A DNA stretch of 64,000 nucleotides, taken from assembly GCA_944392965.1 (NCBI GenBank), contig CALXYM010000004.1, positions 1-64,000 of the forward strand, in the 5' to 3' direction. Made by a program: the position numbers and the translations under genes. The DNA is from an uncultured Spirochaetaceae bacterium (lineage in GTDB: Bacteria; Spirochaetota; Spirochaetia; Sphaerochaetales; Sphaerochaetaceae). The notes beneath the pieces are model-generated. The model was not told the origin of the DNA and searched no databases. It saw nothing but the letters and a program-made list of their open reading frames with translations. Positions 1 to 64,000 of this stretch are shown here, piece after piece (positions within the stretch are counted from its first letter, which is position 1; each line of letters starts with the position of its first letter).

Positions 1-207
1 ATGCTCACGAGATTAGCCACAGCCGAAATTGCGTCCTGCTACAATGATATCGCCCGCCTTCACCTTCTTGACGAAGTCCCTATCGATGTCCTCCATGCAG
101 TGCGATGCAAGTTCCTTAGGATCACTAGTATTGAGATAACGGGCCGGAATGATCACATCCGTATCGACATTATCCTTGTATTTGAAAACACTGCCCTCTC
201 TTACCAT
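1..207 (-). pseudogene. leuD: 3-isopropylmalate dehydratase small subunit, N-terminal part with in-frame stop
   Basis: LeuD pairs with LeuC to isomerise 2-isopropylmalate to 3-isopropylmalate in leucine synthesis. The N-terminal 64 residues match the family ([18 protein letters not shown], then AGRNFGCG). The family motif continues GCGSSREHA, which helps form the active site. Here the codon for the first Ser is TAA (positions 13-15, minus strand), and the same frame resumes with Ser-Arg-Glu-His up to the window edge. One C-to-A change from TCA would explain it. It starts where leuC ends and is the last visible gene of the ilv-leu operon. Whether this is a true nonsense mutation or a sequence error cannot be decided here, and the 3' part lies outside the window. 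Confidence 0.85.
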
Positions 208-1472
208 CAGTTGACCTCCTTGAGCGTATCTGGATCGGTGATGTAACCTGTAACGGCACTTGCTGCTGCCGTATAGGGACTTGCAAGGTACACTTCACTC
301 TTTACATGCCCCATTCTTCCGACGAAATTACGGTTCGTCGTACTTATGCACCTCTCCCCTTCTGCAAGTATTCCCATATAACCTCCGAGACATGGACCGC
401 ATGTCGGGGTCGAGACGACGGCTCCGGCATCGATGAAGATATCGAAAAGTCCCTCATCCATCGCCTCCTTCCAGATCTTCTGCGTCGCTGGGATGATTAT
501 ACATCTTACAGAGGGATTGACTTTCCTGCCTTTCAGAATCTCAGCTGCAGCCCTCATATCGCTGATTCTGCCGTTCGTACAGCTTCCAATCACGACCTGA
601 TCTATCCTTATAGAGGAAGAGTCCTTTACCAGGTGCGTGTTCTCGGGAAGATGTGGATAGCTGACCGTGAGCTCTATCTTAGATAGATCGATATCGATGA
701 CCGATGAGTATTCGGCATCCTCATCTGCCGTGAAGATCTTAGGATCCTTAGCCCCTGCTTCCTTTAAATAAGAAAGAGTTTTCTCATCCACGGGGAAGAT
801 TCCCGCCTTTCCTCCGGCTTCTATGGCCATGTTGGATATCGTGAAGCGGTCATCCATCGAGAGGGAGGAAACTCCATCTCCTGTGAACTCAATGCTCTTA
901 TAAAGGGCACCGTCAACACCTATCTTTCCAATGAGGTGGAGGATGACGTCCTTGCCTGTGACATACTTTTTCAGCTTTCCTGTGAGATTAACCTTTATCG
1001 TCTCAGGCACCTTGAACCAAGCTTTTCCAGTCGCCATACCACATGCCATGTCAGTTGAACCGACGCCAGTGGAAAAAGCACCGAGAGCTCCGTATGTGCA
1101 TGTATGGCTGTCTGCTCCGATGACGACATCGCCTGCTGTGACAAGTCCCTTTTCAGGAAGAAGTGCGTGCTCAATCCCCATCTGCCCCACCTCAAAGTAG
1201 TTTCTGATCTCCTCGCTTCTTGCAAATGAACGGAGACATGCACACTGCTCAGCCGCCTTTATATCCTTATTAGGCACAAAGTGATCGGGAACGAGAGCGA
1301 TCTTATTCTTGTCAAAAACATGTTCCTTCCCGAATTTTGGAAATTCCTTTATTGCAACCGGACTCGTGATGTCATTTCCAAGCACGAGATCCAGATCCGC
1401 CATTATCAGCTGTCCCGGGTGAACAGTGGCAAGATGCGCACTGTTAGCCAGGATCTTTTCAGTCATATTCAT
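207..1472 (-). CDS. leuC: 3-isopropylmalate dehydratase large subunit
   Basis: Aconitase-family iron-sulfur enzyme of leucine biosynthesis, 421 residues, the length of the shorter archaeal/clostridial-type LeuC. The three [4Fe-4S] ligands are visible as Cys298 (GSCTNGR) and Cys358/Cys361 (TCGPCLGG); [23 protein letters not shown] is represented around residues 119-141. The start ATG overlaps the leuA stop as TAATG and has GGAGGG about 9 nt upstream; a second ATG two codons in is less well spaced. Its stop touches the leuD start, so synthesis of the two subunits is probably coupled. The partner gene leuD is interrupted. Confidence 0.97.
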
Positions 1473-3079
1473 TATTCATTGCCCTCCTTTTTGTCCGTAT
1501 GCCCTATGAGCATATCATTCTCAAAACTCATTGCCGATGCGCTCTGTGTCCGTGTGCCCATCGCAGCAGAGTTCTCATTGAGCATCTTGTTCACGGCATT
1601 CAGACAGGCAAGAATACTCGCCTCGATGATGTCCGTTGATACACCACGACCTCTGTATACCCCGCTCTGGTCGGAAATCTTTACGAAAACCTCGCCAAGG
1701 GCATCCCTGTCCTCTGTAACGGCAGAGAGCTGGTAATCCTCAAGGCTGAACGGATGCTTTATGAGCTTTTCGACACAACGAAGGGAGGCATAGACAGGTC
1801 CTGTACCGCTCGCGACATCCTGATATATCTTCTCTCCATTCTTTTTTAGCGATATGCATGCCGTGCTCGTCATCCTGTTTCCGCTGTTTACAACGAAGGA
1901 ATCAAGGACCCATGTCTGACTCTCGGGATTCTCCTGCGCCTCTACAAGGGCAATCAGGTCACGATCCGTTATGTTCTTCTTCCTATCACAGGTCTTTTTG
2001 AACTCGGCAAAGAGTGCATCCTCCCTGTCCTTTGACAGGACATACCCAAGTTCCTGCATCTTCTTAGAGAATGCATGCTGACCTGAGTGCTTGCCGAGAA
2101 CTAGATTGGTTTTCACGACACCTACGGACTCGGGAGTCATGATCTCATATGTCTGACTGTTAGCCATCATACCATGCTGATGGATTCCAGACTCATGGGC
2201 GAAGGCATTGTCTCCAACGATCGCCTTGGAAGGATTGATCTTCACACCGGTTGTACTGGAAAGGAGACGGGCCGAGCGGGCAATCTCCTCGGTTACGATA
2301 TTCGTATAATAACCGAACTTGTCAGATCTGGTCTTAAGAGCCATCACGACCTCTTCGAGCGCCGCGTTTCCCGCCCTCTCCCCGATACCACAGACCGTGC
2401 ACTCAACCTGTCTTGCACCAGCCTCTATACCCGCAAGAGTATTCGCAACAGCAAGCCCGAGATCGTTATGGTTATGCATGCTTATCACAGCCTTATCGAT
2501 ATCCTTTACATGCTCTTTTACATAGCGCACCATATTCGCAATCTCAACAGGAGTTGAATAGCCCACGGTATCAGGAAGATTGATCGTAGTCGCTCCTGCA
2601 TCTATCGCGGTCTGTACGACGGTGCACATGTATTCAAGATCGGTACGGGAGGCATCCTCAAGAGAGAACTCGATATCATCACAAAGACTCTTCGCATACG
2701 AGACATTCTCCCTGATCCTCTTCAAAGCCTCCTCTCGTGTCATCTTCAGCTTATATTGCAGATGAATGTCACTTGTAGCGAGAAAAACGTGTATACGTGG
2801 ATGCCTTGCCTTTTTAACCGCATTCCATGCCGCATCTATATCCTTTTTAAGTGCACGTGCAAGGGATGCGACAATAGGACGCTCCACGGCTGAGGCAATA
2901 GCCTCAACCGATTCAAAATCACCAGGAGAAGAGATGGCAAAGCCCGCTTCAATGATATCTACGCCCAAGGCTTCGAGCTGGCGTGCCATCCTGATCTTCT
3001 CTTCCAGGTTCATACTATAGCCCGGAGCCTGTTCTCCATCACGGAGCGTGGTATCGAATATGTAAATCCTCTCTGCCAT
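1472..3079 (-). CDS. leuA: 2-isopropylmalate synthase
   Basis: Condenses acetyl-CoA with 2-oxoisovalerate, the committed step of leucine synthesis. 535 residues: a TIM-barrel catalytic domain (about 1-390) with the [17 protein letters not shown] start and the metal-binding [13 protein letters not shown] segment, followed by a C-terminal regulatory LeuA-dimer domain where leucine normally binds. Homocitrate synthase and citramalate synthase are relatives, but the full-length regulatory domain and adjacent leuC/leuD favour LeuA. GGGGAGG lies just upstream of the ATG, and the gene follows ilvC by about 20 nt in the same operon. Confidence 0.95.
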
Positions 3080-3099
3080 CTTTTCCTCCCCAGATACTC

Positions 3100-4636
<1,537 letters not shown>

Positions 4637-4658
4637 TCCCCTTCTCCTCCTTAACATT

Positions 4659-4695
4659 AAAAAAAATAGCCCATGGAATATACTCTCCACGGGCC
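4659..4695 (-). terminator. Attenuator terminator of the ilv-leu operon
   Basis: Minus-strand hairpin GGCCCGTGGA / TCCATGGGCT (4695-4686 with 4677-4668) followed by eight T residues, lying between the leader peptide and ilvN. The left arm CCGTGG (4692-4687) can instead pair with an upstream CCACGG (4722-4717), which forms a mutually exclusive antiterminator. This is the layout of ribosome-mediated attenuation. Confidence 0.85.
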
Positions 4696-4723
4696 TATAC
4701 AAAACATATACTGCAACCGTGGT

Positions 4724-4795
4724 TCAGCATGTAATGAGTAGGACTAGAACTAGAAGAGAAGCAAGAGATAACAAGCTGATTGATAATCTAGACAT
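4724..4795 (-). CDS. ilv-leu leader peptide (attenuation sensor)
   Basis: A 23-codon ORF rich in branched-chain residues: nine Leu, two Val and two Ile, with the run SLLVLVLLI just before the stop. It has a very strong ribosome site (AGGGAGGAGGAG) about 8 nt before the ATG and ends 28 nt before the terminator hairpin. Stalling on the Leu/Val/Ile codons when charged tRNA is scarce would let the antiterminator form and allow ilvN-ilvC-leuA-leuC-leuD transcription. A TCAGC in codons 5-7 and GCTGA at the stop could form the protector pairing. Confidence 0.88.
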   Translation of the reverse strand: MSRLSISLLSLASLLVLVLLITC

Positions 4796-4837
4796 ATTAT
4801 TTCTCCTCCTCCCTAAAATGATATCTGTTATGACTCA

Positions 4838-4867
4838 CTTGTACTCCAAAGGATGTTTTCTTGTCAA
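4838..4867 (-). promoter_or_regulatory. Sigma70-type promoter of the ilv-leu operon
   Basis: Minus strand: perfect -35 TTGACA (4867-4862), 18-nt spacer, -10 TACAAG (4843-4838, four of six consensus bases). It lies about 40 nt upstream of the leader peptide start. The -10 is weak, so the exact start point is uncertain. Confidence 0.6.
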
Positions 4868-4981
4868 TCTGAAATTCTTAAATTTTTCATCATATTTGAA
4901 ATGAAATGATTAAAGACTGTATATTTATACATAGAAAAAGACTTTCATTCTGAAAAAATACATCTGGTGTATACTGCATAT

Positions 4982-5113
4982 ATGAAACGAAATAAATTAC
5001 TGACAATAATATGTTTACTGGTAATAATCTCCATATTATCATCCTGCAACCGTGAAAACTTGGAAATAATAGGAGGTGCAGATGCCCCGACAGGAATCTA
5101 CATCGGTACATAA
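4982..5113 (+). CDS. Small lipoprotein with GGADAPT motif
   Basis: A 43-residue protein: Lys/Arg start (MKRNK), hydrophobic core, lipobox LSSC at about residue 22, then a very short mature part ending LEIIGGADAPTGIYIGT. The tail resembles the IIGGADGPTAI motif of the beta subunits of sodium-pumping decarboxylases (OadB/MmdB), and short clostridial lipoproteins with the same tail are known to me from memory; their function is not established. No clear ribosome site is visible; a TATACT lies about 8 nt upstream of the ATG. Likely membrane-anchored if expressed. Confidence 0.55.
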   Translation: MKRNKLLTIICLLVIISILSSCNRENLEIIGGADAPTGIYIGT

Positions 5114-5221
5114 AAGACTGAGACATGTACGAATACAAAGGAGATAAAGGAATCTTTAAGTTCCTAAAAAATCCTAACTATAATTCTGCCATAGCTAAAA
5201 ACAGATGGTAAAATCATCAAT

Positions 5222-6157
5222 TCAAGAAGAAACATATTTTTGCCTATTACTGTTCGGCTTATCGGGGATAGTCATTCTTAATAAACCGTCTTCCAATAAC
5301 GGACGCAGATAGACCTTACTAAAATTATTTCTATCACGTAATTTACAGAATTCCATTATTTCTTTTTTTAGACCGAGGCTCATGACAGAAAGAAATTATC
5401 TTTCTTTGTAATTCCATCACTTGCGGGGTCGCTTGTGGGGTTACTTGCATGGTCACTTGCGGGGTTGAAGGACCAAGTCGTAAAACAGCAACAGAAGAGA
5501 GTGGTATAACAGTACAGAAAGTATCTCCATCCTCTACGAATTCAGGAGTACCTCCGGAATACAATTCCGTGTACTTGTATGTATTCCTCATTCCTGATCC
5601 CAGTTCATCTGAAAGACCTATTTCTCTGAAGACCTTGGAAATAGGAGGATTCTTAGGAAACGGCTTGAATGAAGATAGTTCTAAAATCCCGCTGTTACGG
5701 GAGATGTTCGGATTCTCCGTGTAAATCCTGTCTTTTTCTATCACGAGTTTAGACACGTATCCACTGGAGTAATTGCGGTGAGCCAAACTGTTTGAACAGA
5801 TTTCCCTGAGAATCTTATCACGGGCACTTATACTCTGCGTACCTTCCATCACAAATGGATCGCTTAAATGTTTCTGGCAGAAGGCCATCATACGATCATA
5901 AGACTCTATCAGATTTGTGATTATCACATCCCGGTCATCATAACGGTCAAGATTTTCAACACGCAGCAGCATATCCGTCTTATGATGTGGAAGTGCAGCC
6001 ATAATCGTAGTATCCTTTCCAAAGAGGAGACCTCCGGCCAGGGTAAGTCCTTCCCTATTCTGTGCCTCATCCCTCATGATGAGTCCAGAACTTCTCAGAA
6101 TCTCCTCATCAGACATATTCCTCCAAGGATGGTCCTGACTTCTTACTCGGGTCAAAC
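5222..6157 (-). pseudogene. AlbA/RecG-like ATP-binding protein (COG2865 type), 5'-truncated and frameshifted
   Basis: The readable part matches the middle and C-terminal regions of ATP-binding putative transcriptional regulators of the AlbA_2 type (HPWRNMSDEEILRSSGL, GLTLAGGLLFGKD, LPHHKTDMLLRVENLDRYDDR, GLSDELGSGMRNTYKY). The N-terminal AlbA domain is missing; the readable homology stops near 6157, 30 nt from a CRISPR repeat. At the 3' end the frame breaks in a run of seven A (5369-5363): dropping one A restores KEIMEFCKLRDRNNF and the usual winged-helix end DGLLRMTIPDKP, stopping at 5222. It has both a missing start and an internal +1 shift, so a working product is unlikely. Confidence 0.8.
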
Positions 6158-6187
6158 TGAAATAGTAACAGGAAGAGCAGGAGATGT

Positions 6188-6276
6188 GTTTGGGAACTGT
6201 GTTAGTATCGATATATCTCAAACGAGGAAGCGGAAGAGCTGTTCAAGAATGGTGTTTGGGAACTGTGTTAGTATCG
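6188..6276 (+). CRISPR. Relic type II CRISPR array (one full and one partial repeat)
   Basis: A 36-bp repeat at 6188-6223 starts GTTTGGGAACTG and ends ATATATCTCAAAC, with imperfect terminal inverted symmetry. It is followed by a spacer of exactly 30 bp (6224-6253) and a second copy that matches for 23 nt (6254-6276) and then stops. Length, ends and 30-bp spacing fit type II arrays. A TCAAAC at 6152-6157 lies exactly 30 nt upstream and may be the end of an eroded third repeat. No cas genes or tracrRNA were seen nearby. Confidence 0.75.
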
Positions 6277-6324
6277 CCTCAAGCAGGCTCAATGCTTCCT
6301 GTTCGCTCATACATTCCTCTGCAA

Positions 6325-6352
6325 TAAAAAACCGTCCTGTTAAAAGACGGCT
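6325..6352 (-). terminator. Intrinsic terminator downstream of relBE
   Basis: Minus-strand hairpin CCGTC - TTTTAACAG - GACGG followed by six T residues, just after the relE remnant. Orientation fits termination of the relB-relE transcript. Confidence 0.75.
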
Positions 6353-6372
6353 GTCAATCATAGTTATTTATA

Positions 6373-6635
6373 CTACTTCTTCTTGTAAATCTCTCTTCTA
6401 TGTCCGATGTTCAGGACTTCTATTATCAACTCGTTATCCATTATGTTGCATATGATCCTGACATCATCAACCCTGTAACGCCATAAGCCCCTCAGGTCAC
6501 CATGCAGGACGTGCCCTCTGCTTCTCGGGCGTCCAGTTCCGATACTTCATCCATGTATTTACGGATGTTCCTCTGGATTGTCTTGTTGAGCTTTGATAGC
6601 TGTTTCTCCGCTGTTACTGAATATCTGATTACCAT
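6373..6635 (-). pseudogene. relE: RelE/ParE-type toxin with frameshift
   Basis: The start overlaps the relB stop (TAATG). Frame 1 reads MVIRYSVTAEKQLSKLNKTI and continues to SELD, then runs off to a stop at 6494. From the same point the next frame gives the typical RelE second half: PRSRGHVLHGDLRGLWRYR, then VDDVRIICNIMDNELIIEV and IGHRREIYKKK. The break is at about 6525-6533 (GGACGCCCGAG) and equals loss of one base; total length is 263 nt instead of 264. As written, the mRNA interferase would not be made, although the antitoxin is intact. Confidence 0.82.
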
Positions 6636-6892
6636 TATATGCCGAGGCGTTTATACACTTCGTCGGAAGAGTACGTCACAGCCTTGCCCTCCTTGAGCTT
6701 ATCATCCTCTTTGGAGGCCATTCTTATGTCTTCCGCATCCTCAAGTGCATCAGCGTTCGGCATTCCCTTGTTCATCACTACGGCATCAAGGAAAATGCTT
6801 ATAGCATCAGTCATGCTCAAACCATAATCTCTCAGATACTTCTTAGCTAAGTTTTTTTTCTTTTCATCATAGTTGAAACTTACTCTACACAT
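6635..6892 (-). CDS. relB: RelB/DinJ family antitoxin
   Basis: 85-residue antitoxin. The N-terminal half carries a ribbon-helix-helix DNA-binding fold with the DinJ-like segment AKKYLRDYGLSMTDAISIFLDAVVMNKGMP; the charged C-terminal half would wrap the toxin. AGGAG is 9 nt upstream of the ATG. A promoter (TTGACG-N18-TAATAT) lies just upstream and would be autorepressed in a working module. A run of seven G in the leader (6913-6907) is notable. Its toxin partner is frameshifted. Confidence 0.88.
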   Translation of the reverse strand: MCRVSFNYDEKKKNLAKKYLRDYGLSMTDAISIFLDAVVMNKGMPNADALEDAEDIRMASKEDDKLKEGKAVTYSSDEVYKRLGI

Positions 6893-6922
6893 ATCGGTGT
6901 CTCCTACCCCCCCTACATTTAA

Positions 6923-6952
6923 ATATTATTTACAGATAATGCTTTACGTCAA
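6923..6952 (-). promoter_or_regulatory. relBE promoter
   Basis: Minus strand: TTGACG (6952-6947), 18-nt spacer, TAATAT (6928-6923), about 30 nt upstream of relB. Good match to sigma70 consensus. Confidence 0.6.
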
Positions 6953-7382
6953 GTTATACAGCTTCCCTTATCTTCTCCTCCATTTCTACCTCCAATAAGT
7001 TAATTTCTTAAGTCTCAAAATCAGCCGTTCAGTCGGGCTGATATCCAATTTACTCAACATATAATGAGTACTTTTACAAATGCGTATTAAGACATGAATT
7101 GAACATCTTCTTCGTATAAGCTCGGAATCGACCTATCTTTCATCTGATCTCTGGATCAAGATTGCGTGTACTGCCCAAAGAAGTTAAAAGAGAATGTTTG
7201 CCGGCTGATACATGACAGACTCCATTCAATAGGATTAAAGATTAATTGAGTGCCTCCAGTTGTGTTGTTTAAGCGGCTTTTCTCGCCTTGTATGCGTTGA
7301 GTAATTCAACAGATGTATTATTACCTCTGAGAGCTTTTCTATAGCGTTATCAAGTTTCATGCATGTTGAAACTATTATCTCA
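6953..7382. other. Gene-poor spacer with decayed sequence
   Basis: No intact gene. On the minus strand a short frame (about 7345-7274) ends YRKALRGNNTSVELLNAY then KARKAA and a stop; it looks like the end of a lost gene, but I cannot identify it. A short CAGCC/GGCTG hairpin occurs near 7030. The stretch separates the relBE promoter from the second CRISPR relic. Confidence 0.5.
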
Positions 7383-7460
7383 GTTTGAGAGCTGTGTTAG
7401 TATCGATATATCTCAAACTGATTCTTTTGATGTTATAAGGGGCAAGTGTTTAGGAACTGT
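7383..7460 (+). CRISPR. Second relic type II CRISPR unit
   Basis: A 36-bp repeat at 7383-7418 starts GTTTGAGAGCTGTG and ends ATCTCAAAC, with clean terminal inverted repeats GTTTGAGA/TCTCAAAC. It differs from the copy at 6188 at only two positions (6 and 9). A 29-bp spacer (7419-7447) separates it from a degenerate copy that keeps only GTTTAGGAACTGT (7448-7460). The repeat resembles the Treponema denticola type II repeat as I remember it. Confidence 0.75.
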
Positions 7461-7540
7461 ACAATTAACTTCTATTTACTTTGACCTCGTCATAGTAGAT
7501 AGATTTTTTATTTATATGAGATTGTTTTACATTTTCTTAT

Positions 7541-7567
7541 TTATCTAAAAAAGAATATTATAGATAA
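7541..7567. promoter_or_regulatory. Inverted repeat upstream of the purine gene
   Basis: TTATCTA (7541-7547) and TAGATAA (7561-7567) form a perfect 7-bp inverted repeat about 27 nt before the PurO-AICARFT start and enclose a TATTAT. It could be an operator, but the regulator is unknown. Confidence 0.3.
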
Positions 7568-7593
7568 CGTATTCCATAGTCTTAGGAGGGCAT

Positions 7594-9429
7594 ATGACAA
7601 TCAGAGAGTATTTGAAGGGGAAAAAATATCCAGGAAGAGTTATTCTTGCAGGTCTTGATTCAAAAGGCGATGTAGTACTTGCTTATGCGATAACAGGTAG
7701 AAGTGAGAATAGCCGAAACAGAGTATTCACGCTCTCTGATGGGGTACTAAAGACGAGAGCATATGAAGAGAATAAGATAGAGGATCCGAGTCTTATAATC
7801 TACAATGCTAAACTTGAGAATGATGAATACATCGTCCTTGCAAATGGAGATCACAGTGATACGATTATGACAGATCTCTGCAATGGAGAAAATCTGGAAA
7901 ATTCTTTATTAAAGAGGACATACGAACCGGACGAACCGAACTATACTCCACGTATTGCAGCGGTATTCAACAAGAAGGAGAATACTTATACCCTTTCGAT
8001 AATAAAGAAAGCAGAGGAGAGTGTAGATACAGAAAGAAAGATTTATAACTATAAAGGGGAAAAAGGAGTATGCCACCTCATACATACCTATCTTGATGAT
8101 GGTAATCCCCTTCCCTCTTTCAATATCAATCCTCCATCCTTCTTCATTCCTGATGACATCACGCTACTAAAGAATGCTCTTTGGGAAAGCCTTGATGAGG
8201 AGAACAGGATAAGTCTCTATGTGCGTATTGGGGATGAAGAGGAGATCGTAAACAGGAATGAGAATGAAATAAGATTGAAATATGGCTGTAATCCGAATCA
8301 GAAGAACAGCATGGTAAGTACTCCTTTTCCCCTACCGCTGAAGGTACTGAACGGAAGGCCCGGGTATATAAATCTTCTTGATGCTTTGAATGGTTACCAG
8401 CTGGTAAGAGAGTTGAGAAAAGTTCTTTCCCTTCCTGCAGCCACATCCTTCAAGCACGTATCTCCAGCAGGAGCTGCTGTCTACACTCCCCTGAGTGAGA
8501 AGGAAAAGAAGATGTACTTCGTGAATGAGGATGAGGAACTTTCAAAACTCGCCATCGCCTATATAAGAGCTCGAGGGGCAGACAGGATGAGCAGTTTCGG
8601 AGATTTCATTGCACTTTCAGATATCTGTGATAAAGCAACTGCTAAAGTGATATCAAAGGAAGTATCGGATGGGATCATCGCTCCGGGATATACGGATGAA
8701 GCTCTCGAAATCTTAAGAAGAAAGAAAAAGGGAGCATACTGCATACTTTCAATTGATCCTGAATATGAACCGGATAAGAAAGAGATAAAAACTGTGTTCG
8801 GTATCACATTCACTCAGGAACACAATGACTACCTTCCCTCTGAAAAGAATTTTGAAAACATCGTTACGGAAAGCAAGGTACTGACAGAGGAAGCAAAGAG
8901 AGACCTGATTGTCGCACTCATAGCACTTAAATACACCCAGTCCAATTCAGTCTGCTACGCAAAAAATGGACAGACAATTGGAGTGGGAGCTGGACAGCAG
9001 TCAAGAATACATTGTACGCGTCTTGCGGGTAATAAAGCAGATTTATGGAATTTAAGGCAGAGTGAGAAGGTTCTCTCCCTACCCTTTAAGGAAAAGCTTT
9101 CAAGAAATGATAAAGATAATGTGATAGAACAATACCTCTCCGATGATCCAGAGATAGACATATTCTCATCGTGGCAGGACTATTTCACCTCCTGCCCTGA
9201 ACCTTTTAAGAAAGAAGAGAAGAAAGCATATCTGGAAAGCGTTAAAGACATAAGCCTCGTAAGTGACGCATTCTTCCCATTCAGAGACAATATTGACAGA
9301 GCATATAGAAGCGGTGTCGGCTACATAAGCCAACCGGGAGGATCTGTAAGGGACGATGTCGTTATAGAGGCTGCAAACGAACATGGAATGACCATGTGTT
9401 TTACAGGAGTCAGGTTGTTCCATCATTGA
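7594..9429 (+). CDS. Fused IMP cyclohydrolase (PurO type) - AICAR transformylase
   Basis: Carries out the last two steps of purine synthesis: formylation of AICAR and closure to IMP. Residues 1-205 match PurO-type IMP cyclohydrolase (KKYPGRVILAGLD, then AYAITGRSENSRNRVF near 31-45). Residues about 225-611 match the AICAR formyltransferase half of PurH, with KYGCNPNQ, the catalytic Lys287-His288 in SFKHVSPAGAA, RARGADRMSSFGDFIALSD and GQQSRIHCTRLAG. The usual MGS-like cyclohydrolase half of PurH is absent, so the order of domains is reversed relative to chemistry and the cyclohydrolase is of a different fold. GGAGGG precedes the ATG. Monocistronic. Confidence 0.93.
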   Translation: MTIREYLKGKKYPGRVILAGLDSKGDVVLAYAITGRSENSRNRVFTLSDGVLKTRAYEENKIEDPSLIIYNAKLENDEYIVLANGDHSDTIMTDLCNGENLENSLLKRTYEPDEPNYTPRIAAVFNKKENTYTLSIIKKAEESVDTERKIYNYKGEKGVCHLIHTYLDDGNPLPSFNINPPSFFIPDDITLLKNALWESLDEENRISLYVRIGDEEEIVNRNENEIRLKYGCNPNQKNSMVSTPFPLPLKVLNGRPGYINLLDALNGYQLVRELRKVLSLPAATSFKHVSPAGAAVYTPLSEKEKKMYFVNEDEELSKLAIAYIRARGADRMSSFGDFIALSDICDKATAKVISKEVSDGIIAPGYTDEALEILRRKKKGAYCILSIDPEYEPDKKEIKTVFGITFTQEHNDYLPSEKNFENIVTESKVLTEEAKRDLIVALIALKYTQSNSVCYAKNGQTIGVGAGQQSRIHCTRLAGNKADLWNLRQSEKVLSLPFKEKLSRNDKDNVIEQYLSDDPEIDIFSSWQDYFTSCPEPFKKEEKKAYLESVKDISLVSDAFFPFRDNIDRAYRSGVGYISQPGGSVRDDVVIEAANEHGMTMCFTGVRLFHH

Positions 9430-9453
9430 TGAAAAGACAATCTGGATATAAAA

Positions 9454-9480
9454 ATGATGGGTGCAAAACGCACCCACCAA
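9454..9480 (-). terminator. Terminator between convergent genes
   Basis: Hairpin GGGTGC-AAAAC-GCACCC at 9459-9475. On the minus strand it is followed by TTTTT, so it best serves the lipoprotein gene at 9494; the plus strand lacks a T run. Confidence 0.65.
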
Positions 9481-9493
9481 AAATTAAATAGAA

Positions 9494-10831
9494 TCAATCA
9501 TCAAACCATTGATACTCATAAGGGCCATAAGAGACTCTTATTGAAGAATATCTGTCTCCGTGATGATCGTCATCGTCGTCACCTTCATCTTCACGTAGGA
9601 AACGCTCTCTACCTTCGATGTCCTCTTCTAAATAATCATCATTGATATCAGCAATATCTTCTGATAAAGGAATAGCTGTTATAAGGTCATTACGGAGAGC
9701 TTCATTTTTATAATTCTCTCCAAAATTTGCTATATATCTGTTATTTTCATCAGTAGATGTCTCAGGTTTTTCCGCAACAATAATGTTATTACTTCCTTTA
9801 ATTGTTCCTGACTCATAATCTCGAATAATTGAATGATAATAAGTACTTCCCTCTGTATACGGTACATCAGAATTTGTAAATATGACGTTCTTCTGTGAAG
9901 TAGAGTAGATTTCCTTTATCACTAATCCATTTACTATGTTTCCCGGTTTTTCGAGTCTTCCGACTGAGCAGTTTCTAAACTCTATATCATCATCTCCAAT
10001 CCCCTGATATTGTGAATGATCTAGAACATCAAAATGAATATTTCTAAACTCGATTTCAATTTCTTCAAATTTATTTACTTCAGGAGGATAAATAGATGTG
10101 AAAGTTGTTCTTTCATCACTCAGATTCCAGTTCTCATCGTAGCCCCCGAGCAGTTTCAATTCAATTTCAGTATCATCTTTCCAATATTGTAGTTCTCTGA
10201 AATCAAGAGTTGTGTTTACATCCTTGCTGAACTTGATAGTAAGCTCATCGTCATCATAATCATTTTGATTTGAATTAATAAAATCTATTATCTTTTGGAA
10301 GTTATCATCCTTCTCAAAATATAATCCCCTATCAAAAGTTGGTCTTAAGTACTTAATGTAATCAGGATTGATCGTAATCGTCTGGTTATCACCTTGGATT
10401 GCGTTTTCGATTTCTCTTATTACATCCCACCAGTTATTTGGATTTTCCTCTTTTATCTTTTGACGATTCTCACGAGTAATCTTCCATTCATCAAACACGA
10501 ATCCCTCTTTCGGCTCTACTGAGTAGGTGACAGTGTTTCCAATGACGGGAACATTTGCACCAAATTCAATATCATTGCCGGTTGTGTTTTGATTATCTAC
10601 AGGTGTGAGCTGGTTTGTGATATCAGTTCCATCAATATGGACTGTGCCAGAACCGAATACAATTTCGCTTGATACAGCACGTGCACTTACTTCTACATTT
10701 TGTGACACGGCAGTTCCGATAACCCTTACCTCTGCGGTTGTCTCACGTCCAGGATCCGAACAGGATGTGAATGTGAGAGTGAGGACAATCGCTAAGAAGG
10801 CAAGCAGACAAACTTTTCTGTTTGTAATCAT
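9494..10831 (-). CDS. Surface lipoprotein with internalin-B-like repeat
   Basis: 445 residues. Signal peptide ends in the lipobox TSCS (Cys near residue 24). Residues about 75-115 (FGANVPVIGNTVTYSVEPKEGF, VFDEWKITRE) look like a bacterial beta-repeat (InlB/Flg_new type: sentence-like GYxFxxW). The middle holds many Asp/Asn-rich beta-strand-like segments, perhaps a beta-helix, as in spirochaete right-handed repeat lipoproteins. The C-terminus is strongly acidic (DDDDD) with a short His pair. No enzymatic motif. Likely an outer-surface or periplasmic adhesin-type protein of unknown role. Confidence 0.75.
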   Translation of the reverse strand: MITNRKVCLLAFLAIVLTLTFTSCSDPGRETTAEVRVIGTAVSQNVEVSARAVSSEIVFGSGTVHIDGTDITNQLTPVDNQNTTGNDIEFGANVPVIGNTVTYSVEPKEGFVFDEWKITRENRQKIKEENPNNWWDVIREIENAIQGDNQTITINPDYIKYLRPTFDRGLYFEKDDNFQKIIDFINSNQNDYDDDELTIKFSKDVNTTLDFRELQYWKDDTEIELKLLGGYDENWNLSDERTTFTSIYPPEVNKFEEIEIEFRNIHFDVLDHSQYQGIGDDDIEFRNCSVGRLEKPGNIVNGLVIKEIYSTSQKNVIFTNSDVPYTEGSTYYHSIIRDYESGTIKGSNNIIVAEKPETSTDENNRYIANFGENYKNEALRNDLITAIPLSEDIADINDDYLEEDIEGRERFLREDEGDDDDDHHGDRYSSIRVSYGPYEYQWFDD

Positions 10832-10878
10832 AGTGTGTTCTCCCTGAGAGTTTTGAGCAACAGTACTCTCTTAGAGAC

Positions 10879-10907
10879 TGTATATCATGGATTTTTAAAG
10901 CAAGCAA
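10879..10907 (-). promoter_or_regulatory. Promoter of the surface lipoprotein gene
   Basis: Minus strand: TTGCTT (10907-10902), 17-nt spacer, TATACA (10884-10879), about 48 nt upstream of the lipoprotein ATG. Confidence 0.5.
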
Positions 10908-10943
10908 AGTTTTTTTTAACTAAGTATGACAAAACAAAATATG

Positions 10944-10991
10944 AAAAAACATTGTGCTGTAATAAGAACATTTTATATCTATTTACAGCAC
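10944..10991 (-). terminator. Terminator of the aldo/keto reductase gene
   Basis: Perfect 9-bp stem GTGCTGTAA / TTACAGCAC with a 20-nt loop; on the minus strand it is followed by AATG and six T residues. Confidence 0.6.
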
Positions 10992-11050
10992 CATTAAATA
11001 TTTTGTAGAGCTAGTCAGGACATCAGAAGTTTTTTCCTCTTCAGTCTGTT

Positions 11051-12013
11051 TTATAGCGCACCTACGACCTTATGAGGAAGATAAGGATCTTCAAGATATG
11101 TCACATCCTCATCTGTGAGTTTCACGCCAAAAGCCCTCACCGCGTCTTCCAGATATTTCTCTTTCGTAGCTCCGATTATCGGGGAGGATATCCCCTTCTT
11201 CCAGTGCCATGCGAATGCGATATCCGTCATCGATACCCCGTAACGCTCACTTAATTCCTTCACTCTATCGATTATCGGCTGGTCGATGTCCCTAGTAGCG
11301 TCATACTTTCCTACTGCTACCTTATCCTCTCTGTTACGCTTGCTCTCATAGTTCCTGTCAACTCTTGAGAGTCTTCCCGCAGCAAGAGGACTGTACGGTG
11401 TAAGGGAGACACCCATCTCCTTGCAGATCGGAATAAGCTCCCTCTCATCCTCTCTATAGATGAGGTTGTAATGGTTCTGCATGCTTGAAAAAGGTGTCAG
11501 GTTGTTATCCCTTGCAACCAACTGCATTTTAAAGAACTGGTAACCATACATCGCGGAGGCTCCAAGAGCCCTCACTTTTCCCTTTTTAACAAGGGAATCG
11601 AGGGCCTCCATCGTCTCCTCTATAGGCGTCGTATAATCGAAGCGGTGAGTGATGTAAAGATCAACGTAATCCGTCCCCAGTCTTTTCAGTGATAGGTCTA
11701 TCTCCCTGTTTATTGCCTCTTTTGATAAGTGCCCCTCGTTAAAATAGACTTTTGTTGCTATTACGACATCCTCCCTTCTTGCATATTTCCTGAGAGCTTT
11801 TCCTAAATACTCCTCACTAGTCCCATGTGCATAGGTATTGGCAGTATCGAAGAAGTTATATCCAAGCTCCAACGCCTTTTTAACCATGGCATCAGTCTCT
11901 GCCTCCCCAAGAGTCCATGTGTGGAAGTCTTCACTTGGTTTTCCGAAGCTCATTGCCCCTACGCAGAGTTTTGAAATCGTTATATCCGTTTTTCCAAGTT
12001 TGGTATATTCCAT
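11051..12013 (-). CDS. Aldo/keto reductase
   Basis: NADPH-dependent oxidoreductase of the AKR superfamily, 320 residues, TIM barrel. The catalytic tetrad is visible as Asp56, Tyr61, Lys88 and His123 (FFDTANTYAHGTSEEYLGKAL, IATKVYF, LYITHRFD). It resembles the YajO/YghZ-like group acting on small aldehydes; the substrate cannot be read from sequence. AGAGGTG lies before the ATG, and a CTTCTA/TAGAAG inverted repeat sits directly upstream. Confidence 0.92.
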   Translation of the reverse strand: MEYTKLGKTDITISKLCVGAMSFGKPSEDFHTWTLGEAETDAMVKKALELGYNFFDTANTYAHGTSEEYLGKALRKYARREDVVIATKVYFNEGHLSKEAINREIDLSLKRLGTDYVDLYITHRFDYTTPIEETMEALDSLVKKGKVRALGASAMYGYQFFKMQLVARDNNLTPFSSMQNHYNLIYREDERELIPICKEMGVSLTPYSPLAAGRLSRVDRNYESKRNREDKVAVGKYDATRDIDQPIIDRVKELSERYGVSMTDIAFAWHWKKGISSPIIGATKEKYLEDAVRAFGVKLTDEDVTYLEDPYLPHKVVGAL

Positions 12014-12022
12014 ATAACACCT

Positions 12023-12040
12023 CTTCTACTAGAATAGAAG
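12023..12040. promoter_or_regulatory. Inverted repeat upstream of the aldo/keto reductase
   Basis: CTTCTA - CTAGAA - TAGAAG, 10 nt upstream of the start codon. It could be an operator or a small leader hairpin beside the ribosome site. Confidence 0.3.
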
Positions 12041-12211
12041 ATGAAGTCAGCTTTAAGTCAATAAGTTGAATATTTTTAGTTATTATTTTATCGATAAGGA
12101 ATTATTTTTATCAAATAAAGGTAGGAAAACTGCAATCTTTGAACTCCAAGTTTTCTTTTCAACGAGTTTTCATAGTGGTAAAGTAATACAAGTAAACATG
12201 AGGAGGAACTA

Positions 12212-13432
12212 ATGGTACACGTCATAGAAGAGGCTAATCGCTGCCTACAATGCAAGAAACCTTTGTGCATGACAGGATGTCCGATATCTACGGAAATCCC
12301 ACACATGATAAAACTCTTTAAGGAAGGAAAACTAAAAGAAGCGGGACAGATGCTTTTTGATAACAATCCGCTCTCAGTAGTCTGTTCTCTCGTATGCGAT
12401 CATAAGAAACAGTGTGAAGGGCACTGCGTACTTGCGAAACGAGGACAGGGGATACACATATCAAGCATAGAAAACTACATCTCAGATGCAGCTCTGGACA
12501 CGATGGAAATTCCTCTGGCAGAAAAAAATGGAAAGATGGTTGCTGTCATCGGAGCCGGTCCTGCAGGTATAACGATAGCAATAGAGATGAGGAAAAAAGG
12601 ATATGACGTCACCATATTCGACTCCCGTGACAAGATTGGAGGTGTGCTGCAGTATGGAATTCCCGATTTCAGGCTTCCAAAGACCATCCTTGCACGCTAT
12701 ACCAAAAAACTGCTCTCTCTCGGGATAAAGATACGTCCTAATACGACGATCGGAGGGGCGCTCGTAATTGATGACCTTTTCAGAGACGGCTATAAGGCGA
12801 TCTTCATCGGAACGGGAGTATGGAGACCTAAGAAGCTCGGAGTACCTGGTGAGAGCCTGGGAAATGTACATTTTGCAATCGACTTCCTTGTGAACCCCAG
12901 TGCTTATGCTCTCGGAGAGGATATCGCAATCATAGGAGCGGGAAACACTGCGATGGATGTTGCAAGGACGATTCTCAGAAGCGGACACCACAATGTCACC
13001 ATTTATGCAAGAAGGAACAGAATCGATGCCTCTGAGGAGGAAAAAGACTATGCTGCCCTTGACGGAGCATCTTTTGAATACTGCATGAAAGTTGACCACA
13101 TAACACCCGATGGTCCCGTATTCAGAAAGAACATAGTCGATGAGGAGGGAAACATCATAGGTGAGAGCGAGGAGCTTTATCCTGTACATGCGGATAATAC
13201 TTTCATCGCAATTAGCCAGGGACCTAAATCAAAGCTGGTGGATACCACGGAAGGATTAAAGCCATCCAAGAATGGGCTACTGCTCACGAATGAAAAGGGA
13301 GAGACTACACATCCGGGTATCTTCGCAGCAGGAGATGTTGTCCTAGGCGCAAAGACCGTCGTAGAAGCGGTAAGCTACGCGAAGAAGGTAGCTGAGAACA
13401 TGGATGAGTACATCAAGGGTCTTGATCAATAG
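12212..13432 (+). CDS. GltD-like NAD(P)-dependent iron-sulfur flavoprotein
   Basis: 406 residues, homologous to the glutamate synthase small subunit. Two Cys clusters (Cys11/14/19/23 and Cys58/62/68/72) fit the two N-terminal [4Fe-4S] sites. FAD binding GAGPAG follows near residue 112 and the second nucleotide site GAGNTAMD near 246; AAGDVV near the C-terminus is typical. No gltB large subunit is adjacent, so it may serve as an NADPH-dependent electron-transfer subunit for another partner, as in the stand-alone GltA-type proteins of anaerobes. GGAGGAA precedes the ATG. It overlaps the end of tag by 20 nt (convergent). Confidence 0.88.
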   Translation: MVHVIEEANRCLQCKKPLCMTGCPISTEIPHMIKLFKEGKLKEAGQMLFDNNPLSVVCSLVCDHKKQCEGHCVLAKRGQGIHISSIENYISDAALDTMEIPLAEKNGKMVAVIGAGPAGITIAIEMRKKGYDVTIFDSRDKIGGVLQYGIPDFRLPKTILARYTKKLLSLGIKIRPNTTIGGALVIDDLFRDGYKAIFIGTGVWRPKKLGVPGESLGNVHFAIDFLVNPSAYALGEDIAIIGAGNTAMDVARTILRSGHHNVTIYARRNRIDASEEEKDYAALDGASFEYCMKVDHITPDGPVFRKNIVDEEGNIIGESEELYPVHADNTFIAISQGPKSKLVDTTEGLKPSKNGLLLTNEKGETTHPGIFAAGDVVLGAKTVVEAVSYAKKVAENMDEYIKGLDQ

Positions 13433-13997
13433 ATTTTCCTCTCTGGCGGTAGCGGAAGCAATAATCGTAATGATCATTGATTATCCCTACCGCTTGAAGA
13501 TAGGAGTAGACCGTCACAGGTCCAAGAAAGCAGAATCCCCTACTCTTTAAATCATTACTTACCCTCTCAGAGAGTTCATTTTTCGCAACAGTGACACTTC
13601 CATCCGCATGTCCGGGATACTCCATGATTTTTCCATCCGAGAAACCCCATATATAAGAGGAGAAGGAGCCGTATTCTGCCTTTATGGAAAGAAAAGCGCG
13701 AGCATTTCTTATCACTGCCAATATCTTACGCCGTGATCTTATCATGCCGTCAGTACTCATGATTCTCTCCACATCCTCATCTTTGAAAGAAGCAACCTTT
13801 TCAGGATCGAAACCGAGAAACGCGGAGTTAAGCACCTCCCTCTTTTTAAGTACAGTCATCCAGCTCAAACCGCACTGCATGACCTCAAGAGAGAGGCTCT
13901 CGAAATGTTTCACATCATCGAATAATGGAACACCCCATTCCTTATCATGGTAGTCGGCTAAAAGAGAATCGGAATCCGCCCATTTACATCTAAGCAT
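13413..13997 (-). CDS. tag: DNA-3-methyladenine glycosylase I
   Basis: Excises 3-methyladenine from alkylated DNA. 194 residues, usual length. The zinc site of the family (Cys4, His17, His176, Cys180) is intact: MLRCKWA, DYHDKEWGVP and INDHYDYC. The aromatic base-binding region LEVMQCGLSWMTVLKKRE is present. Convergent with the GltD-like gene. Confidence 0.95.
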   Translation of the reverse strand: MLRCKWADSDSLLADYHDKEWGVPLFDDVKHFESLSLEVMQCGLSWMTVLKKREVLNSAFLGFDPEKVASFKDEDVERIMSTDGMIRSRRKILAVIRNARAFLSIKAEYGSFSSYIWGFSDGKIMEYPGHADGSVTVAKNELSERVSNDLKSRGFCFLGPVTVYSYLQAVGIINDHYDYCFRYRQRGKSIDQDP

Positions 13998-14006
13998 AAT
14001 TAATAA

Positions 14007-14028
14007 GGGAGCGTGAAATCACGCTCCC
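14007..14028 (-). terminator. Hairpin between tag and the cytidylate-kinase-like gene
   Basis: Ten-base perfect inverted repeat GGGAGCGTGA / TCACGCTCCC with a two-base centre, 9 nt downstream of the minus-strand gene at 14037. The following TTATTAATT is a weak U tract, so termination is likely but not certain. Confidence 0.55.
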
Positions 14029-14036
14029 CTCTCCTT

Positions 14037-14618
14037 TTATTCCCCTTTTGCGAAATGGACGATGGAATCCACAACCGCTTCGATTCCGAGATCCGTGGAG
14101 TATACGAGATCATAGATATCACTTGAACCCCACTTTCTTCCCGTATAGTGATTATAATAGTTTGCTCTCTGCTTATCGAGCTTGGTTAGGTATTTCTTAT
14201 AATCCTTTTCTATTTCATGGTAGGTGTCCCTTACCCTCTCGATCCTCTCCTCCATCGGAGCATGGATGAAAACGTGAAGGACATCCGTCCTCTCTCTGAG
14301 AACATAGTCCGCACAGCGCCCGACGATAACGCATGGTCCTTTGTCACTGACTTCTTTTATGACCTTCGACTGCGCAATATAAAGCTGATCCTCCAGAGGA
14401 AGATTCCTGCTGTCAATATACATGCCATAGAAGAACGACTGAATTCTTCTCATGTCCGTATCTTTAATATACTCCTCAGCAAAACCGCTCTCTTTTGCAA
14501 TAAGCTGAATCAGGAGCTTATCATAAAGAGGGATATCAAGTTTCTTTGCGACCATCTCTGCAACAGTTCTTCCTCCTGAACCGTGCTGTCGCCCTATTGT
14601 TATAACTGGATATCTCAT
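14037..14618 (-). CDS. Cytidylate kinase-like protein
   Basis: 193 residues of the cytidylate_kin2 (AAK6-like) P-loop family. The nucleotide site is ITIGRQHGSGGRTVAEMVA near residues 6-24, followed by CVIVGRCADYVLRER and the Arg-containing lid region (IERVRDTYHEIEKDYKKY). These proteins are predicted to phosphorylate a nucleotide or another small substrate; the true substrate is not established. GGAGG precedes the ATG. Confidence 0.85.
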   Translation of the reverse strand: MRYPVITIGRQHGSGGRTVAEMVAKKLDIPLYDKLLIQLIAKESGFAEEYIKDTDMRRIQSFFYGMYIDSRNLPLEDQLYIAQSKVIKEVSDKGPCVIVGRCADYVLRERTDVLHVFIHAPMEERIERVRDTYHEIEKDYKKYLTKLDKQRANYYNHYTGRKWGSSDIYDLVYSTDLGIEAVVDSIVHFAKGE

Positions 14619-14734
14619 AGCAACCTCCTTCTATCTGATTATATTTTACCCCTCGAGTAAGCAAAAAACAAATTATTTTTACCCGTTTTAGACTATGGCA
14701 TCTCGGAAACTTCACTTTTGCATGATGAAAAGAC

Positions 14735-14781
14735 AAAAATAAACCCGTCCAGAAGGTCAAAAGATCCATAGAGAACGGGTT
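14735..14781 (-). terminator. Ferritin gene terminator
   Basis: Minus-strand stem AACCCGT / ACGGGTT around a 29-nt loop, followed by TATTTTT, just downstream of the ferritin gene. Confidence 0.6.
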
Positions 14782-14798
14782 GAATAAGAAAAATTGTT

Positions 14799-15308
14799 TT
14801 ATGCGTTCAAACTCGCCGGGGTGTATGTACGGGCTTTGAGCTCACTGTTAAGCATATATAGTCCCTTGCTATCCCCGCCGAAGAGCTTCATCTTCTGAAT
14901 CAGGTCAGAGGCATTCTTCTCCTCCTCACCCTGTTCTTTTACAAACCAGTCGAGGAACTGCATTGCACGGTAGTCCTTCGCTTCGGCTGCTGCTGCGTAG
15001 ATGTTGTTTATCAAAGAAGTGACGAACTTCTCATGAGCCTGAGCAAGGCTGAGAGGAGCAGAGTTATCCTTGATTTCCACATCAGGGGCCTTGATCGCTT
15101 CAAATGCTATCTCTTCCCCATTGTCCATCAGATACTGATAGAACATCATCGCATGATCCCTCTCCTCCTGAGCCTGTACGCGATACCAGTTCTCAAAACC
15201 GTCAAGACCGACAGAACCGTAATAGGCTGAGAATTTTAAATAGAGATAAGCAGAATAGAACTCATGATTGACCTGCTCTCTTAATAACTGTGCTAATTTC
15301 GCATCCAT
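14799..15308 (-). CDS. ftnA: Non-haem ferritin
   Basis: Iron-storage protein that forms a 24-mer shell and oxidises Fe(II). 169 residues, the size of bacterial FtnA. Ferroxidase ligands are seen as Glu16, Glu49 and His52 (EQVNHEFYSAYLYLKFSAYY, AQEERDHAMMFYQYL), with the second-site Glu/Gln in FVKEQGEEEKNA. GGAGG precedes the start. A TTGACA -35 and a possible Fur/PerR-type box lie upstream, so iron or peroxide control is plausible. Confidence 0.95.
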   Translation of the reverse strand: MDAKLAQLLREQVNHEFYSAYLYLKFSAYYGSVGLDGFENWYRVQAQEERDHAMMFYQYLMDNGEEIAFEAIKAPDVEIKDNSAPLSLAQAHEKFVTSLINNIYAAAAEAKDYRAMQFLDWFVKEQGEEEKNASDLIQKMKLFGGDSKGLYMLNSELKARTYTPASLNA

Positions 15309-15327
15309 GGATAACCTCCTTAGTTAT

Positions 15328-15342
15328 CAGTAATAATTACTA
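15328..15342 (-). promoter_or_regulatory. Possible Fur/PerR-type operator of the ferritin gene
   Basis: Minus strand TAGTAAT-T-ATTACTG, a 7-1-7 inverted repeat with six of seven positions symmetric and the AAT-N-ATT core of PerR/Fur boxes. It lies 20 nt before the ferritin ATG and just downstream of a TTGACA (15377-15372). The -10 in between (TACTTA) is weak. Confidence 0.4.
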
Positions 15343-15529
15343 TTAAAATAAGTAATATCGACATTCTCTTTTGTCAAGGAAAAGAGAATCGGGTAATGAT
15401 CTAAAAAGAAGTATAAATGGACTATAATAAATACTTATTTATCGATAAATTTTTATAAATTACTATAGCAAAAAGATTTATTTGTGATTTCAAAAATAGC
15501 ATGATACACTTAGCAAAAAGGAGGGAATG

Positions 15530-16117
15530 ATGATAGAAGCTATTTACGACACAAATGCAAGGGAATTTATTGAAAGCTGGCTGAGTGCGGACATGCATGA
15601 TCAGTACAAGGCATTTGAAGCCCTTGTTCCCGCGGGATCAAAACTCCTGGACGGAGGATGCGGCAGTGGCCGTGACAGCCTCTATTTCCTACAGAAGGGA
15701 TATACCGTGGAGGCTTTTGATCCATCTGATGAGATGATCAAGTATGCCAGCGAGTTCACAGGGCTGAAAGTGAAAAAGATGAAATGGGAGGATCTGGATG
15801 CGAAGGAGGCCTATGACGCAATATGGGCAAGTGCGTCGCTGTACCATGTAGCTCGACCGGATATGGCACCAACATTCACACGCATAGCAGCTGCTCTTAA
15901 AAGCAAGGGAATCCTCTTTGCTTCTTTCCGCGATAAAGAGAACGACTTTACAGACAGCGAGGGAAGGGTTCTCACATCTTTTAACAAGGATACCCTCACA
16001 GCCTTCCTCTCAACCCTCGGCTTATTCGACATCGTAAGCCTGACAGAGAGAAAAGATTCAAGAAAGAACAAGCAGGACGAGGTATGGCTCTTCGCGATGC
16101 TCAGGAAGAAACTCTAA
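15530..16117 (+). CDS. Class I SAM-dependent methyltransferase
   Basis: 195 residues. Motif I is LLDGGCGSGRDSLYF near residue 41, followed by the acidic FDPSDEM at the end of strand 2 and DAIWASASLYHV, as in small TehB/UbiE-like methyltransferases. The substrate is not recognisable. Two ATGs stand in tandem; the second (15530) is better spaced from AAGGAGG than the first (15527). Converges on azlD with a 4-nt overlap. Confidence 0.85.
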   Translation: MIEAIYDTNAREFIESWLSADMHDQYKAFEALVPAGSKLLDGGCGSGRDSLYFLQKGYTVEAFDPSDEMIKYASEFTGLKVKKMKWEDLDAKEAYDAIWASASLYHVARPDMAPTFTRIAAALKSKGILFASFRDKENDFTDSEGRVLTSFNKDTLTAFLSTLGLFDIVSLTERKDSRKNKQDEVWLFAMLRKKL

Positions 16118-16413
16118 AGAGCCAAAAGTAAAAGCGTGGCAATAAGCCCCAGGACGATAGCCACTATCATGGAAGAGCGCTTAAATCCTGCAATGAAAGC
16201 TATTACGACTCCCCCTAACCCAGCATACCATTGAGAACCGAAATCGGTAAGGGCAAGGGGGAATATTAATGACCCGAGAGCTGCCGTAGGAAGGAGGAGC
16301 ATCGCCTTTTTCACCGGACGGGGAAGCCTGTCAAGAGCACTGATGAACTGGGGGATTATCCTGGAGGCCATCGTCACAAGTGAGCAGAGAAGTATTAAAA
16401 GGATTTTATTCAT
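16114..16413 (-). CDS. azlD: Branched-chain amino acid transport protein AzlD
   Basis: Small membrane subunit of the AzlCD exporter, 99 residues with about four hydrophobic segments and the family core TMASRIIPQFISALDRLPRPVKKAM. The ATG at 16413 overlaps the azlC end by 8 nt and has AGGAGGT upstream inside azlC; the longer open frame has no such site. Together with AzlC it probably exports branched-chain amino acids or analogues, which fits the leucine operon at the window start. Confidence 0.9.
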   Translation of the reverse strand: MNKILLILLCSLVTMASRIIPQFISALDRLPRPVKKAMLLLPTAALGSLIFPLALTDFGSQWYAGLGGVVIAFIAGFKRSSMIVAIVLGLIATLLLLAL

Positions 16414-17107
16414 TATCGAATACCTCCTCATCTGAATAGATAAAACATGCGAAAACAACGACTATGAGCATGCTCATGATGAAACTCAGACCAGTTGAAA
16501 GCCCCATGCCTAGAATAAACAGGCTGTTCAATACAGCAGAAAGGCCAACGACCGCAACGGCCTTGACGTTCCGGCTCACCTCATTTCCAAATAGGGATGA
16601 GAACATCGCATATATCGTGATCACCGCTGCACTTTGAACTATCTCAGGAAGGATGTTTCCAACCAGAAATCCAACTGCGGTCCCACTCACCCAGCCAAGA
16701 TAGCAGGTTGCCATCAGGGGAATAAGATAGCTGTAACTCAGCTTCTCCCCCTTAAAGGAAGCCACTGCAAATGCCTCATCTACCGTCCCTGCCCCGACGA
16801 AGATACGTCCGATAACGCTTTTTTTATCCTCAAGCCGTGCACTTAAGCTCGCACTCATGAAGATATAACGTGCGTTTATAAAGAATACGGAAAGCACGAT
16901 CTCCAACATGAACGCACCACCGTTATAAAGATTCATCATCAAAAACTGCCCACTGCCTGCAAAATTCGTGATGCTGGTAAGAACCCCCTCAACGAACGAA
17001 AATCCGCTCGAACGTGTCAGAAGTCCGAATGCGAGTGCAGTCGTAAAATATCCTAGAAAGATGGGAAGGCCGTCATGGATTCCCTCTCTTATCGCTCTCT
17101 TATTCAT
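16406..17107 (-). CDS. azlC: Branched-chain amino acid permease AzlC
   Basis: Large membrane subunit of AzlCD, 233 residues with several hydrophobic helices. Family features: GLPIFLGYFTTALAFGLL near the N-terminus, TNFAGSGQFLMMNL and FFINARYIFMSASL. The ATG at 17107 is taken as start; a TTG two codons upstream is possible and neither has a good ribosome site. Divergent from the ABC-F gene. Confidence 0.9.
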   Translation of the reverse strand: MNKRAIREGIHDGLPIFLGYFTTALAFGLLTRSSGFSFVEGVLTSITNFAGSGQFLMMNLYNGGAFMLEIVLSVFFINARYIFMSASLSARLEDKKSVIGRIFVGAGTVDEAFAVASFKGEKLSYSYLIPLMATCYLGWVSGTAVGFLVGNILPEIVQSAAVITIYAMFSSLFGNEVSRNVKAVAVVGLSAVLNSLFILGMGLSTGLSFIMSMLIVVVFACFIYSDEEVFDNE

Positions 17108-17179
17108 AGCCAAGGCCTATATTAGGCAAATACTTAAACCTCTTCAAGGCTGTGGACGAAAGAAAAACAACTATCTACA

Positions 17180-19054
17180 ATGAACGTGATGAACATACTA
17201 AGCGTTGAAAACCTCGAGAAAACAGTCAAAGACGAGCCTCTGTTTACATCTCTCACGTTCGGACTTGAGAAGGGAGAGAAGGTAGGCATCGTCGGAAAGA
17301 ACGGTACGGGTAAAAGCACCCTGTTGAAAGTACTTGCAGGCATGATGGTCCCGGATGAAGGAAATATAAGCATTAAAAACGGGATGGATATCTCCCTGCA
17401 GGAACAGAACGTATCTTTTGAGGATGATGACAGCGTAGAGGATTATCTTTTCGCCTCCCGCTCAGAAAAGGTAGGAAAATTGAAAGAGTATTATGATTCC
17501 CTACGCGAGGAGAACGGAAAGAAGCAGATGGCCCTCTTCGAGGAAGTCGAGAAGAAAGGACTTTTCGAGGTCGAAAGACGCTATTACGCCCTTCTTACGG
17601 AATTTGAAGTACCTGTGACAAAAGAGACGAAGGTAAAACAGATGTCAGGAGGAGAGCAGAAAAAGATGGCCCTAGCAAGGGCTCTTGCCCCAGAGAGCGA
17701 CATAATTCTTCTAGATGAGCCTACGAACCATCTGGATATCAAGACGATTGAGAAAATGGAGGACATGCTAAGGGATGAGAACATAAGCGCGATCATCGTG
17801 ACACATGACAGGCATATACTGGACAGCGTATGCACCACGATATTTGAACTCGACAGATCATCCTTCTATCGTCATCCAGGTTCCTATTCATCCTATCTCG
17901 AAAGAAAGGCCGTACGGATTGAAATGGCCGAGAAACAGAAGGAGAGGATGGAGAACGTACTGAGAAGGGAGCTTAAATGGCTTTCCAGAGCACCGAAGGC
18001 AAGAACGGGAAAAGACAAGGGAAGGATAGAAAGGGCCGAGGAGCTGAAAAAAGCACAGAACACTCCCGTCACGGAGAAGAAGATAAGAGAGTTCTCAAGT
18101 GAAAAGAGGAGACTGGGTAAGAAGATCCTTGAGGTCGAGAACATAAGCAAGAGCTATGAGAACAGGGAACTTTTCTCCTCATTCTCATTCATCTTCGAGA
18201 AGAACATGAAAATAGCCCTAGTCGGAGATAACGGATCTGGAAAGAGTACATTCCTAGATGTGATTACAGGTTTCACAGCCCCTGACAGTGGGCGCGTTGA
18301 TATCGGGGTGAACACCGTATTCGGATATTACGATCAGAAATCGAGACTTTTAAATGAGAACAAGAGTGTCCTTGAATATATATCTGATATCGGAGAGAAC
18401 ATCGAGCTGAGTGCGGATGAGAAAGTAAGTGCCGCAAGATTCCTGGAACTCTTCGGCTTTCCTCAGGCGATGCACCGCGCCCCCATCGCACTTCTCTCAG
18501 GAGGAGAGAAAAGAAGGCTCTATCTTATTTCACGTCTTGTGGCAAATCCTAACTTTCTGATCTTGGATGAGCCGACAAATGATCTTGATATCGACACGAT
18601 GGAGGCCCTTGAGGACTATATATCCTCTTTTGCAGGTCCCGTCCTGATCTGTTCCCACGACAGAACTTTCTTGAACATCACAACCGAGACTACCCTCTTT
18701 ATAAAGGATGGGAAGATAAGTTACCACGCCATACCCTACTCCGTTTTTGCAGAGGAAGAGAGGGAAAGGGAGAGATGTGAACGGAGGAAAGAGGAGCAGA
18801 AACCGGCAGAAGTAAAACAGAAGAAAGAAGAGAAGAAAAAGCTCTCCTTCAAGGAAATGAAGGAGTATGAGAGCCTGAGTGTGGAAATCGAGATACTGGA
18901 AAAGGAAATCTCTGATATAGAGGCCTCTTTCTCCACTATAGACACGAGGGACTATGAGAAACTTCTAAAAGCCCAGAACGAGTATGAGGAGAAAAATAGA
19001 ATTCTAGAAGAGAAGATTGAACGATATCTTGAATTAGATGAGAGAGCTAATTAG
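17180..19054 (+). CDS. ABC-F family ATPase (Uup-like)
   Basis: 624-residue soluble protein with two ABC domains and no membrane segment. Walker A GKNGTGKST and GDNGSGKST; signatures MSGGEQKKMALARAL and LSGGEKRRLYL; Walker B IILLDEPTNHLD and FLILDEPTNDLD. The linker between domains is the charged P-site-tRNA-interaction region, and the C-terminus (about 540-624) is a Lys/Glu-rich coiled coil as in Uup. ABC-F proteins act on the ribosome; some give antibiotic protection, and the subtype here cannot be fixed. No strong ribosome site at the first ATG; an in-frame ATG lies three codons later. Confidence 0.92.
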   Translation: MNVMNILSVENLEKTVKDEPLFTSLTFGLEKGEKVGIVGKNGTGKSTLLKVLAGMMVPDEGNISIKNGMDISLQEQNVSFEDDDSVEDYLFASRSEKVGKLKEYYDSLREENGKKQMALFEEVEKKGLFEVERRYYALLTEFEVPVTKETKVKQMSGGEQKKMALARALAPESDIILLDEPTNHLDIKTIEKMEDMLRDENISAIIVTHDRHILDSVCTTIFELDRSSFYRHPGSYSSYLERKAVRIEMAEKQKERMENVLRRELKWLSRAPKARTGKDKGRIERAEELKKAQNTPVTEKKIREFSSEKRRLGKKILEVENISKSYENRELFSSFSFIFEKNMKIALVGDNGSGKSTFLDVITGFTAPDSGRVDIGVNTVFGYYDQKSRLLNENKSVLEYISDIGENIELSADEKVSAARFLELFGFPQAMHRAPIALLSGGEKRRLYLISRLVANPNFLILDEPTNDLDIDTMEALEDYISSFAGPVLICSHDRTFLNITTETTLFIKDGKISYHAIPYSVFAEEERERERCERRKEEQKPAEVKQKKEEKKKLSFKEMKEYESLSVEIEILEKEISDIEASFSTIDTRDYEKLLKAQNEYEEKNRILEEKIERYLELDERAN

Positions 19055-19514
19055 AACTATCATCATTGCTTATGAGGACAGCATCACTTGCCTTCGTGCT
19101 TATATGCTTTCTCAGATAGGGAGTAAGACCTAAAAATGTCTTTTTGAACTCCTCCTCACTTTCTTTCAAAGCCGCCTGCCATACTGGAGCAAATCCAGGA
19201 GAGTTCATACTCAGCCTCTCGGACGCCGTCTGATAGACATCAAGCCTCTGCATCTCCTTTCTACCCGGCTTCTGGCTCATGGTATTCAGACTTATCCTCA
19301 GATTCTCATTCTGTTTTTTGAGTTCGGCGTTCTCCTCTTTCAGCTTGTTAAGGCCCTCGCTCTCAAGTTCCATACGATCCTGGAGCATCCTCCTATATTT
19401 CTCAACTTCTTCCTTCGCGGCCTTTTTCTGGGCACTGCTTTTAGAAAGGAGGGCAACAGAAAGAACAACCGCCACTGCAAGGCCTACGATGAGCCCGACA
19501 ACAAAATCATTCAT
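19047..19514 (-). CDS. Membrane-anchored coiled-coil protein
   Basis: 155 residues, no recognised family. One N-terminal membrane helix (VVGLIVGLAVAVVLSVALL) leads into a long Lys/Glu-rich coiled coil (about 28-80), then a polar C-terminal domain. The design resembles RmuC-like or septum-associated anchors, but no motif supports a function. It overlaps the ABC-F end by 8 nt on the opposite strand. Confidence 0.65.
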   Translation of the reverse strand: MNDFVVGLIVGLAVAVVLSVALLSKSSAQKKAAKEEVEKYRRMLQDRMELESEGLNKLKEENAELKKQNENLRISLNTMSQKPGRKEMQRLDVYQTASERLSMNSPGFAPVWQAALKESEEEFKKTFLGLTPYLRKHISTKASDAVLISNDDSSN

Positions 19515-19590
19515 GATAAAATTGTAATAGAAAAAAGAAGGAAAGGAAATATTTAAGTTTCAGAGAATAACTGATACTTTTTAAGGAAAA

Positions 19591-21207
19591 TCAGGAATCT
19601 ATAGTCTCCTCTTTCCAAGAAACGATATTCCTTTCCTTTCTGGAAAAAACAATCCCCAAAAGATGTATTTTACGTCCTTTCTCTACGAACTTCTCATAAT
19701 ATTTTTTCCTCTTAATCTGCGAAAGAGCGTCATCAGAATCTCCATCCAATTTCAATTCGATAATATAGAATATATCGTCAGCCACAGAGATTCTTATATC
19801 AATCCGGCCATTATTTGTCCTCTCCGCTTCAACAGAAAACCCGGTAGCCAAGGTATAAGAGAAAAAAGCCGTCTGAAAATTCACCTCGTGTTCCAATCTC
19901 AAATCATAAGGAAATTTTAAGAACACTGCCTTATAAGCCTCAACCATTCCCCTAGTATCCTCTCCAAACATCGCCATCCTAAGGTTATCTATGCTCTGCG
20001 TATTCAGAAAAAGTCCATATACCGAGGTAAGGATCGAGGCGTTCATCGCATCAGAAACCTCGTAATTAGGATATGAAAGAACAAAATATGCACCTTCTTT
20101 TCTTCTATATGAAAGATACCCCGCCTGTAAAAGATAAGAGTATATCGAATCTTCATCACACGTATCGGAAAAAAGAGTACTTGCTTCAAAACTGCTTATA
20201 CTGTTTTCACTTATCAGGAACTCTTTCTTCTCCTTAAATAGCTGAGGATATCTTCGTATTATATCTCTTACAATCTTCTGAGCTCCTGTTTCTATCCAGA
20301 AATTATTAAACACACAATCATTATTAAAGAAACTACCAATCGAAACCGGATTGTATACAGAGACATCACTATCCATGGAAAAACGATATCCATCGTAATA
20401 TTCTTTCACTTTCTCTCTAAATGCTGTTTGTAATCTACGATCAAAAATAGAATTATCACTATAATATTTCTCAAAATATGAAGAGAAATATAAATCCAAT
20501 TCATCGTCGGTATAACCACAGATCGCAGCATATTCGGCTCTATCTGTCATATCGATTAAATTATTCAGTTTTGAGAAAATTGAAACCTGAGAGAATCTGG
20601 TAATCCCTGTGATGAAACAGAATTTTATATCACTAATTCTAGCCTTGAGAACACTATAAAAACTCTCAAGACGAACACGTATATCCTCAAAAATACTGTT
20701 ATTTATGCTATCAAGTAATGGATAATCATATTCATCAACAAGTATGACAACCTGTTTCCCGAATTTCTCAGAAATAGAGGAAATCAGATAATTCAGCCAT
20801 GATGAAGGAGAAACGGCATCAAAAGGGAAAGACGCCTCTACGCCATATGCTTTTGCTACGGGAAAAACAACGTCCCTCTTAAGAGAATCTAGAAACGCTT
20901 CAAGAGAATATGTAGCTGTATTATTCAGATTAAGCCTTATTACAGGAAATCTTTCAAAAGAATATTCTTCATATATATAAAGCCCCTTGAATAGATCCTT
21001 ATTTCCTGAAAACAGATTGTATAGGATATCCACCAACAGGCTCTTACCCTGCCTACGGGGACGAGAAAGAAACCAATATTTTGATTCACTCCCATTTTCT
21101 ACAAGAGAATAGATATATCTAGTTTTATCGACATATAGATATCCCCCTCTTATTAACTCAGAAAAGGGTCTTGAATCTACAGTAATCGGCTTCAGTTTGT
21201 TATCCAT
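19591..21207 (-). CDS. AAA-ATPase-like / PD-(D/E)XK nuclease family protein
   Basis: 538 residues. The N-terminal AAA-ATPase-like domain has YVDKTRYIYSLV, the P-loop-like SRPRRQGKSLLVDIL and the Walker B VVILVDEYDYPLLD. The C-terminal part ends in a PD-(D/E)XK-type nuclease fold with DIRISVADDIFYIIELKLDG. This family is highly multi-copy in Treponema, Bacteroides and other gut bacteria; function is unknown, possibly mobile or regulatory. It stands alone. Confidence 0.88.
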   Translation of the reverse strand: MDNKLKPITVDSRPFSELIRGGYLYVDKTRYIYSLVENGSESKYWFLSRPRRQGKSLLVDILYNLFSGNKDLFKGLYIYEEYSFERFPVIRLNLNNTATYSLEAFLDSLKRDVVFPVAKAYGVEASFPFDAVSPSSWLNYLISSISEKFGKQVVILVDEYDYPLLDSINNSIFEDIRVRLESFYSVLKARISDIKFCFITGITRFSQVSIFSKLNNLIDMTDRAEYAAICGYTDDELDLYFSSYFEKYYSDNSIFDRRLQTAFREKVKEYYDGYRFSMDSDVSVYNPVSIGSFFNNDCVFNNFWIETGAQKIVRDIIRRYPQLFKEKKEFLISENSISSFEASTLFSDTCDEDSIYSYLLQAGYLSYRRKEGAYFVLSYPNYEVSDAMNASILTSVYGLFLNTQSIDNLRMAMFGEDTRGMVEAYKAVFLKFPYDLRLEHEVNFQTAFFSYTLATGFSVEAERTNNGRIDIRISVADDIFYIIELKLDGDSDDALSQIKRKKYYEKFVEKGRKIHLLGIVFSRKERNIVSWKEETIDS

Positions 21208-21501
21208 GATCGCATTATAGAACAGAACAAAAATATTTCCCGCTTATTGTTAGATGTTATGAGCACAATATGCCTTTTACTACTTGGTTTCTTTGCTATG
21301 ATGTAGCTTTTAATATCTAAGGCAATCCTCGTTATAGGATATATTGAAATACATATTCACCATAAAAAGGAACAGGAATATTACCTAAAAAGAAAATGCA
21401 AGAGATCAGCCTCCAGCTTTATGGATTCGGTTTTGTGCCAGACTTGCCTATATAACAATACAATTAATTTTCAGGGATTTCTTTTTTTTATAAAAAGTGA
21501 A

Positions 21502-21584
21502 TGCCCAGAACGAGACTCGAACTCGTACGGCCTTACGGCCAAAGGATTTTAAGTCCTTTGTGTCTACCATTCCACCACCTGGGC
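21502..21584 (-). tRNA. tRNA-Leu (anticodon TAA)
   Basis: Type II tRNA of 83 nt: acceptor GCCCAGG paired with CTGGGC, A discriminator at 21502, D arm GGTGGAATGGTAGACA, anticodon arm GGACT-TAA-AATCC, an extended variable arm GGCCGTAAGGCC and T arm GAGTTCGAGTCTC. The 3' CCA is not encoded (next bases TTC). TATAAA about 12 nt upstream may be its -10. Confidence 0.95.
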
Positions 21585-21703
21585 ATGACACTTCGTTTAT
21601 ATTAGTTAGAAATTACAAAAAAAGGAAGTGGGGATTGTTATTTTTTCATTCTTTTTTCTTTTATTTTATCATAGAAATGTATGAGGTTCTGATAACGAAT
21701 AAG

Positions 21704-21738
21704 AAAAAACGGCATCCCCAATTAAAGGAGAATGCCGC
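21704..21738 (-). terminator. Intrinsic terminator after the small membrane protein gene
   Basis: Minus strand: GCGGCATTCTCC / GGGGATGCCGT hairpin followed by six T residues, 35 nt downstream of the gene ending at 21773. Confidence 0.85.
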
Positions 21739-21772
21739 AATACTTAAATGAAAAGATATTTCAGGGTATTAA

Positions 21773-22132
21773 TTAACCAATGATCTTGGAAGAGAGGGAA
21801 AGCACATCGTCCTCGATCTTAGCATTTTCCTTTTTCAAGAACCATTTATAAAGAGGATAAGTTGTGGCTACTCCCGCAATACCGAATATGCCGATGACAA
21901 TTCCAAGAATGAAGAACGACGAAGTAAGCATTGTAAGGCACATGCCGATTCCAAGAACAAGAGCGAATACTATGCCATACATGATCGCCGGTATGGTCGC
22001 ATTCCTCTGTGCGTTTCTCACAATCCTTTTTAGGCGCTCGTAATCGCTTTCCTCGGATGCGAATTCCTTGCGTATTCTCTTCGCGTCTTCTACCTCTTTT
22101 AAAGAGTATGAATAGTTGGTTTTGTTTTCCAT
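21773..22132 (-). CDS. Small membrane protein, unknown
   Basis: 119 residues; Glu/Lys-rich N-terminus with a possible amphipathic helix (KEVEDAKRIRKEF), then two membrane helices (PAIMYGIVFALVLGIGMCL and FFILGIVIGIFGIAGVATT). The ATG at 22132 is chosen over one seven codons upstream because AAGGAGA sits 7 nt before it. It follows the two-component system on the same strand and might be its target or sensor partner, but that is only proximity. Confidence 0.7.
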   Translation of the reverse strand: MENKTNYSYSLKEVEDAKRIRKEFASEESDYERLKRIVRNAQRNATIPAIMYGIVFALVLGIGMCLTMLTSSFFILGIVIGIFGIAGVATTYPLYKWFLKKENAKIEDDVLSLSSKIIG

Positions 22133-22203
22133 GTTTTTCTCCTTGATATCCATACCCTATAACTCAATTATTGCTGAAACAGCTTTACTTTGTTACAAAA
22201 ATA

Positions 22204-23271
22204 TTAACGCACGTTAATTTCCAAGGAGAACGTACTACCCTTTCCGACCTCGCTCTCCACTTCTATCCTAAGACCGAGAATATCGGCAATCCTCTTCACC
22301 ATCGCCAGTCCCAGTCCCGTACCATCGGCTTCAGAAGAATTATCTCCTCGATAATACTTGTCGAATATATGATGTATATCATCGCGTGAGATACCAGGAC
22401 CACTGTCTCTTATCGATATCCTATACCTGCCCTCCATGCTTAAAAGTGATATGGAAATACGTCCATTAGGCCTTGTAAACTTAACGGCATTTGATATTAT
22501 ATTGCTTATTGCCAGGCCGAGAAGCTCCCTATCACTCGTAATTGTTATATTCTCCGCTATATCCAGATCAAGGTCTATGTTCTTCTCATCTATCACATCG
22601 ACAAATGGTATAATGCACTCACTCAGAAGATCAGAGAGGGAAAAAGAGACGTTTGTACTGTAAATCTCCCTGTTCTCTAGCCTAGTGAGTTTCAATACGC
22701 TGGTTGCGAAAGCTGAAAGTTTTTGACTGGCATTCATTATTCCATGTATGTATTCCTTCTCCTTTTCCTCTTCAAGTCCTCCCATATCAAGAAGCTGGGC
22801 ATAATTCTGTATCACGGCGATAGGAGTCTTGATCTCATGGGAGATATTGGATGTGAAGTCATCCCTGAGACTCTCGACTTTCCCCAGCTCCTTTGCCACC
22901 ATGTTCAGGCCATCTTCTATGAGATCATACTCACTGCGTATGCTCTTCTTCTCTTCGGTATAAGAGAAATCCCCATTCATCAACCGGTTTTCCCTTTCTA
23001 TGATACGCTTTAAGGGCCGTCGTACAAACAGGTAGTTATATATGGCACAAAGAAGAAGAAATATGAAAGAGAGGAAAAGCAGGTTGAAGAAAGTCTTTAT
23101 AGCTGCATCTGAGATATTCTCCTCTGTCAGGATATCATAATCAATCGTACGTCCAAATACGCCAAGGAATATCATGAGAGAACAAGTCGAAACGAAAAGA
23201 ATGGCCGCAATAAAGAGTGTATAACGGAGAGCCGAGTACAGACGTATCCTTTTTTTATCATCCTGCGTCAC
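22204..23271 (-). CDS. Sensor histidine kinase
   Basis: 355 residues. Two membrane helices (about 15-38 and 62-85) flank a short periplasmic loop, then HAMP-like linker, HisKA with the phosphorylatable His145 in SNISHEIKTPIA, and HATPase_c with N, G1 (DSGPGIS) and G2 (GTGLGLAMVKRI) boxes. The start overlaps the response-regulator stop (ATGA), indicating a co-translated pair. The signal is unknown. Confidence 0.95.
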   Translation of the reverse strand: MTQDDKKRIRLYSALRYTLFIAAILFVSTCSLMIFLGVFGRTIDYDILTEENISDAAIKTFFNLLFLSFIFLLLCAIYNYLFVRRPLKRIIERENRLMNGDFSYTEEKKSIRSEYDLIEDGLNMVAKELGKVESLRDDFTSNISHEIKTPIAVIQNYAQLLDMGGLEEEKEKEYIHGIMNASQKLSAFATSVLKLTRLENREIYSTNVSFSLSDLLSECIIPFVDVIDEKNIDLDLDIAENITITSDRELLGLAISNIISNAVKFTRPNGRISISLLSMEGRYRISIRDSGPGISRDDIHHIFDKYYRGDNSSEADGTGLGLAMVKRIADILGLRIEVESEVGKGSTFSLEINVR

Positions 23272-23939
23272 TTCAATACCGCCTTATAGCCAAGACCATG
23301 CACGGTTTGAATCTCAAATGATTTTGCCTCCTTCGTCTTTTCTCTGATACGGGTGATGAATACATCTACCGTACGCAGTGTCGCATCGCTGTCTATCGAC
23401 CAGAACTCCCCCATCAGAGCAGAACGGGTAAACGTCTTTTTCGGATAAGAAAGAAGTTTATAAAGCAGATCAAACTCCTTACCTGTAAGTCTTATCTCCT
23501 CTCCGTTCACATACGCGGCTCGCTCCTCCTCGTCCATCACGAAATCTGAAAGCTCAATCCTCTTCTCATTCTTTATCGAGGCCCGTCTCAAGAGTGCTGA
23601 TATCCTCAAATCAAGCTCTTCCAGGATTATAGGCTTGACCATGTAATCATCCACACCATCTTTAAAGCCCCTGGTTTTTGCTTCTATATCATCACGGGCG
23701 CTTATGAAAAGAATGGGAATGTCTTTATCAGCTTCCCTCAACATCTTGAGAAATTCAAAACCATCGACATTCTTCATCATTATATCGCTGACTATCAGAT
23801 CAACACTGTTTCCATATAGAATATCCCAGGCCTCTCCGACAGAGGATGCACTGAAAACCTCATACCCCTTTCTTTTAAGAAAAGCGGATGCCGTACTATT
23901 TAGCTCCCTGTCATCTTCTACCAGGAGAATCTTGTTCAT
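23268..23939 (-). CDS. OmpR/PhoB-family response regulator
   Basis: 223 residues: receiver domain with acidic pocket (Glu8/Asp9/Asp10), phosphoacceptor Asp52 (LIVSDIMM) and conserved Lys near 103 (DDYMVKP), then a winged-helix DNA-binding domain (ending IQTVHGLGYKAVLK). Pairs with the downstream kinase. GGAGGTC lies before the ATG. Confidence 0.96.
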   Translation of the reverse strand: MNKILLVEDDRELNSTASAFLKRKGYEVFSASSVGEAWDILYGNSVDLIVSDIMMKNVDGFEFLKMLREADKDIPILFISARDDIEAKTRGFKDGVDDYMVKPIILEELDLRISALLRRASIKNEKRIELSDFVMDEEERAAYVNGEEIRLTGKEFDLLYKLLSYPKKTFTRSALMGEFWSIDSDATLRTVDVFITRIREKTKEAKSFEIQTVHGLGYKAVLK

Positions 23940-24126
23940 TATCTGACCTCCTTAAAGCGTCAGATTAAATTATACCAGACTATATTGCTAATTTGTTTCA
24001 TATACAGAGCCCAGAATTATAAAAAATTTAATTTATATGTTTTCGGATAATCGGACCTCTGATGTTCCAGTATGAGATTATCAGATCTTCTGGAAAAAAA
24101 GGGGAAAAGATGTAATTATCTGTGAT

Positions 24127-24897
24127 ATGGAAATACTGGACTCACATTTTCACCTCTACTCAATGCAGAAAAGAGGATTGAATACGACATTACCAGATAC
24201 GCTTATTGGAATCGAAGTTGGAACAGAACCATACGATTATGAAGAAAGGCGAAAACTCATTGCCAATGGAATTGACTACTCCCATGCTGCTGGCCCATGG
24301 TGTGTCGCAAATGAAAATTATAAAGGAGCAAAGAACACCACAGAAGATATCGCTTTGTGCTTTAATAAATACAAGGGAACGTTCCTTGGGGAGATAGGAC
24401 TAGACTATCACTGGATGTACGGAACAAAAGAGGAGCAGAAGGCACTATTCATTGCTCAACTGGATCTGGCAGAGGAGCTTGAACTGCCAGTCATCATTCA
24501 CAGCAGGGACGCAGATGAGGATCTAGTGGATATTCTGAAATGCAGGACTTTCAACCATTCAGGGATAATGCACTGCTTCTCATCTGGGCCAGAGGTCATG
24601 GAGGTAGCACTCGAAAGAAACCTCTATATCTCTTTTGCAGGGAATGTCACATATAAATCTAATGTGAAGATACAGCAATCTGCAAAACTCGTCCCTACCG
24701 ACAGAATTCTTTATGAAACAGACAGTCCGTATCTTGCTCCTGTTCCAATGAGAGGGAAACCGTGCCATCCTGAATATACGGAATACACATCGGCCTTTCT
24801 CGCAGAATTAAGAGAAGAAAGCACCGATGAGCTGAAAAAAAAGGCAATAGAGAATTTTAAAAGACTTAAAGCGCTTTCCGCAGGTTCTCTCTTATAA
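24127..24897 (+). CDS. TatD family metal-dependent hydrolase
   Basis: 256 residues; TIM-barrel hydrolase with metal ligands in DSHFHL, GEIGLDYHW, IIHSRDAD, MHCFSSG and ETDSPYLAP, as in TatD DNases. Somewhat divergent at the N-terminus (the canonical DTHxHL is DSHFHL). No ribosome site is visible; a TAATTA lies about 8 nt before the ATG, so the mRNA may have little or no leader. Role probably in DNA or nucleotide turnover. Confidence 0.9.
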   Translation: MEILDSHFHLYSMQKRGLNTTLPDTLIGIEVGTEPYDYEERRKLIANGIDYSHAAGPWCVANENYKGAKNTTEDIALCFNKYKGTFLGEIGLDYHWMYGTKEEQKALFIAQLDLAEELELPVIIHSRDADEDLVDILKCRTFNHSGIMHCFSSGPEVMEVALERNLYISFAGNVTYKSNVKIQQSAKLVPTDRILYETDSPYLAPVPMRGKPCHPEYTEYTSAFLAELREESTDELKKKAIENFKRLKALSAGSLL

Positions 24898-25516
24898 GGC
24901 TGTTCCAATCAGGGGAGAAAACGATATATGGTTCGATAGCCTCAAGCGCTGCGGCATCAAGATATGTCACGGCGATCTGAGGGCTATCAAGAGTTCGTAA
25001 AAAGGATATAGTCTCGCTCAGGCATAAAGTTATTATCACACCATCTCCTACCCTCTGCTGGAAAAGACCATGATCCGCCCTTCCGATCTCACTCTCATAA
25101 GAAACAGCATTAAGATCCGAAATCCTTGAGTTAAGGTAATCAAGAATCTCCACTTCCTTATCATCGGTGGAATCATAAAGGTATGTCACATCACTTCCAA
25201 GATTCGTGGCATATGGTTCGATCAGTGATTCTGGATCATATTCCATTTCATATACATTCTCTTTATCTAATCCGATTACGGAATGATTAATAATAAAATC
25301 AGCATTATTTAAAGAATTATCATCAGGATTTACCACTACTTTGGTCCTGTAATACAAAGTAAGTGCCGAGGGCTTCGATAATTCCTCTATATAATTAGAA
25401 TCGAGATTTCCCACAAAAAACACGACAAGCGGTCTTGAAAAAAAGAAAATGATAAAAAAAAGAACAAGAGCGAATAAAATAGATGTTATCGCAATAATGG
25501 TTTTATTCTTTTTCAT
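24866..25516 (-). CDS. Single-pass membrane protein, unknown
   Basis: 216 residues from the ATG at 25516. Lys-rich start, one strong membrane helix (TSILFALVLFFIIFFF), then an extracytoplasmic domain of about 180 residues with no recognised motif. A perfect TATAAT is 16 nt upstream of the start; no ribosome site. The 3' end overlaps the TatD gene by 32 nt. Confidence 0.65.
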   Translation of the reverse strand: MKKNKTIIAITSILFALVLFFIIFFFSRPLVVFFVGNLDSNYIEELSKPSALTLYYRTKVVVNPDDNSLNNADFIINHSVIGLDKENVYEMEYDPESLIEPYATNLGSDVTYLYDSTDDKEVEILDYLNSRISDLNAVSYESEIGRADHGLFQQRVGDGVIITLCLSETISFLRTLDSPQIAVTYLDAAALEAIEPYIVFSPDWNSLIRENLRKAL

Positions 25517-25623
25517 GGCAAAAATAATGGCATTATAACGGGCAAAATGCAACAACAGGTTGCCTTAAAACACTATATTAAGTAAAATCTTATCGATTTA
25601 CAAAGCTAAGGAGGCTTTTCTAT

Positions 25624-26622
25624 ATGATCAACTATAAGGAGTTAGGTCTTGTAAACACCAGGGACATGTTTGCAAAGGCCGTTAAGGGCGGCTATGCTAT
25701 TCCAGCATACAACTTCAATAACATGGAGCAGATGCAGGCGATTGTTCAGGCCTGTGTCGCAACAAAGAGTCCTGTAATCCTTCAGGTATCAAAAGGTGCA
25801 AGGGATTATGCGAATATCAATATCTTAAGGAACATGGCACGCGGTGTCGTGGAATACGCACATGAGCTTGGCTGCGATATTCCAATCGTTCTTCATCTTG
25901 ACCATGGTGACAGTTTCGAGACATGTAAGGACTGCATTGACAACGGATTCTCATCCGTGATGATTGATGGCTCTCACCTTCCTTATGATGAGAACGTCGC
26001 CCTTACAAAGAAGGTTGTCGACTATGCCCACCAGTTCGATGTCACAGTAGAGGGAGAGCTCGGAGTTCTTGCAGGAATCGAGGATGAGGTGCACAGCGAG
26101 GTAAGCCACTATACAAGACCGGAAGAGGTTGAGGACTTCGTGTCCAAGACAGGAGTGGACTCACTTGCCATCAGCGTAGGTACAAGCCATGGCGCATATA
26201 AGTTCACACCGGAGCAGTGCACGAGGAATGCGGACGGCATTCTCGTTCCACCAGAGCTCAGATTCGACATCCTTGCAGAGATTGAGAAGAGACTTCCTGG
26301 ATTCCCAATCGTTCTTCATGGATCATCATCCGTTCCTCAGGAGTATGTAAAGATGATCAACGAGCACGGTGGAAAGCTCAAGGACAGCGTCGGCATTCCA
26401 GAGGAGCAGCTGAGAAAGGCGGCAAAGAGCGCCGTATGTAAGATCAATATCGACAGTGACGGACGCCTTGCTATGACAGGAACCATCAGGAGAATCTTTG
26501 ATGAGAAACCAAGTGAGTTCGACCCGAGAAAGTATCTCGGACCAGCAAGGGATGCTCTCAAGGAGATGTACATGCATAAGAACATCGACGTTCTTGGTTC
26601 TGCAGGTCACGCTTTAGACTGA
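25624..26622 (+). CDS. fba: Class II fructose-bisphosphate aldolase
   Basis: Zinc-dependent aldolase of glycolysis and gluconeogenesis, 332 residues. Zinc and substrate sites are visible: AIPAYNFNNMEQMQAIV, VLHLDHGDS (near 91-97), VEGELGVLAG, SVGTSHGAYKF and VLHGSSSVP. An AAGGAGG site precedes the ATG. Probably highly expressed. Confidence 0.96.
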   Translation: MINYKELGLVNTRDMFAKAVKGGYAIPAYNFNNMEQMQAIVQACVATKSPVILQVSKGARDYANINILRNMARGVVEYAHELGCDIPIVLHLDHGDSFETCKDCIDNGFSSVMIDGSHLPYDENVALTKKVVDYAHQFDVTVEGELGVLAGIEDEVHSEVSHYTRPEEVEDFVSKTGVDSLAISVGTSHGAYKFTPEQCTRNADGILVPPELRFDILAEIEKRLPGFPIVLHGSSSVPQEYVKMINEHGGKLKDSVGIPEEQLRKAAKSAVCKINIDSDGRLAMTGTIRRIFDEKPSEFDPRKYLGPARDALKEMYMHKNIDVLGSAGHALD

Positions 26623-26645
26623 TCAACTCAGATCACTGGATTTCA

Positions 26646-26671
26646 AAGGCAAGGGTGAGAACTCTTGCCTT
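26646..26671 (+). terminator. Hairpin after fba
   Basis: AAGGCAAG - loop - CTTGCCTT, 24 nt downstream of fba, followed by TAATTATTTC, a weak U tract; the small gene behind it may be partly read through. Confidence 0.5.
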
Positions 26672-26693
26672 AATTATTTCAGAGGAGAGTGAA

Positions 26694-26981
26694 ATGGATT
26701 TTGCATTTCTGATAATGTCGGATGGGAAAACGGATTCAGCAAAAGAGATGGCATCGATCTGCTCGGGACAGTTCACGATAGCAAATGTAAACGACATAGA
26801 GGACGCAAGAAAAGTTGCAGCTGAAATGGAAAGAAAAGGTGTCGGTTGCATAGAGCTCTGCGGAGCTTTTGGGCAAGAAGGATGCAAGGCCGTCATAGAA
26901 GCGACAGGAGGAAGGATTCCAGTTGGATATGTCATACACCTTCCCCAGCAGGATGAGTTGTTTAAAAAAGCCTTTTCATAA
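26694..26981 (+). CDS. DUF6506-like protein
   Basis: 95 residues. The region GVGCIELCGAFGQEGCKAVIEA and IPVGYVIHLPQ matches small proteins I know as DUF6506; function unknown. The ATG at 26694 has GAGGAG 8 nt upstream and begins the family homology (MDFAFLIMSDG); a longer frame upstream lies inside the fba terminator and is not used. Confidence 0.7.
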   Translation: MDFAFLIMSDGKTDSAKEMASICSGQFTIANVNDIEDARKVAAEMERKGVGCIELCGAFGQEGCKAVIEATGGRIPVGYVIHLPQQDELFKKAFS

Positions 26982-27025
26982 TCGTAAAAATATACGTATT
27001 ATAATAAAAAGGATTTCTATCTACT

Positions 27026-27054
27026 TTGACATTAAGTTTTTAGTATGGTAATAT
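27026..27054 (+). promoter_or_regulatory. Promoter of the infC-rpmI-rplT operon
   Basis: TTGACA (27026-27031), exactly 17 nt, TAATAT (27049-27054). The leader of about 65 nt holds a GTGTG/CACA hairpin and an AAGG-CCTT stem followed by T residues just before the ribosome site, where L20-type autoregulation would be expected. Confidence 0.75.
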
Positions 27055-27124
27055 TCTTTTCCGTGTGTGGAAACACATAGACTTTTTATGGTTTTTAAGG
27101 TTTATGCCTTTTTGAGGAGTTTTT

Positions 27125-27655
27125 TTGGCTACAAAAGATTTGAGGATTAATCGCCAGATCAGGGCGCGGGAAGTTCTGGTAATTGATGAGATGGGAAACC
27201 AGAGAGGAGTTATGGATGTCCGTTCTGCGAATGCACTCGCAGAGGAGGCAGGATTGGATCTGGTAGAAGTGAGTCCTAACGCCAACCCGCCGGTGTGTAA
27301 GATTCTCGATTTCGGAAAATACCGTTACGAAATGGAGAAAAAAAGCAGAGAGGCGAAGAAGAATCAGGTTGTCGTCAAGATTAAAGAGATCAGGATGCAG
27401 CCTAAGATTGAAAAGCATGACCTAGAAACCAAGAGCAAGGCTATTACCGAGTTCCTTCAGGATGGGAACAAGGTGAAAGTCTCCATCAGGTTCAGGGGAA
27501 GGGAACTTGCCCATCCTGAGCTTGGAAAGGCCGTACTAGACAGGATTCTGGATACTCTGACAGAAAACGGGGTTGCCTATAATCTTGATAAGGCGGCACT
27601 TCTCGAAGGAAAGATGATGAGCATGACTCTCTCTCCGACGAAGAAAAAGATGTAA
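27125..27655 (+). CDS. infC: Translation initiation factor IF-3
   Basis: 176 residues, standard length. N-domain with RINRQIRAREVLVIDEMGNQ, linker, and C-domain with KIKEIRMQPKIEKHDLETK and VKVSIRFRGRELAHPELG. The start codon is TTG, with GAGGAG 8 nt upstream; no ATG is available near the conserved N-terminus. Rare start codons are typical of infC because IF-3 discriminates against them, giving autoregulation. First gene of infC-rpmI-rplT. Confidence 0.95.
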   Translation: MATKDLRINRQIRAREVLVIDEMGNQRGVMDVRSANALAEEAGLDLVEVSPNANPPVCKILDFGKYRYEMEKKSREAKKNQVVVKIKEIRMQPKIEKHDLETKSKAITEFLQDGNKVKVSIRFRGRELAHPELGKAVLDRILDTLTENGVAYNLDKAALLEGKMMSMTLSPTKKKM

Positions 27656-27731
27656 AAAGCTCCGTATGGAGTTTATAATAAGATGTATGTAGGGGTTCTT
27701 GTTCCCTGCAGCACCAAAGGAAGGTAAGAAA

Positions 27732-27929
27732 ATGCCTAAGATGAAAACAAGAAAGTCCGCAGCGAAAAGGTTCAAGGTAACCAGCTCGGGAAAGGTTGTC
27801 ATCAAGAAGATGGGACTTCGCCATATTCTCACAAAGAAGTCCTCCAAGCGTAAGATGAATCTCAGACACGCTGGAGTACTTTGCGATTCAGAAGCCAAGA
27901 GAGCAAAGACAATGCTCCCTTACGGCTAA
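27732..27929 (+). CDS. rpmI: Ribosomal protein bL35
   Basis: 65 residues, basic, [17 protein letters not shown] start typical of L35, followed by [23 protein letters not shown]. The ATG at 27732 has GGAAGG upstream; the extra 11 codons of the open frame are not part of the family. Lies between infC and rplT as usual. Confidence 0.97.
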
Positions 27930-27947
27930 GGATAAGGAGAAGAGAAT

Positions 27948-28304
27948 ATGCCAAGAGCAGTTGACGGAACAAGGCGTAAGGACAGAAGAAAGAAAATTCT
28001 CGATCAGGCAAAAGGCTATTATGGTCGCAGAAGTACGAACCACCGCGTAGCAAAAGATGCAGTTGCAAAGGCTGGACAATATGCTTATCGCGGAAGGCAC
28101 GAGAGAAAGAGAGATTTCAGGAAGCTCTGGATTGCAAGAATCAGCGCTGCTGTAAAGGCTGAGGGTCTTAACTACTCACAGTTCATGCACGGCCTCAAAC
28201 TCGCACACATAGAGCTTAACAGAAAGGCGCTTTCAAACATGGCTATTGAGGATAAGGCTGCATTCACAGCACTCTGCGGTCAAGTTAAGAGCGTACTCCA
28301 GTAA
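27948..28304 (+). CDS. rplT: Ribosomal protein bL20
   Basis: 118 residues, family standard; MPRAVDGTRRKDRRKKIL, then AKGYYGRRSTNHRVAKDAV and RDFRKLWIARISAAV. Basic N-terminal extension and globular C-terminal domain, needed for 50S assembly. AAGGAG lies before the ATG. In other bacteria L20 represses this operon. Confidence 0.97.
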   Translation: MPRAVDGTRRKDRRKKILDQAKGYYGRRSTNHRVAKDAVAKAGQYAYRGRHERKRDFRKLWIARISAAVKAEGLNYSQFMHGLKLAHIELNRKALSNMAIEDKAAFTALCGQVKSVLQ

Positions 28305-28328
28305 GATAAAAGTCAAAGGAGGGTGACG

Positions 28329-28661
28329 ATGAATCAGGTAGAAGAGACGAAATTGGCTGCGATGCGTGTCATGAAGGCTATGACACTCGTAAAACAACTC
28401 AGAGAGTCTTACAGGGAACTTCAGTCGAGGTTCAACATGGTTGAGACACATAACCTCGAGTTACAGGACCTTATCAACAGGGTAAGTGCAGACCAGAGTG
28501 CCGTCGAAGAGGCTATCGAATCCGCCCTTGAAGGACTTGAATCTCTTGGAGATTTCGAGAGCTTCGGAACACTTGATCTTAACGAGCTTGAAGATGCAGA
28601 GGCATACACGCTCGACGGATCAGGAGAAGAGCTCGATACTTTTGAAGAGGAAAATCTCTGA
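28329..28661 (+). CDS. Small coiled-coil protein after rplT
   Basis: 110 residues; N-terminal predicted coiled coil (about 5-55: KLAAMRVMKAMTLVKQLRES, NMVETHNLELQDLI) and a very acidic C-terminus. It looks like a ZapB-like or small structural coiled-coil protein but lacks a diagnostic motif. The ATG at 28329 is 7 nt after GGAGGG. Likely cotranscribed with rplT (24 nt gap) and ends in a terminator. Confidence 0.75.
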   Translation: MNQVEETKLAAMRVMKAMTLVKQLRESYRELQSRFNMVETHNLELQDLINRVSADQSAVEEAIESALEGLESLGDFESFGTLDLNELEDAEAYTLDGSGEELDTFEEENL

Positions 28662-28675
28662 AATAACTTATGCTG

Positions 28676-28709
28676 AACGGGTTGCATGATGCAGCCCGTT
28701 TTCTTTTAT
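28676..28709 (+). terminator. Terminator of the infC operon
   Basis: AACGGGTTGCA / TGCAGCCCGTT hairpin followed by TTCTTTT, 15 nt after the coiled-coil gene. Confidence 0.88.
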
Positions 28710-28848
28710 AAAAGTACGTTTTATATAAAAGAGATTATATTGTTCTCTCATCAAATAAAATAGAGAGAAACAGCAAAATCACATGGATGGGAATTCCATA
28801 AATGACATCTTCCTAAATGAGCGGAAATGCATAAAAACGACTGAAATC

Positions 28849-28877
28849 TTGCAAGGTATGTTTAATTTTGCTATCAT
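28849..28877 (+). promoter_or_regulatory. Promoter of the candidate 6S RNA
   Basis: TTGCAA (28849-28854), 17-nt spacer, TATCAT (28872-28877); transcription would begin at about 28884. Confidence 0.6.
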
Positions 28878-28883
28878 TTAATT

Positions 28884-29068
28884 AGCCCATATGGTTCGGC
28901 TACCTCAAGCCTCTTGGAGCAAACCATATTTTTGGACTGTGGCATAGCATGGCAGCATTGATCCAACTCCGTACTCGGGTTTAAAGGAACAGAACGCCAA
29001 GGCAAACTAGCAGTCCCCCTTGAACCTTTAGTTCAAGAGCACGTAGCTTGCCGACCTTATGGGTCTTC
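28884..29068 (+). ncRNA. ssrS: Candidate 6S RNA
   Basis: About 185 nt, non-coding, with its own promoter. The two ends pair to a long closing stem: AGCCCATA with TTATGGGTCT, GGTTCGGC with GCCGACC, and TAC with GTA. The 3' half CCCTTGAACC-TTTA-GTTCAAG then GCACGTAGCTTGCCGACC closely follows the layout of E. coli 6S RNA (CCTTGAACC...GGTTCAAGGG...CAGCC...GGCGGC). 6S RNA imitates open promoter DNA and binds sigma70 RNA polymerase. No covariance search could be run, so the call rests on shape, size and this 3' motif. Confidence 0.68.
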
Positions 29069-29085
29069 TGTTATCTTAACATTAT

Positions 29086-30489
29086 ATGGAAAATCATGAA
29101 TTAAGCAGAATCAGGTACATCAAGGTCCCTGAGAATTTAAAAGTCGTGGAAGGATCTTTCAAAATAGACCCTGCTATCAGATTGCCGATACAATTAAAAG
29201 AAGGTAGGAAGAACCTCGAAGAGGAGGATCTTACAATCGAAGCTATTGTTGCGGGAATGCTCACACTGATCGCGTTTGATGATCTGAACAAGGACATAGA
29301 ATACTATAAGGCGTTCGTAAAAGCCGTTGAGCCAGAGATTGCACAGAACCTCAATACGGCTGCAATCGCAAAACAGGAAGCAAAGGATTATGACTTTGCA
29401 GAAGAGCTTTTCCTCGCCGTCTACCACCTTGAGCCACAGAGCGCCTCATGCATAAATCTTGCAACCCTCTATTCCTATAGAAGTGTCGCAGAAGAGGAAA
29501 AAAAGGATCTGGATAAGGCGGATGAATACCTTGCAAAAGCGAAGGCAACATTGCTTGACGGGCTCAGAAGATTCGGAGAGAACGAGTGGATACTTGCAGA
29601 ACTCGCATCATTTGAGGGCTTTTTAGGAAACCTTGAAGAGGCGAAGGAATATGCAGAACGCTATCTAAAGGTGGCAAGTGAAGGAGAGAGAAAGGAAGAG
29701 ATAAAGAAGTTCCTTAAGGAAGTTAATGGCCATCTTGAGAGCGACAATGCCTTCAAGGAAGCCTATGATTATATAATGCTCGACATGCCGGATAAAGCGC
29801 TCTCTTCCATTGATGCATTCATAACTAAAAACAGTAAGATCTGGAACGGCTATTTCATAAAGGCATGGGCACTGAGAAAAGCTGAACGTTTTGAGGAGGC
29901 GAGAGAAGCATTGTTGAAATGCCTTGAACTCGGGGAGAGCAACACCGACATCTATAACGAACTGTCGATCTGTGAGCTGGAAAGTGGAAACAGGGAACTT
30001 GCCAAGCAGTATCTGAATACGGCTGTAGATCTTGATGAGACGAATCTGACAGCCATTTCAAATCTCGCATTCCTCCTTCTGGATGACAAGGATTTCGACG
30101 AGGCAAGATACTATCTTGAGAAAGCCAGGAAGATAGCAGAAGATGATGAGATAATAAAGAACCTCATTTCAAGCTATGAAAAGGCCACAGGAGAAAAAAT
30201 TGGTGATAAGATCACGGAAGAAGTCGTAAATAGTGAGGAAGATGAGGATATGGAGGAAATAATGGAAGAACTGGAAAGAGGAAAGGAAGAGGAGATGCAC
30301 GGACATCACCACGATGAGGGACATTGCTGTCATCACCACCACGATCATGAGGGTGGAGAATGTTGTCATCATGACCACGAAGAAGGTCACTGCTGCCACA
30401 ACCATGAAGGACATGATGAGGAAGGCGGCTGCTGTCATCATCATGACAAGGAGGATGGCCACTGCTGCCATCACCACCATAAGGACTGA
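29086..30489 (+). CDS. TPR protein with His/Cys-rich metal-binding tail
   Basis: 467 residues. About 30-400 consist of tetratricopeptide-like helices (for example AKDYDFAEELFLAVYHLEPQ, FEEAREALLKCLELGE, FDEARYYLEKARKIAED). From Met405 to the end the chain is almost only His, Cys, Asp, Glu and Gly, with five or six repeats of a GHCCHHHH-like unit. Such tails bind zinc, nickel or copper. No signal peptide, so the protein is cytoplasmic; it could be a metal store or metallochaperone. No ribosome site; TATCTT lies 8 nt before the ATG. Followed by tsaE after 9 nt. Confidence 0.85.
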   Translation: MENHELSRIRYIKVPENLKVVEGSFKIDPAIRLPIQLKEGRKNLEEEDLTIEAIVAGMLTLIAFDDLNKDIEYYKAFVKAVEPEIAQNLNTAAIAKQEAKDYDFAEELFLAVYHLEPQSASCINLATLYSYRSVAEEEKKDLDKADEYLAKAKATLLDGLRRFGENEWILAELASFEGFLGNLEEAKEYAERYLKVASEGERKEEIKKFLKEVNGHLESDNAFKEAYDYIMLDMPDKALSSIDAFITKNSKIWNGYFIKAWALRKAERFEEAREALLKCLELGESNTDIYNELSICELESGNRELAKQYLNTAVDLDETNLTAISNLAFLLLDDKDFDEARYYLEKARKIAEDDEIIKNLISSYEKATGEKIGDKITEEVVNSEEDEDMEEIMEELERGKEEEMHGHHHDEGHCCHHHHDHEGGECCHHDHEEGHCCHNHEGHDEEGGCCHHHDKEDGHCCHHHHKD

Positions 30490-30498
30490 GAAAAGAAA

Positions 30499-30933
30499 AT
30501 GGAAGTCATTTCAAGAAGCGAGGAGGATACGAGGGCAGCTGGACGTGTTTTCGCATCCTATTTGAAAGAGGGGGACGTGATCTCCCTCAGAGGAAGCCTG
30601 GGAGCGGGAAAGACCGTATTCGCAAAGGGAATTGCGGAGAATCTGGGAATCAAGGAGGCCATCGTAAGTCCGACGTTCACAATCGTTCAGGAGTACGACG
30701 GAAGACTCAAAATGTACCATCTTGATCTATACAGACTCTCAGGGGAGGATGAGTTTGAGTCCATGGGAGGAGAGGATTTTCTCTACTCTGACGGAGTCTG
30801 TCTGATTGAATGGTCGGAAAAGATCGAGTCTATGCTCCCCCACTCGACCATATATATTGAAATCGACATCCTTGAAAACGGAGATAGGGTAATAAAAGCA
30901 GAAGGAGGGGAACATGAATATTCTCTCTCTTGA
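30499..30933 (+). CDS. tsaE: tRNA t6A biosynthesis ATPase TsaE
   Basis: 144 residues; P-loop ATPase that works with TsaB and TsaD to make t6A at position 37 of ANN-decoding tRNAs. Walker A GSLGAGKTVFAKG near 33-45, SPTFTIVQEY, and HLDLYRL are family marks. Overlaps tsaB by 20 nt; the partner lies directly downstream. Confidence 0.94.
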   Translation: MEVISRSEEDTRAAGRVFASYLKEGDVISLRGSLGAGKTVFAKGIAENLGIKEAIVSPTFTIVQEYDGRLKMYHLDLYRLSGEDEFESMGGEDFLYSDGVCLIEWSEKIESMLPHSTIYIEIDILENGDRVIKAEGGEHEYSLS

Positions 30934-31612
30934 TACATCCACAGATGTTCTTTCTATAGCATTGAAGTGTGATAAAAGCTATGAGGAACGCCTCGTATGG
31001 GGTAATTTCTCCCACTCCGAGGATCTTCTCAATGAGATACTATCTCTTCTGGGAAGGGCAGATCTCACGCTGAAGGATCTTGATCTGCTCATAGCATCAA
31101 AAGGTCCAGGTTCTTTCACCGGACTAAGAGTCGGTATTGCGAGTCTAAAAGGAATAAGGGCTGGCAGTGATGCGAAACTCGTGACAATCCCTACCCTTGA
31201 GGCCATGGCATACGCCCTGAAAGGACTGTCGGAACACCCAGTCCTTCCCTGTATTGATGCTAGGAAGGGAAGATTCTATTTCGCACTCTACGATTCTAAT
31301 GGGAATGAGCTTGCAGAGGTAAAAGACAGCGATGTCGACAGGGTTGAAGAGGATATCCAAGCCTACGAAAAGGTCATAATAACAGGAAAAGACGCAGATC
31401 TCTTCCTCTCGAAGCTTACAAAAGAGGAAGTGAGAAATAAATTCATAATTGACAGATCCTGTCCGAGAAACATCTCCTCTGCATTGATTGAACTCGGGCT
31501 GAAAAAGTTTGAGAAAGATGGTGAAGATGACATAGGAGAAGGACCTCTCTATGTCAGAAGAAGTGATGCGGAAGAGGCCCTGCTGAAGAAGGTGGAGAAT
31601 GAGAATGCTTAA
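30914..31612 (+). CDS. tsaB: tRNA t6A biosynthesis protein TsaB
   Basis: 232 residues, ASKHA-fold scaffold of the t6A complex. LSLDTSTDVLSIAL at the start and SKGPGSFTGLRVGIASLKGI near residue 62-81 are typical. Partner genes: tsaE upstream with overlap; tsaD is not in the window. Confidence 0.94.
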   Translation: MNILSLDTSTDVLSIALKCDKSYEERLVWGNFSHSEDLLNEILSLLGRADLTLKDLDLLIASKGPGSFTGLRVGIASLKGIRAGSDAKLVTIPTLEAMAYALKGLSEHPVLPCIDARKGRFYFALYDSNGNELAEVKDSDVDRVEEDIQAYEKVIITGKDADLFLSKLTKEEVRNKFIIDRSCPRNISSALIELGLKKFEKDGEDDIGEGPLYVRRSDAEEALLKKVENENA

Positions 31613-32513
31613 GACGGACATATTGGTAATCGGAGCAGGCCCTGCGGGACTCTCAGCAGCGGCCTATTCGGCAAGAGCGGGTTACAGCGTTATCGCAATC
31701 GATCAGCTGTCTCCAGGAGGTCAGCTTCTCCTGATTGATGAGATAGAGAACTATCCAGGACTTCCTCTCACAAACGGGTACAAGCTGGCTGAGGAGCTTG
31801 AGAAACAGGCGACGGCTTTTGGCGCACAGGTGGAATTCACTGCACTTGAGAGCATCAAGAAAGAAGGAGAAGGTAAATTCATCGCGAAAACCGACTCAGA
31901 TGAGATAGAAGCCAAAGCGGTCATCATTGCAACGGGGGCCGATCACAGACACCTTGGAGCAAAAGGCGAGGAGGAAAACCAGGGTAAGGGTGTCAGTTAC
32001 TGTGCGACCTGCGATGGACCTTTCTTCAAAGGGAAGAATGTCGTTGTCGTCGGAGGTGGAGATACGGCGTTGACCGATGCCATATATCTCTCGAAAATCA
32101 CAAAGAGCGTGACCCTCGTACATAGAAGAACCGAGTTCAGGGCACAAAAGGCACTCCAAGAGAAGCTCTACAGATGTGAGAATATAAGGACGGAGCTTGG
32201 GCATAATGTAATTGAGATAATAAGCGATGGAAAGAAGGTAATAGGAGCAAAACTCGAGGATGGAAGAGTCCTCGATACGGATGCAGTGTTCATATTCGTA
32301 GGGATAATCCCGAACTCCAATCTCTTTAAAGATTTTGTAGAGCTCGATAAGAATGGATTCATCATCGCAAACGGGAAGATGGAGACATCAGTTTCAGGAG
32401 TATTCGTCGCAGGAGATGTACGCGATACCCCTTTCAGACAGGTTACTACAGCCACCGCGGATGGAGCCATTGCAGCACATAGTGCGGATGAATATATTTC
32501 AAACCTTAAATAG
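31605..32513 (+). CDS. trxB: Thioredoxin reductase
   Basis: 302 residues from the ATG at 31605, which is well spaced from GGTGGAG (an ATG two codons earlier is too close). Reduces thioredoxin with NADPH and FAD. FAD site VIGAGPAGLSAAAYSARAG, redox pair CATC (Cys133/Cys136) and NADPH site VVGGGDTALTDA are present, plus GDVRDTPFRQVTTATADG near the end. Overlaps tsaB by 8 nt, so it joins the tsaE-tsaB operon. Confidence 0.95.
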   Translation: MLKTDILVIGAGPAGLSAAAYSARAGYSVIAIDQLSPGGQLLLIDEIENYPGLPLTNGYKLAEELEKQATAFGAQVEFTALESIKKEGEGKFIAKTDSDEIEAKAVIIATGADHRHLGAKGEEENQGKGVSYCATCDGPFFKGKNVVVVGGGDTALTDAIYLSKITKSVTLVHRRTEFRAQKALQEKLYRCENIRTELGHNVIEIISDGKKVIGAKLEDGRVLDTDAVFIFVGIIPNSNLFKDFVELDKNGFIIANGKMETSVSGVFVAGDVRDTPFRQVTTATADGAIAAHSADEYISNLK

Positions 32514-32545
32514 AGTTTTTATACCGTTTTTTAAGAACAATTTCC

Positions 32546-32581
32546 TTGACTGTTGAATTGGCATGGTTTCTAATTATACCT
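32546..32581 (+). promoter_or_regulatory. glgA promoter, predicted leaderless start
   Basis: TTGACT (32546-32551), 17-nt spacer, TCTAAT (32569-32574), then seven bases to the A of the glgA ATG (32582). The expected +1 coincides with the start codon, and no ribosome site is present. Confidence 0.65.
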
Positions 32582-34018
32582 ATGAATGTTTTGATGGTAT
32601 CGAGTGAAACCGTGCCTTTTTCCAAGTCAGGAGGACTTGCTGATGTAATCGGGGCGCTCTCTTTCGCTTTAGCGAAAACGGGTACGAACGTGAAAGTGTT
32701 CATGCCGATGTATTCCTTCATTGATAGGAAAGGGTTTAAAAAGGGTGTGTGCTATGACTTTGAAATGCTTGGGGGAAGAGTCAGCGTTTCAACATGTTCA
32801 AAGATGGTTCAAGGTGTGGAATTCATCGGCCTAGAGCATCCTTATTTTACGGAGAGGAAAGGGATATATGGAGATACCTCTTTCTCCCCCTACCCTGACA
32901 ATGCAGAACGGTTCTCACTTTTTTCACTTGCCGTACTGCCATATTTAGAGGCATCGGGATTCAAGGCTGATATCATACACTGCCATGACTGGACTACGGG
33001 ACTTATTCCGTACATAGTGAAGCTCAGCGACAGGAAGATCAAGACAATTTATACGATACATAATCTCGCCTATCAGGGAGAGTCTAGCAGATACGATGCC
33101 ATTCTCTCAGGCCTTCCGCTGTCAGAAGATCTGTTTTCTGGTTCCGTGCTCTCTTCCCGTCTTAACATGATGAAGGCTGGAATCACATATGCAGATAAGA
33201 TTACGACGGTAAGTCCCTCTTATGCGGAGGAGATAACAGAGAAAGAACAGGGATGCGGTCTTGACTGGCTTCTCAAGAAGAGAAAAGACGACCTCGTAGG
33301 AATAATAAACGGTATAGACTATAAGGAATGGAATCCAGAGAAGGATTCATATTTCAGTCCCGGTTTCTCCGCAAAAAACCTCAAGAACAAGAGACAGCTA
33401 AAAAATGAAGTACTCAAAGAGTTCTCTCTGAAGGAGGAACCGGATCTGCCACTCATCTCCATGATAAGCCGCCTTGCAGAGCAGAAAGGATTCAGTGATC
33501 TGTTGATGGGGACCCCCTGTCTTTTGGAATCGATGCTTTTAAAGGGAAATTCCAACTTTATTATCATTGGAACGGGGGATAAAAGGTTTGAAGAAAAACT
33601 GAAAGAGTTAGATAATAGATATGACAATCTTAGCGTAAGGATAGTATTCTCGAATGAGGTAGCTCACAGGGTGGAAGGAGCCTCTGATTTCTTCCTGATG
33701 CCCTCAAGGTACGAGCCCTGCGGTCTTAACCAGATGTACTCACTTCATTACGGGACACTTCCGATTGCACACAGGACGGGAGGTCTGAAGGATACAATCC
33801 GAGATCTCGATGAGGATAAGGAGGAAGGACAGGGATTCCTCTTTTCCCGTATGGTTCCTGAAGAGATTGAGAAGGCTGTCGACCGTGCAGTCAGATTCTA
33901 TAACAACGCTTCCAAAGATGAGATCGAGGAAGCGAGAAAAAGGGGAATGAGGGATGACTTCACCTGGGTGAAGTCGGCCAGTTCATATAACGAGCTATAT
34001 AATTCAGTTGCCAGATAG
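32582..34018 (+). CDS. glgA: Glycogen synthase
   Basis: 478 residues; GT5 family, uses ADP-glucose to extend alpha-1,4-glucan. The donor-binding KSGGLADV is near residue 15-22, and the C-terminal domain has SRLAEQKG, EPCGLNQMYSLHYG and TGGLKDTI. The ATG at 32582 starts the family homology (MNVLMVSSETVPFSKSGG); the longer frame upstream lies inside the promoter. No Shine-Dalgarno. Followed by glgC after 10 nt. Confidence 0.95.
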   Translation: MNVLMVSSETVPFSKSGGLADVIGALSFALAKTGTNVKVFMPMYSFIDRKGFKKGVCYDFEMLGGRVSVSTCSKMVQGVEFIGLEHPYFTERKGIYGDTSFSPYPDNAERFSLFSLAVLPYLEASGFKADIIHCHDWTTGLIPYIVKLSDRKIKTIYTIHNLAYQGESSRYDAILSGLPLSEDLFSGSVLSSRLNMMKAGITYADKITTVSPSYAEEITEKEQGCGLDWLLKKRKDDLVGIINGIDYKEWNPEKDSYFSPGFSAKNLKNKRQLKNEVLKEFSLKEEPDLPLISMISRLAEQKGFSDLLMGTPCLLESMLLKGNSNFIIIGTGDKRFEEKLKELDNRYDNLSVRIVFSNEVAHRVEGASDFFLMPSRYEPCGLNQMYSLHYGTLPIAHRTGGLKDTIRDLDEDKEEGQGFLFSRMVPEEIEKAVDRAVRFYNNASKDEIEEARKRGMRDDFTWVKSASSYNELYNSVAR

Positions 34019-34028
34019 GGAGGAGCAT

Positions 34029-35324
34029 ATGAAGAAAGGCAATAATGTGGTTGCCATCGTTCTAGGTGGTGGAAGGGGTACACGATTATACCCTCTCACG
34101 ATGGAAAGAAGTAAGCCAGCAGTACCGTTCGCTGGGAAATATCGTCTCGTCGATATTCCAATCTCAAACTGTATTAACAGTGATATGAAGAAGATCTACG
34201 TTCTGACACAGTTCAACACGGCAAGTCTTCACAACCATATTGCGAACACGTATACATTCGATCAGTTCTCAAACGGTTTCGTTGAAATCCTCGCGGCAGA
34301 GCAGACATATACATCCGAAAGCTGGTATCAGGGGACGGCCGATGCTGTAAGAAAAAATCTGAAGCACTTCTCTGACCAGAACGCAGACTACTATGTGATT
34401 CTCTCAGGTGACCAGCTTTACAGAATGGATTTCAGAGAGATGCTTGACAGGCATATAAAATCAGGAGCGGAGCTTACTATCGCAGCAAAGCCGATCAGCA
34501 GAAGTGAGGCTACGGGACTTGGAATCATCGGAGCTGACGAGCATGGAATGATCAAGAAGTTCTATGAGAAACCTGCAAAAGATCTCGATATCTCCGAATA
34601 CAAGGTTCCTGCGAAACTCATGAAAGACCAGCTCAATCAGCAAGTGACGGAAAAGAATGAGTACCTTGCATCAATGGGTATCTACATCTTTACTGCAAAG
34701 ACGATGGAACAGGCTCTTAATAACGATAAGACTGACTTTGGAAAGGAGATCATTCCAGAGATCATCAAGACACGTCCTGTAGCAGCATACCTCTTCGATG
34801 GATTCTGGGAGGATATCGGAACGATCAAGGCATTCTATGAGACGAACCTCAACCTCGCCTCAGAAAAACCCGCGTTCAACTTCTATGACGAGGATATGCC
34901 GATTTACACGCACAGGAGACATCTTCCAGCAACAAAGGCGAATTTCTGTAATATCAGCTGTTCTCTCGCCAGTGAAGGAAGCATCATAACAAATGCCTAT
35001 ATCGTCAACTCCATCATCGGAGTAAGAACTTTCATCGAAGCAGGTGCAAGCCTTGACGGTGTATACTGCATGGGTGCAAGCCACTATGAGACTGAGGAAG
35101 AGAAGGCAGAGAATGCAAGAAAGGGCATTCCAAACATCGGTATCGGAAGGGCGACGATCATCAAGAAGGCGATCATCGACCAGAACGTGAGAATTGGAGC
35201 GAACTGCAGGATCGGTATTGATAATATCAACCGCCCTGAGGGAGACTTCGAGATGTACTCGGTACATGACGGAATCATCGTAATCAACAAGAATGCCGTA
35301 ATTCCAGATGGAACGGTAATCTAA
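34029..35324 (+). CDS. glgC: Glucose-1-phosphate adenylyltransferase
   Basis: 431 residues; makes ADP-glucose for GlgA. LGGGRGTRLYPLTMERSKPA is the pyrophosphorylase motif near residue 13, with WYQGTADAVRKN, FWEDIGTI, and the left-handed beta-helix C-terminus. The ATG at 34029 has GGGAGGAGC upstream; an earlier frame start lies in glgA. Completes a compact glgA-glgC pair. Confidence 0.96.
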   Translation: MKKGNNVVAIVLGGGRGTRLYPLTMERSKPAVPFAGKYRLVDIPISNCINSDMKKIYVLTQFNTASLHNHIANTYTFDQFSNGFVEILAAEQTYTSESWYQGTADAVRKNLKHFSDQNADYYVILSGDQLYRMDFREMLDRHIKSGAELTIAAKPISRSEATGLGIIGADEHGMIKKFYEKPAKDLDISEYKVPAKLMKDQLNQQVTEKNEYLASMGIYIFTAKTMEQALNNDKTDFGKEIIPEIIKTRPVAAYLFDGFWEDIGTIKAFYETNLNLASEKPAFNFYDEDMPIYTHRRHLPATKANFCNISCSLASEGSIITNAYIVNSIIGVRTFIEAGASLDGVYCMGASHYETEEEKAENARKGIPNIGIGRATIIKKAIIDQNVRIGANCRIGIDNINRPEGDFEMYSVHDGIIVINKNAVIPDGTVI

Positions 35325-35345
35325 GGGTTATTCCAATGAAAGACA

Positions 35346-35378
35346 ATGGACTTACCTATCGGGGTGGGTCCATTTTTA
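35346..35378 (+). terminator. glgAC operon terminator
   Basis: ATGGACTTACC / GGGTGGGTCCAT hairpin followed by TTTTTATT, 22 nt after glgC. Confidence 0.8.
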
Positions 35379-35475
35379 TTCTCTCCTATTTATAAATATC
35401 ACATTAATTTAAAAGATTTCTTGAATATCAATTTAATTGGACTTACGCTTATCAAAAAGATAGGGAGAGAAGATA

Positions 35476-35943
35476 TTGAAATTCTACATAAGCTGTAAGA
35501 TAGAGATGATACCATCTTCAACGGTTATCTATATGAGAAGAACAGGAGAATATGGAAGAGAAAACAAAGTATTGATAGAATCTTTTAAAAACTGGGTAAG
35601 GGAAAACGGTCTGTATGGAGAGGACTCGGTGATATACGCGATGGCAATGGATGATCCGGAGAAAGTGGAGCCTTGCAAATGCCGTTATGATATCTGTATC
35701 TTCAAACCGGAAAACAGGGAAATAGAATTGAAAGGAGTAAAGCAAAGAATACTTGAAGGAGGAAAGTACATGACTTTCCTTATACCACATACAGAGGAAG
35801 GCATTCAAAACACATGGAAACTGTGCTTTGAGGAAATAGAGCACAAGGGATATTCTCTTGATGGGAACAGACTCATAATGGAACGCTATAAGAAGAGGCT
35901 TGTTGAAAGGCACTATTCAGAACTATGTGTTCCCCTACTCTGA
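35476..35943 (+). CDS. GyrI-like effector-binding domain protein
   Basis: 155 residues, one GyrI/SbmC-like small-molecule-binding domain (AraC_E_bind). KIEMIPSSTVIYMRRTGEYG resembles the family start, and CRYDICIFKPENREIE the middle strand. The start is TTG at 35476, 9 nt after AGGGAGAG; no better ATG begins the domain. It could bind a drug or small hydrophobic compound, but no regulator is adjacent. Confidence 0.75.
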   Translation: MKFYISCKIEMIPSSTVIYMRRTGEYGRENKVLIESFKNWVRENGLYGEDSVIYAMAMDDPEKVEPCKCRYDICIFKPENREIELKGVKQRILEGGKYMTFLIPHTEEGIQNTWKLCFEEIEHKGYSLDGNRLIMERYKKRLVERHYSELCVPLL

Positions 35944-36496
35944 GACAGAAAAATAATAATGGTAATTGCAAGAGTTGAAAGACAATTTATAATTTTAATC
36001 AAAAACTAAATTAGTCAATTAACAACAAAAAACTATAGGGATAATTCTATTAAATATCAAGATAGAATGATATTAGAGAATATATCTTCAAATATAAGAA
36101 GAACAGTAAAACTACGTAGACTGAGTTTCCTTTGTATCAATTCAGGTTCCAAGAAATTTACTGGAATAAGATAAATAAAGAAGTAATCTTGTGAGAATAG
36201 AAAAATTAGGATATTAGAAAGATATTCTCCTCCATTGTTTGCACGCAGAAAAATAGAGATTCCTTACAGATATGGAGAAAAAGGGTGAACACCTATTACC
36301 AAACTACTTTACATTATATGCATACATCTCTGACTGAATAAAGGTTTGAGGAAATTAAGAATCAAACAAAGGAATCATCATATAAAAAATTTTAACCCAC
36401 TGACTTAAAATTAGTATATTACCATAAAATTATAATAATGACTTATAAAAAAACAAATTCTCATGCATTGTTCTTATGAAAATCCATCGGACATGA
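35944..36496. other. AT-rich intergenic region
   Basis: About 550 nt of clearly lower GC than its surroundings, with stops in all frames. I see no gene, repeat or structured RNA. It precedes the orphan phage-type gene and may be part of the same transferred segment. Confidence 0.5.
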
Positions 36497-36502
36497 TATA
36501 CT
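36494..36502 (+). promoter_or_regulatory. Extended -10 promoter of the phage-type gene
   Basis: TGATATACT, an extended -10 element, 28 nt before the ATG at 36531, which itself has TAAGGAGAG upstream. No good -35. Confidence 0.45.
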
Positions 36503-36530
36503 AAAATCGCCTTGTAAGGAGAGAAACACA

Positions 36531-37439
36531 ATGATAGACACATCCTATCTTAATTTCATTTATAATATGATGATAAAAAAAATCGATGATGACCTGTCTC
36601 ACTATTATGATCTTCTTGAGGAATGTTCGGGAAAGGAAATTAGGCAGACAATTGAAAAAGACAAGTATTCCGATTGGAGAACATCAGAATCTATTTATGG
36701 ACAACTAGCTACGATGATTTCCTTACAGCCTCATAAATCAGAAGAATTGAGTGAGATTCTTCGTAAAGAAGCTATAAAAAAGAATATTGGGCACTTAAAT
36801 GAATTACGAAATGAAATTAAGAAATATTTTGAGTTCAAAATAAATGGAAAAGAAAAAGGTACAACTAATTCATTCTTATTTGATAGATTGGATTATTTAT
36901 TGCAAAAAGTATGGGATCCAGCCTGTTATCAGGAAATTAAATGGAATGACAATAAGCGAATTTTAAACGAACTCCGAACTACAGCAGTTATTGGTCTTGG
37001 CATTGGAGATCCGGAAACTACAGCAGAAGAAATTGCGAAAAACACTGGAGAAGATAAAAGAAAATGTAAGATATATATCAGGACAATAAACGCAGAAATT
37101 CAAAGTCTAGCGAATATTAACAACTATAAAAGATTTAAAGTGAAAAAATATCAAATTATAATAGCATATGATATAAGGACATGCGATAAATGCCAGCAAA
37201 TGGATATGAAAATATTCAATCTGGATGAGGCAAGAATAGGAAACAATTTTCCGCCATTTCATCCAGGTTGTCGTTGTGCAACTGTTCCATACAGGGAACC
37301 TGAAGAAATAGATTTGCCTGAATCAACAAAAATTGCAAGAGATAAAAAATGGAGAAATATATATATTCCAGAATCCATGACATACAAGGAATGGAAACAA
37401 AAATTCATTAACAACACCGAGCAAAACAATAATCCCTGA
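36531..37439 (+). CDS. Orphan phage head-morphogenesis (SPP1 gp7 / Mu F-like) protein
   Basis: 302 residues. The last 100 residues carry the minor-head-protein signature: YDIRTCDKCQQMDMKIFNLDEA, then FPPFHPGCRCATVPY, and a late TYKEWKQKF. The Cys pair plus HPGCRC may bind a metal. The N-terminal half is helical and unlike the genes around it. No portal, capsid or terminase genes are nearby, and the region is AT-rich, so it is either a prophage remnant or a repurposed gp7-domain protein. Good ribosome site AAGGAGAG. Confidence 0.8.
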   Translation: MIDTSYLNFIYNMMIKKIDDDLSHYYDLLEECSGKEIRQTIEKDKYSDWRTSESIYGQLATMISLQPHKSEELSEILRKEAIKKNIGHLNELRNEIKKYFEFKINGKEKGTTNSFLFDRLDYLLQKVWDPACYQEIKWNDNKRILNELRTTAVIGLGIGDPETTAEEIAKNTGEDKRKCKIYIRTINAEIQSLANINNYKRFKVKKYQIIIAYDIRTCDKCQQMDMKIFNLDEARIGNNFPPFHPGCRCATVPYREPEEIDLPESTKIARDKKWRNIYIPESMTYKEWKQKFINNTEQNNNP

Positions 37440-37725
37440 AAGGAAATTTATGAGTAAAATTTCTATTTGCATAGATACGCTATGCAAATCACAACTAGAG
37501 AGAATAGATTTAAAGTATCAAACCTTTCTTATTAGGGATTCTATGAAAATTGGCGTTATAACACCTTATTTCGTTTTTCTTAAAAAAGTTTATATTCTCT
37601 TCTGCTAGATAGTACATTAAGATTTGTAAGTAATACCCACTCTCCAGAAATATTCAAGAATCCAGCACCAAAAGTCTTGTAAGAAAAGCTCTTAGAGAAG
37701 GAAATAAAGAACCTAAAGTTTACTA
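37440..37725. other. AT-rich intergenic region with one strong hairpin
   Basis: No gene. Holds a perfect 10-bp hairpin ATTTGCATAG-ATACG-CTATGCAAAT at 37465-37489, just after the phage-type gene and without a T run. The rest is AT-rich with stops in all frames. Confidence 0.5.
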
Positions 37726-37770
37726 GACAAAAACTAGGGCTGCTTATAACCGCCTAGATTACAGCAACCC
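37726..37770 (-). terminator. ilvE terminator
   Basis: Minus strand GGGTTGCT / AGCAGCCC hairpin with a 17-nt loop, followed by TAGTTTTTG, 16 nt downstream of ilvE. Confidence 0.65.
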
Positions 37771-37785
37771 TTGCATAATTTAAAA

Positions 37786-38811
37786 TCAGCAGATCGTTCT
37801 TATCCAGCCTTCCGGAGCCTCGATCTCCCCTTCTTGAATTCCTACAATCGTCTCTCTGAGTTTTGCAGTCACAGGTCCCATCTTCTCCATTCCTGACGGG
37901 AAAGTAAGGGTGCCACCATCGTAATCCACTGCTCCTACCGGACTGATTACTGCAGCCGTTCCACAGAGTGCACACTCCGCAAAGTCCTTCACCTCGCTGA
38001 ATGGAACCACCCTCTCCTCCACTTTCAGTCCAAGATAATGCTCTGCGATATAGACGAGACTTCTTCTTGTTATAGAAGGAAGAATTGTATTGCTCTTGGG
38101 TGTGACGACGGTACCGTCTTTCGTGACAAAGAGGAAGTTAGCCCCTCCCGTCTCCTCGACATTCGTTCTTGTAGCAGCATCGAGATACATGTTCTCCGAA
38201 TATCCCATATCCTTCGCTACATGTCCCGGATAGAGGCTCATCGCATAGTTAAGTCCTGCCTTGATATCTCCTGTTCCATGTGGAGCTGCTCTGTCATACT
38301 GGCTTAAAAGGAGCCTTATCGGTTTGATTCCTCCCTTGAAGTATGGACCAACTGGAGTACAGAATACGCGGAACTCATACTCAGGAGCTGGTGCAACTCC
38401 TATTACAGAACCGGAACCGAAAAGACAGGGTCTTATATAAAGAGTCGCTCCCGTTCCATAGGGAGGAACCCATGCAGCATTCGCCTTTACAACCTCATCC
38501 ACGGCATGTAAGAACATTTCCTTGCTTACAGGTGGTATTAAGAGACGCTCTGCGGAGCTGATCAATCTCTCTGCATTCAGATCTGGACGGAACGTGACGA
38601 TCCTTCCATCCTTCGTAGTATACGCCTTAAGTCCCTCAAAACATGTCTGTGCATATTGAATGACTCCTGCACATTCACTCATGGTACAACTTGGGTCCGT
38701 AATAAGGGCTCCTTCATCCCATGCTCCATTCTTACAGTGTGCGACAAAACGGTAATCGGTAGGAATATAGCTGAAACTGAGATTGTTCCAGTCCAAGTTC
38801 TTCTTCTCCAT
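37786..38811 (-). CDS. ilvE: Branched-chain amino acid aminotransferase
   Basis: 341 residues, class IV PLP enzyme that interconverts Leu, Ile and Val with their keto acids. The Schiff-base Lys is in GTGDIKAGLNYA (near residue 180-190), with GAALITDP-like start and TNVEETGGANFLFV. Type II BCAT length. CAGGAGG lies before the ATG. Serves the same pathway as the ilv-leu operon at 1-4700 but stands apart. Confidence 0.95.
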   Translation of the reverse strand: MEKKNLDWNNLSFSYIPTDYRFVAHCKNGAWDEGALITDPSCTMSECAGVIQYAQTCFEGLKAYTTKDGRIVTFRPDLNAERLISSAERLLIPPVSKEMFLHAVDEVVKANAAWVPPYGTGATLYIRPCLFGSGSVIGVAPAPEYEFRVFCTPVGPYFKGGIKPIRLLLSQYDRAAPHGTGDIKAGLNYAMSLYPGHVAKDMGYSENMYLDAATRTNVEETGGANFLFVTKDGTVVTPKSNTILPSITRRSLVYIAEHYLGLKVEERVVPFSEVKDFAECALCGTAAVISPVGAVDYDGGTLTFPSGMEKMGPVTAKLRETIVGIQEGEIEAPEGWIRTIC

Positions 38812-38844
38812 AGGTACCTCCTGAAATATAAGAAAAAGATAGAC

Positions 38845-39246
38845 CTAAAGAAACTTATTTTCAACTAGATAAGAGGCTATCTTCTTATCAGAAGGTGCAA
38901 AATCGAGATTAGCAAGCGTCTTGGAATCTACCATCATCAACTCAGAATGGAAGTGAAGGACATAATCCGGCTTAGGAATGTCTATTAACATGGCTTTTAG
39001 ATGGTAAAGGGTGTTTTTATTCTCAAAATCAAAGGAGAGAATTTCCTTCTTCACGATTATGTCCACCTCCAGCTCTTCCCTGTATTCCCTTGTAAGCGTA
39101 TCCGCAACACTCTCTCCCCATCTGTTCTTTCCTCCAGGGAACTCCCACTTCTCAGAAATAGCACCACCTTCTATCCTCTTTGCCACAAGGACCTTTCCAT
39201 CTTTGATGAAGATGCCTGCCGTCGTTATTCTCTCAGTTTTCATCAT
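38845..39246 (-). CDS. Nudix hydrolase (MutT-like)
   Basis: 133 residues; Nudix box GGKNRWGESVADTLTREYREELEV near residues 38-61, with the two Glu of REYREELE as metal ligands. N-terminal AAGIFI-like strand (TAGIFIKDGKVLVAKR) matches MutT/CTP pyrophosphohydrolases that clean damaged nucleotides; substrate unproven. Two ATGs in tandem (39246, 39243) follow AGGAGG. Confidence 0.9.
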   Translation of the reverse strand: MMKTERITTAGIFIKDGKVLVAKRIEGGAISEKWEFPGGKNRWGESVADTLTREYREELEVDIIVKKEILSFDFENKNTLYHLKAMLIDIPKPDYVLHFHSELMMVDSKTLANLDFAPSDKKIASYLVENKFL

Positions 39247-39255
39247 AAGTCCTCC

Positions 39256-39657
39256 TCAGATCATTATAAATGAAGGAAAAAGAAGATGAAGAAAAAAACA
39301 GATTGAAAAAACCAGTCCTTTCCTGAAATAGGAATTAGACAGGAGGTCCCCCGTTATTATCACCTCGACGTCATCACTCTCGTCATCCATTTTCCGTATG
39401 AAGAAAGCAGCGTATATAAGGATCAGGGAAGGTATGAGATCGCCTAGGATACGAGGACCGGGATAGAGAGGAAAAAATAACATCAAAGTAGATATGAGAA
39501 GGATGGAATAGAATATTATCTGACGTGTCCTCTCATGTTTTCTCAATAACTGCTTGAATCTCAGAAGAAAGGACAGTTCAACCTTGTAAACTTCAAGGAA
39601 AGAAAGAAGAGCCACGGTGGCTAGAACTGCAAGTGATAATGGATAAAGCTGTATCAT
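39256..39657 (-). CDS. Membrane protein, unknown
   Basis: 133 residues with about four hydrophobic segments (LSLAVLATVALLSFLEVY, IIFYSILLISTLMLFFPLY, LIPSLILIYAAFFI, and GLVFSICFFLHLLF). No recognised family. Its start overlaps the nnrD stop (ATGA) and it ends 10 nt before the Nudix gene, so it is probably part of an operon nnrDE - this - Nudix. Confidence 0.7.
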   Translation of the reverse strand: MIQLYPLSLAVLATVALLSFLEVYKVELSFLLRFKQLLRKHERTRQIIFYSILLISTLMLFFPLYPGPRILGDLIPSLILIYAAFFIRKMDDESDDVEVIITGDLLSNSYFRKGLVFSICFFLHLLFPSFIMI

Positions 39658-40985
39658 CTGAGTCTCCCTACCTCATTTATGAGATCCAGGGAATCGTAAT
39701 ATCCGAGGTGTTCATGAGCCATTTTTCCTGCCATCTGATGGAGAATGACACCGTTCAGAGCAGCATCCAGAGGTTCCATACCTGAGGCGAGGAAAGCGGC
39801 TATTATCCCCGAAAGGACATCCCCACTTCCCGCGACGCCCAGACTTGGATTATTCCCCGGATAATAATAATGTGTATCCCCGTATGCAATCTCAACTATA
39901 CTTGATTTTCTCACTACGATGGCCCTGAGCGTCTTGGAAAGAACCCTTGCATCATCATCTACTCCAAGGCGCGATGTAAGTCTCCTCATCTCCCCCACAT
40001 GAGGGGTCAGAATGGCTCGGAAAGCAAAATCATCACCCCTTTCTATCTGCGTAAGGGCCTCTGCATCAAGAACCATGTTCCCCCTAAAATCAAGAAATGA
40101 TCTTTCTGCATCCTCTCCCCAGCCGGGACCGGAGAGAAGAGCTGAATATCTGGAATAATCCGGACTTCCGCTATTAACGATCAGAGGTGGATAATGAAGG
40201 GCAAGGTCAGTCAGTGTCTCCGTATTCAGAGTGACCAGACCACATCCAGCATGAAACGCCGCTTTTGCAGAGAGGAGCGCAGCCCCCTTATATGATGGAG
40301 ACCCAGCTTTTATCAGAAGATGTCCCCTCGTGTTCTTATAATCCGAACATTCGAATTCCTTTACATTGTAATCCCCATCTTCCAAGAGATAGGAATCAGG
40401 AGGGAATATGCTGATCTCTTCCTCAGGAAAACCGGGATTTGCAAGTATTATCCGTCCTGGTATATCGGAAGATAAAAGGTATTCCTCCTCTTTCAACATC
40501 GTGAACGTGACTGTGATATCCGCTTTCAGATAATAGGCAGAAGGAACATCAAGAGCGATCTTCATGGCTTTCATGGCGTTTATTCTGTCAAAAACGTTTT
40601 TCACATCATCTTTTAAAGGAGGATGATAGGAAGCACCATAGACAGCATCAATAATGACATCGTATCCTTCTAAATCAGATACGATACACTCAGAGGGAAT
40701 AAGAGTTCTAAGATGCCTATTCTCCTCACTTTTTCCAGCTTCCACATAATAAACGTCAGAGAAAAAACCATCCTCTCTCATAAGGAGGAAAAGGGCAAGT
40801 CCGTCAGCACCATTATTTCCAGAACCAACAAGGACAAGAACTCTCTTTTCCCTTATCCTGTTCCGTATCACGCCAAATGCGATTCTTGCCGCACTATTTA
40901 TGAGATCAAGGCTTTCAAGGCCGTACTTCTCTCTCATCGCCCTATCAAAATCATTAACCCTTCCCGCATTGTAAAGTTTCTTCAT
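39654..40985 (-). CDS. nnrDE: Bifunctional NAD(P)HX epimerase/dehydratase
   Basis: 443 residues; repairs hydrated NAD(P)H. N-terminal YjeF_N epimerase domain with VGSGNNGADGLAL near residue 53 and DVPSAYY; C-terminal ribokinase-like dehydratase domain (from about 215) with VGPGWG-like ALLSGPGWG, TPHVGEMRRL and the catalytic GVAGSGDVLSGIIAA. First gene of the minus-strand operon. Confidence 0.93.
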   Translation of the reverse strand: MKKLYNAGRVNDFDRAMREKYGLESLDLINSAARIAFGVIRNRIREKRVLVLVGSGNNGADGLALFLLMREDGFFSDVYYVEAGKSEENRHLRTLIPSECIVSDLEGYDVIIDAVYGASYHPPLKDDVKNVFDRINAMKAMKIALDVPSAYYLKADITVTFTMLKEEEYLLSSDIPGRIILANPGFPEEEISIFPPDSYLLEDGDYNVKEFECSDYKNTRGHLLIKAGSPSYKGAALLSAKAAFHAGCGLVTLNTETLTDLALHYPPLIVNSGSPDYSRYSALLSGPGWGEDAERSFLDFRGNMVLDAEALTQIERGDDFAFRAILTPHVGEMRRLTSRLGVDDDARVLSKTLRAIVVRKSSIVEIAYGDTHYYYPGNNPSLGVAGSGDVLSGIIAAFLASGMEPLDAALNGVILHQMAGKMAHEHLGYYDSLDLINEVGRLR

Positions 40986-41058
40986 GTCTTAAATATTACA
41001 TTAAAGTAAGAGAGGAGAGAAAGGTGGTTTTTCCATTCCCTGTTTCCAAACACATGTC

Positions 41059-41087
41059 TTGACTAGCTTTTCAATTTAATCTAGTTT
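41059..41087 (+). promoter_or_regulatory. Promoter of the thiamine transport operon
   Basis: TTGACT (41059-41064), 17-nt spacer, TAGTTT (41082-41087). Transcription would begin at about 41094, right at the riboswitch. Confidence 0.55.
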
Positions 41088-41090
41088 GTT

Positions 41091-41196
41091 AATGCCGGGG
41101 TGGCAACTTAGCCTGAGATCATACCCGTCAACCTGATCTGGATAATACCAGCGTAGGGAGCGACTAGTATCAAACTTAAGATTCTTCCCCGGAGCG
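41091..41196 (+). promoter_or_regulatory. TPP riboswitch (THI element)
   Basis: Canonical elements in order: CCGGGGTGG, CTGAGA, ACCCGT, AACCTGATCTGGATAATACC, AGCGTAGGGA. The later CTTCCCCGG (41187-41195) can pair with the 5' CCGGGG (41095-41100), and CTTCC could mask the GGAGG ribosome site at 41208; no T-rich terminator follows, so control is probably at translation. It would shut off thiBPQ when thiamine pyrophosphate is high. Confidence 0.95.
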
Positions 41197-41217
41197 ATTA
41201 ATTAAATGGAGGTAGAG

Positions 41218-42237
41218 ATGAAAAAAACTCTCGCTTTATTACTCGTTCTTATTTCAATCTTTTCAGCACTCTATGCAGAAGGCGCGACGGAAGCAGATGA
41301 CAACATCGTCACTGTCTACTCATATGACACCTTTGCTGGTGACTGGGGTCCAGGGGCTGAAGTTATTCCCGCTTTTGAAAAGGCTACTGGAATCAAGGTG
41401 AACCTCGTCAGTGCAGGAGATGCTGGGGAAATGCTGTCAAGAATCATCATGGAAGGAGATAGCTGCACGGCTGACGTGGTTCTTGGAATCACCGATGACA
41501 TGGCATACAGGGCATACGAGGCCGATATCCTCTCACCATATGATAGCCCGGTTCTTGAAACGATGGCGGACCATCTTAAGTTCGATCCGGAGAACCGTCT
41601 CCTCCCATTTGACTATGGTGTATTCTCATTTGTGATTGATACGGAGAGTGATATCCCGGTTCCGACATCACTGGAGGATCTTACAAGCGATGTGTATAAG
41701 GACAAGGTCATACTCATCGACCCAAGAACTAGCAGCGTCGGACTTGGACTTCTTATGTGGACATATAATGTTCTCGGTCCAGATGAATATCTCAACTGGT
41801 GGAAGGCCATGAGGGAGAACATGCTCACGATGGCAGATGGCTGGTCAAGCGCATACGGTCTTTTCACCGAGGGTGAGGCTCCTCTCGTAATAAGTTACAC
41901 GACAAGCCCCGTTTACCATGTATTGAACGAAGATACCACGAGATATCAGGCGGTCATCTTCGAAGAGGGACATCAGGAGACGATCGAAGGTGTCGGGATA
42001 CTCAAAAACGCAAAGCACAGAGAGAATGCGGAGGCATTCGTGGACTTCGTACTCACCGAAGGACAGAGGGACATTGCGGTACTTAACAGCATGTACCCTG
42101 TAAACAGCACGATAGAACTTCCAGATGCATACGAATATGCTCCAGAACCAGAAATCCTCTTTACAAGTGATAGCGATGTGGTGGAAAATCAACTTGATGA
42201 TATCCTTAATGACTGGATAGAGGTGATGACAAATTGA
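41218..42237 (+). CDS. thiB: Thiamine ABC transporter substrate-binding protein
   Basis: 339 residues; signal peptide (MKKTLALLLVLISIFSALYA), then a type II periplasmic-binding fold with VTVYSYDTF and the thiamine-binding RTSSVGLGLLMWTYNVLG region typical of ThiB/TbpA. The ATG at 41218 has GGAGGT 4-5 nt upstream. The riboswitch directly in front supports thiamine as ligand. Its stop overlaps the thiP start. Confidence 0.95.
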   Translation: MKKTLALLLVLISIFSALYAEGATEADDNIVTVYSYDTFAGDWGPGAEVIPAFEKATGIKVNLVSAGDAGEMLSRIIMEGDSCTADVVLGITDDMAYRAYEADILSPYDSPVLETMADHLKFDPENRLLPFDYGVFSFVIDTESDIPVPTSLEDLTSDVYKDKVILIDPRTSSVGLGLLMWTYNVLGPDEYLNWWKAMRENMLTMADGWSSAYGLFTEGEAPLVISYTTSPVYHVLNEDTTRYQAVIFEEGHQETIEGVGILKNAKHRENAEAFVDFVLTEGQRDIAVLNSMYPVNSTIELPDAYEYAPEPEILFTSDSDVVENQLDDILNDWIEVMTN

Positions 42238-43865
42238 GTAAGAAGAGGGCAAACGGAATGTATAGGGGCCTTGCTGCCCCCGCGTTATTGATATTGTTAT
42301 TTCTTTTTGCCCTCCCTCTCTATTTCACGTTTTCCACGGCGTTTGAAGGCGGATTCGAGACGATCAAATCCGTCTTTCTGAGCCCTTATTCCTATCGTCT
42401 GATAAGATTCACGCTGATTGAGAGCCTGCTATCTGCAATCCTTTCCTGTGCCATAGCACTACCCTTCGCGGCATTCTTTGCCAATCACGATTTCAGGTTC
42501 AGAAAGATGACGCTTGCCCTTTCTGCACTCTCTTTCACAATCCCATCCATACTCGTAGTTCTAGGTTTCGTAATCTTTTACGGCAATAACGGAGTATTGA
42601 ACAACATACTCAAATCGATATTCAACCTGAATGAGTCACCTGTCAGAATTCTGTATACATTCAGTGCCATCATACTTGCACACGTCTATCTGAACCTGCC
42701 TGTCGCATTCAATCTCATAACAAACGGATGGACGAGCCTTCCCCATGAGGAGGAAGCGGCAAGCTACACGCTGAAAAAAGGAAGATTCAAAACATTCCTG
42801 CTGATCACGCTGCCGAAACTCCGAGGTGTGATAGCAAATGCATTCATCATAATATTCCTCTTCTGCTTCTCCTCCTTCGCAATCGTGATGGTTCTTGGGG
42901 GAAGTCCTGAATACTCGACACTTGAAAGTGAGATATACAGGAGAGCTCATATTTCACTTGATTACAGTGGAGCAAGTGCGCTCTCAATATTCTCCTTTAT
43001 AATAACGACGATAGCACTCTCCCTTTCTTACATAGGAAGGAGAAGAGAAAGAATTGAAAGAGTTGACACTGGGTTGAAGAAGATAAAAAAGAAGGGGACA
43101 AAGTTACTTGCATTCATACTCACAAGCGCAATGCTTCTCTTCATTCTGCCACCGATGCTCAGTATACTCTACCGTTCATTCTTCGACAGGAACGGTGTGT
43201 TTTCTCTCGAGTCATGGTCACTCATCTTCTCCGCATCCTCTTTTCTATCCGCGATTCTGAACAGCTTGCTGATTGCGATAATAGCAGCAACACTCTCAAC
43301 TCTCCTAGCAGAAAACATCGCAATATACTCTGTGAAATGTAACAGCAGGCTTGCCCCTCTGTTCGCGACCCTTCCACTTGCAACGGGAAGCGTTACCCTT
43401 GGTCTGGGATATAATTTCTTAGCTTCTCATATCCCCTACTCCTCAATCTATCTGGATTATCTGATGATTCTTGCGACTCATCTCGTACTCTCAATTCCTT
43501 TTGCTATCCGGACGATACTTCCAGGGGCAAAGGAGATTCCAGAAAGGGTCTCAGAAGCATCCTACACACTTAAGAAGAAAAATTTTGAGACATACATGAT
43601 GACAGAACGTCCTCTTCTAAAAAGCTACAGAAGAAAGGCTTTTATATTCGCATTCGCACTCTCCCTTGGAGAAGTCAATGCAACACTCTCCCTTGGTGGA
43701 GGAAGGATCACGACACTGCCCATCATGATATACCGACTCATCGGAAGTTATAATTACCAGGGAGCAAGCGCCCTTGGCAGCGTTTTACTCATCCTCGCAT
43801 TCATCGTGTTCCTGCTCGGTGAGAGGATCGGAAAGAAGGAAAAAAGATGGAATACCTTGAGATAA
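42234..43865 (+). CDS. thiP: Thiamine ABC transporter permease
   Basis: 543 residues, a fused double permease with about 12 membrane helices and two EAA-type loops (EEAASYTLKKGRFKTFLLITLP and VSEASYTLKKKNFETYMM). The start is TTG at 42234, with GAGGTGAT 8 nt upstream and a 4-nt overlap with thiB; an ATG eight codons later is less likely. Overlaps thiQ by 19 nt. Confidence 0.93.
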   Translation: MSKKRANGMYRGLAAPALLILLFLFALPLYFTFSTAFEGGFETIKSVFLSPYSYRLIRFTLIESLLSAILSCAIALPFAAFFANHDFRFRKMTLALSALSFTIPSILVVLGFVIFYGNNGVLNNILKSIFNLNESPVRILYTFSAIILAHVYLNLPVAFNLITNGWTSLPHEEEAASYTLKKGRFKTFLLITLPKLRGVIANAFIIIFLFCFSSFAIVMVLGGSPEYSTLESEIYRRAHISLDYSGASALSIFSFIITTIALSLSYIGRRRERIERVDTGLKKIKKKGTKLLAFILTSAMLLFILPPMLSILYRSFFDRNGVFSLESWSLIFSASSFLSAILNSLLIAIIAATLSTLLAENIAIYSVKCNSRLAPLFATLPLATGSVTLGLGYNFLASHIPYSSIYLDYLMILATHLVLSIPFAIRTILPGAKEIPERVSEASYTLKKKNFETYMMTERPLLKSYRRKAFIFAFALSLGEVNATLSLGGGRITTLPIMIYRLIGSYNYQGASALGSVLLILAFIVFLLGERIGKKEKRWNTLR

Positions 43866-44842
43866 ACAATCTTAAAAAGAAATATGGAGATTTCTCACTC
43901 AACGTCAATTTCAGCGTCAAAGAAGGTGAGTTTCTCTGTCTTATCGGGCCGTCAGGATCAGGAAAAAGCACCATCCTCTCCCTCCTTACAGGACTTGAGG
44001 ATGCTGATGAGGGTATGATAATCCTCGACGGAGTGGATATAACGAATAAAAGTACCCAGGAGAGGAACATCGGCCTCGTATTCCAGGACTACGCCCTTTT
44101 TTCCAACATGAACGTCGAAAAGAACATCCAATATGGAATGAACAAGAAGAACAAGAGCAGCAATGAGATAAAGGAACAGACCGAGTTGCTGCTTGAATAT
44201 GTGGACCTGGTAGGATATGGCAAAAGGAAGGTGACATCACTCTCTGGAGGAGAGGCTCAACGTGTCGCACTTGCAAGGAGTCTGGCATCCGAACCTAAGA
44301 TCCTTCTTCTTGACGAGCCCCTCTCAGCTCTTGACGCACCTCTGAGAAAGAGGCTCAGAACTGTTATAAGGGATATACACAACAAGACGGGAATCACCAT
44401 GATATATGTCACACATGACAGAGAAGAGGCGTTCGCAATCTCCGACAGGATCATAATAATGAAGGATGGCCTGATCGCAGCTGATGGCACACCTGAGGCC
44501 CTCTACAACAAGCCGAACAGCGCATTCACCGCATCTTTTACAGGCGATGGTACGCTATTAGACGCATCCCTCTTTTTTCAGAACCAGAGCGGTTCCATAT
44601 TCTTCAGGCCAGAGAGTGTGATAATCTCAGATGAGCCTGTGAATCCGGAAATGTATCCATCGTACCTCGTGATAAACAACGTCAGGATAACAGGTGTCGA
44701 ATATACAGGTTCCCATTATCTGCTCTGTGTGGATTACAACGGTTCCTTCATCCTTGCTCTCTCACTTGTCAAACCTAGCAGGAACTACGTGAGCCTTCTT
44801 ATAAACGAGGAGAGTATATGCAGGATGCCTGCCTCGGTATAA
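43847..44842 (+). CDS. thiQ: Thiamine ABC transporter ATP-binding protein
   Basis: 331 residues; ABC ATPase with GPSGSGKST, VFQDYALFSNM, LSGGEAQRVALARSL and LLLDEPLSALD, followed by a C-terminal TOBE-like regulatory domain (about 240-331) that makes it longer than E. coli ThiQ. Energises ThiP. Last gene of the riboswitch operon, though no terminator is seen before the next gene. Confidence 0.94.
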   Translation: MEYLEINNLKKKYGDFSLNVNFSVKEGEFLCLIGPSGSGKSTILSLLTGLEDADEGMIILDGVDITNKSTQERNIGLVFQDYALFSNMNVEKNIQYGMNKKNKSSNEIKEQTELLLEYVDLVGYGKRKVTSLSGGEAQRVALARSLASEPKILLLDEPLSALDAPLRKRLRTVIRDIHNKTGITMIYVTHDREEAFAISDRIIIMKDGLIAADGTPEALYNKPNSAFTASFTGDGTLLDASLFFQNQSGSIFFRPESVIISDEPVNPEMYPSYLVINNVRITGVEYTGSHYLLCVDYNGSFILALSLVKPSRNYVSLLINEESICRMPASV

Positions 44843-44890
44843 TTTAACAGAACAAAGGGTTAAGGAATTAAAGAAGTAAGGAGGAACAAA

Positions 44891-45415
44891 ATGAAGAGAG
44901 TCATCTTTGTTTTAATAATCTTGCTTCTTTTTTCAGAGGTTCTCTTCGCAGTATCCTACACCGCCCTATTCTCCCTTTACGGAGGCCCAGGGTTTACGAA
45001 GGTGAAAAGTGATGATCTGCTGAGAACAAGTTACACACTCACATTTGAAGCTGAAGCGGCAGGGATATCATTCGGGAGGAACACGCTCTCCCTACCCCTT
45101 TCAGTCACATTCTTCTCAGATAGTCCACCATATGGCTATTACATGCTTAACAGTCATTTCGATTTAGCCCTTGGTCTTGCATACCGTTATGCGTTCACTT
45201 CCCTTTTTACATTGAAAGCAGGAGGAGGTATCACATACCGGATCTATCATGACATAGATGCCTCCGCAATCGCTTTTTACACATCAGTATCAGGAGAGTT
45301 CTATCCTGCGCAATACACTGCAATCATAATCCCTGTAAACTTATTTTTCACAAAGGATGAGATTGCTTTCAACATAGGCATCGGATGCCTGTTGCGAATA
45401 GGAGGCGGGAAATGA
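44891..45415 (+). CDS. Small outer-membrane beta-barrel-like protein
   Basis: 174 residues: signal peptide (VIFVLIILLLFSEVLFAVS), then alternating polar and aromatic strands (YTALFSLYGGPGFTKV, FDLALGLAYRYAFTSLFTLK, GGGITYRIYHDI) as in spirochaete barrel proteins. AAGGAGG lies 5 nt before the ATG. The stop overlaps the start of the caspase-like gene (ATGA), so the two are translated together. Confidence 0.7.
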   Translation: MKRVIFVLIILLLFSEVLFAVSYTALFSLYGGPGFTKVKSDDLLRTSYTLTFEAEAAGISFGRNTLSLPLSVTFFSDSPPYGYYMLNSHFDLALGLAYRYAFTSLFTLKAGGGITYRIYHDIDASAIAFYTSVSGEFYPAQYTAIIIPVNLFFTKDEIAFNIGIGCLLRIGGGK

Positions 45416-46380
45416 GGAAATTACTTGTAGTAATCCTGATTGCAATCACATTCTCCTCCTGCGAATACTTTCTTGGAGGAGGAATTACAGTAGAACCGAA
45501 AGTATACATGGTCGCAATTGGCATCGGTTATGAGCACTCTGCAGACATATCAAGACTGAAATACACGAAGAGCGACATGAATGCCCTCTCAGCACAGATA
45601 GCAAACCTCCTGGAGGGAAAGATGGATTATGAAATTCTCACCTGTTCCGATGAAGAGGATGGCCTTACGCTCAGGAGAATGACTTCTGGAGGAGAGAGGG
45701 AAACGCTGTACGTGTGGGAGAATGGAATAGTAGATACAAAGACCCTCTCAATGGCTCTGGATAACTCCCTTTCAAAAGCTGAGGATGGGGATGTCATGAT
45801 CTTCTACTATGCAGGACATGGAGATGATGAGACAGGCTGCCTCGCTTATACCTACGAATACGGGACGAATAAGTATGAGACGATCTCAGTCAGAGATCTG
45901 TATGATGATATGTTAAGCCGGTGGAAAGGAAGAAAACTCCTGCTTCTCGACTCGTGCTTCAGCGGAAACTTCATAGAAAACGGGGATCTGGCTCCAACTC
46001 ATACCTATGATGAGAAAGGAAATCTGACAGTATTCAATCCGATAGGTTCCATGGAACTGTCATGGCAGATGCTCAAGGGGAAGGACAATGCGAAACCTGA
46101 TGTATACGTAATATCGGGAGCAAGCAGGGATCAGATGACATATGAAGGTGTTGACGGGATTGAACATGGCTTATTCACCTATGCACTCCTGAGATATCTC
46201 GATTACGATACACAAATGGAGGAAGCTACATACACGACGAAGTTCGATGGGAAATATATAAGCGTCTCCGACCTTTATAACGGGATTATCGACAACTTTC
46301 CAAATCAGAACTATTTCAAGCGCAGTACTCCGAATACGACGCCATCAAGATTCGACATGATCCTCTTTGATTTCAGATAG
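45412..46380 (+). CDS. Caspase-fold (peptidase C14) lipoprotein
   Basis: 322 residues. N-terminal lipobox FSSC (Cys near residue 15) after a hydrophobic stretch (KLLVVILIAITFSSC), so the protein is exported and lipidated. The caspase catalytic pair is visible: His136 in FYYAGHGDD and Cys182 in LLLLDSCFSGNF, with the N-terminal strand VYMVAIGIGYE. Metacaspase-like proteins cut after Arg/Lys. Its partner upstream is a barrel-like protein. Converges on uvrB with an 8-nt overlap. Confidence 0.85.
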   Translation: MRKLLVVILIAITFSSCEYFLGGGITVEPKVYMVAIGIGYEHSADISRLKYTKSDMNALSAQIANLLEGKMDYEILTCSDEEDGLTLRRMTSGGERETLYVWENGIVDTKTLSMALDNSLSKAEDGDVMIFYYAGHGDDETGCLAYTYEYGTNKYETISVRDLYDDMLSRWKGRKLLLLDSCFSGNFIENGDLAPTHTYDEKGNLTVFNPIGSMELSWQMLKGKDNAKPDVYVISGASRDQMTYEGVDGIEHGLFTYALLRYLDYDTQMEEATYTTKFDGKYISVSDLYNGIIDNFPNQNYFKRSTPNTTPSRFDMILFDFR

Positions 46381-48385
46381 CCTTGTATTTTGCAAGTTCA
46401 TCACGAACCGCCGCGGCCTTCTCAAACTCAAGATTCTTGGCATATTCAAGCATCTGTTTCTCCAGGTCGCGGATATATTTCTTCCTGTCCTTCTCAACAA
46501 GGAGGTTGTAACCGGCCTTTCTTATCTTGATATCCTCTTTGGCCATCTCCTCCTTCTCCTCAGTATCACGCTCTATGATGTCCTCAATCGCCTTCTTCAC
46601 GGTCTTTGGAGTAATACCATGCTCCTCGTTATATGCACTCTGGACGGCTCTCCTATGTTCTGTCTCCTCAATGGCCTCCGCCATGGCATCACTGATCCTG
46701 TCAGCATACATTATCACCCGCCCATCAGCGTTTCTTGCAACCCTTCCTATCGTCTGGATAAGGGATGTCGCAGAGCGCAGGAACCCGATCTTATCCGCGT
46801 CAAGGATGGCACATAAGGATACCTCAGGAAGATCAAGGCCCTCACGAAGGAGGTTAATGCCGATAAGTACATCGTACTTACCTTTTCTCAGGTCTCTCAG
46901 GATTTCAACACGTTCTATCGTCTCAACCTCAGAATGGAGATATTGTACTTTCAAACCAAGAGATGAGAGATAATCGGTAAGATCCTCCGCCATCCTCTTT
47001 GTCAGCGTAGTCACAATCGTACGCTCTCCCTTTTCAATGGTTTTACGAATCTCACCATAAAGATCCTCCATCTGTCCCTCGGTACTACGTACTTCAATCT
47101 TCGGATCAAGAAGTCCTGTCGGCCTGATAAGCTGCTCAACAATCTGGCTTGATTCCCTCTTCTCTCTCTCCCCGGGAGTTGCAGAGACATAGATTCTCTG
47201 GCCCACCTTATGATCAAACTCATCATATTTCAGTGGCCGGTTATCGAGCGCGGAGGGCAGACGGAACCCGTAATTCACAAGATTGAGCTTGCGCGAACGG
47301 TCCCCTTCATACATTGCTCCGATCTGAGGAAGGGTGACGTGTGACTCATCTATGAATGTGACGAAATCATCGGGGAAATAGTCAAGAAGAACGGCAGGTC
47401 TCTCCCCGGGAGCTCTGCCAGAAAGGGGGCGTGAATAGTTCTCGATACCAGAACAGTGCCCTGTCTCAGCAAGCATTTCAAGATCATATTCGACCCGAGT
47501 CTTTATTCTCTCAGCCTCGACAAGTTTTCCAAGGCTCTTGAAATACTCCACCCTCTCCTCTTTCTCCTCATTGATCCTCTCAATGCCCTTTTTTATATAA
47601 CTGTCAGGAAGGACGAACTGTTTTGCAGGATAGAGCGTAAGGGATTCCACGGACTCATAACGCTCCCCTGTGAGGGGATTGAACCATGTGATATCTGTAA
47701 TCTCATCCCAGTCAAGGCTTATCCTGAAAGCCGTCTCGAGATATGCAGGATATATCTCGATGACATCACCTCTGCTTCTGAAGGTACCACGTTCAAGGGA
47801 GAATTCATTACGTTCGTAAAGCATTCTTGACAGCTGTGCGAACTCCTTCTTATGGTCGAACACATCTCCCGTGTTATATGTATGAACCATGTCGGTAAGG
47901 GCGACAGGGTTTCCAAGTCCGTAAATACAGGAGACTGTTGCAACTACGATGACATCCCTCCTCTCAAGCAGAGAGAAAGAAGCAGCAAGGCGCAGACGGT
48001 CTATCTCATCGTTTATATCCGTCTCCTTCTCGATGTAAAGGTCTTTCCCCGGAACATACGCCTCCGGCTGGTAATAATCATAGGTCGATACGAAATACTC
48101 AACGGCGTTATCGGGAAAGAATGTCTTGAACTCCCTGTAAAGCTGGGCAGAGAGTGTCTTGTTATGTGAAAGAATCAGCGTCGGTTTCTGTATCTTCTCG
48201 ATGAGTTTCGCCATCGTAAACGTCTTGCCAGAACCTGTAACTCCTTTAAGCGTCTGAGCCCTGTCACCCTCTAAATATCCTCTGTAGAGGCTTTCAACGG
48301 CATCCTTCTGGTCACCCGCCATGTCAAAAGATGAAACGACCTTGAACGGCTTCGATTTACCCGTCTGGAAATTCAACTCACTCAT
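46373..48385 (-). CDS. uvrB: Excinuclease ABC subunit B
   Basis: 670 residues; damage-verifying helicase of nucleotide excision repair. Walker A GVTGSGKTFTMAKL, the beta-hairpin YDYYQPEAYVPG, DESHVTLPQIGAMYEGDRSRK, helicase motif VI QTIGRVARN and a C-terminal UVR domain (EKQMLEYAKNLEFEKAAAVRDEL). The ATG at 48385 follows GAGGTGG and overlaps the htrA stop (ATGA); a GTG upstream is less likely. Confidence 0.96.
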   Translation of the reverse strand: MSELNFQTGKSKPFKVVSSFDMAGDQKDAVESLYRGYLEGDRAQTLKGVTGSGKTFTMAKLIEKIQKPTLILSHNKTLSAQLYREFKTFFPDNAVEYFVSTYDYYQPEAYVPGKDLYIEKETDINDEIDRLRLAASFSLLERRDVIVVATVSCIYGLGNPVALTDMVHTYNTGDVFDHKKEFAQLSRMLYERNEFSLERGTFRSRGDVIEIYPAYLETAFRISLDWDEITDITWFNPLTGERYESVESLTLYPAKQFVLPDSYIKKGIERINEEKEERVEYFKSLGKLVEAERIKTRVEYDLEMLAETGHCSGIENYSRPLSGRAPGERPAVLLDYFPDDFVTFIDESHVTLPQIGAMYEGDRSRKLNLVNYGFRLPSALDNRPLKYDEFDHKVGQRIYVSATPGEREKRESSQIVEQLIRPTGLLDPKIEVRSTEGQMEDLYGEIRKTIEKGERTIVTTLTKRMAEDLTDYLSSLGLKVQYLHSEVETIERVEILRDLRKGKYDVLIGINLLREGLDLPEVSLCAILDADKIGFLRSATSLIQTIGRVARNADGRVIMYADRISDAMAEAIEETEHRRAVQSAYNEEHGITPKTVKKAIEDIIERDTEEKEEMAKEDIKIRKAGYNLLVEKDRKKYIRDLEKQMLEYAKNLEFEKAAAVRDELAKYKAI

Positions 48386-49623
48386 CTGATTACCCACCTC
48401 ATGCTTTCTTCATTCTGCTCAACGAGATTCGTTTTCAAAACGATTCTCCGTCCAGAACGGAATACGGTTACATCAATCTCATCCCCTCTCTCTGTTCCAA
48501 AGAGAGTGCTGAAATAATCGGCATACCCCCTTATGGGAACCCCGTTGATCTCGACGATAACATCCCCACCAAGATATATCATGGAATCCCCGTACTGGGC
48601 CATCTCTCGCCCACCTCTAATTCCTGCTTTCTCTGCCTCTCCGGAAGGGATGACCTGACTTACCAGGAGCCCCTCGTTTATAGGAAGATCAAGATATGAG
48701 ACTATCTGCGGATTGAGTTCCACTGTCGTCACATCGAGCATGCCCCGGTGTACAGCTCCATCTGAGATTATCGCACGGGCCACCATCTCCACCGTATCTG
48801 ATGGTATTGCAAAAGATATCCCCTGTGCACTTCCCGTCGTCGTATATATTGAGGAGATAAGTCCGATCAGATCCCCACGGCTGTCAAGCAGAGGGCCTCC
48901 ACTATTACCAGGATTTATGAAATTGTCAGTCTGGATAAGTGCGGGGATAATCATGCCATCAGAAGTGAAAAGCGAACGTCCTACCCCGGATATCACACCT
49001 GCGCTCATGCTCCAGGTATATCCATACGGATTTCCAATCGCGATCGCCCTGCTTCCTACCACAGGTTCATGTTCTGCGAACGTGATGGGTTTCAATCCAG
49101 TGCGCTCAGTCTTTATCACAGCAAGGTCGGTAAGGCTGTCAGAGCCTACTAGGACAGCCTCACTGCTCGTTCCATCATAGAAGTTCACGCTGCAGCTGTC
49201 ACTGCTTTCCAGGACATGGAGATTCGTCACTATATATCCGTCTTCCGAGATTATGACTCCGGAAGCCTGGCTCTCATCACTTAGACTACTTGAGCTTATG
49301 ATCTGTACCGTAGATTCCTTCGCCTTGTCATATGCTGCTATGTCGCTCCGCTCTCCTTCCTGGAACGTCCATGCTCCCCTTCCGTTGAGATAAAGATCGA
49401 CATCACCATAATTCATGCTCTCAGTCGGAATACCCGCCAGATCAAACAGCCCTTTTTCTCCCCTCTCACTTACTACACTCTCCAAGGCCGTGCGTAGTTC
49501 CTCCTCCTTCGCATTCCTGTAGACGTCCGCCGTCCAGAAAGCAAGAAGGATTAGAATTACGATCAGTATGACACCTGAGAGAATGAATAATAAAGTCCTT
49601 GATGGAATCCTGTCCCTGTCCAT
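48382..49623 (-). CDS. HtrA/DegP-like serine protease
   Basis: 413 residues: one N-terminal membrane helix (LLFILSGVILIVILILLAFW), trypsin-like domain with triad His136 (VTNLHVLE), Asp166 (SLTDLAVIK) and Ser241 (NPGNSGGPL), then a C-terminal PDZ domain. Quality-control or signalling protease of the envelope. The ATG at 49623 starts the membrane anchor; no ribosome site is present and TATTTT lies 7 nt upstream, so the mRNA may be leaderless. Coupled to uvrB by a 4-nt overlap. Confidence 0.92.
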   Translation of the reverse strand: MDRDRIPSRTLLFILSGVILIVILILLAFWTADVYRNAKEEELRTALESVVSERGEKGLFDLAGIPTESMNYGDVDLYLNGRGAWTFQEGERSDIAAYDKAKESTVQIISSSSLSDESQASGVIISEDGYIVTNLHVLESSDSCSVNFYDGTSSEAVLVGSDSLTDLAVIKTERTGLKPITFAEHEPVVGSRAIAIGNPYGYTWSMSAGVISGVGRSLFTSDGMIIPALIQTDNFINPGNSGGPLLDSRGDLIGLISSIYTTTGSAQGISFAIPSDTVEMVARAIISDGAVHRGMLDVTTVELNPQIVSYLDLPINEGLLVSQVIPSGEAEKAGIRGGREMAQYGDSMIYLGGDVIVEINGVPIRGYADYFSTLFGTERGDEIDVTVFRSGRRIVLKTNLVEQNEESMRWVIR

Positions 49624-49670
49624 ATTTGATAAAATAACACAAAATAAGTCTTTTGTAATAATATATACGT

Positions 49671-50447
49671 ATGGAGGAAGCCAAATACAACAGTGCCGCA
49701 TGGGATGAGGAGGCAAGGAAGGGTAATTACTGGACACTTCCTGTAAATGAGGATGAAGTACAAAAGGCGAAAAATGGAGAGCCTTTTGTCAGACTGACCC
49801 CAGCATCCTACGTTAAGTCATCCTGGATTGAAGGAATGAAAGGAAAGGACGTTCTCCTCCTTGCATCTGCAGGAGGCCAGCAGACCGTATTATTATCGGC
49901 ATTCGGTGCGAATGTACTGAGCATCGACATATCGCCGGAACAGGTGAAAAAGGATAATGAGACGCTGAGAAAGTTCGCCCTGAACGGCTCTGCCATCGTG
50001 GGAGACATGTGTTCTCTTGATACTGTGGCATCCTCATCCTTCGACTATGTGTTCATTCCCCATTCAATAAACTTCATATCACGTCTTGATGGACTATACA
50101 GTGAAGTAGACAGGGTTCTAAAAAAGAATGGTCACTTCCTATTCGGCACGGCAAACCCCGTTTTGTACATATTCGATGAAAAGAAGGAGGAGAAGGGAAA
50201 ACTGAAAGTCAAATATACTCTTCCCTTCTCCGATGAGAGGAGCAAGAGCAGAAAGGAGGTGGAACGCATGATCCGAGAGAAGGACACATTCGAGTCAAGC
50301 CATACACTTGACTCGATCCTCTCTCCTCTTTTTGAAAGGGGCTATCATCTTATAGACTTCTACAGTGATTATTCCCTCAATGATACCGTAGACTCATTCA
50401 TCCATGATAGTTTTCTGGCATTCAACTTCCTTAAATGCCGACTCTGA
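49671..50447 (+). CDS. SAM-dependent methyltransferase
   Basis: 258 residues; Rossmann methyltransferase with VLLLASAGGQQTVLLSAFGA (motif I, degenerate) and VLSIDISPEQV, and SFDYVFIPHSINFI. Resembles UbiE/COQ5-like enzymes with an unusual N-terminal lid region (WDEEARKGNYWTLPVN). Substrate unknown. No clear ribosome site. Divergent from htrA by 47 nt; convergent with apbE. Confidence 0.82.
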   Translation: MEEAKYNSAAWDEEARKGNYWTLPVNEDEVQKAKNGEPFVRLTPASYVKSSWIEGMKGKDVLLLASAGGQQTVLLSAFGANVLSIDISPEQVKKDNETLRKFALNGSAIVGDMCSLDTVASSSFDYVFIPHSINFISRLDGLYSEVDRVLKKNGHFLFGTANPVLYIFDEKKEEKGKLKVKYTLPFSDERSKSRKEVERMIREKDTFESSHTLDSILSPLFERGYHLIDFYSDYSLNDTVDSFIHDSFLAFNFLKCRL

Positions 50448-51399
50448 TCTCCTCTCCAGATAAAGTGAGGAACACGGCTTTCACCCCATAGCTATTCACG
50501 AGATCCACTGCTTTTTCCGATCCAAGAACGAATGTGGCCGTTGAGAGCATGTCCGCGAGGGTTGAATCGGGTGTGATTATCGAGGTGGATATCAGATCCG
50601 AAACGGCAGGGAAACCGGTGGAAGAATCAAGTATATGATGGTATACGGTACCATGCGTATCGGTAAACAGCCGTTCATATCCTCCACTGGTGACAACAGA
50701 TGTATCCCGACACACGACGGTTGTATAATATCCTCCATGTGCACTATTGGGATCCTGTAGACCGACAGTCCAGTCTTTACCATCAGGACGGGCTCCGATC
50801 ATATAGACATTACCACCGAGGTTGATAATCGCACTTTCTGTTCCGTTTTTCCTCAGATATGCAGCTATCTTATCAGCCACATACCCTTTACCAACTGCTC
50901 CGAGATCTATTTTCATACCTTCTGTAAGGAATGCAACACTCTTATCATCCTTATCCAGGACTATGTCATGCCAGTCAAGCAGGAAAAGAGTACTCTCAAT
51001 CTCCTCATCCGAAGGCCGGCGTGCATTCTCTCCTCCTATTCCCCAGAGTGTAACCAGAGGTCCAACTGCTATATTAAACGCCCCAGAGCTTGCCTCACTA
51101 ACGCCATAGGCATAAGAAAGGAGGGAAAACAGCTCATCACTTACATTGACAGGATGGGAAGCGGCATTCGCATTGACATAGGATATCTCGCTTTCTGGAT
51201 CATACATGTCTATGATTTTCGCAGTCTCATCTATGATATCAAAAGCACCATCAAGGAGAGCCTCATCCTCCGCAGTATATACTGTAATAGAACAGATGGT
51301 ATCCATCCTCAGCTCTGTACGTGTTCTCGGTTCATTGCTCTCACATGAGGTGAAAGCAAAAGCTATAAGGATCAACAGAACAGAAAATGCTCTCCTCAT
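50431..51399 (-). CDS. apbE: FAD:protein FMN transferase (ApbE), lipoprotein
   Basis: 322 residues; lipobox FTSC near residue 19. Transfers FMN to Thr/Ser of Na+-pumping NADH dehydrogenase, RnfG-type or other flavoproteins, outside the cytoplasmic membrane. Family marks: RMDTICSITVYT, DLGAVGKGYVADKI, AIINLGGNVYMIG and SVVTSGGYERLF. Overlaps the upstream sugar-kinase-like gene by 4 nt (ATGA). Confidence 0.94.
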   Translation of the reverse strand: MRRAFSVLLILIAFAFTSCESNEPRTRTELRMDTICSITVYTAEDEALLDGAFDIIDETAKIIDMYDPESEISYVNANAASHPVNVSDELFSLLSYAYGVSEASSGAFNIAVGPLVTLWGIGGENARRPSDEEIESTLFLLDWHDIVLDKDDKSVAFLTEGMKIDLGAVGKGYVADKIAAYLRKNGTESAIINLGGNVYMIGARPDGKDWTVGLQDPNSAHGGYYTTVVCRDTSVVTSGGYERLFTDTHGTVYHHILDSSTGFPAVSDLISTSIITPDSTLADMLSTATFVLGSEKAVDLVNSYGVKAVFLTLSGEEIRVGI

Positions 51400-52187
51400 A
51401 ATGATGCTAAAAATGCCTCAATAATGGATGAGTCGATATCATAATTCTCCATATCCTTTCCATCAGGAGGAAGGAATGATGAGGTTTCCAAATATGAGAG
51501 AAGAGATGAAGCAAAATCAGAATCATCGAGTTCAGGAACATCGCTAAAGAGAGAGACAACCTCCCCAGCTTTATAAAGTTCTAGACTTCCCTTCCCTTTT
51601 AAGATGACGAACCGTCCGTTTTTAAGAACATCTTCATTCATACTCTCATCCTTCATCAGGAAAAGATCAGTATATGGCAGAAGATTAGAGAGGGACCGCT
51701 TCAGTACGGGGCTCTCTGAAGCCTCATTCAGATCCACACATATGAAAGGACGGGGAGATATGAAAAGAGTCTGATCTATGAACGAGGATGCTGTGGGATT
51801 GACACCAAGTGTCCTGGTACTCAGATGAACGGCTTTGATATTCGTATGCAAGGAAAGTGCAAGCTGTAGTTTCTCAGAGTCAAGGAAAGCAGAAGCGGAA
51901 GATGAGAAGAAATCAGATCTTGATCCATCTAAGAATTCTATCTCCACATTCGTCTTGAATGGTAGACGCACGAGATCGGAATCGAAGAGGACCTCATCCA
52001 CGACAAGCTGCTCAACGATGAGAGAACCCATCCGGTCACCCCCGAGTGGACAGAAGAGTGCGGGAAACAAGCCTTTTGAGGCTATCTTACTCGCAACATG
52101 ATAACCATAGCCTGATACGTTAGCTTTAAAATCATTTTCCACCTCCTCTCTGAAAGACAAGGAGGCATCACCCATAATTGCAATCAT
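51396..52187 (-). CDS. PfkB-like protein with degenerate active site
   Basis: 263 residues, shorter than usual for the family. N-terminal GYGYHVASKIASKG and CPLGGDRMG match ribokinase/PfkB proteins. The usual C-terminal catalytic GAGD is replaced by LDDSDFASSLL: the glycine anion hole is lost though an Asp remains. It may be inactive or act on a changed substrate. Followed by apbE with a 4-nt overlap, an uncommon pairing. Confidence 0.7.
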   Translation of the reverse strand: MIAIMGDASLSFREEVENDFKANVSGYGYHVASKIASKGLFPALFCPLGGDRMGSLIVEQLVVDEVLFDSDLVRLPFKTNVEIEFLDGSRSDFFSSSASAFLDSEKLQLALSLHTNIKAVHLSTRTLGVNPTASSFIDQTLFISPRPFICVDLNEASESPVLKRSLSNLLPYTDLFLMKDESMNEDVLKNGRFVILKGKGSLELYKAGEVVSLFSDVPELDDSDFASSLLSYLETSSFLPPDGKDMENYDIDSSIIEAFLASL

Positions 52188-52257
52188 GGCATTATACTAA
52201 CTTGAATGGCATTTCCTCTCAAGTACGGAATTTCCAGAGATGAACGAATACTTCTCC

Positions 52258-52292
52258 TTGAACAATATCTGTCCCACGTGTAAAATCTTCGC
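52258..52292 (+). promoter_or_regulatory. Promoter of the gene at 52293, predicted leaderless
   Basis: TTGAAC (52258-52263), 17-nt spacer, TAAAAT (52281-52286), then six bases to the ATG. There is no room for a ribosome site. Confidence 0.6.
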
Positions 52293-52706
52293 ATGCAGAT
52301 AAAAAAGACGGATTGGATAAACAAGCCGGAAAAGGTGATTACCCGTGCCCACAGTCTCAGGTTCACGACGGATAAAAGAACCATAATCCTCTACACGCTG
52401 GAAGAAGAGGGCAATCTGAAACTTATACGACATAGCAAATCCACATCCTTTGTGATGCTGCATACGAAAGAAGACCGGATAATATTCTCTGATAATTGCA
52501 TAGATGTAAAGTTTTTCGGACTTAAAGAAAGGATATCTAAGGAAACAGGAGATATCCTCCTGATAGAAAAGAAAAAAAATATGATAACGTTCTCCTCTGA
52601 AAACGAGGTATTACTGGAGATATCAGCTCCCCCTTTCTCATCCTCAGCATCATTCGGTTTTCTTGTTGAACCATCAGAAGAAGAAATTATACTCGAATTT
52701 TTTTAA
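52293..52706 (+). CDS. Conserved-looking protein, unknown
   Basis: 137 residues, no recognised family, no signal peptide or membrane segment. Mostly predicted beta strands with Lys/Glu-rich turns (TTDKRTIILYTLEEEGNLKL, ITFSSENEVLLEISAPP). Strong promoter directly before the ATG. Between the PfkB-like gene (divergent) and glnS. Confidence 0.65.
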   Translation: MQIKKTDWINKPEKVITRAHSLRFTTDKRTIILYTLEEEGNLKLIRHSKSTSFVMLHTKEDRIIFSDNCIDVKFFGLKERISKETGDILLIEKKKNMITFSSENEVLLEISAPPFSSSASFGFLVEPSEEEIILEFF

Positions 52707-52742
52707 ATCAGAAGATTGATCTACGATAATTTTTCTATACTT

Positions 52743-52764
52743 CACGTTAATATAACATAACGTG
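52743..52764. promoter_or_regulatory. Inverted repeat upstream of glnS
   Basis: CACGTTA - ATATAACA - TAACGTG, a perfect 7-bp inverted repeat about 80 nt before glnS; it encloses a TATAAC. A second TTGCC/GGCAA hairpin lies at about 52813-52830, just before the AAGGAG site. Either could regulate glnS. Confidence 0.35.
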
Positions 52765-52844
52765 CGTTTACACACCTTTTCATAAATGGTAAAGTTAGCC
52801 AACAAATCTAAATTGCCCTTTGAAAGGCAAGTAAGGAGAGTGAA

Positions 52845-54539
52845 ATGGAAAACGTAAAAGAAGAGAGACCTCTTAACTTCCTAGAGAAGATCATCGAGGA
52901 TGATTTGAAGAACGGAAGAGTTCCAAACAACGAGATCGTAACAAGGTTTCCACCAGAGCCGAACGGCTATCTGCACATCGGACATATCAAGAGCATATGC
53001 ATAAACTTCGGACTCGCAGAAAAGTATGGTGGACGCTGTCATCTAAGACTTGACGACACAAACCCGGAAAAAGAAGACATGGAGTACATCGACTCAATCA
53101 AAGAGGATATCCGATGGCTCGGTTTCGACTGGGGAAAATACGAATACTACGCCTCAGACTATTATGATAAGCTATACGAGATCGCAGTAAACCTCATAAA
53201 AGAAGGCAAGGCGTATGTAGACTCACTCTCTGCAGAACAGATGAAGGAATACAGAGGTACGCTCACAGAACCAGGAAAGAACAGTCCGGACCGTGACCGT
53301 CCGATAGAAGAGAACCTCCGTCTTTTCGAAGAGATGAGGGAAGGAAAGCATCCCGAGGGTTCTTACACGTTAAGGGCGAAGATCGACATGGCAAGCCCGA
53401 ACATAAATTTAAGAGATCCTGCCCTTTACAGGATAAAATATGCTACCCATCCGAGAACTGGAGACAAGTGGTGCATCTATCCTATGTATGACTTCACCCA
53501 CCCTATCTCGGATGCGATAGAAGGAATTACTCACAGTATCTGCACCCTTGAGTTTGAGGACCACCGTCCCGCATATGACTGGGCAACTAGCATTGATGGC
53601 ATAGAACATACACCACACCAGTATGAGTTCGCGCGGTTGAATATAAACTATCTCCTCATGAGTAAGAGAAAGCTCTTATATCTTGTAAACAACCATTTCG
53701 TAACAGGCTGGGATGACCCGAGAATGCCGACTGTAAGTGGAATAAGGAGAAGAGGGTACTCCCCTGAGAGCATGAAGGATTTCGTAAGCCGTGTCGGAGT
53801 CGCGAAGGTCGAAGGCGTCGTTGATTACTCACTCATGGAATTCTGTGTCAGGGAGGATCTAAACAAGAGAGCGAAGAGGCTCATGGCCGTTCTTGATCCA
53901 CTACTGGTTATCATAGACAACTATCCAGAGGGCAAGACTGAATACTTCGAAGCTGAGGACAATCCCGAGGATGAGAACTCATCAAAGCATAAGGTGGCAT
54001 TCTCCAAGAACATCTACATCGAGAGAGAGGATTTCATGGAGAATCCGGTAAAGGGCTATCATAGACTCTATATCGGCAATGAGATAAGGCTCAAGCACGC
54101 CTACTACATTACTGCAACGAGTGTCGATAAGGATGAGAATGGCAACATTATCGCCGTACATGCGACATATGATCCAGAGAGCCGTGGTGGTACGACAGCT
54201 GATGGAAGGAAAGTAAAAGGCACAAGCCACTGGGTATCAAAAGAGCATGCCGTGACTGCGGAAGTAAGACAGTATGATAAGCTCTTCAAGGCTGAGAACC
54301 CGGGAGCTGCGACAGGTAATTATCTTGATGACCTGAATCCAGATTCTCTCATCGTCATTGAAAAGGCGTATGTTGAGCAAGAGGCGAAGAACGCGAAGAT
54401 TGGAGACTATCTGCAGTTCATCAGGAACGGTTACTACTGCGTAGACAGTAAGGACAGCAGCCCTGAGCATATGGTGTTCAACAGGACATGTACGCTCAAA
54501 GACAGCTGGGCGAAACAGAAAGCGAAAATGGGATTATAA
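52845..54539 (+). CDS. glnS: Glutaminyl-tRNA synthetase
   Basis: 564 residues; class I synthetase charging tRNA-Gln directly. HIGH motif PNGYLHIGH near residue 42, KMSKS-type LMSKRKL near 270, LRLDDTNPEKE, and the beta-barrel anticodon-binding domains (about 340-560). GlnRS rather than GluRS because of LNFLEKIIEDDLKNG and the EHTPHQYEFARLN region. AAGGAGAG before the ATG. Confidence 0.95.
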   Translation: MENVKEERPLNFLEKIIEDDLKNGRVPNNEIVTRFPPEPNGYLHIGHIKSICINFGLAEKYGGRCHLRLDDTNPEKEDMEYIDSIKEDIRWLGFDWGKYEYYASDYYDKLYEIAVNLIKEGKAYVDSLSAEQMKEYRGTLTEPGKNSPDRDRPIEENLRLFEEMREGKHPEGSYTLRAKIDMASPNINLRDPALYRIKYATHPRTGDKWCIYPMYDFTHPISDAIEGITHSICTLEFEDHRPAYDWATSIDGIEHTPHQYEFARLNINYLLMSKRKLLYLVNNHFVTGWDDPRMPTVSGIRRRGYSPESMKDFVSRVGVAKVEGVVDYSLMEFCVREDLNKRAKRLMAVLDPLLVIIDNYPEGKTEYFEAEDNPEDENSSKHKVAFSKNIYIEREDFMENPVKGYHRLYIGNEIRLKHAYYITATSVDKDENGNIIAVHATYDPESRGGTTADGRKVKGTSHWVSKEHAVTAEVRQYDKLFKAENPGAATGNYLDDLNPDSLIVIEKAYVEQEAKNAKIGDYLQFIRNGYYCVDSKDSSPEHMVFNRTCTLKDSWAKQKAKMGL

Positions 54540-54548
54540 ACAAGAGAG

Positions 54549-54583
54549 AAAAGGAGTTCATGCTTGAGCTCCTTTTCTTTTTT
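54549..54583 (+). terminator. glnS terminator
   Basis: AAAAGGAGTTC / GAGCTCCTTTT hairpin followed by CTTTTTT, 9 nt after glnS. Confidence 0.88.
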
Positions 54584-54609
54584 GAACACTTAGGCTATCA
54601 TACGGCACG

Positions 54610-55788
54610 ATGGCCTCAACACTGCTGTTAATAATAATCTACATATCATTCATCTCACTGGGATTGCCTGATAGCCTTCTTGGCGCATCATGGCCGATGA
54701 TGCATATCTCACTGGAGTTCGATCGCTCAAATCTGGGCTTCATAAGCCTCACGATAAGTCTTGGAACCGTAATATCATCCCTGTTCTATTCAAGACTCTC
54801 CTCGCGTTTTAAAACGGAGAAGATAACTACAGTTTCGGTACTTATGACCGCTATCTCACTATTCTTATTCGCATTCGCAGTAAATGCCTATACGGTCTTC
54901 CCCATCGCACTTCTCCTCGGGCTTGGAGCAGGAAGCGTCGATGCTGGACTGAACTTCTACGTTGCCCTGCATTACAAGGCCCGTCATATGAGCTGGCTGC
55001 ATGCGTTCTGGGGCCTTGGTACTACCTTCGGCCCCAGCATGCTCGCGCTCTTCTTTGCAAGTGGAAGGGTATGGAATGATGCATACCTGATGATGGCGAT
55101 AATCCAGAGTCTTATCGTTCTCATGCTCCTTTTATCATTTCCGCTTTGGAGAAAAAACGAGGATAAGAGTATAAAGGTGATGACGAATGAGCCTGAGAAG
55201 AGGGATTATTCGATAAAAAGCGCCCTGGGGATGAAAGGCGCACCGATTGCACTTCTCGCGTTCTTCCTATACTGTGCGATAGAATCGACGCTCCTTAATT
55301 GGGGTGCATCATTCACTGTATTCTCAAAGGGGTTAACGGAAAGTGAGGGAGCACAAATAGCATCCTTCGCCTACTGGGGAATAACTATAGGCCGCTTTCT
55401 GACAGGGTTGATCAATGAAAAGACAGGGGATCGCTTCATGATAGCACTCGGCCTTAGTATTACGCTCATCGGTGGTATCCTCCTGCTTTTCTCACCCACA
55501 TTCATAACAATTGCTGTATCCATATTCCTCATAGGCATGGGATTTGCTCCTATATACCCATCGATGATACATCAGACGACCAGGCTTTTCGGAGCAGAAG
55601 GAGCTGCAAGGATAATGGGACTTGAAATGGCCTCTGCATACATAGGCTCCAGCCTAACCCCGTTTCTGTTCGGTCTTATAACAAGACTCACGGGACAGGG
55701 CATCCTTCCCATAATGGTCATAATATTCACATTTCTTGAAATTCTTGTTGCAATGGCGAAAAGAAGGCTTTACAACAGCAGAGCTTAA
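54610..55788 (+). CDS. MFS transporter (sugar-type)
   Basis: 392 residues with 12 hydrophobic segments. LGLGAGSVDAGLNFYVALHY near residues 96-115 and the LHAFWGLGTTFGPSM segment resemble FucP/YfkF-like sugar permeases. Substrate not determinable. TATCAT lies 8 nt before the ATG and no ribosome site is seen. Its stop overlaps the end of the HD gene. Confidence 0.9.
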   Translation: MASTLLLIIIYISFISLGLPDSLLGASWPMMHISLEFDRSNLGFISLTISLGTVISSLFYSRLSSRFKTEKITTVSVLMTAISLFLFAFAVNAYTVFPIALLLGLGAGSVDAGLNFYVALHYKARHMSWLHAFWGLGTTFGPSMLALFFASGRVWNDAYLMMAIIQSLIVLMLLLSFPLWRKNEDKSIKVMTNEPEKRDYSIKSALGMKGAPIALLAFFLYCAIESTLLNWGASFTVFSKGLTESEGAQIASFAYWGITIGRFLTGLINEKTGDRFMIALGLSITLIGGILLLFSPTFITIAVSIFLIGMGFAPIYPSMIHQTTRLFGAEGAARIMGLEMASAYIGSSLTPFLFGLITRLTGQGILPIMVIIFTFLEILVAMAKRRLYNSRA

Positions 55789-56249
55789 TCAGGAGAAAAG
55801 AGTTCCTTCTGAAGTTTCCTCAGCCGCACATGTTCTTTCACAGACGGTTGTAGTAATGGCTCTGAGAGGTAATGATCAAGGACGTCGGCATCCTTTAAAA
55901 CCTCGGCAAGAGGATCATGTATCCTCTTCTTGTCACTATGATGTCTGACAGATGAGATGACCGCGTCCATCTCATCTTCTTTAAAGATGTTCAGAGATCT
56001 CAGTATCCCTGATGCGAGAACAGAACCATGCAATGCATGGTCCTTCCTCTCATGGGTGAAGGCATAAAGATCATGCAGGATGCCTGCGATATACGCAAGT
56101 TCAGGATTAAGATTCCTGCGAGAAGCAAGAAGATAGGAAAATTTCGCTACCGCGGTCAGATGTGCGACCGCCTCCATCTTCTCAACATCATCACCTATCT
56201 CATCAAGAATGGTGAATGCCATGTTCTCAACCGCGTGAATCCTGTCCAT
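55785..56249 (-). CDS. HD-domain phosphohydrolase
   Basis: 154 residues; HD motif His-Asp in AGILHDLYAF near residue 56-65, upstream His in VAHLTAVAKFS and second-shell LHGSVLAS and SVRHHSDK. Likely acts on a nucleotide or phospho-substrate; the exact one is unknown. No adjacent partner. Confidence 0.85.
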   Translation of the reverse strand: MDRIHAVENMAFTILDEIGDDVEKMEAVAHLTAVAKFSYLLASRRNLNPELAYIAGILHDLYAFTHERKDHALHGSVLASGILRSLNIFKEDEMDAVISSVRHHSDKKRIHDPLAEVLKDADVLDHYLSEPLLQPSVKEHVRLRKLQKELFSPD

Positions 56250-56314
56250 ATGGGAAATACTATCACAAATGAACGAATCTTGTTAATTAAAAGAAAACCG
56301 ATTTTACCCTTCTC

Positions 56315-56842
56315 TTACGGACTTATACAATGTTCGATAAGTGAGAACCTGTTCTTATAACGGATAAGGCCATCGGAAACGATGATGCTGTCCGTTTTCA
56401 TCCTTGCAAATTCAATCGGGATGTTCCGTCCCTCTCCATAACTGCAGATTATGGCAAGATTGACGGCCCAGGAAAGGTTCAAAGTCTTTAAAAGGTGTTC
56501 AATATCCATCTCCTCTTCAAAGAAGATATCCAGATCGGCAATGAAGAGCACTCCTTCCTCAGCATCCTCTTCTCTCAGAACCTTATTCAAATATTTTATG
56601 CTTACATACCTTAAGGTCTCCAGGGACCTGCATTCCCCTTGGATGAGCCTATCACATGATACAGATCCCAGATGCTCAAACGGATCCACGACAATGGTCT
56701 GGCAACGTCCGCAATCTTTAATGAGCCTCTTCAGATAATCATATCTGAGAGAATCTGATGGAGAGAGGACAGCCAGGGGAGAGGCTTGAAAGATATCAAC
56801 TATAAAAGGTTTGTCATCGACACTTCCAAGGGTTACCTGCAT
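56315..56842 (-). CDS. Hypothetical protein
   Basis: 175 residues, no recognised family. Shows VVDPFEHLG, an acidic DLDIFFEEEMDIEHLL segment and a predicted alternating alpha/beta pattern reminiscent of a P-loop or Rossmann protein without a Walker A. The ATG at 56842 has AGGAG 10 nt upstream; a TTG 19 codons earlier is the alternative start. Confidence 0.6.
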   Translation of the reverse strand: MQVTLGSVDDKPFIVDIFQASPLAVLSPSDSLRYDYLKRLIKDCGRCQTIVVDPFEHLGSVSCDRLIQGECRSLETLRYVSIKYLNKVLREEDAEEGVLFIADLDIFFEEEMDIEHLLKTLNLSWAVNLAIICSYGEGRNIPIEFARMKTDSIIVSDGLIRYKNRFSLIEHCISP

Positions 56843-57025
56843 GTTCTCATCACTCCTAAACTCAGATATAATCCTATACCGAACAATAACTTCTTTCAAC
56901 CTAATGGAGAAAGATAAAGTACCTTTATCAATTAGGTTTCAAACTAATTTAAATAAGTTTTTTTTCAAAAAAAAATACGAAAATTTATTGCAAAACATCT
57001 CTGAAAATATTATTAATCCGCTATT

Positions 57026-57622
57026 ATGAACAAGTGGGAAAATATATTTAATTCATTAGGAAACACATCAATAGGAAAAGCTGTCAGGAACATGGAATCA
57101 TTCTATGAGGATACGGATAAGGCACTGAGAGAATTCTCTCAGAAGGAGGACATCGCATGCCCTCCCGGCTGCGGCTTATGCTGTTTCCGTTTTCTTCCGG
57201 ACATAACGAAACTTGAAAGCCTTTATCTTGCTGCATATATATCCGTGTCAGAGAGGAGGGACGAGATTCAGAGGAGACTTGAAGGTGCGAAGGAGCAGAA
57301 GAACGGCCCCTGTCCGCTTTTCGACAGTACAAAAGAATATCACTGCATGTGTTACCAGGCCCGTCCACTGATATGCCGGCTGTTCGCATCGTCCTGCTTT
57401 CCCGGGAAAAACGGGGAGAGAAAATTCTCTCGCTGCCATTTGAATCCCCATTTCAAAGGACCAGAGAACATAATAGAAGGAGATTGCCCTATCATGGGAG
57501 ATTATGGACAGAGAATGATCAGTATCGAAGAGAACGACAGCTATACGGAATTTCTTCCAGTGAGGGTCTTAAAGGACATAGCACTTATTGAATATTATCA
57601 AAAACTCAGCACACAAAAATGA
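57026..57622 (+). CDS. YkgJ-family cysteine-cluster protein
   Basis: 198 residues with the zinc/iron-chelating CxxCxxxCC pattern (CPPGCGLCC near residues 45-53) and later CPLF, CMCYQARPLICRLFASSCF, CHLNPHF, and CPIMG. Family function is unknown; Fe-S or zinc binding is likely. Ends 25 nt before the convergent methyltransferase; a GCCTCC-TAA-GGAGGC hairpin lies between. Confidence 0.88.
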   Translation: MNKWENIFNSLGNTSIGKAVRNMESFYEDTDKALREFSQKEDIACPPGCGLCCFRFLPDITKLESLYLAAYISVSERRDEIQRRLEGAKEQKNGPCPLFDSTKEYHCMCYQARPLICRLFASSCFPGKNGERKFSRCHLNPHFKGPENIIEGDCPIMGDYGQRMISIEENDSYTEFLPVRVLKDIALIEYYQKLSTQK

Positions 57623-57627
57623 AAACA

Positions 57628-57643
57628 GCCTCCTAAGGAGGCC
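57628..57643 (-). terminator. Hairpin between convergent genes
   Basis: GCCTCC-TAA-GGAGGC; the minus-strand side is followed by TGTTTTCATTTTT, so it probably ends the methyltransferase transcript. Confidence 0.6.
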
Positions 57644-57647
57644 ATCT

Positions 57648-59195
57648 TCACTCTTCTTTCTTATCATCCCTGCCCTTTGTCTTTCTGAACTCATCATATC
57701 CATAAGGAACAGGAGCCTTTCTCACACGGGGTTTCCTCTCTTCCTGGTATCTCTGCCCCTCTTCCCTTCTTCTAGGTCTATCTTCAAAATCTCTTCTCCT
57801 AGGGCGCTCGTCGTCTCTTCTGCCTCTGCGCTCAGAGTACTCTCTCTTGTCATCCCATCTTGAGGATGATGGCCTTCTATCATCGAAATCACGGCGTCTG
57901 GGAGCTTCATCATAGCGTCTCCTAGGATAGTCGTTATAATCATCCCTTCTGCGATCCCTTTCGAAGCCGTCTCTCTTATATTTATCTGACCTGCGTTCAT
58001 CATATCTGTCATCAGAATATCTTCTTGCCGGCTTTCTCTCATGATCTAAAGAGCCGTACTCCCGGGATCTCCTGTCCTTGAAGCTGCCTTTCTCTATACC
58101 GTAGCTTCTCCTCTCTTCCCTTGCATAATCTGATCTTCTGTCCCTTCTCACTTCCTGACGGGGTTTCCTTTCCTTCTTCTCTTCCCCCTCTCCCAGACTC
58201 AGCCTCTCCAGGCTCTCATCATCCATGATTCTCTTCATTACTTCTCCCTTAAACTCTTTTACCTTCTCTAAGCGGAAAATACGGAGTGTATTCCGCTTCC
58301 TGGTAAAACCGAACGCCCTTAGTTCGTCTGTTACTTCTTTTATTTTATAATATGCTTTCAACCTGTTCTTATCGATGTTGAACGAAGCAAGGTTCTCACT
58401 GAAAACCACAACGCCCCCATCACTCAACAGCTTTGTGAAATTATACAGATAATACAGGTAATCTTTCTTCAAATCAAAATCATGTGCCTTATGAGTGTTT
58501 GAGAATGAGGGAGGATCAAAAATTATGAGATCCCAGCGTCTTTTCTCCTTCACTGCATTCTCCACAAAAATCTCAGCATCAGATGCGATCGTAGGATACT
58601 TGGTCCTGTCAAGAAAGCCGTTGGCATCCATGTTCTCCCTCGCCCATGCGGTATAGACATTTGAAAGATCAACACTCTCCACGCTCTCGGCTCCACCTGA
58701 TGCGGCATATACGCTGAAAGATCCCGTATAAGAGAAAAGATTCAGAACTTTAAGGCCGAAAGAGGAGGCTTCAACACTCATTCTCGTATTCACCTGATCG
58801 AGAAAAAGACCTGTATCAACATATTTGAGAAGATCCACGCGGAAAAGATGAGAGTTCTCCTTCACATCAACAACGAGGCTCTCCTCTCCCCTCTCATGCT
58901 GCTCTCCATTCGGTCTTTTTTTTCTCACTCGATAGATGACCTTATCACTCTCAACGTACAAGAACCGTCTCACGAGATCAAAGACTTCTGTCAGTTCATC
59001 CTCATTTAAAGGCTCATCCCCGTAATCAAGAATACGGGCATAAGGACCATAAAGATCAACGGTAATGTTAAGTCCTTCCAAATTCCTGTCATATATACGG
59101 GCTACAGAGGAATCACTATCCTTCATGAGCCTTCTCGCCTCAAGCCCGTTATGCTTTAAAATCTTGGAAAAATCCTTTCTTAAAAACTCCTGCAT
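57648..59195 (-). CDS. RlmK-like rRNA methyltransferase with Arg/Asp-rich tail
   Basis: 515 residues from the ATG at 59195. Residues 1-335 match the RlmK half of RlmL: ARIYDRNLEGLNITVDLYGPY, motif I VLNLFSYTGSFSVYAASGGA (near 150) and catalytic FDPPSFSNTHKAHDFDL (near 226). This enzyme methylates 23S rRNA G2069 as m7G in E. coli. Residues about 337-515 are a low-complexity tail of Arg, Asp, Glu, Ser and Tyr (repeats such as RRRDFDDRR, RRYDEAPRRRD), likely disordered and RNA-binding. Longer upstream starts (59261, 59354) lack the homology and a ribosome site. Confidence 0.85.
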   Translation of the reverse strand: MQEFLRKDFSKILKHNGLEARRLMKDSDSSVARIYDRNLEGLNITVDLYGPYARILDYGDEPLNEDELTEVFDLVRRFLYVESDKVIYRVRKKRPNGEQHERGEESLVVDVKENSHLFRVDLLKYVDTGLFLDQVNTRMSVEASSFGLKVLNLFSYTGSFSVYAASGGAESVESVDLSNVYTAWARENMDANGFLDRTKYPTIASDAEIFVENAVKEKRRWDLIIFDPPSFSNTHKAHDFDLKKDYLYYLYNFTKLLSDGGVVVFSENLASFNIDKNRLKAYYKIKEVTDELRAFGFTRKRNTLRIFRLEKVKEFKGEVMKRIMDDESLERLSLGEGEEKKERKPRQEVRRDRRSDYAREERRSYGIEKGSFKDRRSREYGSLDHERKPARRYSDDRYDERRSDKYKRDGFERDRRRDDYNDYPRRRYDEAPRRRDFDDRRPSSSRWDDKREYSERRGRRDDERPRRRDFEDRPRRREEGQRYQEERKPRVRKAPVPYGYDEFRKTKGRDDKKEE

Positions 59196-59464
59196 ATCTA
59201 TGCTATCATACGATTTTATCAAGTGTTTACACAAGGTTATAAAAGATTTTATTTTATTCATCGCTCTTACTGCTTTTCCTCTTTCTCTTCTTTGCCTGAC
59301 TGAATAGAAAGTGCGTGATATCAATTTCATCATTTCAGTATAACTATGGAGCACATAAAGAATTAGATATTAATCTAACCTCTTATACTTTAAGAAATTA
59401 TGCTTTATTTTTTGTATATATCTATGCTAAGATGAAGTATCATTTGAAAAATTGGTATTGTTTT

Positions 59465-59923
59465 ATGCAGTTAGATGAAGAAACACTCAAATTCTTAAAA
59501 GAGAGAGAGGACAGGCTCGGAGCAAAGATTGTAATGAGAACCTATGCCCTTTTCTATCTTTCCGGCGATGGGGAGAAGCGGGAATACGGCGTGTTCATGT
59601 ACACCGATGGAAACACGTTCATCTTCGAGGATTTTGATAGGCCTCCTACATTCCTCGGGATAGAGATAAAAAGGAAGAACAAGGAAAAATATGTTAAAAT
59701 GGAACATTCCTTCAAAAAGGAGGATGTTACGTCCATTGCTTTCGTTACCAGAAATGACGCGATAAGATCGGTAAAGGAAGATAGGCCCTGCAAGGAAGCA
59801 AGCCGGTTTGCGAAGATGTTCAGGAAGGTATTACTGGAGCTCGTACTGAAAGACGGGACCAGATATTATTTTGAGATGATGGATCCGAAGGGATTCATAA
59901 AACTTTTGAAACAGGATGGTTAA
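59465..59923 (+). CDS. Hypothetical protein
   Basis: 152 residues from the ATG at 59465; the open frame extends upstream but that part is AT-rich and unlike protein. Beta-rich cytoplasmic protein (GVFMYTDGNTFIFEDFD, ELVLKDGTRYYFEMMDPKGF), perhaps a PH- or YcfA-like fold; no family recognised. Two nucleotides before the next gene's start region, so coupled to the phosphohexomutase. Confidence 0.65.
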   Translation: MQLDEETLKFLKEREDRLGAKIVMRTYALFYLSGDGEKREYGVFMYTDGNTFIFEDFDRPPTFLGIEIKRKNKEKYVKMEHSFKKEDVTSIAFVTRNDAIRSVKEDRPCKEASRFAKMFRKVLLELVLKDGTRYYFEMMDPKGFIKLLKQDG

Positions 59924-59924
59924 T

Positions 59925-61271
59925 ATGGGAGCATTCAAAGCGTATGATATCAGAGGTATCTATAATAAGGATTTCAACAAGGAGACGGTATACAAGGTAG
60001 GTTATTTCCTCCCCTCTCTCCTGAAAACGGATCATGTTGTAATCGGGCGTGATGTTAGACTGAGTAGCCCTGAAATACATGAGAATCTTGTCAAAGGTAT
60101 TCTAGATAGCGGAGCTGACGTGTGGGAACTGGGTCTTGCAACCACACCGATGGTCTATTTTGCAACGGTATTCCTGAAAGCGGATGCCTCCGTACAGATC
60201 ACGGCAAGCCATAATCCAAAGGAGTACAATGGACTTAAGATATCCCGAACAGATGCAATTCCAGTAGGAGGAGAGACCGGATTAAAGGATCTGGAAGCAC
60301 TTGTCAACAATGGAAAGATTGAAGTAAAGGAAAAAAGAGGAGAGATAAAAGACTGCTCGTATGTGAAGGATGAGTACGTTAAGTATTTAAAGCAGTTCCG
60401 TCCTAACTTAAAGGGGCTGAACATAAGCATCGACTGTTCCAATGGCATGTCCAGCTTGATAGTCAAAGATGTTCTGGAAGATAATTCCATCCACTACATC
60501 TATGACACATTCGATGGCAGTTTCCCGAATCATGAGCCGAACCCGCTTGAGGAGGAGAACTGTGCGGCTATAAAGAAGGAGACACTTAAAAACAAAAGTG
60601 ATGTAGGCGTGATCTACGACGGGGATGCGGACAGGGTTATGTTCATAGATGAGAAAGGTCGTTTCATCCAGCCTGATTACATCACTGCCGTGCTGGGGTA
60701 CTACTATAAGCAGCAGGGACTGAAAGGCAATTCCCTTGTCGATGTCAGAACAAGCCGCAGCACGACGGAATATCTTGAGTCCATCGGTTTTCCTCCGACG
60801 CTATGGAAAGTGGGACATGCTTTTGCAAAGTTGAAAATCAGGGAGATTGATGCCATCTTTGGAGGAGAACTCGCAGGGCATTATTACTTCAGGAAAGATT
60901 TCTTCAACTGTGACAGCGGGATTTTAGCATCTCTTCTCGTCTTGAACGTGGTAAAGAGTCTGAAAGATGAAGGCAGGACATTCTCATCTTTCATTGACTC
61001 GATCGTAAAATATGAGAACACGGGAGAGGTGAACTTCAAACTTGAAGAGAAGGATGAATGCATAAATGCGCTTCTCGAACATTATAAAGCTGAAAATCCA
61101 GATAAGATTCTCACCTTCGACGGCTACCGCATTGAATTTCCCACATGGTGGTTCAGTGTGAGAAAGAGCAACACCGAGCCTTATCTGAGAATAGTTCTTG
61201 AGGCAAGGACGAAAGAAGAGATGGAAGAAAGGCTGGAAGAAGTAAAAGGTATTATCTCCCGATTCAAATAA
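59925..61271 (+). CDS. Phosphomannomutase/phosphoglucomutase
   Basis: 448 residues; alpha-D-phosphohexomutase. Active-site Ser in QITASHNPKEYNGLK, metal loop DGDADRVM, sugar-binding GGELAGHYYFRK and phosphate-binding RKSNTEPYLRI are intact. Interconverts hexose 6- and 1-phosphates, feeding nucleotide sugars with GalE downstream. ATG at 59925 chosen; one at 59916 overlaps the upstream stop and is possible. Confidence 0.95.
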   Translation: MGAFKAYDIRGIYNKDFNKETVYKVGYFLPSLLKTDHVVIGRDVRLSSPEIHENLVKGILDSGADVWELGLATTPMVYFATVFLKADASVQITASHNPKEYNGLKISRTDAIPVGGETGLKDLEALVNNGKIEVKEKRGEIKDCSYVKDEYVKYLKQFRPNLKGLNISIDCSNGMSSLIVKDVLEDNSIHYIYDTFDGSFPNHEPNPLEEENCAAIKKETLKNKSDVGVIYDGDADRVMFIDEKGRFIQPDYITAVLGYYYKQQGLKGNSLVDVRTSRSTTEYLESIGFPPTLWKVGHAFAKLKIREIDAIFGGELAGHYYFRKDFFNCDSGILASLLVLNVVKSLKDEGRTFSSFIDSIVKYENTGEVNFKLEEKDECINALLEHYKAENPDKILTFDGYRIEFPTWWFSVRKSNTEPYLRIVLEARTKEEMEERLEEVKGIISRFK

Positions 61272-61334
61272 ATAATCTTTTATCGAAAAAAGCCGAGAAG
61301 GCTCTATTCCTCTATAGGATGGAGATGAATCGTA

Positions 61335-61480
61335 TGATATAATGCAATCAAGCTGCTTGCAGGGCAGTGGAACGCATATGTACTCCGTAGGAGCTGATGT
61401 AAGACTTGAGCAGGGAATCTTCTGAACAAGCAGTCGGTGTTGAAACAGGAAGCCCTTTCCTCTTAAGCAAGGGCAGTTCA
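61335..61480 (+). ncRNA. Orphan TnpB omega-RNA-like element
   Basis: A minute frame (61342-61425) ends GTHMYSVGADVRLEQGIF and a stop, like the C-terminus of IS605-family TnpB. It is followed by GTTGAAACAGGAAGCCC, a GCCCTT/AAGGGC hairpin (61452-61457 with 61469-61474) and GTTCA (61476-61480), the layout of an IS605-type right end and the 3' scaffold of a TnpB guide RNA as I remember it. The tnpB body is absent. An extended -10 (TGATATAAT, 61335-61343) sits at the start. The guide would be read from 61481 onward, just upstream of galE. Confidence 0.6.
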
Positions 61481-61526
61481 TTTTCAACTTAAGCGGTGTA
61501 AAATTGTCTGAGAAGGAGACGACGTA

Positions 61527-62516
61527 ATGAAAGTATTACTCTTTGGAGGAGCCGGATATATCGGCACACATGTGGCTCTTTCCTTCCTTGATAGGGGGGA
61601 TGAGGTCGGTATCTATGATAACCTCTCTACGGGACTTGAGAGCAATGTAAGCCCTAAAGCGAAATTCTACCTCGGAGATATCCTTGACAGAAACCGTGTA
61701 AGGGAAGTCCTCTCCGAAGGATGGGATGTAGCCGTGCACCTCGCAGCTTTCAAAGCGGCTGGAGAGTCAATGGTGAAACCTGAGAAATACAGTGAAAATA
61801 ACATCACAGGTTCCCTGATCCTCATCACAGAGTGTATAAACGCGGGATGCAAGAACTTCATCCTCTCTTCATCTGCGGCGACATACGGAGAACCTCAGTA
61901 TCTGCCGATCGATGAGAAGCATCCGACGAATCCAGAGAATTACTATGGTTATACAAAACTCTGCATAGAAGAAAACCTGAAATGGTATTCAAAACTGAAA
62001 GGTCTCAACTATGCAGCACTGCGCTACTTCAATGCTGCCGGTTATGATACCGAAGGAAGAATGCTGGGCTTGGAAAGGAATCCTGCAAACCTCATTCCTG
62101 TCGTAATGGAAGCAGCATGTGGAATGAGGCCAAACGTCCTTATCTTCGGTAACGACTACCCCACCGATGATGGAACGGGTGTAAGGGACTATGTTCATGT
62201 GACGGACCTTGCGGATGCCCATGTGAAAGCTGCTGATTACATCTGTACAAATAACAAGAACCTCGTTGTCAATCTCGGAAGTGAGAAAGGTCTGTCAGTA
62301 ATGCAGATAGTAGAGGCGGCAAGGAGAATCACGGGAAGAGAGATTCCTGCAATCATAAGTCCCAGGAGACCGGGAGATCCAGCAAAACTCGTTGCGACAT
62401 CATCATATGCGAAAAAGGAGATAGGATGGAGTGCGAAATACAGTGACCTGGATACCATCATAAGCTCCACATGGAAAGTTTATGAGGCAAACATAAAGGA
62501 AAAAAGAGGGAAATAA
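61527..62516 (+). CDS. galE: UDP-glucose 4-epimerase
   Basis: 329 residues; SDR-family enzyme interconverting UDP-glucose and UDP-galactose. NAD site FGGAGYIGTHVA at the start, catalytic SSSAATYGEP and YYGYTKLCIE (Tyr-x-x-x-Lys), and NYAALRYFNAAG. Slightly shorter than E. coli GalE. AAGGAG precedes the ATG. Ends in a terminator. Confidence 0.94.
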   Translation: MKVLLFGGAGYIGTHVALSFLDRGDEVGIYDNLSTGLESNVSPKAKFYLGDILDRNRVREVLSEGWDVAVHLAAFKAAGESMVKPEKYSENNITGSLILITECINAGCKNFILSSSAATYGEPQYLPIDEKHPTNPENYYGYTKLCIEENLKWYSKLKGLNYAALRYFNAAGYDTEGRMLGLERNPANLIPVVMEAACGMRPNVLIFGNDYPTDDGTGVRDYVHVTDLADAHVKAADYICTNNKNLVVNLGSEKGLSVMQIVEAARRITGREIPAIISPRRPGDPAKLVATSSYAKKEIGWSAKYSDLDTIISSTWKVYEANIKEKRGK

Positions 62517-62525
62517 CCTCAAAGA

Positions 62526-62556
62526 GGAAGGCTTAAAGGCCTTCCTTTTCTTTTTC
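62526..62556 (+). terminator. galE terminator
   Basis: GGAAGGC-TTAAAG-GCCTTCC hairpin followed by TTTTCTTTTTC, 10 nt after galE. Confidence 0.9.
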
Positions 62557-62598
62557 ATTAATTTTCCCCTTTCAAATTTATGAAAATATGAATTACAT

Positions 62599-62627
62599 TT
62601 GTTTACCATTTCCCTTATTGATATTTT
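62599..62627 (+). promoter_or_regulatory. Promoter of the ammonia-lyase gene
   Basis: TTGTTT (62599-62604), 17-nt spacer, TATTTT (62622-62627); about 38 nt before the ATG at 62666. Confidence 0.5.
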
Positions 62628-62665
62628 AACCTCTATACATAATAATTTCTCTCAGAGGAACAGAA

Positions 62666-63904
62666 ATGAGCAACGATAGGGATTTTGAATACATCGTAAG
62701 AACAAAGAAAAAAGATTTTACAAAAGCTGATGAGCTTTTCAACATAAAGTACGCGCGTCGTGCCCGTGCTTTTCACCGCCAGATACCAGGGTATAAGATG
62801 ACAAGTCTGAAAAGTCTCTCAAACCTCGCAAATATGATTGGACTTGAAGGAATATACATAAAGGATGAGTCGGAAAGACTTCATCTCAATTCATTCAAGG
62901 TGATGGGAGGAAGTTTTGCCATCGCACGTTTCATCCAGAAAAAACTGAATCTGACGGATGACCAGCTCTCATATGAATACCTTGTGAGTCCTGAGTGTCA
63001 TGAGAAGATAAAGGACATGACGTTCGCCTCAGCAACTGACGGCAATCATGGAAGGGGTATTGCATGGGCATCAATGAAACTCGGATTGAAATGCGTGATC
63101 TACGTACATAAGTACACGAGCCAAGCGAGAATCGATGCGATCAGGAATTATGGTGCGAAAGTCGTTGTCGTAGATGGAAACTATGATGATGCAGTAAGAA
63201 AGATCGCGGAAGATGCGGAAGAATATGGATGGCAGATAATAAGCGACACATCATGGCCTGGTTATGAGGAGATACCGACCTGGATCATGCAGGGATATAC
63301 GACAATAATGCTTGAGGCACAGGAAGAGTTCGCGGGAATTGGAATCAAAAGACCGACACACGTCTTCGTACAGGCAGGAGTCGGAGCCCTGGCCGCAGCC
63401 ACCATCGGCTTCTATGCTTCCCTTTTCAAGGAGGATCCTCCTAAATTCATAGTAGTAGAGCCGGATAAAGCCGCCTGTGTCTTTGAAACAGCAAAATACA
63501 ACGATGGAGAACTGCATAATATCACGGGAGATCTGGATACGATCATGGCAGGCCTCGCATGCGGAGAAGCAAGCCCAATCGCATGGAGCGTACTTGACGG
63601 TACCGTTGATGCATTCATCAAAGTGCCTGACTATACAGCTGCAAGGGGAATGAGGATTCTTGCCGTTCCTCTGAAAGGTGATCCATTTGTAATCTCAGGA
63701 GAAAGTGGTGCGGTAACCCTTGGTGCACTGTATTCCATAATGACGGAGAGTGGTTCAGAAGGTCTTAGATCTGTTCTTGGACTAAATGAGAAATCGAACG
63801 TATTCTTGATCAACTCCGAAGGAAATACCGATCCCATCCATTTCAGGCAGATAATATGGGATGGTTTGGATAACGTACCTAAGAACTATCTTACAAGGAA
63901 ATAA
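62666..63904 (+). CDS. dpaL: Diaminopropionate ammonia-lyase
   Basis: 412 residues, PLP fold type II. Converts 2,3-diaminopropionate to pyruvate and ammonia (also acts on serine). PLP Lys78 in NSFKVMGGSFA, phosphate-binding ASATDGNHGRG, and YVHKYTSQARIDAIR. Length and motifs match YgeX. AGAGGA before the ATG. Probably monocistronic, in amino-acid catabolism. Confidence 0.95.
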   Translation: MSNDRDFEYIVRTKKKDFTKADELFNIKYARRARAFHRQIPGYKMTSLKSLSNLANMIGLEGIYIKDESERLHLNSFKVMGGSFAIARFIQKKLNLTDDQLSYEYLVSPECHEKIKDMTFASATDGNHGRGIAWASMKLGLKCVIYVHKYTSQARIDAIRNYGAKVVVVDGNYDDAVRKIAEDAEEYGWQIISDTSWPGYEEIPTWIMQGYTTIMLEAQEEFAGIGIKRPTHVFVQAGVGALAAATIGFYASLFKEDPPKFIVVEPDKAACVFETAKYNDGELHNITGDLDTIMAGLACGEASPIAWSVLDGTVDAFIKVPDYTAARGMRILAVPLKGDPFVISGESGAVTLGALYSIMTESGSEGLRSVLGLNEKSNVFLINSEGNTDPIHFRQIIWDGLDNVPKNYLTRK

Positions 63905-63970
63905 GACACAGGAATTATATTTATTCTGGTGGCATCATTATCATGGCAGATGACATGATGAGGGGAAAAG

Positions 63971-63999
63971 GAGATCCTAAGAGGTCTCTTTTTCTTTTC
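63971..63999 (+). terminator. Terminator at the right edge
   Basis: GAGATCC / GGTCTC hairpin with one bulge, followed by TTTTTCTTTT; probably ends the ammonia-lyase transcript, 66 nt after its stop. Confidence 0.65.
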
Positions 64000-64000
64000 T

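What the first reader, a model, noticed from the sequence alone, without database searches (positions are those of the whole stretch)
61335..61520. Solo omega-RNA-like end of an IS605-type element upstream of galE
The last 18 codons of a TnpB-like C-terminus, the AGGAAGCCC-hairpin-GTTCA scaffold and an extended -10 box are kept, but tnpB is gone. A guide taken from 61481 onward would be transcribed from this short unit. It could be a relic, or a stand-alone guide used by a TnpB or a TnpB-derived repressor encoded elsewhere. Together with the CRISPR relics it is the second RNA-guided nuclease footprint in the window.
Basis: partly seen in the sequence, partly recalled or inferred. Interest (0 to 1): 0.72.

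Follow-up and report, generated by a model that had tools for sequence, protein, structure and literature searches.

The report
Decayed miniature IS605 guide-RNA transposon
The stretch before galE is a worn-out copy of a roughly 200-base mobile element that lost its nuclease gene; other copies of this element family in gut spirochaetes keep an intact guide-RNA-like fold, so the family looks like a set of mobile guide-RNA genes, but this copy is most likely a dead relic.

Summary
It is the right part of a complete two-ended miniature element at 61284-61481 (198 bp), not a lone end: TTTAT target, left-end hairpin, extended -10 box, tnpB 3' remnant, omega-RNA-like scaffold, right-end hairpin ending GTTCA(C). 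The genome holds five other complete copies and four contig-end fragments; related species hold more. Excising one copy (contig C13) at TTTAT|C...GTTCAC| restores a 442-codon ATPase frame. None of 29 relatives' pmm-galE loci carries the element, so this insertion is lineage-specific. The solo copies form one clade (support 100/98), sister to full-length elements with a 450-aa TnpB. As a family they keep a covarying omega-RNA fold after losing tnpB: 98% of pairs formed, 3 broken pairs against about 21 expected. The window copy does not: a 19-bp gap removes arms of two hairpins, the core TCCGG/CCGGA stem is broken, and it folds no better than shuffled sequence. Best reading: a decayed non-autonomous IS200/IS605 element (PATE/MITE type) whose intact siblings may supply guide RNAs to TnpB in trans. 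A working stand-alone guide at galE is unlikely.

The parts
61279..61283 (+). Target pentamer TTTAT (left cleavage site / TAM), flanking DNA
   Evidence: TTTAT precedes nearly all copies; excision at TTTAT|C in the C13 copy restores an open frame
61284..61335 (+). Left end (LE) of the miniature element, with hairpin 61302-61324 (CTCTATTC/GGATGGAG) and flanking GATGAATCG
   Evidence: Aligned with LE of solo copies and of full-length tnpB elements L012-L014, L038
61335..61343 (+). Extended -10 box TGATATAAT; similar boxes in the solo copies; tnpB promoter brought next to the scaffold (inferred)
   Evidence: Sequence; solo alignments. No -35/-10 pair found by the consensus scan
61344..61474 (+). 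Decayed omega-RNA-like scaffold; 19-bp gap at about 61367 removes the 3' arm of hairpin A and the 5' arm of hairpin B; core stem TCCGG/CCGGA broken (TCCGT 61384-61388 / CAGGA)
61410..61466 (+). Last 18 codons plus stop of the tnpB remnant (AGNLLNKQSVLKQEALSS*)
   Evidence: Sequence; matches C-terminus of the 450-aa TnpB of L038
61452..61481 (+). Right end (RE): hairpin GCCCTT(61452-61457)/AAGGGC(61469-61474), then AGTTCA and the degenerate terminal base (C in most copies, T here)
   Evidence: right border from exact excision in the C13 copy
61482..61501 (+). Flanking DNA that would be the guide if the scaffold worked
   Evidence: Only its own locus plus one 3-mismatch, TAM-less site in the genome; none in viral contigs
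61497..61504 (+). Native galE extended -10 (TGTAAAAT), left downstream of the insertion
   Evidence: Aligns with TG-TAGAAT-type boxes upstream of galE in relatives without the element
61527..62516 (+). galE-like epimerase downstream
   Evidence: Pfam PF01370, E 2.9e-46

Best explanation
61284-61481 is a decayed copy of a non-autonomous miniature IS200/IS605-type element (PATE/MITE kind), derived by internal deletion from a tnpB-only element of the 450/444-aa TnpB clade. Intact members consist of a left-end hairpin, the tnpB extended -10 promoter fused directly to the omega-RNA scaffold, and a right-end hairpin; the guide is whatever DNA lies next to the right end. Shown: family membership, both ends, precise target-site-specific insertion without target duplication, single origin of the solo family, retained RNA fold in the siblings, loss of that fold in the window copy, absence of the insertion in relatives. 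Inferred: single-strand mobilisation in trans by a Y1 TnpA (two intact tnpA genes are in the genome), and use of intact sibling RNAs by TnpB in trans to cut the empty site and so favour retention. The window copy probably makes no working guide RNA; its likely effects are to displace the upstream part of the galE promoter and perhaps to add its own -10 box.
For: Multi-copy family in the same genome: five other complete copies 96-98% identical to each other, window copy about 80%. Excision of the C13 copy at TTTAT|C...GTTCAC| restores a 442-codon DUF4143-like ATPase frame. Empty pmm-galE sites in relatives, e.g. GATAATCTTTTATCTTTTTACC in G050. LE and 3' parts match full-length tnpB elements L012-L014 and L038/L039. 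Solo clade 100/98, sister to the 450-aa TnpB elements. Fold: 93% of cells paired and 17 of 29 pairs with two-sided changes over 12 sequences, slid controls 29-41% paired; solos alone 98% paired, 3 broken pairs against about 21 simulated. Window copy: z +0.55 versus -1.6 to -3.4 in the five sibling solos folded; hairpin B 2/8 pairs, core stem 3/6. Y1 tnpA genes at C9 and C6; the C9 element has a similar LE hairpin with GGTGGAGATGAAT.
Against: No tnpA-bearing element with the same ends was found, so the mobilising transposase is not identified. The genome is a fragmented assembly (38 contigs), so the 19-bp gap cannot be checked against reads. No transcript data. The guide and fold arguments assume that the scaffold boundaries match those of studied omega-RNAs.
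Confidence: 0.9

Rival explanations
1. The window copy is a working stand-alone guide RNA: transcribed from its extended -10, it loads a TnpB encoded elsewhere and directs it to a site matching 61482 onward.
For: Extended -10 box intact; RE hairpin and inner helix kept (7/9 and 6/6 pairs); TnpB genes of the related clade intact in the genome.
Against: Two hairpins and the otherwise nearly invariant core stem are broken; fold no better than shuffles; no TAM-flanked second target found in the genome; no hit in viral contigs; absent from relatives.
Confidence: 0.03
2. The element has been co-opted as part of the galE promoter or leader, giving a -10 box and 5' UTR; its RNA-guide role is irrelevant.
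For: Same orientation and directly upstream of galE; TGATATAAT at 61335-61343; the insertion displaces the upstream half of the native promoter while the native TG-TAAAAT box stays. Some other solos also lie just upstream of genes in the same orientation (L036, L049, L056).
Against: Lineage-specific, no sign of conservation; native extended -10 retained; consensus scan finds no promoter pair. Insertion next to TTTAT-rich intergenic DNA would give the same placement.
Confidence: 0.2
3. A chance fragment or an unrelated REP-like repeat that only resembles an IS605 end.
For: Short, non-coding, with hairpins.
Against: E 2.9e-26 model hit, homologous tnpB C-terminus, two ends, exact insertion evidence.
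Confidence: 0.01

Closest known systems
PATEs (palindrome-associated transposable elements) of Haloquadratum walsbyi, IS605-derived, transposase-free (PMC3119063)
   Same: Near-terminal palindromes, no target duplication, too short to code for a transposase, some derived from IS605/IS1341 elements by core deletion
   Different: Here the deletion keeps the whole omega-RNA scaffold next to a promoter-like box, and the scaffold fold is conserved within the family; the PATE paper predates omega-RNAs and the passages read do not discuss this
TnpB/omega-RNA of IS200/IS605 elements (ISDra2 type; PMC8612924, PMC10278001, abstracts only)
   Same: Scaffold overlaps the tnpB 3' end and the right end; guide comes from flanking DNA; TAM equals the left target site (established knowledge of the family)
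   Different: No tnpB in the element; window copy's scaffold broken
Stand-alone omega-RNA loci reported for IscB systems (from memory, paper not held)
   Same: Omega-RNA unit without its nuclease gene
   Different: IscB rather than TnpB; here the unit is a two-ended mobile element. Comparison rests on memory only

Membership tests
IS200/IS605 non-autonomous element (PATE/MITE) | Subterminal hairpins at both ends, no long terminal inverted repeats | tested here: met
   LE hairpin 61302-61324, RE hairpin 61452-61474
IS200/IS605 non-autonomous element (PATE/MITE) | Insertion 3' of a fixed short target, no target duplication, precise empty site | tested here: met
   TTTAT before the copies, frame-restoring excision in C13, empty galE sites in relatives; the exact window border is ambiguous by one base
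IS200/IS605 non-autonomous element (PATE/MITE) | Ends related to an autonomous or tnpB-bearing IS605/IS1341 element | tested here: met
   L012-L014, L038, L039
IS200/IS605 non-autonomous element (PATE/MITE) | Mobilised by a Y1 TnpA in trans | not testable with these tools
   Y1 genes present and a similar LE hairpin, but no assay
Functional TnpB omega-RNA | Conserved scaffold fold | tested here: not met
   Window copy: hairpin B 2/8 pairs, core stem 3/6, z +0.55. Met by the sibling copies
Functional TnpB omega-RNA | Match to an Rfam family | tested here: not met
   No Rfam match up to E 5 for the window copy or for sibling L003; not a requirement, since most TnpB omega-RNAs may not be in Rfam
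Functional TnpB omega-RNA | Transcription and TnpB binding | not testable with these tools
   No RNA data
TldR-type guide/repressor system | Dead TnpB gene paired with a guide matching a promoter | tested here: inconclusive
   No TAM-flanked target for the window guide; the related TnpB clade has Q at the RuvC-II glutamate position, meaning unknown

The most novel reading that the evidence does not exclude
The intact siblings form a family of mobile guide-RNA genes: miniature elements that lost tnpB once but stay under selection for the omega-RNA fold, so that a TnpB made elsewhere in the cell recognises their RNA, cuts the empty donor site and helps the miniature element persist. The TnpB clade that would serve them has Q in place of the usual RuvC-II glutamate, so it may have a rearranged or inactive catalytic site. 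This concerns the family; the window copy would be a dead member.
Probability: 0.45. Interest if true: 0.65.

Novelty: new variant of a known kind. Interest (0 to 1): 0.4.

Why it matters
Non-autonomous IS605 elements are usually regarded as bare ends. A single-origin miniature family that keeps a covarying guide-RNA scaffold beside a promoter box long after losing its nuclease gene would show that the guide RNA itself is worth keeping for a parasite of a parasite, and it gives a natural system for testing whether TnpB acts in trans to retain elements. For the window itself, the result closes the question: most likely a relic, not an active second RNA-guided system at galE.

Tried and rejected
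Rfam at gathering and relaxed thresholds: no match. Plasmid, phage and viral-contig searches for the element: none. Guide target in own genome and viruses: no plausible target. Promoter/terminator scan: nothing. Two key papers (DOIs 10.1038/s41586-023-06597-1 and 10.1126/science.abj6856) are not held. The idea that the solos are independent recent deletions of different parents, which would explain the fold without selection, was rejected by the single clade, with the caveat that this alignment was made with a model built from solos. The chance-resemblance reading was rejected.

Full report
What is there. Comparison with other copies shows that the thing is larger: a left end with its own hairpin begins at 61284 right after TTTAT, so 61284-61481 is a complete two-ended miniature element of 198 bp.

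It is one of a family. A search of the window's own genome (a 2.43 Mb assembly in 38 contigs) with the segment found ten matches, and with an intact copy eleven: five other complete copies (contigs C2 twice, C5, C6, C13), the window copy, four pieces at contig ends, and the left end of a full-length element on C31. The five other complete copies are 96-98% identical to each other; the window copy is 79-82% identical to them and closest (87%) to the copy of species G038. Of 139 genomes of the family searched, 14 gave matches; named records with the element are uncultured Spirochaetaceae/Spirochaetales metagenome assemblies. With a covariance model of the solos, 31 of 48 genomes of the genus have the scaffold, most of the lower-scoring matches being ends of tnpB genes.

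It moved as IS200/IS605 elements do. In contig C13 a copy interrupts an ATPase gene; removing 214 bp between TTTAT and CCTGAACC, that is C...GTTCAC, restores one 442-codon frame. This fixes the borders: target TTTAT, right terminus GTTCAC, no target duplication. In the window the terminal C is a T at 61481, so a guide would begin at 61482. In 29 relatives' pmm-galE loci there is no element; the closest show the uninterrupted site (G050: GATAATCTTTTATCTTTTTACCTTTCATTGTAGAAT). The insertion is therefore specific to this lineage. It lies upstream of the native galE extended -10 (TGTAAAAT, 61497-61504), which is retained.

Parent. Full-length elements carry a 444-aa TnpB in this genome (L012, L013, L014) and a 450-aa TnpB in sister species (L038, L039); Pfam PF01385 and PF07282 hit L013 and L038 above cut-off. 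The left end and the tnpB 3' end of the miniature element match theirs. In a tree of 42 scaffolds the 13 solos are one clade, 100/98, sister to a group including the 450-aa TnpB elements. A check of upstream DNA confirmed TnpB coding sequence next to nearly all rows labelled full-length; L101 and L053 had too little upstream DNA to tell and L120 had none. The alignment behind the tree was fitted to a model made from solos, which may help the solos to group.

RNA fold. Over five solos and seven full-length 3' ends, RNAalifold gives a hairpin, a long-range TCCGG/CCGGA stem, an inner helix and the right-end hairpin. 93% of cells pair and 17 of 29 pairs show two-sided changes; sliding the partners drops pairing to 29-41%. 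In solos alone, with an additional 5' hairpin, 98% of cells pair; against a simple simulation that scatters the same number of substitutions at random over paired positions, 3 pairs are broken where about 21 are expected. That simulation takes one solo as the ancestor and is rough. The five sibling solos folded have z-scores of -2.6, -3.4, -3.1, -3.3 and -1.6. So after losing tnpB the solo family as a whole kept the scaffold.

The window copy did not. It lacks 19 bp present in the other copies, which takes the 3' arm of the first hairpin and the 5' arm of the second; hairpin B keeps 2 of 8 pairs, the core stem 3 of 6, and the fold energy is no better than shuffled sequence (z +0.55). Its would-be guide has no second TAM-flanked target in the genome: one site with 3 mismatches is preceded by ATCCC, not TTTAT. 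No viral contig holds it.

How it most likely works. Shown: origin, borders, insertion, fold in siblings, decay here. Inferred: mobilisation by a Y1 TnpA acting in trans. The genome has two intact Y1 genes, and the element at C9 has a left-end hairpin followed by GATGAAT like that of the miniature elements, but no tnpA-bearing element with the same ends was found. Also inferred: intact siblings are transcribed from the extended -10 and their RNA is used by TnpB in trans. The related TnpB clade reads IQDENI or IQDDNI where canonical TnpB reads IEDLNV, so whether it cuts DNA is open; published work, recalled from memory, describes TnpB clades with rearranged catalytic sites.

Comparison. The closest described kind is the PATE, a transposase-free IS605 derivative with near-terminal palindromes, no target duplication, and documented origin by core deletion of a tnpB element (PMC3119063). 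This element meets those features. The retained guide-RNA scaffold in the siblings is the variant part. For the window copy the ordinary verdict holds: most likely a relic.

Noticed in passing
L005:1233-1465 (-), next to the solo copy at G000 C5:86138: A group II intron (RF02005, E 2.4e-33) lies directly next to the right end of a solo copy (...GGGTAGTT followed by GTGCGCC), suggesting insertion at the RE hairpin.
   Followed up: partly
L013, L038, L127, L130 (TnpB proteins): This TnpB clade has Q at the position of the RuvC-II catalytic glutamate (IQDENI versus IEDLNV), while the RuvC-I and RuvC-III aspartates are present.
   Followed up: partly
window 6186-7470: CRISPR-like relic: repeat of the type GTTTGAGAGCTGTGTTAGTATCGATATATCTCAAAC near 7382 and degenerate copies at 6186, 6252 and 7446.
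   Followed up: no
L036 (G038) and L040 (G045): In two species a solo element lies directly upstream of what looks like the same CBS-domain gene, hinting at an old shared insertion; the G045 copy is shortened.
   Followed up: no
L061, L014: Some insertions lie in the T-run just after a terminator-like hairpin, which supplies a TTTAT target.
   Followed up: no
L059 (G067 C13): A solo copy with an internal duplication of part of the scaffold.
   Followed up: no
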